Shown: positions 1-64,000 of the stretch, piece by piece
How the letters are laid out: each line of letters opens with the position of its first letter
How positions within the stretch are numbered: the first letter of the stretch is position 1
Origin: Oryzias latipes
Lineage: Eukaryota; Chordata; Actinopteri; Beloniformes; Adrianichthyidae
Assembly: GCF_002234675.1 (NCBI RefSeq)
Contig: NC_019866.2
Coordinates: forward strand, 15,157,261 to 15,221,260
Reading direction: 5' to 3'
Length of the DNA: 64,000 nucleotides
Translations under genes and position numbers: made by a program
Notes under the pieces: generated by a model
What the model was told of the DNA's origin: nothing
Databases searched by the model: none
What the model saw: only the letters and a program-made list of their open reading frames with translations

Positions 1-132
1 TACCTATGTGGTACATACTGGGTATTTATAATATTCTTACTGGGTATTTACATGTTGTGCAAAGGTGTCTTTTGTGGTACGTACCACATGTATGAACAAG
101 GTAAGTACAAATAAAGTACCTTGAATTTAGGG

Positions 133-1306
133 ATTTCCGGTTCCGGGGTTAAGGCAGGACGCGTGGTCGCGGCTCTCTGCGGATACTATCTTCAAATTAC
201 TTAAGAAGTTGATTTTCTCCAAAAAGAGAGCTGACCATGCCCCCGAAGAAACCCCAGGAATATGAAGAGCTCAAAAAATCTCTTGACATTATTCAAGAAA
301 CGCTGAAAAGTTTTATGGATCAAGTGTCGGCTAAGCTAACACCGCTCTGGGATATGATGGAAGAGTTCCGAAGATTTCGGGCTCAAAACGAGCAGGGAGA
401 AAACCGGGTCGAGATTCTGGAGAAAAGACTGGACGATGTGGAACAGCAAGTAAGGATGAATAATGTCATTCTCACTGGAGTACCAATCAAGCCTCGAGCG
501 AAGCTGAATTCAGCAGGAGCTAGCACTGCTAATGCTAGCGCTAGCGTAGCTAGCAGTGCTAATACGGAGATCGACGCGTCGCTGGAGCAGCAAATACATT
601 CATTTCTCACATCTAAAGGGATTTCCCTGGATCTCAATACCATCGAGACCTGCCACCTGCTCCCCAGGAGAAAGGAGACGGATAAACCAGCGATCCTCAT
701 CAGGTTTGTGAATCACAAACACAAGCTAGCTCTGATGAATCAACGCAAAAACCTGAAAGGTTCGGCTGCTTATCTGAACGACCATCTGACAAGAAGGAAT
801 GCTGAAATCTCAAAACATGCACGGCTTCTCAGGAAGCGTAAGCAGATTGAGAACACTTGGGTTAAAGGCTGCAGGATTTATGTCAAACCGCTCGGTCCAG
901 AAGACCGCACCAAGGTTCTGGTCGTGAACACCATGAAGGACTTTGAGAAGTGTTTGATCACGGTCGTCTGAATCAACGTGGAGTAATAAATCAGAGCCAA
1001 ATAATTTCAAGAAATATGACACCTGGAATCTTCACTTTCTCCATAAGTCTGACGTCACCTGAATAACAGCAGAGAGTTCTGACCTGCAGACAATTTGACC
1101 TCAACTTTCACCGCAGCTGATATCAGCTGAAGAAGGATATGGACCTGAATCTAATGTCTGCAGACATAACATGGAAGAGAACTATTAACTGTTTTGAACC
1201 CAGAAGATCAGCTGTTATCAGTAAAAGAAGAAATACCAACCTTGGACAATCGACAGATTGTGGACCCTTTTAAATTTTTTTCCTTACAGCATTACCTTAT
1301 TATAAA

Positions 1307-1338
<32 letters not shown>

Positions 1339-1966
1339 TTAAAAAAGTAAAACAAATGATTAATCACTTATTGAAAATTGTTAAATTGATTGACTTTTGA
1401 TGATATTACTTCACTAGCTCCTAAAATTGATAAAATGATTCAAAAATCTTTCCTAATGTAGCATAATTTTGCACATGTTTTTAACTTTTGATACTTGATG
1501 AAATTTTGCTATGATAACTCCTGAAACAGTGTTGTGTCTATTTTACTGGTATAGTATTATGTTTTAAAGCATATGAATGACTTTTAAAAGTAACATAATT
1601 TGCATATATTTCAGATGCTGCATTTGCCATGTTGATTTCTAAAGTTATTTTTGACGTAGTACTTAAGTAATTTCATCTTTGGCACGTGCTTTATTGATAC
1701 CTTATGATTATTAATTCTGTCTGATAAAACCTAGGAACCGGATATTGATAAATCATGTAATAAAATGGTTATAGTATAACGGGGTGGGATTATATAAGTT
1801 CGCTTCTTTCCACTCCCTTTCAAGCAATTTTTATTAATTATGTCTAATTATCCTAAGTTTGATTAGTTACTGTATGAATGTATAACTGATGATTATATTG
1901 CTCTTGTGTGTATTACTCCTATTTGATTGCTTGAAATAAACCATTTCAAATCAAATCAAATCAATT
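133..1966 (+). mobile_element. Non-LTR retrotransposon (L1/Tx1-like) with ORF1 but no ORF2
   Basis: The insert interrupts the left arm of the foldback element. The junctions are visible because the uninterrupted right arm gives the empty-site sequence. About six bases (AATTTA) are repeated at both ends, as expected for target-primed insertion. The 5' part is GC-rich, followed by one open frame at 237-971. An A-rich stretch lies at 1303-1345 and the tail holds AATAAA at about 1936 and repeated CAAAT units, typical of fish L1-like 3' ends. The whole insert is about 1.8 kb and holds no reverse transcriptase or endonuclease frame. This resembles the half-a-LINE (HAL1) layout known in mammals. The alternative is a simple internal deletion of a full LINE. 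Confidence 0.75.
237..971 (+). CDS. LINE ORF1 protein, intact
   Basis: An open frame of 244 codons starts at an ATG in a reasonable context. Residues about 10-75 are rich in charged and heptad-spaced hydrophobic residues (predicted coiled coil, including LEKRLDDVEQQV). Residues about 85-112 form an Ala/Ser-rich linker. Residues about 115-195 look like the RNA-recognition-type domain of ORF1 proteins (CHLLPRRK, AILIRFVNHKHK), followed by a basic C-terminal part with KGCRIYVKP. ORF1 proteins of this type bind RNA and form trimers that package LINE RNA. The frame carries no stop, which implies a young copy or recent use in trans. The family assignment is by architecture only. Confidence 0.75.
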   Translation: MPPKKPQEYEELKKSLDIIQETLKSFMDQVSAKLTPLWDMMEEFRRFRAQNEQGENRVEILEKRLDDVEQQVRMNNVILTGVPIKPRAKLNSAGASTANASASVASSANTEIDASLEQQIHSFLTSKGISLDLNTIETCHLLPRRKETDKPAILIRFVNHKHKLALMNQRKNLKGSAAYLNDHLTRRNAEISKHARLLRKRKQIENTWVKGCRIYVKPLGPEDRTKVLVVNTMKDFEKCLITVV

Positions 1967-3408
1967 TAAATCTGCACTCGTATGTTTCATAGTATTTACA
2001 ATGAATTTACTACAAAAACTACCCCTTAAGTACACTGAAACTGGACTGTAAAAGAAAGTCAGCCCTATTTCCACTCTATTACATGGTACTTTCAGTAGTA
2101 AATGCTGGGTATGTTCACATATTACCTTCCTATACAGTGTACATACACATTTGGTCTTCTGACCTCACCAAATGAGACAATGCTAACTTGTTGGTAAGGG
2201 TAAAGTATCTGCATTTTAAAAACATATTCTGGCCTGATTACTTCTTGTAACATGTGGCAAATTTAAAGAAAAACAAGACAGCAGTGAAAACAACAATCTT
2301 TAATATGAAACACTTCTGCAGCATACAAAGTGTCATCACAATGAAATTTGTTTTAAGTTCTCAACCAAACAGTAAAAAGGAGCATTCCAAAAAACACATT
2401 ATTGGCCTGAGGGTCATAATTCACAATGCTAGAAATGATTAAATAAGTAAAATATACTTTGTACTTTATAAAAGTCTTTGTGCTTTTTATGTTCATTTGA
2501 GCTTGTATTGTGATTTTTTTTGCAGTTACAAACCCTGAAGAAGTCCTGCACCAAACTCTGCTGAAAGAATTTTGACAGACAAAAAGCGCGACCCTCAGGC
2601 CAATAATCAATAATGTGTTCTTTGGAATGCTCCTTTTTACTGTTTTGTTGAGAACTTAAAACAAATTTCATTGTGATGAGACTTTGTATGCTGCAGAAGT
2701 GTTTCATATTAAAGATTGTTGTTTTCAATGCTGTCTTGTTTCTCTTTAAATTTGGCACGTTACAAGAAGTAATCAGGCCAGAATATGATTTTACAATGCA
2801 CTTTACTTTTTTTTTTACCAACAAGGTAGCATTGTCTCATTTGGTGAGGTCAGAAGACCAAGTGTGTATGTACACTGTATAGGAAGGTAATACGTGAACA
2901 TACCCAGCATTTACTACTGAAAGTACCATGTAATAGAGTGGAAATAGGGCCGACTTCCTTTTACAGCCCAGTTTCAGTGTACTTAAGGGGTAGTTTCTGT
3001 GGTAAATTCATTGTAAATATTATGAAACATACGAGTGCAGACTTAAATTCAAGGTACTTTATTTGTACTTACCTTGTTCATACATGTGGTAAGTACCACA
3101 AAAGACACCTTTACACAACATGTAAATACCCAGGAAGAATATTATAAATACCAAGTATGTACCCCATCGGTATGAACCAAATAGTACCACATAAATACAC
3201 GGTAAGTACCATGTAAGTACAGAGTAGACACAAAAAAGTACCATTCAAGTACCTAGTGAATTCCATAACAAGTACCATGTAAGTACCCAGTAAATTCCAT
3301 AAAAAGTACCATGTAAGTACCCTGAAAGTACCCAGTAGTTACACAATAAGTACCATGTAAATACCACCTAAGTACACTGTAATTACTGTACTGTAAAAGA
3401 AAGCGTTA

Positions 3409-3437
3409 CCGATGGATGGATGGATGGATGGATGGAT
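3409..3437. repeat. (GGAT)n microsatellite
   Basis: About seven tandem GGAT units lie directly after the foldback element end. Confidence 0.9.
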
Positions 3438-3538
3438 TTCTCTTTTTGTGTTACAACAATAACTTGTTAGGCAATGCACACAAAAAATTATACATACTAT
3501 TTCCTTCACCAATGCTGTTCCTATTAGCACATTTGTAG

Positions 3539-3889
3539 TATGGGGAGGCCGTGGCTTAAGTGGTTGAGCTGGCTGGTCAGTGATCAAAGGATCAGTGTTT
3601 CGATCCTTGCTCCCCCCAGTCAACCGTCGTTGTCTTTTTGAGTAAGACACTTCACCCTCCTGCTTCCAGCGTTGATCCACTGGTGTGTGAATGTGTATGA
3701 ATGTCCCAGTGATGGTCAGAGGGGCCATAGGCGCGTAATGGCAGCCACCCTCCTGTCAGTCTGCCTCAGGGTAGCTGTGGCTACATCAGCAGTTTACCAT
3801 CACCAAGTATGAATGAGTGTGAATAATGGAGATACATTGTAAGCACTTTGAGCATCTGGAAAAGTGCTGATAAATCCAATTTATTATTA
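3539..3889 (+). mobile_element. tRNA-derived SINE with LINE-like tail
   Basis: The 5' part has a pol III A-box-like sequence (GTGGCTTAAGTGG, 3551-3563) and a B-box-like sequence (GTTTCGATCC, 3597-3606), spaced as in a tRNA gene. The 3' part holds GTAAGCACTTTGAGCAT, a tail shared by many fish SINEs and L2-like LINEs, and ends in TTATTATTATT repeats. It is a retroposed copy and not a functional tRNA. Confidence 0.75.
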
Positions 3890-3973
3890 TTACTTTTTCC
3901 TGTATTAATCTTGCTGTGTTAAAAAATGCTACTAAGCTAAACTAAGACTAATTTTATGCTTAAAGTCAGTTAA

Positions 3974-4147
3974 CCCATGTGCTATCCTATGACCCCACCC
4001 TTACATTTACGTGTTCTCCCTACCATGACAAAGGTGACTAAAGGTGAAGAGGATTTCATGTAATCCATGGACACCTGTGAATCATTGAAGAAAAAAGGTT
4101 CAGCACACTGTCTTGTGGGGTCTAGATGACCCCACTCCCATTTTCAC
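3974..4147 (+). mobile_element. piggyBac-like MITE, truncated copy
   Basis: It begins TTAA|CCCATGTGCTATCC and matches the complete copy at 7300-7498 through the internal part (CCACCCTTA, TGTTCTCCCTAC, AATCCATGGACACC, CATTGAAGAAAAAAGGTT). The 3' inverted repeat is missing; similarity stops near 4147. There is no coding capacity. Confidence 0.75.
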
Positions 4148-5320
4148 TCATTCCTTTTGAAGCTTCTGTCTTTCAGTCCAAAAATTCCGTTTCTTAACAG
4201 GATGAGGAAACATCTGTTTCTGTGGTGTTCCTGTTTGTTACATTATTTATGTTATAGAGTTGAGGTCTAAAAGTTAATATGTGAACAACTGAACACATAT
4301 TTTATCAAAAGACTTTTACGTTTATTTATTGTCTTAAATCTTTGTCACATTTGTATGAAGGTAAGAAAAAGTTACATTTTGCCTTACAATCTTATACCAA
4401 ATACATGCTTTGGGGACAATAGAAAAGAGGATATTAACATGACCAGATTGTTTTTTTTAAAACATTCAGTAGTAGAATCATTTTGTTTGCTCACTTAACA
4501 GGATTTAGCAGCAGCTTCTTATTAGCTTTATTTTATTAAAGAAGAAGAAGAAGAACAAAAAAATGTTTTGATAGAAAATCTTGTCTAATGCCTGTGTTGA
4601 ATTTGGGTTCCTGTTTTTTAAAATTATGGATTAAATGTTTCATTTCATTTTAGGGCAAACCCTGCTAAGTCATACATGGTCATAAAAAAAAAACGTCACT
4701 CGATGAATGCTTTACTGACTTCTGTTATTTATTTATTTGTTACTTAGTTTGTTTATTAGTTATAGTTAATCTATTTTCTCTTTTAAATATTCTGTAAAAC
4801 TGTGTTTCCTGAAACATAATATTCAGTATTTTAAATTTACAATTATTTTTTTGACCTCTTCCGAAAGTACTTACAGTAAATTGTCTTCTGGAATAAACTG
4901 AAATTTTATTTAAATCTGATAGACATTAAAAAAGTGAATTGGACTTTTACAATTGTTTTAAAATTTGCTTTATGTCAACAGTTGGATAAAAAATGAAACA
5001 CATATATACTTTCTTGCTTCTGTCTTAAATGACAGTAGAATATTTGCAATTGTGCTCTTCAACCTCTTCACCTGAGGTGCCTTTGTAATAACAACCGAGC
5101 AGTATCTAAAGTGATGCTGTTTTATCTAGCTACAATTGAAGGAAGTAGTTGGTATTACGTTTTTATTTTAGTAGAGCATTTCAGCAAAAAACCTAAACAA
5201 ATCTTTTAATTATCATTTAAATATGTGACCTGTCCAAATGTCACTTTATTTCAATGTTCAGGTAATTCTCTAACTGTTTCTGTTTTTCAGAATAAGTGTT
5301 TGGGTTTTCAGCTCAGCTCA
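4148..5320. other. AT-rich intergenic DNA, no gene seen
   Basis: I see only AT-rich sequence with short homopolymers and a GAA run near 4543. JH segments would be expected somewhere on this side of the DH array, but I found no 23-spacer RSS next to a WGxG-coding stretch here. Confidence 0.6.
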
Positions 5321-5390
5321 GGTTTTTGTATTACCATTTCACACTGTGGCTGCCACTCCATCCACAGTGACATATGCTCTAACAAAAACC
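5321..5390 (-). other. IgH diversity (DH) segment with two 12-RSSs
   Basis: On the plus strand the order is nonamer GGTTTTTGT (5321-5329), 12-base spacer, heptamer CACTGTG (5342-5348), 14-base core GCTGCCACTCCATC (5349-5362), heptamer CACAGTG (5363-5369), 12-base spacer and nonamer ACAAAAACC (5382-5390). Both RSSs are fully canonical. The layout is symmetric, so strand is inferred from the minus-strand VH genes. In that sense the core reads GATGGAGTGGCAGC and can encode W-S-G-S in one frame. The 12/23 rule lets it join to JH and VH segments that carry 23-spacers. This is the DH nearest the presumed JH side. Confidence 0.93.
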
Positions 5391-5712
5391 TCCTCCAGGT
5401 TTTCTGATAAGCAGAGCAGGCAAACATTTACGTTCTTAGTTTTTCTTGTTGTGTATTTGTTTTTTCACTATACAATAGTTAAATGTTCTATTGTATAATC
5501 TTAGAAAAATTCCTATTAAGTAAATTTAGAAATATAAATACTTACAGCTGATTTTTTTAAACCTTAAAAAATGGCATTTTTTTGTTGTGTTTTTTTACCT
5601 ATTGATTTTCTTACACAGGTTTGTTCTTTTTTTATGATAAACATGTTTTTGAATCATATTTGTGTCATTATGTGTAGTTTTATACAAAGAATATCCTTTT
5701 TCAGTGAATGTA

Positions 5713-5782
5713 GGTTTTTGTCATTGCATGGATCACTGTGGTTCCCATAGTTTCCACTGTGACTCAGCCCTTTACAAAAACC
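5713..5782 (-). other. IgH diversity (DH) segment with two 12-RSSs
   Basis: On the plus strand: nonamer GGTTTTTGT (5713-5721), 12-base spacer, heptamer CACTGTG (5734-5740), core GTTCCCATAGTTTC (5741-5754), heptamer CACTGTG (5755-5761), 12-base spacer, nonamer ACAAAAACC (5774-5782). The right-hand heptamer differs from CACAGTG at its fourth base, while the essential CAC is kept. In the inferred minus sense the core is GAAACTATGGGAAC and one frame gives N-Y-G-N. Confidence 0.92.
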
Positions 5783-6276
5783 TCACGCTGTTGATCGCTG
5801 CATGATTCTTTTTTATTAGAATTATAACACAACTTAGATACCTTTACTTTTACATTTTAATCTCTAGACTTTTAACAAATATTTTTTCCCCAGTGACTTA
5901 AAAATATGGTATGTAGGTAAAAATCGAGTTTTTACTTTAAGCTCTGTTAAGAAAATGTTAAGAAATGTTTAGATCAATTTTTTTCTTTTTTTCTGTGTGC
6001 AACAAATCCATCAGTATTTTTCTGCTACAAAGTTATGATATAATTTAAATAGAATGAGAAATAAAGGTGGTATAAACTAATAATAGAGAATAAGACTTGG
6101 TTCTTAGAAATGTTTTTAACATAGTAAAAAAAAAAGAGAAATAAAGAACAAAATCACACATTTAACTCATGTTAAATGTTGAATTTCTGTGGAATCCCAA
6201 AAATATGAAAACTTTTTATTTTTATATTTGTTTGAAATTTGAAAAAAGGCTTTAGAATTCAGTTGAAAGCAGAAGA

Positions 6277-6345
6277 GGTTTTTGTATTGCCATTTATCAC
6301 TGTGGCCCCCCAGTATACACTGTGAGAAACAGTCCTACAAAAACC
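6277..6345 (-). other. IgH diversity (DH) segment with two 12-RSSs
   Basis: On the plus strand: nonamer GGTTTTTGT (6277-6285), 12-base spacer, heptamer CACTGTG (6298-6304), 13-base core GCCCCCCAGTATA (6305-6317), heptamer CACTGTG (6318-6324, fourth base non-consensus), 12-base spacer, nonamer ACAAAAACC (6337-6345). In the inferred minus sense the core is TATACTGGGGGGC, giving Y-T-G-G in one frame, a tyrosine/glycine content usual for DH. Confidence 0.92.
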
Positions 6346-6523
6346 TGCCCACAAAACCTGATGGGACTTTTAAACTTTTTGGGTTAATTTGCCTTAAGGA
6401 TTTAACATATTTGAAACTTACTTATTTTTTATGTGAGTGACTGAACAGACATATGTACTTAAACATGGAAATGTATTTTAAAGGAAGATAATAAAAGAAA
6501 GAACTTAAGAAAAAGTACAACAT

Positions 6524-7715
6524 AGTTTTAGGGCCAGAATACAAAAAAAAAAAAAAAAAATTTTATTTTATGAGATTTTCAAAAATCTCATAGATTTGCG
6601 AGTGTTTTTCTCGTAAATTTACGACTAAAAATCTTGTAAATTTGCAAAAAAAAGTTTTTGATTAACAAGGAAAAAACACCAAAGTTGTCTGTTTATCTGA
6701 GCCTAGCTTGAAGATGAAAGATGTGGAGCATTTTGTGAAGCTTTATTTCCATATAGGTTACAAAAACAAAGAGATTCTTAATTTTTTGGCGACTAAAATC
6801 AGATAATTGTCAGTGTAGCTGGCTTTCCGGAGTTCTGTGTCGATAAAACAGAGTTTCATATGTAAAATAAGGAGCCCAGAGACACGTTTGGGTGGAGAGG
6901 ACGGCAAACTTTACTTCCTTTTCATTCACAAACCCAGAAGTCCATTTGTCACCTGATGTCATGAACCTTTCATGCACAGAAGACCAATGCAAAAGTAGAC
7001 AGTTTCACATACGCCCCCTCCTCCAGATGAAACGTCCCATTTCAACATAAAACAACAAAGAGGAAAATAGTCTGATAAATTATTATTATTAGAACATTGA
7101 AATTGCCATAAAGTGTGCCTCCTCAAACGGAAGTGTCACACAAACGTAGAGATCTTGTCTTTCGTGGAGGAAGAAAGGATTAAAGTGAACAGCTGCAGGG
7201 ATACGATGGCTTCATCAACGGGTCGCAGAGATCCTGCAAAACATCCATCAATAAATAAAACATTATTGAAAATTGTGAATCAAACAAATGAGCTTTTAAC
7301 CCTTGTGCTATCTTAGATGACCCCACCCTTACGTGTTCTCCCTACATTGACAAAGGTGGATAAAGGTGGAAAGATTTCATTTAATCCATGGACACCAGTG
7401 AGGTTCACAAATCATTGAAGAAAAAAGGTTTAGCCCACTGTCTAGTGGGTCTAAATGACCCAAATCCCAATGTTAAAGTACCTAGGATAGCACAAGGGTT
7501 AATCATTTGGAACATTATCAATAAACATTCAGCTCACCTGTTCAACTAAGTTTTGTCGGTCTGTTCTGCTGCTGCGTGGCGTTCACTTGCTGCTGCAATG
7601 TATGCTCACTTTGACTGTATTCTTGTAAATTTACGAATTTTTTTATCATAAATTTATTACTTGAAATCTCGCAATTTTACTTATTTATTTATTTATTTTT
7701 GGTGGCCCTAAAACT
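6524..7715. mobile_element. Non-autonomous DNA transposon, possibly related to fish integrase-like elements
   Basis: Ends are inverted: AGTTTTAGGGCC at 6524 and GGCCCTAAAACT ending near 7715. Sub-terminal stretches on both sides repeat CGTAAATTTACGA-like words. Near 6713-6805 a short plus-strand frame reads KDVEHFVKLYFHIGYKN then EILNFLA. That resembles, from memory, the N-terminus of multicopy integrase-core transposases of fish; it then ends in a stop. The rest has no usable coding capacity, so this is a deletion derivative. A piggyBac-like MITE is inserted at 7300-7498. The superfamily (IS3EU-like) is a tentative inference. Confidence 0.6.
7300..7498. mobile_element. Complete piggyBac-like MITE (nested)
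   Basis: It is bounded by TTAA at 7296-7299 and 7499-7502, the target duplication typical of piggyBac. Terminal inverted repeats are CCCTTGTGCTATC on the left and GATAGCACAAGGG on the right. Length is 199 bases with no open frame. It lies inside the 6524-7715 element, so it is the younger insertion. A truncated relative lies at 3974-4147. Confidence 0.85.
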
Positions 7716-8024
7716 CAGTTGTACAAAAAGGAAAAAAGAAAACAGTTTTATTTTAAAATAAATGAGAAAACTGTACCTCTTAAAATAATGATAAATTTTG
7801 TTTTCAAACTTTTAAAAATGTTTACTTATTGGTTAGATAAATACAACTTGGTGTTATATTCCTGACATCACTGCTGTTTATTTTATGTTTATCTGATAAA
7901 TACATTTTTACCAGTAAAATGTTTTTATTGAATGCATTTTTTTTACATGCTTGTTTTTGTTTGTGCTTTTTTTAATATTAGATTTAATTTAATAGATGTC
8001 ACACATGACTTATAAAAGGCAGGA

Positions 8025-8092
8025 GGTTTTTGTCATGGCGTTTTTCACTGTGGTTGCTATACCACACGGTGACACAACCCTGAACAAAAACT
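8025..8092 (-). other. IgH diversity (DH) segment with two 12-RSSs
   Basis: On the plus strand: nonamer GGTTTTTGT (8025-8033), 12-base spacer, heptamer CACTGTG (8046-8052), 12-base core GTTGCTATACCA (8053-8064), heptamer CACGGTG (8065-8071), 12-base spacer, nonamer ACAAAAACT (8084-8092). The left RSS is canonical. The right one has one change in the heptamer and one in the nonamer. In the inferred minus sense the core is TGGTATAGCAAC (W-Y-S-N in one frame). It is the DH closest to the VH genes. Confidence 0.9.
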
Positions 8093-9449
8093 CCACCCTG
8101 CAAGTCCCTGAAATGTCCTCTTTTCTAAACTGTAATGCATCTTTTGATTCTGTTGAATTTTCTTTATGTTTGTTGTAACTGCAGTTAGGGAATGTTAAAA
8201 TAAAAGTGTTTTTTAGGTAATGTTTCTAATCTTTCTCACTAGATAAATCGTTAACCTCTTTATGCATGACTCGGATTTCAATTATATAAAACATTTTCTT
8301 CACTGTTTTTCTGTTCAAGATGAAGCTAAATTAGCCGCACTCTTAGATTTCATGGAACATTGCAAATTAGCGACATATGCCATGAAGCTATTCAGTTTTT
8401 CTGACCTTTAAGTCTTTAATGAATCTTAAATGCAAATAAAGACAATAAAATGTTTTAAGTTTCATCAGAATTAAATGTAATTTTGCATCAGTGCCCTTTT
8501 GTGAATAATTATAAAATATCTAAATTACTACTGTTTTTTGTCAGACCATCTAATTTGACCATGTGACAAAAAAAACAACTTAAAATGAAGGTAATTTAAT
8601 TCTTCTTTTTCTTTTGGTTGGTTCCTTTAGGTGTCAGTGAATTATTTGCCTCCATCTAATCCTTTTTCCACCTCACTCACACCACCAACCACCCTTTCAA
8701 TTATTTAGATAGATAGGACTAGGTGCGAAGGACTTCCTGAACCTCACAGTAGAGCAAGGCGGTCGCTGAATGCACTCCTTTGGTCAGCAAGGAGTCTGTG
8801 TAGGGTATGATCGGTGTTCTGCATTATGCAGATTTTTTAAAGTCTCTTAGTGGAGAAATAAAAGGTGAAACATGGATTTGTTCACTGCATGAGTCCATAC
8901 TGTTGCTCACAAATGCTCATTTCTGACCTCAGCCTCTCTTCTTTCCCTCTTTCCCATAACGTCATTGTTTGTCTCATCAGCTTCCTCTGTTTCTACAGCT
9001 CTGCACGTCTCCTTTGTTCCTAAAATTACATTAGAAATGGGTTTGTGATTGACATAACTGATTTGGCTTTGGTTTAATGTCAGACACAACTCTCTGCATG
9101 GGACTGACAGATAAAAAGCATTGGATTGTGCCCCCTTGTGGTGGAAAATGATAAAGAATGGGAATACAGTTGGTCTTGAAAAACATACCTGTAAAGATAT
9201 GGAAGTATTAAAGAGAGGTGGCAGCAGAATTTCTGACTGGACTATTTAAAAAGATCTTTGACTGTGAGAGGATGTCTAATGAATAGAGGAGAAATGTTCT
9301 ATGCCCATTTTTAAAGAAACCAAGTCTCATCACAAAATGTGTAGTAGCTTTACGAAATCTGGCTTAAATTGTGGGATGGCTACGTTTCATTTTTTGTTCA
9401 ACTTTTCCTCAAAAAGGCTCTGAAATCTACGGAGCCGTGACCTATGGGT
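8093..9449. other. D-V intergenic DNA, no gene seen
   Basis: AT-rich at first, then average composition. I see no RSS pair, no exon with splice sites and no clear transposon ends. Confidence 0.5.
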
Positions 9450-9870
9450 AAAAAAAAGTGTTAGCTAAGTCTTAACATTGGTGTCAGAAGAGGGATTTTA
9501 AAAACAATGTTGCTACACCGCTACGCCGGTGATGACCCATCCAGAGCAGTCTACAACAGCCAGTGATGACAACACGCAACCCAATCAAACTTTCTCGATA
9601 CAATGGCTTAACACCAGTGAAACTATACCAGTTTCAGGTCAACTTGGTGGCCGGTTATTGGGGATGGAGCCCCAGAGAGACTGTTACACACCTAGCCCTA
9701 GCTTTGCTGCTGGACCTCTCTTCTGGGGAGCAGCGAGACCTGTCGGCATTGACAGCAGCACTGGAGAGACGCTTTGGAAAGCAGATTTTAGAAGAAAGTG
9801 ACGAGAGCAGTTGGAGTCTTGGCGCCGTAGAGACAATGAACGCCTTGGGACCCTAGCCCCTGATGTGCAG
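9450..9870 (+). mobile_element. Fossil fragment of a Ty3/Gypsy-like LTR retroelement (leader and gag part)
   Basis: A short piece carries a primer-binding-site-like stretch near 9475 followed by gag-like coding sequence (words such as GYWGWSP and LERRFG). No LTR, protease or polymerase region is present. It is a broken relic, abutted on the right by another transposon end. Family is inferred from gag-like wording only; the age looks moderate. Confidence 0.5.
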
Positions 9871-10330
9871 CCAGTGGCGGTTTTTGATATGGGCGAGGTG
9901 GGCGGTTGCCCAGGGCGGCATGTCATAGGGGGTGGCCTTTTATCAGGGTGCACACCTCTTAGTATTATGTCAAAGGAAGTAGCTTAGCGATTGAAGATAC
10001 TGCTATCTTTCACTAAGATAAGCCTGCAATATCCAGATTATTGTGCTTTAATTTTGACACAACTGATACTGAACATTGCACCCATGTCTTCATCCTCTCC
10101 CCTCTCCACACTTATGGTGCAAAAAAAAACAAAAACAAGTATACACAACAGGAGGATAAAACTAAGAGAGAAACAAGGTAAAACAGCCACATGAAAAGGA
10201 ATTAGGCAGAAGAAAAACCCGTGCTCAACCCAATTTCAACCAGAGCAGGCAGAGGGGACCCGAAGTGCATGTGACCACCACTACATCTGAAGGTAGATAG
10301 AACTGAACCTACAATCTTCCAATCCAAGAT
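9871..10330 (+). mobile_element. Fragment of a probable hAT-like element
   Basis: From 9871 the sequence CAGTGGCGGTTTTTGATATG followed by GGCGGTTGCCCAGGGCGGC resembles a terminal region seen many times in fish genomes. CAGTGGCG is a hAT-type terminus. The right limit is uncertain, and no transposase is visible in the sense frame. Confidence 0.4.
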
Positions 10331-10691
10331 GTCAATCGCTCTACCTCTTTAAACAATCACTCTGGAGAAATCAAGTCTCTGCTAACGGCTAATGGTTTAC
10401 TCAAAACAAATGTCTGAATGATATTTGGTTAGTTTTAAGGATCTTAATGTGCCATGTGTAATATTAGGATAATTATCATATGTTTGTTTCCTGTCTCCTA
10501 AAAATAAAATAAAAATAAAATGTTATCATTAAAGAAAAAAATTGCAGGTTAACATAGAGATAAATTATATTTAACCATAAAAGTTATAAAGTGTTTTTCT
10601 GTCTAATTTTCTTTTTTTGTTTACCCGCATATGTTTTCCAAACTTGAGTGAACTGAAATGACTCTATGATCTGATGTTTGTTGTTTGTGGA

Positions 10692-10730
10692 GGTTTTTGT
10701 GCAGCTGCTTCACTGTCTTCAGTCACTGTG
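10692..10730 (-). promoter_or_regulatory. 23-RSS of the 10.7-kb VH gene
   Basis: Read on the minus strand: heptamer CACAGTG (10730-10724), 23-base spacer, nonamer ACAAAAACC (10700-10692). Both motifs are canonical and directly abut the V-region end, as required for V-to-DJ joining. Confidence 0.95.
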
Positions 10731-11158
10731 CTTGATCGTGCACAGAAGTAAACAGCAGAATCTTCTGCTGTCAGGCTGCTGATCTCGAGGTACTGAGAGC
10801 TGCTGGACACAACTTCAGTCATGAGGAAACGACCCTGAAAAGAACTGGAATATGTGGGAGAGTTGTTTCCTGTGTTCATACGTCCAATCCACTCCAGAGC
10901 TCTTCCTGGTTTCTGTCTGATCCAGTGGATGTAGAAGCTTGTCATGCTATAACCAGAACAGACACATGACATCTTCACAGTTTCTCCAGGTTTTTTCACC
11001 ACATTTGGACTCTGATCCAGTTTGATCTGACTCAAGACTCCTGTAAGAAAAACAAATCATCATAAATCCAATGATGAACATTTGTAATTATTAATTATAT
11101 ATTTAATTTTCTCACCTTGCAGGAAAAGTAAAAATACTAAACTCCAGATTTGTGTCAT
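10731..11158 (-). CDS. Immunoglobulin heavy-chain V gene (VH), apparently functional
   Basis: Two exons. The leader exon (11158-11116) encodes [14 protein letters not shown], a hydrophobic signal peptide, and ends at a GTGAG donor. The V exon (11040-10731) starts after TTCTTACAG, completes the leader (GVLS) and encodes framework 1 with the first Cys (VKMSCVCSG), the framework 2 core [14 protein letters not shown], and framework 3 ending [12 protein letters not shown]. The invariant Cys, Trp and Cys are all present with no stop. The exon runs straight into a 23-RSS. Product: antigen-binding variable domain after V(D)J joining in B cells. A second cysteine next to CDR1 (C-V-C) is unusual. No perfect octamer was found upstream. 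Only one other VH lies in the window. Confidence 0.93.
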
Positions 11159-12911
11159 TTCTACTTTAAGTTACTGTCTTTCAGTTTTTCAAAGTAAAGT
11201 CACAAACATGAAGAAAAGTGTTTCAGTGTTCTGTCAGAACCTGTTCTTGTTTCTTTGGTCTGTTTATGAAGAAGGAGCTTTGCAAAGACCTCCTCATGCA
11301 AAAGTCATGATTACAAATATTTAATGAAAAAAAGGCAAATGTGTTGTTTTCTAATCTCCTCCCACACAATCTCCACCCAAACACATGTAGAAAGGATCCC
11401 TGCTTTTAAACATTATTTTCCAACATAAAAAAACGACTTTGAAAAGCATGCCTGCATACAAAATAACGCTAAATTAATAATTAGTCATTCAAGTAAAAAA
11501 ATACAATTTTCTTAAAACTTAGAAACAAAGTAAATGTCAAGTGAAATCCTTTTGTTCTTTTCTTATTGTACATTTTATGTGATCTGGATTTTATTGAAAG
11601 ACAAGTTGGATGTCAAAGTGTTTCCTCTCACAGTGAAAGCATCACAGTTCAGTTTCTATCATTTTTGTTTGTTGTCATTAAATTAAATAAAACAAAGGAA
11701 AAAACTAAAACTTAACATTTATTGTAACATTTTGCCAACATTTCTCACATTGTCTTTATCTTGATTCAGGTCAGAAATTGCCACTCACACTCAAGTGAAC
11801 TGCATCAGAATCCATTTAAAAGTAAACTGAGATTGTCGCTCTTAAGAGGACCAGCCTTTCCTTGTTTGTGTTGAAGCCCATTGGATAACTATTGTTGTAA
11901 ATACTGGACTAAATACGTAAATAAAATTGAATTGAATTGTGTTCAGTTGACCTGCCAAATGAAATGGACTGTCTGAGAAAATTAGTCTTGTTTTTAGTGT
12001 GCAACTTATGACAAAAGGAGTCACTGACCTTTGCTCTTCTCAGGAATTACTGGGAAATGTTTAAAAAAAACAATTGATCTTTGAATTCATTTGACATTTA
12101 GAATGTCCAAAAACAAACGGAAGAGTAGATTTTAATCATTTTTGCAGGGTTTTTTTTTTTAAATCTGGAATTTCTTCCTTGATGTTGTGAATGTGATTGT
12201 TTGAAGTATGAAATATATGTTGGAAAAAACAAAGGCTGAAGCTGGAAAGGAGAGAATTTGGACACAGTACATCTGTTGTATTTTAAAACGTAGTACATTA
12301 AACATATTGCAGCATTTGATGAGCTGCAGTTAAATAGTAAAATATAAAGTTTAGAAAACTAATATTTATAAGAATTGAATTCTTTTCATGCAAGAAAATT
12401 ATAATTAGAATCCAAATCATGCTCAATAATCAAACCTCAGACTCAGTCCAACTTTTATCATCTCTTTTCAAATATAGAGAGATTGAATTTGAGCTTCATG
12501 TAAAGGAAAGTAATGGATGAAATTATCTGTCTTAGAATATGATATGAAAAGATCGGTTTAAAGGCTGATGATCTCTACGGATTTTATCAGAGAAAATGAT
12601 ATTTCTGGCATCCAGAAAAGACTGTATTAGCTCTCCTACAAAGGATATTTTGAGAATAATTGTCTTGTTTGTCATTCTCATTGTGTTCATAGTGGTTACT
12701 TTTTCTCATAGTGAGCTCTTGGATCAGCAGCATTTAACTAAATGACCAAAAACACAAATAATAGTAAACATGCCTAAGTCTTCTTGTAAACTCTAATAAG
12801 AACACAAACCCTGCAAAACAGGAATTCAGAAACCACAACTCCCCCTACTGCTTTAATGTTGTGTTAGTCCGTGGTTTCCTGTATCCTCTACTGCCACCTT
12901 TAGATATTTGG
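11159..12911. other. Spacer between two VH genes
   Basis: AT-rich, no coding exon or RSS seen. The part just right of 11158 should hold the VH promoter. It contains an octamer-like ATGCAAAA at about 11299 on the plus strand, which is not a perfect match. Confidence 0.5.
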
Positions 12912-12950
12912 GGTTTTTGTAAAGCCTTCATGGTAACATGAACCACTGTG
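12912..12950 (-). promoter_or_regulatory. 23-RSS of the 13-kb VH gene
   Basis: Read on the minus strand: heptamer CACAGTG (12950-12944), 23-base spacer, nonamer ACAAAAACC (12920-12912). Both are canonical. Confidence 0.95.
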
Positions 12951-13396
12951 GTTGGCGGGCACAGTAATACAAAGCAGAATCTTCTGGCTTTAGATCGGAC
13001 AGTTTCAGATAAACAAAACTGTTGCTGTTGTCTCTGGTGATTTCTGTTCGTCCTTGCAAACTGTCGGCATAAACAGTTTTACTTGCATCATACCAAATAG
13101 CCCCAATCCATTCCAGTGATTTTCCCACAGGTTGTCTAATCCAGTTCATGCCATATTGGTCAAAACGAAATCCAGAGCCTTTGCAGGAAAGACTGAGGAC
13201 TTCCTGAGGCTTTTTAACCATTGAAGTGGAGGGAATGGACTCCAGAGCCTGTCCATTCAAACCTGCTGACAAAGAAGAGTTTAAAGGAGATTTGTGAAAT
13301 TAAGAAATATAATTTTCTTTTTTTTCTTTTTTTTGGTCCGAATAACTTACAAGGTAGATAAAGAGTTATAAACAGGACAGAGAGTTTGACCATCAT
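12951..13396 (-). CDS. Immunoglobulin heavy-chain V gene (VH), apparently functional
   Basis: Two exons. The leader exon (13396-13351) begins ATGATG and encodes a signal peptide (MMVKLSVLFITLYLP), ending at GTAAGT. The V exon (13262-12951) follows a CAG acceptor. It encodes the leader end (CLNG), framework 1 with Cys (VLSLSCKGSGF), framework 2 WIRQPVGKSLEWIG, framework 3 RTEITRDNSNSFVYLKLSD and the PEDSALYYCAR end. There are no stops, the conserved Cys-Trp-Cys are present, and it abuts a canonical 23-RSS. It is clearly from a different VH family than the 10.7-kb gene. A perfect octamer lies 77-84 bases upstream of the start codon. It is the most 5' (V-end) segment seen, and the next gene to the right is atp6v0c. 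Confidence 0.94.
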
Positions 13397-13472
13397 CTTG
13401 AAAATGGAGTCAGTGAACCTTTTCTCACTGATGAATGCAGGTTATACAGACAGAGAAATAAACGCCCTTTGT

Positions 13473-13480
13473 ATTTGCAT
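13473..13480 (-). promoter_or_regulatory. Ig promoter octamer (ATGCAAAT)
   Basis: Reads ATGCAAAT on the minus strand, about 80 bases before the VH start codon at 13396. That is the usual position of the Oct-1/Oct-2 site in VH promoters. A TATA-like GTATAA follows at about 13446-13441. Confidence 0.85.
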
Positions 13481-16400
13481 TTGGGTAGATAAAGGGAGGA
13501 GTCAACCTGCCTGATTTAAATATAGTGTATATGAAGTTTGATGACAGAGAAAAAAACGGCAATTCCAAGGATTTAATGTACCGGTAAATATGATCAAACT
13601 TCCTGTGTTGCTGAAGGCACTTATTGAAAGGAACGAAAGGCTAAGAATTTTCTACAAAGACTTTAAAGTCCAGTACAGTGGACTCTGCAGGTTTGAAGAA
13701 ACACAGATTGAAATTTAAAATAAGTCCCAGAATACAGGAAATGACCTCTTTCTGTTTTAGAGGAAGACTTACTGCAGTGAGATGGGATTTGAATTATAAA
13801 TGGAGAGAAAAAAATAGATTATAGTAAATTTTCCACATGACAGATCAGCTTTTCATTGGTTTGAAATGTTGTTGCCTCCACCGGGCACAGTTTCTATTTG
13901 TAAAGCCTCATTTGAAAAGTTTGCAATCAAAAGAATTTTAAATACCGGTACATTTCTAAACATTTTTCAAGATGTAGCTTTAAGTTGATAAGCGGTGCAA
14001 GAACTCCATTGTGGGCTTTCTGCAATCAATAATTCTTTGATCAGGTCCACTGATGTTATTAGCTCTGTGTGGTGCCTCCCCTTAGTAAAACACAGTAATT
14101 TCCACAGGCTATATGACACTTTCATTTAGAATTCCAATGTATCTAAAGAATTAAAGATTAGAATGAAGAATTTATCCAGTTATGGAAATTTTCTGTTGAA
14201 CTTGATAAAAATAACATTGTTTTCAAACCCGAGCACCAAAGACAACCACAAATATCTTCCTAAAGGCTGTCTGATCCAAGAAACTCTTCCTTTATTTATT
14301 TTACAATGTTTTATTGTAAAATAAAACATTGTAAAATAAATAAAGGAAGAGTTTACAATGTTTTATTGTCTTTACTGAATGAATTATAGCTTCTAAAGAT
14401 CTCTGGTCACAGCAAACCTCTAATTCGTTACATTTAAGTGGATATTTTTCTCCTGGCAGAACTGCTGCTTTCAGAATTTATTCTGACAAACTTTTTTATT
14501 GGTTATAATGAAAAGTTTTCTCTTTACACAGTTTGGTGTTGAAGAGGTTTGCAAAAACACAACTGAAAGTCAGTTTCACAGACGTTGAGCTCGACAGGAC
14601 AGAGTGATCCGGTTATTCAGTTAGAGGAAGCTTTGTTCAACACCCAGCTCCCAAAAAAGTCCAGAAAGACAGAAGTGAAAGGACAGAAAGAGCAGCAGAG
14701 CATGGCAGACTGCAGGTGTGAGGTGTGGTTATGCCAGGAACACAAAACAGAGAAGATGGAAATATCTCATCTTTGTTTACATAAGCTTTGTCAAAGGTTT
14801 GACTTCAACCATCAAGTGGTTTGATGAAAACTTCAGACAAGATAAAACATGCATAAACTTGAACTTCACAAAAATGAAACCCCAGAAAAAGATTGTGGAG
14901 CGAATAAATTCTTATTTTCACTATTTTATTTAAATAAGAAAAATATATGGAAAATAGAAATGTTGAAATAAAATAACAGGTCAAAGGCCAGCATTAAAAG
15001 CTGATTTTTAATTGATTTCTTTAAAAAGAGTTTTATGATTTTTATTTGATTGTTTTTATAAATTGTATGTATAAGTAAACTGAAGCTTCAGAAACTAAAT
15101 TAGGATTTATTTTATTTCGAACCTTCAGAAAAAAACATGTGAGGAAAACAGCTAATGGTTTTCTTACATCAGTTTGTAAATGAACAAAAATGATAGTAGG
15201 AACATTATTAATAAAGTTCAGAACTAATTTGAACATTATTGTTTTTCTGAATTTGCTTAAATTATCCACAAGAGGGAGACAGAGCTCCAGAAACAGCTTC
15301 CCCAGTGTAAATTAAAGTAAATAAGCGTATTGCTTATCTTTACTGTTTTTATTTTATTTTAGAGTGGATTCCAAAGGAGAAGAGGAAACTATAAGTAAAC
15401 TAGTTTCCAACATTGGAATTAATAAATGAAGAATAACAGCACAAAAAACACAAAAAAGTCAAAGAATTTCAGAAAATGTATATATACAAATGTAACAAAT
15501 GATCTAGTTTGTACGTTAGAGTGGCTTTACGTTGAATCAGTATGTCACTTATCAGAGATACAGGTTTACTCTACAACAATTTAATATGATATAAAATGAA
15601 CAAGCTATTCTTTCAAGAGTCATTTGGGAAAAACCAGTACTTTTTTTTGTCTGTTGTATTACTGTAACTGAATTTCGCTGAATTGTAAATATGATATCTT
15701 TTCAGGTTACAAAACACCAGATGTTGCAGATTATCTAATTTACAATCTGCTAATGTGGTTCGAAGCAGACTTATCTATTAGTTTTTTGAAAAAATATTAA
15801 AATGACCTTTTTGCCACCTTAAACGGCATAATGTCCACAAAGAGTTTAGGGAGAAACGTACATCACAAAGGGTGTCAATCGCAGGGGCCATCTTGCCACA
15901 GAAAATAAGCTTACATCCCAGAGAAATTTTGACTTTTTTTTTATTAGTTTAGATTTTGTAAAGCCTTTAGATTAAAATGGTCATAATAAATATTTTAAGC
16001 AAAAAAGACCCTAGAAAGTTTTTCAAAGTATAAACAGTGCAAGTCTGCCCCCTGCTGTTCAAATAGTAAACATCAACCTGGCAATTACTAAACCCCAACA
16101 AACTGGAACTATAAGAACTTCCTGTTCAAACCAAAGACTCTTAAATTTTTTGTTGATGTTTCCTTAAATTCTTTGTCTAGTTTAATGCTCTTCGATTGAG
16201 ATATTATGCATTTGCATTGTTCAATTGATACAGTCAAGCACCATAATGTGCTGGTTTGATATTAAAGACGGCACATTTGGATTTTTCCAAACATCTTTGA
16301 ATCTTCCTTTCCTCAAATCTGCTATATAAAAATGTTTTCATGCAAAAAGACCAAACCTCACTGCTTAGGTGGCTTGTTACCGATTTATTAAATATCCTTT

Positions 16401-16730
16401 AAAAAAGGAAGTTTGTTGAATAGATTTCAAATTAAAACCTCATTTATTTTAGGCTGTTTTCTTTCTCTAAGGGTGTTTGCCTGCAGCTCACTTGTCTGGT
16501 AAAAATAATAATCAGTAAATTGAACTTTCTAAATAAGTTAAACTTAAAATAGATATGGATTTTTTTAAATCATTAAACCTAATATTAACAGATATTGTCA
16601 CAAGCCTGGCCTTTGAAGGTGTTCTTAAAATGTATATTTGGTGAATTATTTTACAAATTTGTGATTTTTTCATGAGAAAACATTGGTGTTAAAACAAACC
16701 AAAGCATTTCAAAATAAAGTGACTTCACAT
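13481..16730. other. Boundary DNA between the IgH locus and atp6v0c, no gene seen
   Basis: AT-rich sequence with no further VH exon, RSS or splice-supported exon that I can defend. It contains the hairpin at 14281-14354. Confidence 0.5.
14281..14369. repeat. Perfect 35-bp inverted repeat with 4-base loop plus direct repeat
   Basis: Arms 14281-14315 and 14320-14354 are exact reverse complements around GTAA. The 15 bases after the right arm (ACAATGTTTTATTGT, 14355-14369) repeat the end of the left arm directly. This is the pattern left by template switching during replication. Confidence 0.9.
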
Positions 16731-16753
16731 GCAAGTTCTGGAGGAAGTTGAGT

Positions 16754-16759
16754 TTTATT
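16754..16759 (-). terminator. Probable poly(A) signal of atp6v0c
   Basis: AATAAA on the minus strand, about 0.9 kb past the atp6v0c stop codon. The implied 3' UTR covers roughly 17668-16735. Confidence 0.55.
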
Positions 16760-17668
16760 TGGAAATCTGACAGGCATGGCTGAACAGTGAGCTCTCACTT
16801 TAAACAAAGAACAGAAAAAACAAAACCAAAAAAAAAAAAAACAAGACAGCAGCACTACAGATAAACAATACTAGTATTTGGGAATGTCATCTTAAACATG
16901 AATCCACTTGCAGACGTTACAGTCAAAGCACTCACGCTCACATACGGTCTTCTTCATGTGAACATCCTCCAATATTTATCACTATATCCAGAGGAATTTT
17001 GAGAACAATTACCAACGGTGCATTGAATCTAACTATACACAGATCATTTATATATTATTATGTATATAGGGTATTTAATAAACAATTTTCCATTTAGACA
17101 TTTTTAGAATTTTCCTCTCTTTACATAAATAGTAAGAAAAAAAAAGATCTGCGATTCAAGAATGGTCCCCCGAACATGAAAATAAATAAATAAATAAATA
17201 CTAGTGTCCACAATGTTTCAGCAGTCTTGAAAACCAAAGATGACGATTAAAAACCACCAACGAAAGACAGAAAAATCAGAGGAAGGAGGTGTGGAGAGGG
17301 GTACACACCGATATTCACACTCACAGCACAAACTGGTAACTACGTATACTAGGGGGGGGGGGGACTCTGGATCACTGTACACTTTAAGAATAGACGATAT
17401 ATCAGGCAGACTGTCCACACATCATCTCACAACAAACAGTACATGTTCATGCCAGTTCTGTGCGCACCAGACCTGACAGAGCTGGACGGCTCAAAGCAAT
17501 ATGGAATAGATCTACCGAGGCCAAAGCCGTCAACGTTGACCACCATTATCTCTCCACGCCATCCCATCCTGTCAGACCCAGACGGTGTTATGGAAGAAGG
17601 TGAAAATCTCCTATTTGTTCTTGCTGCTTGGATGTGGAATGAATGAGATGGGAGTTGGATGGAGACAT

Positions 17669-20600
17669 TTATTTTGTAGATAGGATGAGGGCCACGATGA
17701 GGCCGTAGAGCCCCAGCACCTCAGCGAAAATCAAGATCAGGATCATGCCCACGAAAAGCCGTGGCTGCTGAGCAGTGCCTCTCACGCCGGCGTCGCCCAC
17801 GATGCCGATGGCGAACCCAGCTGCCAGACCGCTCAGGCCCACGCTCAGGCCAGCGCCAAGATGCAGGAAACTCCTGATAGAGAGAAGCAGAGAATAATGT
17901 TCCCCAACATATATGAACGTGTTAGCAGCAAATCAAAGGGAGGCTCTTCTTACTTGTAAAGGCTGACTCTCTCAGAGATGTTGTTTGCTATAAGCACGGC
18001 TACCACCAGCCCATAGATGGCTATGATACCAGCCATGACCACGGGGATGATGGACTTCATGATGAGCTCCGGCCGCATCACAGACATGGCAGCGATGCCT
18101 GTGCCGCTCTTTGCCGTCCCATACGCCGCTCCTAATGCTGCATGGAAAAGACGGAGTATGATTCTACACATGCATCAACACAACTGACAAAGATTGGAGC
18201 TTTATTTTTATGTAAATCCATGCCACGTACAGATTAAATGTGTTGGAAAAATGATTAGATCAAAAGATGTCAGACGCCTGCCCATCAGTCGCCTAAACTG
18301 CCTGTTTTGGGGCAGAATAGGAACAAATAGAAGATGGTGTGAGTAACCTGAACATGCAGGATCCACTAATGCTTTATATATATATGGTAGTCAATTATTC
18401 TAGAGTTTTAAATAAATACAATTTCAATCGAAATGTCCAAAAATGACAGGTGATGAGAAATTGTTTGTATTCTTCACCTTTGAATTTAACCATAAAGACC
18501 TTGCTAATGGGAAACAATCCAGCAACTTCCTGTTCTGATGACGTGACCATAATTCAATTCACGTCCATCCACTCCTCAACAGAGCAGTGTCCTTATGAGA
18601 AAATGAGGCTAAATATAAACTAGACGGTTTCAAATCGAGTAAGAAGGCAGCAGGGACAGCAGCACATTCAACAAACCAGCTGTGTGGCAGATATAAGCTC
18701 TTCTTCAGAAAACATTGAAGATCACTTGACATCATGGAAATACAAATGTGCGGATTAAAAATTCCTACTTCGATCATCTTTTGATCCATTTTTAAAGTGT
18801 TGCCAGTGGTCTTTTAATTGTGATTGTTTTAGCCATTTTCTCTGTTTAAAATGTAGTTTTTTAGTAGTTCATCAGAAATTCTCCTTTGAGTTGAACTGTT
18901 TGTGTGGAGCAACCGTCCCCCCTTCCCCGCTTCTGAGAGATCTCCGTTTACACTCTCTCCCACTAACTTACAGCCCTTCAAACCCCCAACCTAAAACTAG
19001 CGGAGCAGCAAAAACGGCGAGCAATCTTTGAGCCGTCCAGCCGCACAGTTTTCAGCCAGATGCCAGTTCAGACGAGGAAAACGAAGTCAGACTTGGATCT
19101 ATTTGAATATGAGTGGATGCATCAGAACGGACCGAAGCAGGGGGGGGCTTGTGGCCCGTCCATCACATTACTACATAACAAATAAAATCTTTTTAAAGAA
19201 ATACTGAATAAAACCTTCACTTTATATATATCTTCTCCATCATCAGAAATATGCCACAAGAACAAGTTCAAACCACAAGTGGGTTTTAAAGACAGCAGCA
19301 ACTGAGAAAATATGCTTCATTAATTAGTAAAGTCCAGGCAAAAGTGCTTTTTTGATTAACCAATCTGGTGATTGACAGAAAAACCTTTGGGGGGGCATTA
19401 AAATGGGGGTCAGGTCCTACTGTTAACTTTCAGACTGAAAACACCAACATGAAAAACTGGATTCTAGCTGACTGTTTCAGAAAGGCTCTTCATTCCAGAA
19501 GCTTCTACGCTTCATTAGTTTGTCTGGGATCGGATCCAGATTCTGGTTGGATCACTACAGCAGGTTCCAGTTTTTCTAAAAAAGAAGGTTTCAGGCTGTC
19601 GTCCCACTAAAAGGAAATGTAACCGCTGACAAAGCTAATATTCAAGGGCACTCCAGAAGGACTCGTGTCAAGAATGTTTATGTTTCTCTTAAATCTTTCA
19701 GTCCGTTTAGACTGTTTTGTGTGAGTGTGTGGGGGGGGGGAAGATGTTTAAATCAGAGGCATCCCTACAGGGTGATGCCGCCATCACCACACTGGGCTGC
19801 AGGGAAGGTTTCAAAGAGGTTTTCTTTAGATGCCTCCTAGCAAACCATCGTGTGATTTAACTGAACACTTTTCATTCCTGATTACTCAATTTGATTGGGA
19901 GATAATATTACCTCTTTAAAATATTTTCATTCAAGAATATGAAAAACATAGATGCTGCTGGAAATGGAGAATTTCCTAGATCTGTGCAGCATAGATCTTA
20001 TTCCATACAGTTAGTTTTTTTAACTGATGCAAGTCAATTGACGTTCTCATCTTCAGGTTCCACACAAGTGTCAAATACCACTAAAATGTAATTTCTTTGA
20101 CCTAAGAAGTAATTTCCCAATTGTGTTCTTAAAACTATTACAATTGTGATAATCTTACATCCATCTCAGTATTAAAATAGTTTGTTTGGTTGACAAAATG
20201 TACCTGAATTTTTGTTAAAAATGCATCTTGAATGTAAAATGTGGAAATTTAAGTTCAAGAAAAGGTTGCATTATTTTAAGCACATAAATCATATTTTTGG
20301 TGTTGTTGACATGTTTCTTTTGGTATTTTTCTAATAATGAACATTTATAAGGAAATTTAAGCTTAAAACATTATTTCCGAGTATTTCCGTCTTTAAATCG
20401 TTGTCTGTCAGGAGCAGACAAACAATGATGTTGGAAAAAGATTATGCATGTGACCTAGAAGCTACAATCTGCAGGCCGCAAGCTCCCTGCTCTGCTCAAT
20501 CCCGATGTATCCACTGGTAGGCGACTAGATCCATGCACGCCATTGTTAACGTCGTCCAACTGTACGGTTGGATAGTTCCAATATTGCTTTTTGTTGATGT

Positions 20601-22192
20601 TGGTGGTTTTCAGAGGCTATAAGCTAGCAGGAGAGCTTGTTAACAGATGGGTGACGGGAAATGGGGGGTGGGCTTACTCCACGCCAACAGTCAGGACAGC
20701 TCAAAGGCAAATTGATTATGAAATACTGCTGCTCTTCAGAAACTATCGTTTGGTCAGAAGTCCATCACTACTTTGTGCGTTTGTCCTTTTGTAGTGCTGT
20801 CCAGATCTACTATTTCAAAATTGAGGGCCCTAGACATTTTCCAGAAGTCTCTGCAAAGAAATCCAGTGTGCATTGATTCTCACTAAATTGTCAAATATAG
20901 ACAACAATGCACTGCAATTGAAGGATTGTTCATGTAAAAGAAAGGTTATTTTAATTTATTTTTAGACACTATCCAAGTTTTCATCATCAGAACACAGTGG
21001 ATTCATAAATAGTTTTCCTAAAATGTTCTGGATTTGTTTTTTGGACTTTGGGAAATCTGTGACGCCCTATTTGCCGATTAAAAAAAGCAAAGTAGTGAGC
21101 AGTGCACTGGATAGTCCTGTACTATAAAGTTTTTTAGTAGTTAGGAAGAAGGGCGGGAATTCTGACAAAGCCTTAGACCTAGAAAAAGACACAGGTTTGG
21201 GGGTTTTGGCTAAAAATGACATTATTGTAATTAGAAGAAAACTGGGAGTGCTTTGGAAATAGATCAGAATTCGAACATGTGACCAGGAAAATGCATAAAT
21301 AAAAATGGACAAATCCCTTTAAATAAAAAAAGAAAGAAAGAAAACTATGCACCTTAATATTTGCAACCTTAAAAAGTTAAAAAGAATATATATTTTTGAA
21401 ATGTAAAAATAACCACAAAACATGTGCAATGACCTTTTAAATGCATGATTACATTGTTTTTAATCCCTCCCAACCAAAATAAATGTGTTCCAAAGAGTTG
21501 GGTATTTGAATGGGTGGCTGGATGTTCAAGAGGATCAGCAGAGGAGCATCAGGATGGACGGAGGGGCAGATCTTCCCTTAAACATCACAGGCCTCCATTC
21601 CGCCTTTTCACATTAAAAGCCGAAGGGGTTTTATTTAATAGCAAAAGCAGCTGAAAAACGGTCTTATTTTTAGTTTATTTGAGAATGTCATATACTGAGG
21701 TGGATTGTTGTACATTTATTATGAAAGATTAAAAAAAAAAAGACTTCTTCTGGCTCGAGCGGGAGAGCTCCCACCTGGTTGATGGTCTGCGTCAGCAGCT
21801 CAGAGCTGCAGCCTGTGAACAACGAGGACCCTAAGCTAACAGAGATGGAGCCTGCTGTGACATCAGCGCCACAGACAGACAGACAGACGGCCTGCAGTCA
21901 GCTGCTTGCGGTCGGAGGAGCAGCTTCTCCGCCTCACAGTCGCATCCACGACAGGTGTGCGCTCAGCGGCCGCCTCTACACCCAACCACGCGGATTTTCT
22001 TCACTCATACGTCGGCTTTACCTCCCCCGTGTGAATCCCAACCCCCCTGTAAACGCGTACTCAGCCTTAAATAGGGGTGGAACGAAGGCGTGAAGGGAAC
22101 AAGCTGGTGTAGTTACCGCTGAAGACCATGGCCGCAGAGGCTCCCATCACAGCGAAGAAAGGCGAGTACTCGGGGCTCTCCTCAGAAGACAT
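17669..22192 (-). CDS. atp6v0c: V-type proton ATPase 16 kDa proteolipid subunit c
   Basis: Three coding exons join to 465 bases (154 residues plus stop): 22192-22117, 18137-17954 and 17873-17669, all with GT-AG borders. The protein is the c-ring subunit of the membrane V0 sector, which carries protons into lysosomes, endosomes and secretory vesicles. Four hydrophobic helices are visible. Helix 1 holds [21 protein letters not shown] and helix 4 holds [18 protein letters not shown], whose glutamate (Glu138 here) is the proton-carrying residue of the family. The N-terminus [17 protein letters not shown] and length match vertebrate orthologues (155 in human). The first intron is about 4 kb and holds two copies of an interspersed repeat. 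A CLEAR site lies 189 bases upstream of the ATG. Which teleost paralogue (a or b) this is cannot be told here. Confidence 0.97.
18540..19240 (-). repeat. Interspersed repeat family R1, copy 1
   Basis: Lies in atp6v0c intron 1. Read on the minus strand it shares ordered blocks with the copy at 57280-57900: GTGGCAT..TTCTGATGATGGAG, CTGATGCATCCAC, CTTCGTTTTCCT, TCTGA.CTGGCATCTGGCT, GAGAATTTCTGATGAACT and AAAAGATGAT. No coding capacity. Confidence 0.7.
20290..21320 (+). repeat. Interspersed repeat family R1, copy 2 (longest)
   Basis: Lies in atp6v0c intron 1. Shared words in order: CAGGAGCAGACAAA, GATGTATCCACTGG, CTGCTGCTCTTCAGAAACTAT, TTTTGGCTAAAAATGACA and GAATTCGAACATGTGA. It ends near CCCTTTAAA. 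The middle contains sequence not seen in the other copies, suggesting insertion or a longer subfamily. Confidence 0.65.
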
Positions 22193-22450
22193 TCTCGCGC
22201 TTCTCTCTCTCGGGGCGATAACAACGCTACGGGGCAGACTATCTTCTCTTTGCGAGGGGGAGTCCCCTGTCCCACCGTCTGCTCTCGGCAGGTTTTTAAA
22301 AAAAAGACTGTGAGGACGGCAAAAATGACTCTGCCAGCGGGAACACCGGTGTAGAAGAGGAAAATGGCGAAACGGGAAAAGTCACGTGACCAGCCATCCC
22401 GGAAAGATCCAATTCCACTGGAGCAGGTGGGCTCCGCTCCAACAGCCGTC
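21770..22450 (-). promoter_or_regulatory. GC/CpG-rich promoter region and first exon of atp6v0c
   Basis: Composition rises sharply and CpG becomes frequent around the first coding exon (22192-22117) and its upstream side. This is usual for a housekeeping promoter. I cannot place the transcription start exactly. Confidence 0.5.
22381..22390. promoter_or_regulatory. CLEAR (TFEB/TFE3) site upstream of atp6v0c
   Basis: GTCACGTGAC is a perfect palindromic match to the CLEAR consensus. It lies 189 bases upstream of the atp6v0c start codon. TFEB-family factors are known to drive V-ATPase and other lysosomal genes through this motif, so its place here fits starvation and lysosomal-stress control. 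Confidence 0.8.
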
Positions 22451-22868
22451 TGTTCCCCGATATTTACGACAACGTTAAATGTCATTAAAAATAAATACAT
22501 TTAATGACTTAAATTGTGATTATGTGTGTCGGGCGCTCGTGGTGCGTTTTGTACGGTATTTAGTCCAGCTCATCATAAATGTTGGTATGATCTGCTGCAA
22601 GTGCACTGACTGCAGTTGGAACGCTAGTCGTCACTACACGCTGGCACAACAATCATGAGGTACCAAATGTTCAGAAACCACCACAAAATGACTGAACTGT
22701 GGTTTTCAAGCACAACGAAAAATAATTCTGCTTTTCAGTGTGAGGAGACGAGCTCACAGAAAAACTGGAGACAGTCGAGTGGAGGTCTACTGTCAAGGTG
22801 ACACTAAAGAAATAAAGAATATAAAAATGGGTGTTTCTCAGTGCACGCCAAGTAAGGGACACTACTTC

Positions 22869-22871
<3 letters not shown>

Positions 22872-22938
<67 letters not shown>
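22872..22938. repeat. (TA)n microsatellite
   Basis: About 33 uninterrupted TA units. Confidence 0.98.
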
Positions 22939-22942
<4 letters not shown>

Positions 22943-22999
22943 CACATTTTCAGGACACAATAAAAATCAGGATATGTGTACATATAGTATACTTATATT

Positions 23000-23300
23000 T
23001 CATTTTTGAGTATCTCTTTAGTCGAAGTGTCATGAATCAGGAGCAGACGGAAAAATACTTTTTGAAAAAGAGCTTTTTTATGACGTAGAAAATAAGCTAG
23101 GGGGGGGCGGGATTGCTCTCTGATAGTCAATGGTTGCTCTGCACCAACAGTCCCACTCACAACTCAGAGGTGAATTTCTAAAGAACTTTTTTCTTGAACA
23201 ACACAGATTTTTTTACATTTTGGATTCAAACCCCATAATCATAAATAACTAAAATGGGAACGCTTCTACAATGGATCAAAAGAGGACTTTAAAACTTTTA
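23000..23300 (+). repeat. Interspersed repeat family R1, copy 3 (partial)
   Basis: Shares ATGAATCAGGAGCAGACGGA, GGTTGCTCTGCACCAACAGT, CCCAC.CACAACTCAGAG, AATTTCTAA.GAACT and ATGGATCAAAAGAGGA with the other copies. Confidence 0.65.
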
Positions 23301-23610
23301 CACATAATTTATTATGATTTGTCAGAATAGTTTGTTATTTATGTGTTAAAGTATTTATAGCTTATAAAGTATTTGTGTATAACAAATAAAAATGGTCTAT
23401 GCATATTTAGCGGTTCACTATCTTCTAAATGAGAAGCTCACTCAGTTTGAAGTGGCCTTTATTGGTCATGGGGAGGAAATAAAGGCCACAGTTCTGGAAC
23501 TCATGGGATTTGCTCCTGATCCTCAGCTGTTCTTTGCATCTTCAAGAAAATGTTTCACCAAGCTGCATTAACTCCAACGTGATTGTGAATTCAGTGAACG
23601 TGTGTGTGTG

Positions 23611-23657
<47 letters not shown>

Positions 23658-24832
23658 CTAGATAAAACTGCAACCTGTTTCTGAATAACAGACTAAAAAA
23701 ATAAAATATTTACATTTTAAAATGTCATTTGAAAAATGTGCATGTGTGTGTGTGGGGGGGGTAATGGAAAAACTACGGTGACATGAAATGCAGGTCTTCA
23801 TTTCTGGGAATTGAATATAGCAAGTAGAAAAACAAGTGGATGCAACAGAGAAGACTGCCTTTTTTCCTTTGACATAAAAAACTTGTATAAAACTATAATG
23901 TCATAAAAGTTCTTGTTTGGTTTTATTCCAGAATATGCTGGTTAATGAGTAAAAATGTATAGCAAGAACAATTAACAGCATAACTTACCGCACAGGCTCA
24001 GAATATAATGGACATTGCTGCTCCTCTACTCCTTCATACAGATGAAGTTAGTCAGTTCGTCTGCATAAAAGTCATTCTCCCATTACAGATACAAACAGTA
24101 CTTTAAAAGCTCAATATTATCATGTATCCAAGATGGATATCGTTCTGATCTTTTTATTTACTTTGTGTATATCTTAGGGGAAAAAAGTTTGGATTTCAAG
24201 GTATAAAAAAAGGGCCCAAAATCAATCATTTCTGCCAGACTGGATGATAGATTCAATGGTGTGCTCCACACTGCCATCTGCTGGCCAAAGATAAAAGTGG
24301 AATAACGCTTCAGAAAAAAAGGGAAATAGTTTTTTTTTGGTACGCAACTGCAACTTACATTGGCTAAACTTAATGCACAGGTAAATCCCAAATATCAGCT
24401 GTGAAGGCAGACCAGTGGAAAATACAAGTTTGATGATTGAATATGTAAGAGCAAAAAAAATAAAGTTTTCCAACAAACACAGAAGTGGTATCATCATAAT
24501 GTGGCAGCTGGTCAGAAGCTTCTTGATTGATTAAAAAAAAACAAAATGTTTAAAGAAAACACTTAAGAGCCAGATATTTCCTGAAGAAATCATTCCCACA
24601 TTTTGTTGTGCATGTCCACTTGCACAACATTATTCTGGAATAATAGAAGAGAGCAACTGAACAGATGTGCATTATTTTTAATGTGAAACTCTCAAACACT
24701 TTTTTCTCTTTGCTTAACAATTGTCAAGCCACATTTCTATTTGAATAAAGAAAAACTGTTTTTTTAAATTATAGAATACAATAGAAAAGAAATTTAAAAA
24801 ACAAACAACTACAATGTAATGGCAAACTGTAG
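23301..24832. other. Intergenic DNA between atp6v0c promoter and ypel3 3' end
   Basis: No exon recognised. It contains a second (TA)n tract at 23614-23655 and AT-rich sequence. Confidence 0.5.
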
Positions 24833-24838
24833 TTTATT
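24833..24838 (-). terminator. Probable poly(A) signal of ypel3
   Basis: AATAAA on the minus strand about 1.0 kb past the ypel3 stop codon. This predicts a 3' UTR from 25838 to roughly 24815. Confidence 0.5.
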
Positions 24839-25838
24839 GAAAGAACAGGTTAAAATAAAAACATTTTGATGCAAATATCAGAAATCACCAAAAATATTCT
24901 ACATTTTCACAATTTGACACAGTATAGCTAATGTATCTGCAGGGACAGCTCAGGATTAGAAAATATGTAATGAATATAGATTTCATTAGCGTTATGTGAA
25001 GGAATTCCCACATGTGCAGCGATAACTTAAAAAGAAACTTCCGAACTTAAGCTTGTCGACACTATCCAGCTTATAAGGCCTCGGCATGCACTGCAAATCG
25101 TGCCAGCACATACTAAAAGTTACAGCTGTGCAGAGGAAGACTTGCAGTCGAGATGTAAGGATTCTTGCAGGAGATTTTTGAAAGCTTTAGCAATAAAATA
25201 TAAACACCCAGATTGCCATCTTAATGTAAAAAAAGAAAGAAAAATACTAAAAAAAAAGATTAAAACAAAAAGAGCTCTCCTGCTGCTCTTTGCAAAACCC
25301 TTCTTAACCCCAAGATGATCCGAGTTAAAACAAATCTTGATAATAAACACTATTCAAGCCGCGTGACATGGAGATGTGCTCCTTTGCTGCAAAAGTACCC
25401 CAATTCTTCAATTCCATTCTCCAGATCTAGTTCCTTGTCTTGCATGGAGCCGCATCACAATGGAGCCAAACTCTCTGGAGGTCACTTTAAAATCGTTGAC
25501 AGCTTTTGCACTAAAATCAGACCAGAATTGGTGGCTGAGTGACTACAACTCCCAATGTTTCCCACACACACACACACGCACACAAACCATGCACTTATTC
25601 AGTTCATGCTCCAGCGCTACTAACAACTGGGAAATCAGAATCAGCAAATGTGTTGCGTTTGCCCAAGGAAAACGTGAAGAAGATGAAGATAAGGCATCAC
25701 GTGCAATTCTTTTCCAAGCTGAATGAAGTGAAAGTGTGGCACAGCGATGGTTTGAGCATAGAAGGAGGAAGCTACACAGTAACCCTTTTAAGTGGAGGGG
25801 ATGCAACGTTTTGAGAAAAAACAATGACGAGTCTGCTC

Positions 25839-27842
25839 TCAGTCCCAACCGTTGTCCTTTATCATGTGGGAGAGTTCAATGATGTACTTCCCCTCCTTGT
25901 ACTTCTGACTGAGTTCAAAGGCTTGCTCCTGCAGAAAAAAAGGGTGCATAGTGGTTGGTAAAAGGAACTTTAGAAATAGGTTTGATGAAACTTGGTATAA
26001 GAAATGAAAAACTCTGAGAAAGGAGCAAAGACTGAGCACAGCTGTAGGTTTGACCAAAGCAAAATCTTTGAATCATCTTGACATGATTTAGAAGCAGAAA
26101 TGCTTCCTGATTTATTTCACTTGACAAATAAAAAAACATTCAACAGCTCCATCTTCTTTATTTTACTATAACCTGTTGATTTCTTCCCGTTTTTTAGCGT
26201 TTAAGGGTTTAAAGGACTATATAAAAGTCATGATAGAACGTTTAAATACATTTTAAATATAATCTACAGAGAAAAACGTAAAGATAACATCTCAAATATG
26301 TACATGAGTGTTGTCGTAGGGCAATAGATTGACCTGGTGTCTATAGCCCAATGTAATATTTCATTGTGAATAATAAATAACTTATATTGCTCTTATACAG
26401 CCATATAGAAATAATGTACATGTGTAATTAAGTTGAATAAATGGATATTGCACCTTCCAAACCAAATAGGGCAGTCTTTGTTTCATCACAGAAACTCTTC
26501 TGCATCTACACAAACATGTAGCTTTTTCTTTATGCTTAATGAATGACTACTTCATACTTTTGGGGCTTTTTCTTTTTTTAAAGGTCTGAAATGAACCCTC
26601 GCCAGTAGCGAGCATTTTCTCCTCTTTAGCGAGTAAAAGTTAGAGGGTTAGTCGCTACATGGCGAGTAAACGTTTTGTGTAAACTGCTTCATATGAGTTT
26701 GCTCTCCTTCTGGTAATTTCATTTTTCCTCTCCTCCTCTGTCTGCAGACGAGAAATCTGTCCATCCCGCAGTTCACCTGAGTGTAGCGCTCACTGAGTTT
26801 AAGCTGACGAAAAGGTGGAACATGTGATTTTTTTTTAATAAAATTACTTTTATGCCAATACATTTTGCAGAGATGACTTCAAGAGAACATCACATGGATG
26901 AGGGGGGTTCTCACATATTTCCAGCCGAGTGTGGTGTGACAGTTTTCACAGTAGATGTCCGCCACTGCGTGAAGTCCCGTCAGCAGCAGCCTCTCCTCTG
27001 CAGGACCACAGCCAACATTGACCCTGCAGGCAAACAACCAGATTCTTTCAAACAAAAAACACTTCACAAACTGCAGCAATCTCAGTTTAGCAGTTCCCCT
27101 TAGAAACCTGTGTTATTACTTCCTTATTTGGGAAAAAAAGAGGTCACAAAGGACACCTTTGCTGCTTCATGCCTCACCTTAAACGATTTATGTGTAAACA
27201 GAAAGGAACTTGCTATTAGATTATGGGTTAATGTTGTTCAACAGCCCCACATCTCTGCGTTTTCCTGACCCACTAACCCAACAGAAGCATGACTAAAATG
27301 CACTCATTCAACTTCAAGGTCCTCTCTGAAGCAAATTGTTTTTGTTAATGCTGCAGTTTATGTAAACACATCTAAATACTAAGAATCTGTTTTATAGGAC
27401 AACCAGAATAGAAACTACAAGACAGAAATTCAAAATGTATAGATTTATTAAATATCTTTCAAAGGGAGGCATTACGGCGAATAGTACAAATAATGTATTT
27501 GTTAGCGAAAAGATTGTGCAACTAAAGTAACGTATTTGGAAGGATATTTTGTAAGGATCCACCAAAAGTAACACACTTACACAGAGTTAAAGAGGTATGC
27601 TCTTCCCTGGCTGCCTTGGAAAGACTAGGAGACAAAGAAACAGGAAGTCAGCAACAGCAAAAGAAATAGAACCCGTTTTAATGCTCTAGTTTTAAAAGAT
27701 TACGAGGATTGAAGGCTGGCAGTACCTTGGAGATAAGATCGTCATGGTTAGCCAGGTGGGCGCGACAGTGCACGCAGCTGTAACGGCGGTGGCAGGAGTC
27801 CAGATAAGCCTGGAAAGTCTTGGCTTTTGTCAGCTTCACCAT
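25839..27842 (-). CDS. ypel3: Yippee-like 3 zinc-binding protein
   Basis: Four coding exons join to 360 bases (119 residues plus stop): 27842-27726, 27624-27581, 27023-26915 and 25928-25839. All borders are GT-AG. The length equals human YPEL3. The Yippee domain spans nearly the whole protein. Its zinc ligands are visible as C23-x2-C26 and C79-x2-C82, followed by GWKYEQAF and the end IKDNGWD that marks the family. YPEL proteins are small, highly conserved factors linked to growth arrest and senescence; no enzyme activity is established. A 5' non-coding exon ends at a CAG|GTGAG donor at 28865 and splices to TTTTTAG|AC just before the ATG. The paralogue call (3 rather than 1, 2 or 4) rests mainly on the ypel3-gdpd3-mapk3 order. 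Confidence 0.96.
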
Positions 27843-28599
27843 GTCTAAAAATATAAACGCACGGGAGCGGAGAAAATTCTTAGTTAATGGTATTTGTTTG
27901 TGTGTCGGCTCAGCTGGTCAAAACAAAGGGTTAGTTTTCAGTGGTTTTGAATATGCAACAGTACAAAAACAAAGTTCTTTGATCGATTTGCTATGGCTTA
28001 TACGTTTTATGTTGAATTCTCTTCGTTGCTCTGCATTTACCAGGCTGGGGACAGGCACAAGCTGCACAGGGTGCGTGTTTGGCCGCATTTATCTTTTTAT
28101 GTATGTCTATCTGTCCATCTGTCTGTTATTCTTTGTAATTTTTATTTATTTACTCAAGTGTGGATTTTTGTGGGCCATTTAGGGGACCATTACCCCTCTT
28201 TGCACATGCCTATATCCGGCCTAGCTGGTCATATTTTTATATTTTGAACCTGAAGAAAATGGTTCAAAATGGTTACAGTGGAAAGTATATTATTTGGACG
28301 GTGCATAAATTCATAACTCATAAATTGTTTTGCTCCAAAACCAAACTGTAGCGGACACTTTTAGAAATCAGGGCCTGGAGACTCAGCGTCAAGTTTACCA
28401 TCAAACTTTAGTTTACATTTATTGGTCGAGATGATGTTTTAAAAGGAAAAACACATTTCCATATAAAACATCTAAGAATAACAATTAGTTTTAAAAGGTC
28501 AGCTGTGAACGCAGAATTATTTAAGTAATATTTTAAGCAGGCAGACAGGTTATGCAGGAAGAGGAACACACCTGAGACAGAGACTACGCATCCACTCAC

Positions 28600-29340
28600 A
28601 TAATAAACTTAGCTGTTGAGCATATATCAAACCTCAACGAGGCATCCTGCACCGTTTCGAACACTAATATGCGGCTGCAGCTTTCTATAAAGTCGCTCTA
28701 ATCCCTTAAACAGCTCACACCAGCGACTGAGGGAGTGTTTTAATTAATTTAAGCTTGGTTTTAGCTTTGCTACGGCAGCCTGCTAGCCACGCGCTGACAA
28801 AACACAACGGCTAACCTCAGCACAAAAAGCGCATTGCAGGATATTCCTTTGAATGTCCACTCACCTGAAAGCACGAGACGAGCTCCAAATATGCTATCCA
28901 GCAACTAGTCGCAGTGTCCAAAAGTGACCCAATTAAATAAAACAATAAAGCGCAATTCTAGACCCAACAGCCGACCACCATGCGCGCTGGCTGTTGGTAA
29001 AAAAATAATTATCATAAAATAAAAAATAAAACAGCTAACCCCCAGCCGTTTAGCTCACTATGTTGACCTCCGCTTATGCGTTTGATCAACGGCCTCTATT
29101 AAAACAAAAGCTGGAACGTAGCAAGGCTAGTAGGCAATGGCGGAAAAAGCCAAGCAGTCTGACGAGAGAAAAATTTGCTTTGTTTTTGAAAACACGCAGA
29201 TGGAGGAAATGTGAGGAGTGCAAAACAAACCTCCGTCAGCCAATCAGCGCCGCCGCGCGGCCTTTAGAAAATGGGTCAACCAATCAGAATCCGTCTCGCG
29301 AGCTCCTTATGGCTATCAATTTAATTACTGCGTGTTGTGT
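28600..29340 (-). promoter_or_regulatory. Likely ypel3 promoter and 5' non-coding exon region
   Basis: A non-coding exon appears to end at 28865 (CAG|GTGAG on the minus strand). Upstream the sequence is CpG-richer and has two CCAAT-type motifs on the plus strand (AGCCAATCAGCG near 29237, AACCAATCAGAA near 29278). These are inverted relative to ypel3. The start site is not directly visible. Confidence 0.4.
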
Positions 29341-29399
29341 TGGCTTGTTAAAAAGTTTTATTTGTCTTGTTTAATGCAACTTTTTGAATTAAAAGTAAA

Positions 29400-30861
29400 G
29401 AAAAAAACAGAGAAAATATTCAGAAGACCTTTGAATTTTGACGTAAAATAGCTTTAATAGTGTCTTTTAAAGCAAAACCATTTTTATTTATTTTTATTTA
29501 GTATTTGTGTTCATAATTCATGCCTTTTGGGTAAGTACATTTGATCAGCTTTATGTCCTGCTAACCCACTTGAAACTTTGCTTGGCACCGCATAATCAAA
29601 GCAGAAAAATGTGGGCTTTGTTTCACCAGCAGATTGGTCAATTATTATCTCAGCTTGTGGGTTTGACTTTGAGGCGGCTGCTTGGGAAAACAACAGCACC
29701 ATCAATTAGACCACAAAAGTAAACCCCCAATCAGTTTAAACAGGAAAAAAAGATGCATTATAAATAGCATTGTGAGAAGAAAGTGCATGCAATTTGTTTA
29801 AACAACAGGAAAAAGCTTTTAAAAACTCATGTGGTCCTGCTGAAATTATAAGGCTGGTAGAAAATAAATCAGATGAATAAGACTCGACACAAAACAGACT
29901 TTTCTCATTTTCTAAGCCCAAATATTTAGAAAAAAATGGACTTTCTGTTTGGCGTGGCATTTGACTCCACCTTTGTTTTTGCAAAGGAAATTAGAGGTGA
30001 CTCACATGGCTTCAAAAACACCATTTCACCAACACTGCCTTATATTTAGGTATGGGAAGTACCAGAACGGGGAGAACTTTAAATCATTCATACAAGGCAG
30101 TGTTGATCAATGATTAAAAGTTGTTGACTCTATTCTCCTGCATCAATAATGCCTTTTAACCCCCAAGAACTACCAGTTGTCAGATCTTTTCTTTTGCAGA
30201 TGATTGTCTTTTGAAAATCCCTTTCTGAAGCACTCACCAGATATCAACATTAGCTGAATGTTCATCTATTTATCTAATTGCTATTTTGATGCTTAGTTTG
30301 ACAAGAGAGTTGCACAAATGTGCAGTTTAGTGCTCCTAATGTTATGCCCAGTTGTGTACTTTGAATTTTGACTTTCAGTTCACACCCAAGACTCTTTTAT
30401 TTACATCAGGCCACCAAAGTAGGATGAAAGTTCAAGAAAATTCTAAATAATTTTCGTGTAATCTTTTTTTTTCTCTTACTGAAAGTAGTCAAAACAAAAG
30501 TGACGTTTATAGCCCCTGACCAGGTTTGTCCCGTCACATGATCCAGCTGGTTAAACATTCACTCCTGTAATATGAGACAGTTTGATCAGAGAGCCTCTTT
30601 GAATGTTTACCAGAGTTCAAGCGATCTGTTGACTTCATCACAACTCAGTTGTTCTGTCAGCAGATTGAAGAGTTGAATGGTGGCATTGTTTTCACAACAT
30701 TTATGTTTAATAGATTTAACCTCAATTAATCTCGTCCCGGTCGGTTTCCAGAACCTCACATTTATCTCCCTTTATCGTCTTCACTGTTTATCCAGACCTC
30801 ATTCATCAGACAACTGTTTTATAATTGATTATCTGCGGTGACGCTCAGCGGGAGCTCGGGA
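29400..30861. other. Intergenic DNA between ypel3 promoter and gdpd3 3' end
   Basis: No exon recognised. Part of it should be gdpd3 3' UTR. A short 11-bp inverted repeat (AACACTGCCTT / AAGGCAGTGTT) occurs at 30031-30104. Confidence 0.5.
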
Positions 30862-33800
30862 TCAATCGGAACTTCTGGTTTTGCAGAAGTAGGTCGACAG
30901 AAGAGATGGGTAGTCAGTCATCACTCCGGTTGCTCCAACTTCCATTGCAGCTTTTATGTCTTCCTCCTCATTGCAAACAAACAAATGCACCTGCATTTAA
31001 ATACAGAAATTCAAATATATTAATGGCATGTTCAAATTCTGCAGTCATCTAATAATAATAAATCCAGGGGACCAAGGAATTACATTTTTGTATGGAATTA
31101 GGAAAAAAGGTATTACACACAGTAATGTAATGTAGATATGATGAATTTAGTCAGTACTATTGCAGGGTAAGGATTTAAAAAAATGTTTTTAAATATTTTG
31201 TTTAACTTAATTTAAACATCTATATTGCACTTACTTTATACATTTTAAGAATGCCAAATTTATTTTATTTTCATTGAAAAAACCTCTTCATTTATTCAGG
31301 TTGTTCTTTTTTAAATTCCTTTCAGACAGCAGTTAAAGCAGACGACACAGTTGTAAAGAAAACACCGGAAGAATGACTTGAAATGAGAAAAAATAACATT
31401 CTCAAAAGATTATATAACATTGCAAGGGGGCATTTTGATTTATTTTGTTTAAAAAAAGTGTTTGAATGCATCCAGTCCATGTCATGAGACATTCTAAAAT
31501 CATTTGACATTTCTCTAGCGGGATGACAACAGCAGTGATCTCATGGAAGCAGAATTACTCCCATTACCACAGACGTGATGCATTCAGGAAACTCACAGCG
31601 ATTAGCGGGGTTAGCCGTTTGTCATGGCCCAAATATTTTCTGTGAGAAATGACAATGATTGGGGTAGGTTTGTGGTTGCTCGGCAACAGGATGAAGAAAC
31701 CAACAAACAACTACCTCAGTTGCACAGAAATGCACATGGATTCATGTTTGTTCATATATTAGCTTTGTTTTTCAAAATAAAGATCTCAAGTTCTTAGTTT
31801 CTCTCAAACTACAGGATAATAGTTTGACCTTTATGTGGCCTTGTGGAAATTCTGACCACTAATGACCTGGTGCAGCAGCAAGCCTGTGTTTACATCTGCT
31901 GTTTGTAGCATGTCACCAAGTAAACTTGAAAGTCAAGTATTTAAAACAAATTCACAGAACATAATGTAACAGATTGATTTTCAGAAACTGGCATTTAGCA
32001 AAAATGAGTCTAAATTGAAAATGGAAACCCTGTTGATAATCAGCATTTTCTTTTATGTCTGACATGTTTGACCTGTGCTGCATCACCCCACTTACATTCA
32101 GTTAGTAATGTCTGGAGCCCATAGGATGGGGGACATTTACACATTGGTGTAAAACTCATATAAAACACATATCCCATAAACCAAAGTTCATCTGTTAAAC
32201 ATGTGTAAATGTTTCTAAAACAGAAGAAAATTCATCTGCAAAGAATGTCCAAGAATTTATTTATGTTCTTCCCTTCTCAGGTGCAACTAGAACAGATTTA
32301 TTAGAAGAAAACAAAATGTCCTCTTCTTTCTAATTAGTCTATTAAAATGAGTTTTAACTAAGTATACAGTGCCCAGCATAAATGAGTACACCCACTTTAA
32401 AAAGCATTAATGTAATCAGTAGCTCAATGAACAAAAGAGACATTTTCAAACTTTCCACCATGTTATGTTTTTTGAAAACTTCTGTAACTCCATTACATGA
32501 CATTAAAGTTAATGATCTAACTTTGATCACATTGTTTTCAGTTTTACTTTAATCGGTTGAAGCAAAAATGAATACACCCTGCAACAAAAACTACTACATC
32601 TAGTATTTTGTATGAACACCATGATTTTTAAGGACAGCACCAAGTCTTCTAGGCATGGACAGAACAAGTTGGCGACATTTTGCAGCATCTGTCTTCTTCA
32701 ATTCTTCAAGATAAGCTCTTTTACAGCCTGGATGCTGGATGGAGAGTGATGCTCATCTAGTTGCTTCAGAATTCCCCACAGGTGTTTGATTGGGTTTTAG
32801 ATCAGGAGACATACTCGGCCTTTCAATCACCTTCACCCTGTTGTTCTTCAGAAATGCAGCAGTAGCTTTAGAAGTCTGTTTTAGATCACTGTAGCGTTGG
32901 AAAAGTGCTCGACGACCAAGTGCATGAAGTATGGAGCGGTACATTGTTGAGTTCATGATACCATCAGTGAAATGCAGCTCCTCCACACCAGCAGCACTCA
33001 TGCAGCCCCACATGAGGACGCTGCCACCACCGTGTTTCACCATAGGCACCAGGCATTTTTCTTTGAAATCCTCACATTTGTGACGCCATGCAGTTTTGAA
33101 ACGTTTAGTTCCAAAAGCGGGGATCTTTGTCTCATCATTTCAGAGTATTTAGTCCCAGTAGTCTTCATCTTTTTCAGCATGGGCCCTAGCAAATTCTAGC
33201 CGTGCTTTTTTGTGCACAGGCTTTAGGAGAGGCTTTCTTCATGGACAATAACCATGCATGCCGTTCCTCTGCAGTGTGTGCCGTATGGTGTCACAGGTAA
33301 CAGTCACTCCAGTTTGGCTTTCTACCGCTTTAGCTAACTGCAGTGAACTTGTATGGCGATTTTCTTCAACCTTTATCATCAGAAGACGCTCCTGTCAAGA
33401 TGTTTGCTTCTGCGGACAGCCTGGACGTCTCTGTAAGATGGTTCCACTTCCATCTTTTTTACATTTTTGGATCACTTTTGCTGTAGTATTTTCACTGATG
33501 TGTAAAGCTTTGCTGATTTTCTTCCAGGCCTCTCCGTTTTTGCGCCAAGAAATGATTCCTTTTCCATGGGGAGCCAATGCCGACAGCATGAAATGGCAAG
33601 GGCTTTTCTTTGTTAAGAGTTGCCCTTTTCTGTGTGCTGGACACCTCTTAACCTCTGAATTACATCTCACCTGTGGTTGTTTAGAATTTTGTAGTCTTAA
33701 GTTTGGCTTTCCTCCAAAGACTTTTAATGGGGTGTACTCATTTTTGCAACATGGGCTTGAATTAATTTGTTAGGAAAATGACTTTTTGTGTGTGCAACTG

Positions 33801-36800
33801 AACATGTCTTGTATGTAATCAATGGCCCACCTTTGTAGGTGTATATTGTAGTATAGTACTTCACAAAAGACACTAAAGGTTTTCTGACAAATGTAGTGGG
33901 GTGTACTCTTTTATGCTGAGCAGTGTACATTTTGAAACGCCAGATTTTCAGGCATGTTTTGTTTTTAAAAGAGCTTAAATGATTTGCAAAGTATGCCACA
34001 GTGTACCTGCTTACACAAAAGAAAATCCTCTGCAAAGTCTTCCTATGAGTTTTTTTTTAATACCTGTATTCCACGAGCTGCTAGGTGTTGAAAAAGACTT
34101 CTCCTCATAGTTACTCTGAAAAAAACATTCAAACAAAAAAGTTGGTATATTCAGTTCAACGTTTTATTTATGGCAGACTGTCAGATAATTGTGAAGAAAC
34201 AGAAATAAGTATATTTGTAGTCATTTATTGTAGAAATACAAAGCAGATTGTGTTTTTAGGAAGCTTTTTTTGATGCATTTTGATACTAAAGCCATTGACT
34301 ACAAAAAGAGACTTACTTTTCCAATAAAGACACGGCCAGCTTGTTTGCCAGGATTCCCCCTGGAAAATACGTCCTTTGGCACACAGACGAGACACATTAG
34401 ACTCATGTATACTTAAAGACTCTTGGATTGCAGAAACAAGGAAACTGAAGGATGAGTTACAGATGACCTACATCTGAGCAATCACAAACACATTTTTCAA
34501 AAGCCATAAAAAGTGAACCAAGGCATAAGCAGCACACCGAGTCCAGGCATAAACCTCCTTCAAGCATGCCCAGCTTTGCATTAATTCATCATGCTTAAAT
34601 GATCTCCTGGAGGCTTTTCTACAACCTTCAATTAAAAAATAATCGTGATCTTGTGGCATAAACCATTTTCAACATGACAAGTTGAAACGGATGCGGTACA
34701 TTTAACAGAAGGACCAAGGAGAAGAGGGCAACTGCTGTCTGAGTGCGGCTTTTATGATTTGTGGTGTTTATGGTATAGGTTTGGTTTCGAAACTGAAGCA
34801 AATTGATGTTCCATTCCATTCCATTTTTATGTCTAGACTAAGGTGCTCACAAACACACCTGTTCATGATGCGCGGCAGGTAGAATTGCAGTAAACTCTCC
34901 CCCAACGGCACAAAAGGCAGCAGGCCGGTGTAGAAGAGCAGCAGAAGCAGCATGCCTCTCGTCATGGAAAAACTGTAAGGCATAGATCCATTCTGCATGG
35001 AAGCACAGCCAGAAACAAACTGAGTACCAACACTGAGACTAAAAAGTGTGACTCTACTAACAATATAAACAGATTTTTAAAAAAAATCTAAAAGAAAATA
35101 AATAGGATGCACTTAATTACATTTATGTTCAATTAATCATGAAGAATTTCCAAGCAGAAATAATTTAAGAACCCAACAAGTTGATAAATAAATAAGCATT
35201 AAATGTGATGTTGCATTTTGGTGACTTTGTCTCCCCCACGTGGTCAACTTACGGTTCTGCGACATTCTGTCATGATTGTGTTGTCCACAGAAGCCCACAC
35301 AGTAATTCCCTCCCTGTTGTAGCTTCTCACCAGGTCGGAGACCTGCAGACAGAAACCAACACGCAAAAAACAGAACTACTGGGTATGCATGCGCTTTAGG
35401 AAGGCAACGGCTTTTAAAGATTCCTGATCAAAAGCATTTTTGGATACAAGCTTCCAGAGGTGCAATTTCCTCACAATAAAGCTGAAGAAGATCTACATAT
35501 TTCTGTCATATATAAATGTATAATTTTAATTTTTTGTATATGTCACACCTTCTGCATCAGTCTCTTGTTGTTCTCTTTGATCTCAATGCTGACGGGAAGC
35601 TCTGGAAACTTCCTGAACACATCCTCCAGCAGAGCGATCTTCCTGTCCGCACCAGTGCTGTAGCGACCTGTGAGAGAAAACATAAAAAATGAAATATATA
35701 TTTTTAGGTTAATCATTTTTTTATTGTGATGATGATGAAAAAATGAAAGAGGAAACTTGCCTTCATAAAATAACACCTCCATTCTCTCCTTGTAAAGAGG
35801 CAAATCCTGAAATAACAGAAAAGTAAGTTAATAAGAAGATATAAAACTTTAAATCTGGAAAAATGAAAATGACTTAAAACTAGAATTTGTTTATGAATGC
35901 AAAAAAATACCACACTTGATCAAAATACAAAGTATGTTCATTTTTTTGTAATGTAAGAAAATAAAAAGGCACAAATGTGTACCCTTCATTGTTTCTGAAT
36001 TTTTTCTAAACTGGCAGCTTTTATACCTTTCAGTAAAATGTTGCTTAAATTAAAGGGAATTTAAAAGCAAGACTTTTGGTTGCAGTGATTGCACATCTCT
36101 AGGAAAGAAAAAAGAAAAACAAAATTGTGGCCAAGACAGATCAAAGTAGTTTTTAAAAAAAAATATATAAATCTTTAATTGATTTTGAAATAAAAAAATT
36201 TTGGATGCTAAAAAAATGTTCACAGGTGAACAGTGTCTGTTTTTCTCGCTGGAAACAGTTGCAGAGCATCTACCTGGAGATCGAGGGAGGAGATGTTGAC
36301 ATCTTGGCCCGTCTGCCTCAGCAGGTTCTCATCGTGGGAAACAACCACATACTCGTCGCGGGTCAGGTGACAGTCCATCTCCAGCATCTCCGTACCATGC
36401 TTTACCGCACTGATCACAGCAAAAAGGATAATGTTTGTCTGACAGCTTCTGTCCACAACACTCTAGAGAAGAAACAACTCAAAACGCTCTATGACAAAAG
36501 ATTGCACTGAGAGGAAAACAAGCTTTTGCACAGAATAACCAAAAGTACCGTGTTTTTCGGACTATAAGTCGCTCCGGAGTATAAGTCGCACCAGCCCAAA
36601 AATGCATTATAAAGTAGAAAAAAACACAGATAAGTCGCACTGGACTATAAGTCGCATTTTGACAGGAAATGTATTTGACAAAATCTGGGACCAAAAACTA
36701 ATAACTTGCACAACCTCATATGACACAATCATAGCAGACTGTTTATCTCATAATTTCACAGTAATTCTTTCTCATACTTATTTATTTATTCCTTTCATGA

Positions 36801-38108
36801 AGCATCATTGGCCAACTAATACTCTGTTTTCATCCTGTATTTGTAGAAACAGTTGTCATTTTTATTGCATTTCTGAATCTATGAAAGCATTGGAAAATAG
36901 AATATTGTGTTTTTAGCCTTCAAGATCTTACTGTAAAAAAGGTTTCCTGATTCTCTGAGTCACTTAACATACTCTTAACACTCAACATATCTCATACATC
37001 AAATTGACCCAGGAACATCATCTCTGTTCCTCACAAATGAACATAACAAGAGGGTTAACAATGTATTTATTTCAATTTATTTTTAAAATAAGTCGCTGCG
37101 GAGTATAAGTCGCACCCCTTGCCAAACTATGAAAAAAGGGCGACTTATAGTCCAGAAAATACGGTATTAGAGCCAGCACATCTAGAAGTCCTGACAAGTA
37201 AATTAAGTTGTTGCATTTAGATTTTTACCTCATAGACAGTTCTTTCTCATTTAACTAAAAATAAAGTAGACTTCTTTTGAATCTTCTGAGCTACTACTGA
37301 GTACACCCTGAACAGTCGCTGGTCTGTTGCAGGGCCGCACGCTCACTTAGGGGCAAGTGAGCAAGTTAGAGTCCCCAATTAACGTGTGAAGCCTGTTTGT
37401 GGACAGTGAGAGGAAGCCGGAGGAAACCCGAAGAGAACATGCAAATTCCACACAAAAAGGTCCCAGCCAGGATTTGAACCAACCTTCACCCTGTGAGGCG
37501 AGAGAGCCAACCAACCGTGCAGCTCTCCAGTCATTTTTTGTTTTTTTTTTGCAATTTGCTGCTTCTGTTTGAATGGGTAACTGGAATTGCCTGTGCAATA
37601 ATTTAACGACCAGTTTAGCAACCGTCTGTTTTTGGCCATTTTAGCACTCACTTTTCAAACGCCTCCATGGTGCTCTCTATCCGCTCTCCACATCCTAGAA
37701 CAGAAAGGACTCTGCTATCATAAAGTGTGAGATAAAATTCAGAAGCCATGTGCAAAAACTTTACATAAAGGCTCAACAAAAAATATTTACTGTAACGATC
37801 TTGAATGTATAGGTCCTGAATCTGCAACTGCTAAAAGAGACAACCTCAAAAATAAGAGTTGGGGAATTAAAGCAAATTTTAATAATCTTTTTTTCTAGAT
37901 TAAGGAGTATTTAATAAGATGCTTAAACTTCTGTGTGTTGTTGCATTTCCTGGGATACCTCCTGCCTCTTACCTCCTCTGTGTGAGATGTGCATGCAGTA
38001 GAAAGCAGTGCGCTTCTTCTTGTGCAGAATGTGTGGATTCTTCAGCAGGTACAGCGAGGTCAAGGTGTATCCTCCAAAAACCGGGAGGAGAAAATATAGA
38101 AGACTCAT
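30862..38108 (-). CDS. gdpd3: Glycerophosphodiester phosphodiesterase domain-containing protein (GDPD1/3 type)
   Basis: Ten coding exons join to 942 bases (313 residues plus stop): 38108-37973, 37694-37652, 36409-36274, 35806-35761, 35667-35549, 35342-35253, 34992-34859, 34373-34317, 34115-34064 and 30990-30862. Residues 4-22 form an N-terminal membrane segment. The GDPD catalytic set is present: H43 in SHRGG, E70 and D72 in LEMDCH, H85 in VVSHDEN. A second hydrophobic stretch (about 203-225) matches GDPD1/3 proteins. This clade hydrolyses lysophospholipids, releasing lysophosphatidic acid (lysophospholipase D activity), at ER-type membranes. Length is close to human GDPD1 (314) and GDPD3 (318); neighbours favour gdpd3. 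One intron after exon 4 has a GC donor. The last intron holds a Tc1 copy. A CAG acceptor six bases upstream of the ATG implies a 5' non-coding exon. Confidence 0.93.
32367..33925 (-). mobile_element. Full-length but dead Tc1/mariner transposon
   Basis: Bounded by TA dinucleotides (32365-32366, 33926-33927), with imperfect inverted ends CAGTGCCCAGCATAAATGAG and the complement of CTTTTATGCTGAGCAGTG. Length is 1559 bases, usual for Tc1. The minus strand carries transposase remnants: an N-terminal helix-turn-helix part (about 33670-33395, with KKISKALHISENTT) and part of the DDE core (about 33049-32753, with GGGSVLMWGCMSAAG). The usual DNDPKHTSK block reads YSDLKQTSK, so a catalytic aspartate is altered. 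The frame also breaks between the two parts and again after SPDLKPNQTP. It sits in the last intron of gdpd3 in the same orientation. Confidence 0.9.
36546..37166. mobile_element. MITE with TACCGTATTTT-type inverted ends
   Basis: Left end TACCGTGTTTTTCGGACTAT and right end, as complement, TACCGTATTTTCTGGACTAT. GTATAAGTCGCACC-like words occur near both ends. About 620 bases, no transposase. It lies in gdpd3 intron 2. The repeat type is widespread in vertebrates; I do not assign its superfamily. Confidence 0.75.
37300..37545 (-). mobile_element. SINE-like repeat in gdpd3 intron 2
   Basis: On the minus strand it reads GCTCTCTCGCCTCACAGGGT, a GTTCAAATCC-like B box, then TTTGCATGTTCTC and GGTTTCCTCCGGCTTCCTC. 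This is the order found in an abundant fish retroposon (normally containing GTTCGAATCC and TGGGTTTCCTCCGGGT). It is diverged and lacks a clear tail. Confidence 0.65.
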
Positions 38109-38114
38109 CCCGTC

Positions 38115-39352
38115 CTGCAAGTAAATCCCAGGAATCTCTCACAGTCTGCACGGTGTCACAGGTGAAATGGGTCAGAGTTTAACAATCTTGAGTTGTCTGC
38201 TTGAAAAAAAATCAAAAGAATGGACAAAAACACATGCCACGCCTTTTCCTTGGCTTTAAAAGGTTTCTCTTCTCAGGGTTTCATTAAAGAGCAACAGAGT
38301 CAGAGCCATGAAAAAGTTAATACAGCACCAGCATATAACCTCATTTCGCTCCCTTCCCTGGCCTCTCTTGTCAATGACACAGCTCAACGTTCTCTTCCAA
38401 TTGCTATTGTGCTCCTGGCAGTGAATGACATTAGGGCATACCTGAGTGATGAATCTTTGCCAATACATTTCCAGGAATTCTTCTATAAATTGCCGTTATT
38501 TTGGATGTACTACAGCCACAGTCTCATAGGTTAAATATCCTCGTCAGATTATCAGAATAAGGAAACCAATTGAGCACTTAGTTGGCATCAGGATCCTTAC
38601 AAGGGTGTGAAACAGGTTTCCTGGCAAGTATTTGCCAAAAGGGATGTGGCATGTGAGAAGATCTTTTTTTTTTCTTCCCCCCTTTACCATGTGAGAAATA
38701 TGGAAAGGTGAGTTGTGGAAGAATGGTGGCTTGCTCAACGTTTACTTGAGTCAGCAGGTTCAATTCTGTTGTCCAATGTAACAAAGGCAGAGTTCACTCT
38801 GAAATGTTTCCAGCTGAGCAGACAAATCCATTTACAGCAACAACAAAAAAGGAGAAAAAAAACGTCCTGCACGCACGACTGTAGAGTCCAGACACTTGCA
38901 GCATATCTCAGAGGTATTTACGTTTAAAGTTACATTAAAACTCTGGTGTTGCAAAACTCTGGGAGTGCCTCACAACCATGAACAGACATGCAGAGAAGGG
39001 AAGAACGCCTAGCAGGAAAAGCAGGTTAGCTCCTCGCAACTCAAAGTTCACAAATGAGGTAACCTCCAAGTCATTTGCCCTTCCCTAAAGAAAAAAAGAG
39101 AGTTACACCTTTAATACAACCAGCATTTCCATGGTGACGACCAATTGATGATCAATAACAGAAATTACTTTGAGTAGTATTTTTCTTAAGTTTTCCATCT
39201 TTCTAAGACCACAGGTGATAGCAATATCTCGTCAAGCACATCTATAATCAGATTTTCAAAAGAAAAGTTTGTGATTGATCTGAATAAAAATATGCATACA
39301 CCTCAACAAAAAAGTTTTTTTTATACATTCACATAGAAATTAGCAGCTAGAT
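38115..39352. other. Upstream region of gdpd3
   Basis: Probably holds the gdpd3 5' non-coding exon and promoter, but I cannot place them. No coding exon was recognised. Confidence 0.4.
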
Positions 39353-40071
39353 CAGGGTCAACCTAAGGTTCTGGAGCCACAAGTAGCTCTTTAACCCCTC
39401 TATTGTGGCTCTCTGATTTAAAAAAAACAGTTTTTTCAATTTTAAAAAGTAATGTATTTTTTTGAGACAACAAAACGATGAAGCGAAATAAAACAGACGA
39501 GTGAATCTTTATCAGAATCATTCACAAACAGTTGAAGCACAGTATGCTTCACCTCACCATGCATTTGACTACAGTACCCATGATACAATCAAGCGGTGCA
39601 ACTTTGTAGTTTGTCAGTCATACTTTGACAGCACAACCAGAATATATTCTTAAAGTGCACTAGATTAGAAAGCAGATTCAAGGGTTTTAAATTATGGTCC
39701 AAACGGTAATTTAACTTAGCTTTGATTGCATTTTAGTTAGATATATGAATTTCTGGCTTAGATGCACCACAAACTGTAAACTGTGCATCATTTTTTTTTT
39801 AATCCCTGCTGACATCACATTACATGCTACTACAGTTGCTGTATTGAGATGATCCTACATGGGGGAGAATGTATTTTATTTTGAAAGGAAATCATGTAAA
39901 CCATTCAAAAGTTATTAAAAATCTCCCATTTTAAAAATAGCCATTTTCTCAGTTTTGATTTTTTTAATTAAAAAAAGCGTATTTATTAAAAAAGCCAATC
40001 AGCGTTTTATTTTTTTAAAGGGGGAAGTAGGACTTTGTGGCTCTTTAATGGTTTATGGTTGCAGACCTCTG
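39353..40071. mobile_element. hAT-like MITE
   Basis: Left end CAGGGTCAACCTAAGGTT with AGCTCTTTAA nearby. The right end, as complement, is CAGAGGTCTGCAACCATAAA with TTAAAGAGCCACAAAG. The CAGRGGTC..AACC termini and the AGCTCTTTAA / TTAAAGAGCC blocks are typical of a fish hAT non-autonomous family. No clean 8-base duplication is visible, so the copy is old. Confidence 0.65.
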
Positions 40072-43000
40072 CATTAAAGCAAGGACTAGGAAAAACCTAA
40101 ATAAGGAGTCAGCTGACTTTGCATTTACATGCATTTTAAAAATTTAACAATAAAATATTTTAGTCACTTAATAGAATGCCAAAAAAAACATCACAGCCAC
40201 CACACAGTATCAGGAAATTTTTATTATATGTATATAACTCCGTTTTTGTTAATCATTTTATTCATAATACCCATAGAATATACAGACTATAACCCTCAAG
40301 AACTCATATCTCTGACAACCTACATATATTTTTAAAAATAATTCCTTATAACATTTTTGTAGGGGAAACCCAAGAAAAAAAAATGCAAGTTTCGCAAAGA
40401 CTGAAAACACTGCCAATAATAATAATAATAATAATTATAATAATAATATTAATAATAAGCACGCCCATAAAAGAATCAACAAAAATACAAACGTACTATT
40501 TAAAAAAAAAAAAAGATACGACTTAAACTCCCTTTCTTTTAATAAAAAAAAAATACAACAACATCTCACCAATATTACAACAATAGCAATAATAAGAACA
40601 GCCATTTAAAAACATTTGGAAACAGGCCTCATGACAAGCAGGCCTGGAGACTTGTCAATACAGTAGAAATGTGTGTGTTTAAGGGTAACTCATCACAAGA
40701 CAAAGAATGTGTGCAAGTGTGTTAGAACAGCTGAAAAAATTTGGTCCTGTGGGTTCGTTTCCGTGGTTACCCCGTAGGATGTTTGGACTGGTGGCAGTTA
40801 GAAACAAACAAAAAGCCCGACACATTTAGCGGACCAAAGATCAAATGTGAAAACGCTACACGAGCGACAGTCTTTGTCACATGTAAAAAGCACGGCTAAC
40901 TGCCGGGAGCGAGCGCAAGCAGCGAGAAAATGATGAGCACTTTTTAGACGGAACGAGAATATACTTGCACACCAGAAATTATAAAACAAGACAACCCTTA
41001 AGTCTTAACGCACGTGAAACTTAAAGCTCATCAATCAGGATTCAATGCAGGAAAAAATACAAATAAATAAAATCGGCTGAACTAGAAAGAGAGTGGGACA
41101 GGGCGCGCAGCGGGATAGACAAAGTGCAGACGTGCTGATTGAGTCATGCAACAGGAGCAGGATCCCTGCTTTTGACTGACCGAGATCTAGGCAAGCCAGA
41201 GACGATGAAGGGAAGGCGCAGTGCGGCAGAAAGGTCTAGTCAGGAAGAAATGAAAGCATGAAAACGGAGCAGGGGGAAGAGGGGGAGAGGGCAGCCCTTT
41301 GAGTAAAGCGTGGTGAGGGTTCAGAGGCCGAAGAAAAAGCAGAAAGATCCTCAAACTTGCACCAAAAAGCCTCACATCGATCCCAGAGAGGTGGCTATGG
41401 CTTCTATGACGACACAGCTGCAGCCCAAGGAGTCTACACTAATTTTTGCTGAGTTTGGTGAGGCTTTGCATCGTGGCGATTCATTGAAGTTGTTGGGTTG
41501 TTTTTTTTTTTTAGGGCTTCCGGCTGGTCTCAGTAAAACAAGCAACACATTAGTGCAGACTGAACTGGAACCATGAGTGATGCTCCACCAAAAAGCACAT
41601 TAATTACACTGGAGTCCACCATGAAAGCAGAGAGAAAAAAGTCAATCGATTACAGACACCAGAAGAGCCTTCTGGAGAACAGGCAGCGCCGGACTGTGGT
41701 ATGGTCCCTTACTTTTAGAAAAAAAAAAAAACGTTTTCTTTTTTTCTTTTTTTTCTTTAGCAGTAGCTGAGAAAACAAAAGTTTGGGTGCAGAGAGAGGA
41801 AAAAAAAAAAAGTAGTTTATGTTCTGTGCAACCACAGCGCGATCATGTTTACTTGGCTGTTCCCTGATTCCCAATTTACCCAGTGGATGATCAGGAACGA
41901 GTGTTCTTCATGGGAAATGTAAGTTTCGCTGAGATAACAGTTTTTGCAACAGACGTTTTTGGCGTGTCAAAGCATGTAAAGAACAAGTCGTACTTCCATC
42001 GACCGCAAACGCATTCCGCTCAAATTGGCCAGCTCTAGTTACTGTGCATTAATGCCTCGGTGACTAACGCTGCATGATCAGGAACGTCACGTATTTGTTG
42101 ACATTTGGAATCCTTATGATTGCAACAGTTATTTTTCTTAGAAAAATGTCAACAGGAAACAACTGAAGAACCAACGGTCGAATGCCAAAACGCACAAAGT
42201 TTTTAGAAACAAAACAAAAAAAGTCATACTTGTAACGTTTGATTGCAAGTGCAAGAGTGCAGTTGGAAAACAAACAAAAAAAACATTCTGGAAAATGGTC
42301 AAAAATATAAACCGTTGCATTTTTGACTAAAATTGTAGCCTTTAATGTTAAGCTTTTGCTTTTATCTTCCTCTTCTGAATCATAATGCAGTATGTTGGCT
42401 TTCTTTTACAAATCACATTTAAAGTTTTCCAAAATAAATTCTCTCTGAAGCCAGGATCTCTGCAATGCTCCGTCACTTTGGTAAATTACAGGAATGCATG
42501 CATTCATATAAAAACAAAAAGAGAGAGAAGAAACCCTGCCAACATGCTGTGGAAATGTCAAATGTTCAAAAACAAGTGTTTAAGAAGTAGGGATGCTAAC
42601 TCCAAAGAACGGCAGCACAACCCTGAACTGAACCCAAACACTTACCAAAAAACAGAAGCTGCAAAAAGCACATAAAAAAGCTAACATTTGTATGTAGACA
42701 CACAGTTAGCATCTCCGTTTCTTTAGCCCTCTTTTTTTCTCAAGACGCAATTTACGTGATTCAAGACGAAGAAGTTATGGTGTTGGTTAATACAGTAAGA
42801 TGTAGATATGTGACAGAAATCTGCTATGAGGAGAGATGGCACAGGGCCAAACACATCAGATGGGGAAGAAGACTGAGTAACGGTGGATGGGATTGGACAA
42901 GCCGGGACGCTCAACAGGTTGGGTGGGTTTAAAAAAAAAAATAAAGATGTCGGGTGGATCTGACAGATCCAACACAACCACAGAAATGGATTTTATACTT

Positions 43001-44221
43001 AGCTCTCTTTTGCAGTAGAAATGGAATGATAAGCAGTTAAATGTTCATATTTCTTGTAGTTTTCCTTTTTTTTCTTTTTTTTGAAGATGCATTTTTATTT
43101 TGTTGTAGCATGTTGCTTGGGGGGGAGGAGGGGGGTTCTTCTTCCAAGCCTCAGTGTGGCCTTCTCCCTCTTTAGCACTACAAAAACAAAGAGGGGAAAC
43201 AGTTTTTTAAAGTAACACTATACACAGACATGCAGGAAGTAAATCGATGCATTCATTTCTCTAAATTATCTATCTAGTCTCACTTCAATCATCTTTTGGA
43301 AAAGCGTTCCCAGTGGCCATTTTAGCCAAAATCAACAATCCTGCGTCGTTTTCTAGGACATAGTTTCTGCAGAGCGGCAGGAGTTCATTAGGACTGTTGG
43401 CGTGGAGTAAGCCCGCCCCCACTACCGTCATCCATCTGTTTACGCGCTCTCAAACTAGCTGACAGACCCTCACACTCCTAACAAAAGCAGCATCTGCATC
43501 ATCCAGCCATATAGTTTTGAGCCAGATGTCAGACATTCATTTGAATGTTTTCACTGAGTGCATTAAACAAAGAATTTCGGAAACACAAGGTGCCTATTGA
43601 CTTTCTGCATATCTGTGTAAAAATATCTTATAATTAGTGTTAAGTTCAGTCTGTATATTACCCGCTGTGTCTGGTTATGTAAAGCACGACGTGGTTAGAT
43701 ATGTTTAGAAATGACATCATGCTTCACTGACATCTAGTGGTCTCACATGACAAATCCAACTTCTCATTTTAAAACCAGAGGGACAAAAAGTTGTTGTTTT
43801 TTTTTTTTTTTTAAATACACACAATAGTGTAATGTTGGTGATCATTTTCAATCAGCTCTAAAACAAACAACAATAAAACAGTTTTAAACACATTATAGGA
43901 TTAAAGCTCTTATTTTGACTCCGATTAAACAGCTGCAAGGGTTAAAAAAAAAAAAGGAAGTCCTGTTTTGTTTTGTTGGTACCAACCGTCAGACAAACCC
44001 CAGAAGAATAACATCATCTCAGCCTGTAGCTGCATGACCACAACATGCACCAACACAAATGCCAACAAGTCCAAAGGAACAAGAGTTGGAACGGACTGGG
44101 GCAATTTCAGCAGCCATTGCAAGGATTTCAAAATAAAACCCCAAACATCTCCCTCTGCGTACGGTTTCTTTTGGCAGCGGAGACTTGTGTTGCCATATTG
44201 CGGTGATTGTGTACCTGTGTC
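40072..44221. other. mapk3 3' UTR and downstream DNA
   Basis: No coding exon recognised. An AATAAA on the minus strand near 43092 is one candidate mapk3 poly(A) signal; later ones are possible. R1 repeat copy 4 lies at 43265-43640. Confidence 0.4.
43265..43640 (-). repeat. Interspersed repeat family R1, copy 4
   Basis: On the minus strand it shares AGCCAAAATCA-complement (TTTTGGCTAAAATGG), ACATAGTTTCTGCAGAG-complement and GGCTTACTCCACGCCAACAG with copy 2, in the same order. Confidence 0.65.
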
Positions 44222-50859
<6,638 letters not shown>

Positions 50860-51273
50860 TCTTCCTCTCCTATCCGCTCCTGCTTCGTCAGGCTGTTCTT
50901 CCAACTGATTATCGCCGCCCTTTATTAGCTTCTGCTGCTGGGTTAGTTTGTTTTTTAAAAGCGATTCGACCAGGACCTCTTTTCTAACCAGCGTAAATGG
51001 ATTTGGTGCGCGAGCGCAGATTTGGTCTCAGCACGGTACGTAAATGCGCGTGCCACAAACTACTGTAAGACAGGTGCGTTAGATATGTTTACAAGGGTGG
51101 CTTGTTTGGGCGGAGCCGAAGCACAAAGAGACGAGTTTCCTCCCACAAGTGGAATCCACAAGTAAAAAAGCATCAGCCACGAGGACGGGTGGGCGTGGCC
51201 CAAATCCTGTTCAAGATGTTCACGAAGATGCTGTTGACGGGGCGCTCCTTATCTGCTTTCTTATGTAGACGAA

Positions 51274-51381
<108 letters not shown>

Positions 51382-51782
51382 TTTCTTAAGAAATATCCCA
51401 TAAGTGATAAAACATAGGCTAGTTTATATAATGACAAATAAAGCCTTTTTTTTTCAAATATATTCACTCACCTTCAAAACTTTTCTTTTCATCTATTTAA
51501 AAAAAAGAATGTTAATACGGGCAGTTCTTTGTTGTTTCCTGGCCAAAATCTCAACCCACTAATCATGCTTCTTATTTTTTTTAGGTTAGAATTTAGTTTA
51601 AAAACACACATACAGACTTTCACTCCAGATTCTTTCTTTTTTCAGGTATGCTTCTTTTTTTTAAACATGACAAATCCAGCAAATAGTAAAATATGCTGTA
51701 TTCTTGCTTTGTTTAAATTTGTAGGCTTATGTAAATATAATAATGCAAAAAAATTTGTTAATTAGTTTTGTTTTTATTGGGT

Positions 51783-52112
51783 GTGTAGATATAGATGACA
51801 GAGTCTGGTGTGGATGAACTTGACTGGCCTGCACAGAGTCCTGACCATAGAACACCTTTGGGATGAATTAGGGCAGAGACTGAGAACCAGGCCTTCTCCA
51901 CCAACATCAGAGTGTGACCTCACCATTGTGTTTTGGTGAAAATGGTCAAAAATTCCTATAAACACAACTCAACCTTGTGGACAGCCTTCCCAGAAGGGTT
52001 GAAGCTGTAATAGCTGCAAAAGGTGGACCGACATAATGGGTTAGGAATGGGATGGAACTTCAGTTCAAATGTGAATTAAGGCAAGTGAGAGAATACTTTT
52101 AGTAATATAGTG
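51783..52112 (+). mobile_element. 3' fragment of a Tc1-like transposon
   Basis: Matches the well-known end of fish Tc1 transposase genes: AACACCTTTGGGATGAATTA, AGGCCTTCTC, ATGGTCAAAAATTCCTATAA and CTTCCCAGAAG.GTTGAAGC. It ends in AGTAATATAGTG, the terminal inverted repeat. The 5' half and left terminus are absent, and the frame is broken by several stops. Confidence 0.8.
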
Positions 52113-53690
52113 TATGTTTTAACATATATTTGTTATTTAGCCCTGGCGTCTCATTCTGTATTATATTTTTGTCTCTGCAAATGAATTTTTTAAAATCAAG
52201 TTTTCCTTTAAAGAAGCCTAATTTGTCAAAGTTTTTGTGATATGGATGCTGTATCCTGTTCTGCAATGGGGTTCTACACCTTGTGAAATAAAAAGTAAAA
52301 TGATTTTGCTCTCATTTTGTCTAACATTGACCGATGGAGACCCCCTTATTATGCACAACGACAATGTTTATGTGTACTACATATACCACATGCACCACAC
52401 TTTCATATATTTGCCTTTATGTTTTCAAATCACATAGGATTTTGTCATAGCCAGTTTAAACTATTAATTTCTTTTTTGAAAATGTATTTTAAATGCATAA
52501 TGTAAAAGAATGTATAAATCAGATAAGGAAAAAAAAGAAAATTTTCAAGTGTGTTTATCAATTTTTTTCATGATGCGGCCAAAGTTCTTGCAAGTTCATG
52601 ACAAAAATAAAAAATAAAATGACACACACTCAGTCACCTCTAGAAAAAAATGGTTCAATACATATTGTCAAAACTTGCTATTCAATTCAAATTTTCAAAA
52701 AAGAAGTGAATGACAGATAGTTGTGTAACGATTAATCGATTTATATTCCTCTGAATCCAAAAAATGTAGCTACTTATACTATTATACTGATTCTCACTAA
52801 GAAAAACGTGAATTGATCATAATGGACATTTTGTAATTTACCTTTCTGTAGTTAATTAGGGGAAAACTCTTTATTGAAATAGATGAATTTCAGGGGGGAA
52901 GGGGGTGTTAAAAATTTTCCCACATGGTTGTATTTCAAAAAAGAAACAAAACATATACAAAAAAGGAAACTTATTTTGTTGCCTGTAAGATGGAATTTGT
53001 TAAGGTCACTAAGCTTTAATAATTTCTGCTGTGTACATGTTTTCCAAATAGCAAACATTTTGAGTGACTAATACCCTTTGTTGAGCAATATCAAGTGGTT
53101 TAATTGAACTTGGATATTTATATTATTGTACAGTTGTACAGGGGAAGGAGGCAGAGCTGAAGATGTTGAGGTTCTGTTGGGGAATGATGAGGATGTTTAG
53201 AATCAGGACTGAATACATCATTGGAACAGCTGTTGTTTACTTCACACAGACTAAAAGGATGGAATATGATTGTGATGCAGAAATGATGCTTAGTTGTGAT
53301 CAAGGAAGACACACAGTAGTTGGTAAGAGCAAAAATAATAGGCTTTCTTTATAGACATATTCAAAGTCACAGGACCTATAGTCACTCATATATTTAAGGC
53401 AACTGTAACCTCCCCAATATCCGAAGTTGAAACAAAGACCAAGCAGAAGACTGCAGAAAATCGGGTTTGATGGAGGCGGATGGTTCATTCTGGCGACCCC
53501 TACAGATAGCAGCCATACATACATCAAGGGAAAAGACTGTAAGACAGTAGAGAAAACATAACATTATGTGATATGAAAAATATATGTACTTATTCACATT
53601 TCACACAACAGTAATTCTATTATTTCCTTTCATTCGCATTCGTACCTAAAATGTAAATAAAGTAAAAAAAATAAAATTAAATTTAAAAAA
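52113..53690. other. Intergenic DNA upstream of nudt9
   Basis: AT-rich, no splice-supported exon or clear element ends seen. Confidence 0.5.
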
Positions 53691-53699
53691 AGAGTGACT

Positions 53700-53885
53700 T
53701 TGACGACTCTTGATTACGTCATCACGCAAGACGACAGACTTCCTGGTTTCCGCCCTCAGTCTAAATTCACTATCGATTAATCAAAAGAGGAATGGTTTTA
53801 CTATTGCGACGGATCAGCACCTTCCCGATTCGTTTGGCGGTTACCCTCTTCGGACTCCCGTGTACATCCTGCACCAACGGAGTAA
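53700..53885 (+). promoter_or_regulatory. Likely nudt9 promoter region
   Basis: GC content and CpG rise here. A CRE/ATF-like TTACGTCATC (53714-53723) and an ETS-like ACTTCCTGG (near 53738) lie upstream of the first nudt9 coding exon at 54064. A short 5' non-coding exon may exist in this stretch. Confidence 0.4.
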
Positions 53886-54063
53886 AGTATGACCAGAAAA
53901 GATTATAAATGTTAAGTTGTTTATAGGGACAATTCTGTTATAGCTTTAATCATTTATTTATGAAAGAGAACTTCCGTGTAAAGTAACTGCGATATAACCA
54001 GGATGTTAATTCCGCTATTGATATGTTATGAATGCATGAATATCTTCCATTCCTGGGCCAGGA

Positions 54064-57000
54064 ATGGGTGCTGCAGTGCTAGAAATAATGAAAGTGTGTT
54101 TTTATATTGGATCTTCGTGTCACTCCTTCCTCAGCCCTTCAATCTCCAGCCCTTCTTCCTGTCTGATCAGAACTGATAACAACTTCCGACACATCAGTAC
54201 CAGCTGCAGCCTGTACAAGACCATGCCATCCTCAGCTGCACCCCATGTAAGGGCCCGATCCACGCAGTATCCCGGATCCACAGTTGCACGCTTCCCAGTA
54301 CCTGACGATAAGGTGGACTGGAGCGTGGATTGGGGGCAGTACAACCCAGTCAGCTACACTGCCCCTACAGTTTTAAAGAAGCCCGAGTGGGCAGATCCTG
54401 ACATTGGGTGAGCAGCCGTCCACATTTGGAAATAAACGAATGAAAGGCATACTGGTGATTTTCTATTCCACTTGTTTGTCCTGACATCCTCTGGATGTTT
54501 GCTTGCTTTGCAGCTCCTTTTCTCCAGAATTCAATGCAGTGGATGGTGCTGTGGACAGAACAAGCTTTGAGGGCATCTACAGAGTGGAAAATAAAGTCCC
54601 ATTGTAAGTTTGAAAGCAGATATAGAGATCAGCTGGACTTTCTCTAATGGAGGCTATTGATCCATTTGTTTTATTTTTTAATAAACACTTTTGGGGATTA
54701 CTTAAAGTAATTTTTTTATGCAGAAATCCCAGAGGCCGCACAGGATTGTCTGGCAGGGGTTTGCTGGGGCGCTGGGGGCCTAATCACGCTGCCGATCCAA
54801 TTGTCACTAGGTAACCATTTGTTTCCCATTCCTAACCCCCCTTTTTTGGCCTCTTGTACTTAAACTGTACACTTCCCTTTTTCATCTACTGACTAATTGT
54901 TGTTCATGCTTCGCCTGTTGGGTGTATGACGCATTTCTTTGTCTGACAGATGGAAACTAGATGGAAGCAGGGCAAAGGTATATCATTCAGTCTCCAAGCA
55001 ACCTATTCTTCAGTTTGTGTCCATCATGAGGAGAGACTGTGGAGAATGGGCAATTCCTGGGGTTAGTTACTTCTACATTTGAATATATAGAAGTATTCTC
55101 TTGCTTTACATAGTGCTGCAATTGATCTTTCAAAATACTATGTGTTTAAACAAGTTTTTATTTCCTTTTAAGCCTCAGTTGGTGGTGTATGGGAGAGTGT
55201 AGTCATGTGATTCAGTCATTTTTGCACATGTTGCTTTTTTAGGGGATGGTAGATCCAGGAGAGCAGGTTTCTCTGACTTTGCAGCGAGAGTTCTCAGAGG
55301 AAGCCTTGAACTCACTCGCAATACCTACGTCTGAAAGGGAGAAAATCCACGAGCGCATCACCGAGCTATTCAGCTGTAATGGGTTTCAGGTCAGTCACAT
55401 TTTATTTATTTATTGATTTAAATCAGGAAAAAAGTGTTTTAAAACTCCAGTCCTAGTTTTTTTATTTATTTATTTGCATATTTACTAAACTTGAATGATA
55501 TTGAATTAAATGTTTTACTTTTTGGGAGGCGTGTATGGTATTATAACTGATGTAAAAGTAAACAGCACTTCAGGAAAAGGGCATCGTCATAATTAACAGT
55601 CGAATATGTAAGTGTGATGGTTTGGGACAGTTTGCTACTCTGAAGTCAACTGAAGTTACTTTATAGTTATTGGTACCATTAATTTTGCATCCAAAATCCA
55701 ACACGCACACACAAACCTACACACATACATTACACAAGGAAGGTGGGACGTCTGATCTTCTGGCCCCTACCCTATCCATGGGGAGGGGGAACCAGACCCT
55801 CAGCAGGGGTGGGCGTGTCCCTTGGGTGCTGGCTTCCTGGGCCAGGCAGCCCTCCCAAGGAGGGAGAGGGAACCCTGAGTTCTCTGGCAAGGCCATGAGC
55901 CGGGGATCCCATCACATCTGAGCCTGGAGGTGTCCGTGTCCCTGTGGTGTGGGTTCTGGTCCCTGCCCTCGACCACTGAGCCTCTCTAAAATTACAACGG
56001 TGGGTGAGCCTGGTCGGCCCATGTTTACAACGCTCTTCAAGGACCTCCACTTCTCTTGGGCGTCCTCCTCTTGGGTGGGGGGCGGGTCCTTTCTTGCTCT
56101 CTCCTGGACCTCCCGCGGATTGGTTAGGTGTTTGCCTGGAGCGTCAGGCCCGTTGGGGGTGGGGGGTGCTCAGAACTCCCGTGTTATTGTGGGCTGCTTG
56201 TCTGGGGCTGTGGCAGCTCTATGGGGATGGGGCCCCGTGCTGGGCCCCCTGACGCAGTGGGAGGGCTATTCCTCTAGCTGGGCTACACCTTGCACTCTCT
56301 GTGCTCCTGTACCTGGCTGCTCTCTGGTACTGGGGGCCCCTGTGGCGGTCCCGCTGCCCCTGGCCTGGGTGGCTGACGTGATTGTCCGGCAGGCAGATTT
56401 TCTCTGCCTTCTATCCCGCGCGGATGTCGGGGTACCCTGGCATCCGCTGCGGCCTCGGCGGGGGTCTTGGTGTGGGGGCAACCAGGCACTGTCCCTCTTT
56501 TAACATTTCATCATCCACCACAGAAGAACATAAACACTATACACAAAGATTGTGCGTGACAGAATGAAATGCTTTACATGTGTGCTTGTATGCCTAAGTA
56601 TGTGCGTGTGAGCTGTAGTTGTATTGTGTACATGTTGAAGATTTTTGGAGCCAAATGGTATGTTTGTTAAATTTTAGTGTGTATGTGGACAGGCCCCGCC
56701 CCTTTTGACTAACGTCTGACAGTAATGATGATAAACCTCCAGCATCCTGCTGCTTTGTGATTCTACCCCCCTACTTCTGTTATCATCCTCCAATTTCCTT
56801 AACCCCCCTTTCTCTCTCTTCTTTGTTACCCTTATCCCCCATCCCACTATCTTCTTCTCTCCTTTTTTTCTTCCAGTCGAACAAAAAAAAAGGTATAGAA
56901 ACATAATGAATATAAACAAAGTTTAGCCTCAAGTACTTAAGGGGTTTATACAAACATACACTTTGTGTGTCACAAGAATCATAACCCCCTATAGTAACTG

Positions 57001-58430
57001 TAAAATCTGTCCAACAAAAGATACTTTCAGCTCATAATTGTTTGCTCAACTGTTGGACAAGACAAGATATAGGAAAAAATAATCCCTAAAGAGGATGTCC
57101 TCACAATGAGCCAAAATGCAACACAGGAAGTCCTCTAGTTAGTTACGCAATTTAGTTTTATATAGGCTGTTTCTGACTCATATTTGGGATTGTTTAATTA
57201 TCTCAACATGATGTGTAACAAACATACAAGTAAGAAGCCAGTTAACACTTTTTTTGCACAACTATTAAAAATATCGCCCCTTAAAGGCCCAATCTGGTCA
57301 AAATAGTGTTTCTTGGTGTTTTTAATGTTTCCTTGTGGCATTTTTCTGATGATGGAGGACATACATAAAGAAAATTAAGCTCAGAATCGCATGTCTGAAT
57401 ATTTCTTCATTCAAATCGATGTGAATCAGGAGCAGACAAAAATGTGCTGTTTGAAAAAAAGCTTTTTGGGTAGTACTGGACAGGCTTCTTGCTCTTCCAT
57501 TCTGATGCATCCACCTGTACACAAAAAGATCCATGTATGTCTTCGTTTTCCTTGTCTGAGCTGGCATCTGGCTCAACTCCGATATTGCTCACCATTTTCG
57601 TTGCACTGGTAATGTTGGGTTGGGGGTGTGAGGGACTGTTAAGTAATGGGAGAGCATGTAAACAGAGAGCTCTCAGCAATAGAGAGGGGAAGTGGGGTAG
57701 GGTTGCTCTGCACCAATAGTCCCACCAATAACTCAGAGAAAAATTTCTAATGAACTCCTGCTGCTCTCCAGAAACTATGTCCTAGAAAATGTCAGTTTTT
57801 TAAATTTATTTTGGCTAAAAATGGCACAATCATAATTAAAAAAACAATGGGGAAAGTTGTAAATTTCCTCAAAAGAAGATTAGAGTTGACATTTAAGATT
57901 TCTGAGTGAAATGCATGGGTAATAGAAGAAAGTATAATTTGTCCAAAAATACTTCTGTGTGGTTTTGTTTACTTAACGATCAAAACAAAAACATTATGAT
58001 AATGTCAGTATTAGCTGGAATGGGTTTCCGCTTTTTGTTCCATCTTGAATTGATTAGTTTTTCTTTCTGTTTCAGGTCTATAAAGGCTATGTTGATGATC
58101 CTAGAAACACGGACAATGCTTGGATGGAGACAGTCGCTGTAAACTTTCACGATGAACTGGGTATTTTGAACATATTTGCATTTTCTCTACAGCTTTCATA
58201 CTTTCAGATTTGAATACTTATTTCCCCCATATGTCTCTGCACAATTGTTTTCTGACTCCTGAAGTCTCTATGCTGCTGTTGCAGGCGACAGTGTGAGTGA
58301 GCTGCCACTGCAAGCTGGTGATGATGCAGGACAGGTGAAGTGGGTTGACCTTGACTCGTCTCTAAACCTTTATGCCAACCATTCCCATTTCTTGGAGATA
58401 GTTGCCAAGGAGAGAAAAGCCCACTGGTAA
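54064..58430 (+). CDS. nudt9: ADP-ribose pyrophosphatase, mitochondrial (NUDT9)
   Basis: Seven coding exons join to 1011 bases (336 residues plus stop): 54064-54407, 54514-54603, 54724-54810, 54950-55061, 55243-55389, 58076-58160 and 58285-58430. The enzyme splits ADP-ribose to AMP and ribose 5-phosphate in mitochondria. The N-terminal part (cysteine, serine and arginine rich, few acids) fits a targeting sequence. The middle holds [20 protein letters not shown], a strongly conserved block. The Nudix box follows as [22 protein letters not shown], with the same degenerate REF-EE core known in NUDT9. Then come [30 protein letters not shown] and a final KERKAHW. The start could instead be the in-frame ATG at 54088. 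Intron 5 is long (2.7 kb) and filled by repeats. Confidence 0.96.
55640..56930. repeat. GC-rich insert of unknown class in nudt9 intron 5
   Basis: About 1.3 kb with much higher GC than its surroundings, rich in CCTGGG/GGGTGG words between about 55740 and 56500. It is followed by a TG-rich and then a pyrimidine-rich part (56760-56880). Open frames on both strands are low-complexity and lack known motifs, so I do not call a gene. It looks like a transposon or expanded repeat, but I see no terminal repeats. Confidence 0.5.
57280..57900 (+). repeat. Interspersed repeat family R1, copy 5
   Basis: Lies in nudt9 intron 5 and is the best reference copy. It begins near CCTTAAAGGCCCAATCTGGTC and contains TTTCTGATGATGGAGGACAT, CAGGAGCAGACAAAAATGTG, TTCTGATGCATCCACCTG, GGTTGCTCTGCACCAATAGT, CTGCTGCTCTCCAGAAACTA and TTTTGGCTAAAAATGGCA. 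There is no open frame and no A tail. Confidence 0.7.
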
Positions 58431-59700
58431 CTCAAGATAATGGACTGTTGGGACGTCAAAATGAAAACTGACAGACAGGGATTCTTGTGATGAAAATGTT
58501 TAGATGAGTGCTCTGTGCTAATAAGTTATTTGAATGAAGAGCTAAATTATATCCCATCATATCAGAAAATGTATGTTGCACTCAAAATACACTATAATGT
58601 ATATAGAAAAGCATAATTAATATAATGCTATTGTGTCTTGATTTTGGAAAACTAAGAAATTATACTGCCTGCTTCTTAAACCAAGAACTTTCATAAAAAT
58701 CTGGGGCATAAGGATGGGATTCAAATGTTAACAGACTGCGTTACCTAAAGTTCACATCAGTATACCTCATTATTCTTAGTGAAGCACCGATGTTCATAAA
58801 AAAACAAGTGTCTTTAAGGTGTCCAGCTTATATATCACAGACTATCCCACATGCATAGGTGTTTAATAACAGTCTTTGATTTACATTCATTCATGCTTCT
58901 TACTTTGCCAAATGCTTTACAATGGATGGAAACATTTTGATGCAATTAACCCATTTATAGGGGAAAATCAGTACGGTAAGCATCTGTCAAGGAGATAAAG
59001 GAATCTGGGTGCAACTCGATTTATGCAACCTCAACCTTTTACAAAAAAGTCATTATTAGATTAAGACCACTTCTAAGAGGCATCATGTTTCCAGTCATCC
59101 TTCTTTATTCATCTCTCCTGCTGATAATATTGATGTTCAGCTGTTGCATCGAGTTTGAACCCCGCAGCACAAATGAGATGGTTCGACTGTGTGGCGCATT
59201 CAAGGTACATTATACAGCTTATGCAGCTTGAAGTCCTTTAAAGGTGCACTTTGGTGTGGCGGTAGAGCACATCAGCCGGCTGCTTTACAGTACCATTAAA
59301 GTACAGCAAGAGAACCAATGTTTGTTTTGTATGTGGAGAGTATTTTCCCATACAATTCTCCACAATTGTGCTTCCAAGTTATAATTTTGTTCTGTTTTAA
59401 GCATTTGTCATGTCAATTAATTTATGTTTACACAATTACATTTTAACTGTATCAAATACGAATTCACTGTATCCTCCTTGAGCTTTTGGTTTTGTTTTGT
59501 TTTGTTACCAATAACTACAAATAAAAAAAAGTTCGGATTTATAAACTTTTTTCTTAGAACATTTGTACCTTTTATGTTCAAATGAGACACAAAGGTGTAA
59601 ATTATCCATTGGCAGATGTTGCGAGGATGCAAGTTACCCGTAAAACAAAACAAACAAAAAAACTCCATTTCCCATAAGGCTGTGCGCCAAGAAAAACGCC
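58431..59700. other. nudt9 3' UTR and intergenic DNA
   Basis: No exon recognised and no confident poly(A) signal. The stretch just before 59822 should contain the promoter of the next gene. Confidence 0.4.
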
Positions 59701-59821
59701 CAAAGTTGACGACGTGGCGGAAAAACGGTTCAAGTGGACCGGGTTGATTCAAACTGGAAAACCGGCTGTGCATCGCTACTGCCAGAAGAAGTTTGTCTTG
59801 CGAGCTCACCATAGTGTAACC

Positions 59822-62800
59822 ATGTCGGGGAAAATCAAGAGCAGAAGTGTTGCTAATGCAGACTCGATAGCTGGCAGTGTTTCTAGTGATGAGCACATTT
59901 TGCGGGACATTCATCAACTTTACACGGACTCAGAAAGCGGTGAGTGAACAGATTCTCCATCATCACACTCAGAGTTTCTTCTTTAAGAATTTAGTTATAG
60001 AAATATTATAAATCACATATGGCATAAATCCCGTTTATAAGTTAGGATGACAAGGGGGGGGGGGGCTAAGTGTTAGCTAAGTTAGCTAAATGATGTGGTC
60101 AACTAACGCTGCTCCAGTCACAGCGGTTATGCTAGCGAAGTTAGCCAAGCTGAAGCTCTGCTGTGACTGTAGGGAGCTTCCACGTCTGACACCTCATATT
60201 GAGTCTGGTGTTTCAGAGTTTATGCTAGCTTAAAACAAGACTGTATCTAAGCTGTGTTGAAATTGTTACTTTCACCATTGCAATAGTGTATTGTGTGATG
60301 CTTACAGGGTTGATAACTGTGGCAGAATCTGTTGGTGTCAAGTTGCTCCCACCCAGGAAAAAAATTACAGTGATGCTGATAGGTAACCACTCTGCTGGAA
60401 AAAGCTCCTTTATCAACTGGTAATTGTTATACTATACTATGAAAAGAAAAAATATGTAAAGAAGAATTATGATCTTTTGTTGAAATGGATTTTCTGTGCT
60501 CCAACTTGATCTTTTCTCAGGTATGTGGAGGAACATATCCAGCGCACTGGAGTGGCTATAGAGACACAAGGCTTCAGCTTTGTCACAAATGGACGCAAGA
60601 GGGAATCCCTCACAGTGAGTGTTTCCATTTCATTGACAAGTTTAGTTTTACTTAAACACACACACACATGCCATAAAAATGTTATTTTCAATTTTTACCA
60701 ATGAGGCGCCTAGAAACAAAAACACAATTTTGTATATCCATACGTGGATCAGAACAAGTTTACACTTAAAACAATGTCTTAACATTTCTATATGTACGAA
60801 TATAGGAATATTATTATTGATACATACATATACAAAATATAAATAAACTATGATATATCTAAATATTTATGAATACAAATCTGAATGGTGTGAGGATGCA
60901 CTTGGGTGTGTTGGGGAATAAAATCCAAATAAGTGTCTATACATGAAAATGTGTGTCAGATTATTCCACGTGTTTGAGTGTGTATATTTCCCTATAAATG
61001 TGTAGTTGTGTGTTTATTTGAAACTGAGTGTGTGCTGATTGGAGAGGGAACAGGAGTCAAATACATACTGGGCCCTGTAATAGATGTGATCTAGGCCATG
61101 AGGGTGAGAATTTAGGGCTTTTACTTCTCACTCCGTTTCTGATGTTTCTTGTATGTGTATATAATGTTTTCCTATCTTTCACTTCAGAGTATATGCCTCA
61201 AATAAAAGATTTTCATTTTTAGGGAAATGCCACTCTTCATCTGTATCCACACTTCAAGACTCTGCAAGACTTTAAAGGTGAGAGTTTTTCTTAAGTTTTG
61301 CATGTGATGTATTGGTCTGATTCACTGTGATTCTTGGAGTCCAGTTTTGAAGCTTTACATTGAACGAATGGACTTAAAGCCAAACTTTATGCAACATTAA
61401 CTTTTCTTCTTATTTTTGATAAGTCTCAGCACTTTGTTAAACAAACCGAGTCTAGAAATGTGCCAATTAAAAAGTCCAACTCCACAAGCTTGATGGTTGT
61501 TGTTGTTTTTTTTCTTACTCATTTACACAAGTACTTTCTATGAATTCTTTAGGTGTTTCAGAGTATCTGAGCACAGAAATCTGCACGTCACGGCAGAAGA
61601 AGTTCAGCTTGGTGACCTTTGTGGATTCACCAGGGCTGGTGGATGGAGACATGAAGTATCCGTTTGATGTGGATGATGTCATCCTGTGGCTAGGTGGGTT
61701 ATTCTAGTCCTCTGGAACTGCTTTTGTGAGGAGTTTTTATATGAGGTTGTGAGACATTCCCTAAAAAAAATCAAAGAAAGTTTATAAACTGAACTTTTTA
61801 TTACGTATTTAGAAAATTTCATGCGAACAGTCACTTTATTTATTTCTTTTTAATCTAGTTTGGTGTTACAATTCATGTTTACAGTGGAAAACAAAACTGA
61901 TGTTAAAAGCTAAACAGTCATTCAGCTGAGACCAAAATCACCATTTGGGGAGATTTTTCCGTCTGTATCAAATAATGAGGCTTCACTGTTCTTTGCAGGT
62001 GATCTTTGCGATCTGATCTTGGTCTTTTTTGATCCTATGGGTCAGGCTTTGTGCAAGCGCACCCTTAACATTGTGGAGAGCCTGAATGAGAAGCACGGCG
62101 ACCGGCTTCATTTTTACCTGAGCAAGGCTGATGAGGCTGGTGGAGAATCAGACAGACAGGTAAGTCCAAGAAAACTTTATTTAGGTTTTTATATAACCCT
62201 AATTATATCCTAGAATCAGAATTTGTGGAACTTTTCAAGACAGAAGCTGGGTTTACATGGGCAAAAGTAATTGGAAAGAATGCCTGATCGGAAGAAAAAT
62301 GCGCCCTGTAAACACGCCGTTCGGAATAGTCTGCCCCGATCAGACTCGTTCTGATCAAAATTTCTTTCCGATCGAGATAGGTGGGTTATTCCGATTGTTT
62401 ATCCGATCGTTGTTCATGTAAACAGTTCATTCCGATCGTGTGTCACCACTGCTCTGGTTTACGTCACGCATAGAAGGTGCGGTGCTTCAGAGAAAGCTTT
62501 GGAGCTCATACTGGACCGACCGGCTGCTCTGCGCGAATGAACCGTGTCTGTGAGCAGAGCAGCCGGACTTATAGCTTTGTGTTTGCGGACAGGGAGGTGG
62601 TGCTTTGTTATGTGTGTGCTCCGGGGGGGGGGGGGGGGGCTTCCGTCCCGCCGCTCTGGTTTAGCGGCTGCCGGACTCAGGAGAACTGTGTGTCTGAGCG
62701 GAGCTCGGGCCGCCAGAACACAGCGGCTTTGGGGCGGTGTGTGTGAGCTTTTCAAAGCAGAAATGCAGCTCAGTCCTTACAAACTGTTCAAACAATCAAC

Positions 62801-63076
62801 GTGGATTTGTGTTTCCAGACAAAATAAAGGCTGATGTTATTCCCACATATTTATGTGCAGCCAAGATGCAGATTGCAGCATTTCCCGCATAGATTTTATG
62901 TTCATCAAACAAGGCTAATGTTGTTAGCGCGTGTTAGCCTTCTCCTAATCCTTCTTCCTGCTCCGTTCCTCCACAAACAAAAGCACGGACCACACGGATT
63001 AAAAATAAAATGATTAGCGAACAGGCACTTCATAATATTCATAACATTAATAAAAGCACATTTAGAAGATCATCTC

Positions 63077-63133
<57 letters not shown>

Positions 63134-63785
63134 GTAATTTTTACTTTGTATGTTTGAACTCTGAGAGTTTAAACAAGACATTTCATCTTTTGCAGGTTAT
63201 TTTTTAGAACGTTACTACCGGGATAAACAAGGAACCACTGTACTTATCTGTCTGTAAATTGTAAATGCAGACAGTGTGTGATCCTAATACAGTGTGCAGT
63301 AATGTTAGGTTCATTAGAAGTGTGTAGATTTGTTCTGGTTGATTTGGAAAAGTATCAAAAAGAGTGGTTTGACAGTAAACGACTTCCCTATAAATATGTT
63401 TCTGTAACTCTTTCGTATTTCTGGTTGTCCCAGAGAGTAATGATGCAGATCGTTCAGGAACTCTGCAAGCGGCCTGGACTGAACAAATGTGGCTTTGACA
63501 TGCCCACCATCTACATTCCTAACCCAAACAAGGTGAGAGTTCATTTTCATGTTCATTTTCCCTTTGCATATGAAATCTCCTGTATCTCTCTGATCTGGAC
63601 TGATTTCTCGTTTGTGTGTGTTTTTGTTGCTGTGTGCAGCCTAGCCGCTGTGTCAACCAGATTGAAGAAGTTTGTCGAACCATCGAGAAGACCATTAACC
63701 AAACTGTTCAGAATACTCTCAACTCTCTGGAGAGGGACTGTGAACTCATCAGTGAAGCCATTACAGATTCTATTCATACTGACAG
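59822..63785 (+). CDS. Dynamin/EHD-like large GTPase, 3' part beyond window
   Basis: Eight exons are visible: 59822-59939, 60308-60419, 60521-60614, 61223-61277, 61553-61693, 61999-62159, 63434-63532 and 63640-63785 (308 complete codons so far). Every junction keeps the frame, with GT-AG borders. GTPase motifs: P-loop GNHSAGKSS (residues 65-73), DSPG (151-154) and SKAD (215-218). The P-loop and the spacing resemble dynamin-superfamily proteins such as EHDs and sarcalumenin, which bind membranes. Residues about 261-308 are helical with heptads (start of a stalk). The start ATG at 59822 has a good context; an upstream in-frame GTG at 59714 is not used. I do not recognise a named orthologue. Exon 8 ends at a donor, so more coding sequence lies to the right. 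Confidence 0.88.
60640..61222. other. Repeat-like intron 3 of the GTPase gene
   Basis: Rich in TG/CA and AT words (TATACATACATA, GTGTGTGTT). Nothing coding is seen. Confidence 0.4.
62235..62470. mobile_element. Probable MITE end with CCGATCGGAA words
   Basis: Starts near GCTGGGTTTACATGGGCAAA and contains repeated CCGATC/GATCGGA words and GTAAAC. This resembles a fish non-autonomous DNA transposon end. The opposite end was not identified, so limits are uncertain. Confidence 0.4.
63088..63130. repeat. (TG)n(TA)n microsatellite
   Basis: Short GT run followed by about 20 TA units, in intron 6 of the GTPase gene. Confidence 0.95.
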
Positions 63786-63959
63786 GTGAAAAACAGAGAT
63801 TGTCTCATTCTTTAAATGTTTTTTTTTCTGATTTGCTTCATCTGTAACACATTTCTTCCTCATCAATTCAATTTGTGCTACACTGACTGCTTTTGATCTC
63901 TGTCTATTACTTTAAAAGCTATTGATTCTCATTTTTCAGTCAAATTAGCCTCAGATGAC

Positions 63960-64000
63960 AGGGCTCCAGACTGCGACCATTTGGTCGCATTTTGCGACCA
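63960..64000 (+). mobile_element. Start of a repeat cut by the window edge
   Basis: CAGGGCTCCAGACTGCGACC followed by ATTTGGTCGCATTTTGCGACC looks like a hAT-type terminus with sub-terminal GGTCGC repeats. Only about 40 bases are visible. Confidence 0.45.

Follow-up and report, generated by a model that had tools for sequence, protein, structure and literature searches.

The window, the whole 64,000-nucleotide stretch of medaka contig 8 that was analysed, carries four short units on its minus strand, each built around a core and flanked by 12-RSSs, together with two VH genes (Table 1). The order nonamer-12-heptamer-core-heptamer-12-nonamer is exact in all four units, with spacers of 12 bases on both sides and the two RSSs opposed. 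The initial annotation had described four DH units of about 70 bases, with cores of 12 to 14 bases between paired 12-RSSs, and each was found where it had been placed, with 12-base spacers throughout. Its further description of the array as compact holds for three of the D segments, which lie within 1.0 kb, but not for the fourth, which is separated from the others by an inserted repeat of approximately 1.2 kb.

Table 1. Immunoglobulin gene segments and inserted repeat in the window. Positions are window coordinates; RSS mismatches are given as left/right on the plus strand.
Feature	Position	Strand	Description
D segment 4, nearest JH	5321..5390	-	70 bases; core GATGGAGTGGCAGC, 14 bases; 12-RSS 5' and 3', both perfect; mismatches 0/0; has paralogues
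D segment 3	5713..5782	-	70 bases; core GAAACTATGGGAAC, 14 bases; 12-RSS 5' and 3'; mismatches 0/1; has paralogues
D segment 2	6277..6345	-	69 bases; core TATACTGGGGGGC, 13 bases; 12-RSS 5' and 3'; mismatches 0/1; has paralogues
Insertion of ~1.2 kb	6515..7724		carries terminal inverted repeats; lies in the D1-D2 interval
D segment 1, most 5'	8025..8092	-	68 bases; core TGGTATAGCAAC, 12 bases; 12-RSS 5' and 3'; mismatches 0/2; paralogues in other blocks
23-RSS of VH gene a	10692..10730	-	0 mismatches
VH gene a	10731..11158	-	leader exon with ATG at 11158; intron; V exon open, final residues YFCARSS; Pfam V-set E 9.5e-13
23-RSS of VH gene b	12912..12950	-	0 mismatches
VH gene b	12951..13396	-	leader exon with ATG at 13396; intron; V exon open, final residues YYCARQ; Pfam V-set E 1.3e-10

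RSSs were scored on both strands by their mismatches to the 12-RSS consensus, CACAGTG/ACAAAAACC. Eight 12-RSSs in the 64-kb window start with CAC and have no more than two mismatches, and all eight fall within the four D units; allowing three mismatches adds only an isolated 12-RSS-like site at window 28803-28830. In 200 simulated first-order Markov sequences of 64 kb each, such sites averaged 0.05 per sequence (maximum 1) and not a single D-type unit appeared. The idea that AT-rich DNA produced the D units by chance resemblance to the RSS consensus is rejected by this result, and the existence of paralogues and the VH, JH and constant surroundings described below also speak against it, making a chance origin vanishingly improbable.

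The insertion between D segments 1 and 2 is missing at the corresponding site in all six of the other copies whose alignments flank that site. Inside it, at window 7296-7502, lies an element of approximately 200 bp with inverted ends (TTAACCCTTGTGCTATC...), and a stretch resembling this element was seen by eye at about 3970-4170. Further repeats occupy window 1-3172, where the arms of large inverted repeats (1947-2197/2815-3065, 2254-2404/2608-2758 and 1-129/3044-3172) are 93-96% complementary. The same region holds a 252-amino acid open frame, at 213-971, with no Pfam match, and these repeats and the open frame are probably nested transposable elements.

Both VH genes lie on the minus strand, upstream of the D array in the sense of transcription. 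Their leader exons and splice sites were assigned by visual inspection. Each V exon is open and has a Pfam V-set match, and both 23-RSSs are perfect, in agreement with the earlier claim that two 23-RSS-bearing VH genes share the strand of the D array. A Pfam scan of 20 of the 28 stop-to-stop open reading frames of at least 110 amino acids (E 0.001) found no match other than these two exons. Each VH gene was used as a query against the whole genome (734,051,031 bases in 25 contigs). VH gene b gave at least 74 matches (150 of 160 candidates scored), all of them within approximately 525 kb of contig 8 (14.645-15.171 Mb). On the plus strand there are 72 of these, some of them partial and 16 with internal stop codons, and the two on the minus strand are the VH genes of the window. 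VH gene a, for which 150 of 306 candidates were scored, gave at least 75 matches, of which 71 fall on contig 8 and four on contigs 22, 17 and 11, and again the only minus-strand matches listed on contig 8 are the window's two VH genes. Among the matches listed, VH gene a has four relatives in the locus at 90-93% identity, and no relative of VH gene b exceeds 54% identity among the 73 others. No match to either gene was found beyond 15.171 Mb on contig 8 among those listed, and it is for this reason, no flanking non-Ig gene being named, that the window is placed at the edge of the locus.

JH segments and constant exons had been expected to the left of the window, where 100 kb of sequence, the 120 kb before that and 40 kb further off were examined. 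Five JH-like segments are present on the minus strand at chromosome positions 15120094-15121699, two with 23-RSSs of one to two mismatches and three with poor ones of four to six. Behind them, at 15108984-15119421 and likewise on the minus strand, are eleven Ig-constant-like open stretches, and all ten of those tested score above the Pfam C1-set cut-off of 21 bits, two only narrowly, at 21.8 bits. The D array thus lies between VH and JH-CH on one strand, and the partners are those of the 12/23 rule, with a 23-RSS at VH, 12-RSSs on both sides of D and a 23-RSS at JH. These findings support reading the window as the border of a teleost-type IgH locus whose VH and D segments are unrearranged, with all parts on the minus strand, VH upstream and JH and constant exons to the left. 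The interval from D segment 4 (15162581) to the nearest JH RSS end (15121755) is 40.8 kb, three to five times larger than the D-to-JH intervals of three other blocks (8.4, 9.8 and 13.1 kb). The constant-like exons run in groups of one, four, two and four, and the near identity of the two groups of four marks an internal duplication of the inverted block. Glycine-rich, low-complexity open frames that look alike by eye occur on contig 8 near 14985, 14996, 15042 and 15141-15143 kb, one group being inside the D-J interval of the inverted block.

In a whole-genome pattern search combined with relaxed scans, forward blocks at 14749-14751, 14838-14841, 14851-14853 and 14929-14931 kb each proved to carry the complete set of D types in the order seen in the window, and further forward blocks are partial, with a single D at 14994 kb and three D at 15067-15068 kb. 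For each D type, five to seven copies were aligned; the count was restricted to columns that the window copy also has, and gaps were scored as variation. D1 of the 14838-kb block was missed by the scan on account of its 5' heptamer and was entered manually, placed by its exact 3' RSS, and a lone D1-like 3' RSS at 15052113 was left out of the count. Variable columns make up 3 of 128 in the heptamers and nonamers, 6 of 96 in the spacers, 15 of 53 in the cores and 438 of 1200 in the flanks. Motifs therefore vary far less than flanks (Fisher p 1.2e-19), in a test that is partly biased because the copies were found through their own RSSs and the columns of related copies are non-independent, and cores and flanks vary about equally (p 0.25). 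Such a pattern, in which the RSSs are held while the cores vary like their surroundings, suits D segments, and gene conversion may contribute to the likeness among the copies. The D1 paralogue at contig 8 14838157-14838224 has a perfect 3' RSS and a 5' heptamer that starts CGC rather than CAC, and judging from this substitution it is probably disabled; the 5' heptamer of D1 in the window, unlike that of the 14838-kb copy, is undamaged. The core of D segment 3 is shared with two other blocks and for that reason is not diagnostic for the inverted block. The pattern search gave 114 hits; its listing for contig 8 appears complete, and among the matches listed, the RSS-pattern sites outside contig 8 lie in three clusters on contig 11, at about 1.90-2.47, 3.69-3.88 and 6.80-6.91 Mb. 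Two V-like matches to VH gene a overlap RSS-pattern sites on that contig, and the clusters are probably Ig light-chain V genes.

The published map of the medaka IGH locus divides about 450 kb of chromosome 8 into five zones, in which D segments were recognised from the RSSs on their 5' and 3' sides (Magadan-Mompo et al. 2011; PMC3141427). In that map, drawn on the October 2005 assembly, zone 5 is inverted and has inverted D segments (PMC3141427). The block described here is the last of the contig 8 IGH locus, is inverted and carries D segments. We conclude that the four units are almost certainly the germline DH segments of this inverted V-D-J-C block, which corresponds to the published zone 5 and closes a medaka-type IGH locus at its distal end, and we infer that they recombine and are expressed.

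The enlarged D-JH distance of approximately 41 kb, the poor 23-RSSs of three of the five JH-like segments and the thin EST support in print count against this reading. These features would fit with the array being an unused relic, its RSSs intact only through recent copying or gene conversion and zone 5 making little or no antibody, as would the duplicated constant exons. The zone 5 ESTs are two secreted and two membrane ESTs in Table 2 of the 2011 study, where the figure in the text differs and stands under an apparently wrong zone name, and zone x, made of unplaced scaffolds, was assigned to zone 5 only tentatively (PMC3141427). However, all eight RSSs of the window keep CAC with at most two mismatches, whereas a damaged D1 5' heptamer does occur at 14838 kb; the 3 variable columns among 128 in the motifs stand against about a third of those in the flanks, and both VH genes are open with perfect RSSs. 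A relic is accordingly the unlikely reading, although one that retains some weight.

IGH loci contain many repeats and are easily misassembled, and no other block among those seen is inverted, so that its orientation could be an assembly artefact and the block truly forward. The sequence is joined over 284 kb without N, which does not by itself exclude misassembly, and the inversion of zone 5 had already been reported from the October 2005 assembly (PMC3141427). We consider an artefact very improbable.

If the units are the DH segments of zone 5, their position relative to the other segments allows a route of joining to be proposed. D-to-JH and V-to-D joining in IgH loci are carried out by RAG under the 12/23 rule. 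RAG1/RAG2 would initially join the 3' 12-RSS of a D segment to the 23-RSS of a minus-strand JH approximately 41 kb to the left, after which the 5' 12-RSS of the same D would be joined to a VH 23-RSS, and the core of 12 to 14 bases would become the middle of CDR-H3. The two minus-strand VH genes of the window would be used by deletional joining. A forward VH of the locus, on the other hand, could form a productive join to a zone 5 DJ-C only by inversion, because the JH and constant exons of zone 5 sit between that VH and the D array. Deletional joining of a forward VH to a D 3' RSS would also be possible, but would remove the zone 5 JH and constant exons.

One such forward VH lies at 15102555-15102944 and has a perfect 23-RSS at 15102881-15102919. 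No forward D-J-C is present to its right in the sequence examined, and the only 12-RSSs found to its right (by exact consensus along contig 8, and with up to three mismatches as far as the end of the window) belong to the zone 5 array, apart from the isolated one at window 28803. Since no forward D-J-C follows and deletion would remove the zone 5 JH and constant exons, this VH seems limited to inversion for a productive join, trans joining aside. It is conceivable, and we put it forward tentatively as something less than an even prospect, that the inverted zone 5 works as a self-contained V2-D4-J-C antibody unit and also uses forward VHs by inversional V-to-DJ joining. Literature searches found no report of inversional joining in medaka IgH, which is weak evidence of absence, and no medaka IgH repertoire paper by title. 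Inversional heavy-chain joining in a teleost becomes testable with these segments, and block-specific bases could let expressed CDR3s be assigned to blocks.

An inverted, D-bearing zone at this end of the medaka locus has been known since 2011 (PMC3141427), and our results leave the general understanding unchanged; they confirm and sharpen a published but gapped map, adding the four zone 5 D cores and their VH, JH and constant partners in an N-free stretch. The likeness to the published zone 5 extends to the chromosome or contig 8, the several V-D-J-C blocks of which the last is inverted with inverted D, and the presence of VH between zones (PMC3141427). In the earlier map a gap of approximately 30 kb left zone 5 without IgM exons, whereas here there is no N, and a single strand can be seen to carry two VH, four D, JH-like segments and constant exons (PMC3141427). 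Bradshaw and Valenzano (2020) re-annotated the medaka IGH constant regions on the newer assembly GCA_002234675.1, with reversed orientation marked in their Figure 4 according to its legend; D segments of medaka, which are given here, are not described in the passages of that paper that were examined (PMC7287348). For teleost light chains, inversional joining is documented (PMC3014032; PMC5192425). The zebrafish IgL clusters encode a light chain without D, whereas the medaka block belongs to a heavy chain for which inversion is a prediction, and what the two share is an arrangement of teleost Ig genes facing opposite ways, with inversion as the mode of joining in zebrafish and the predicted one in medaka (PMC3014032).
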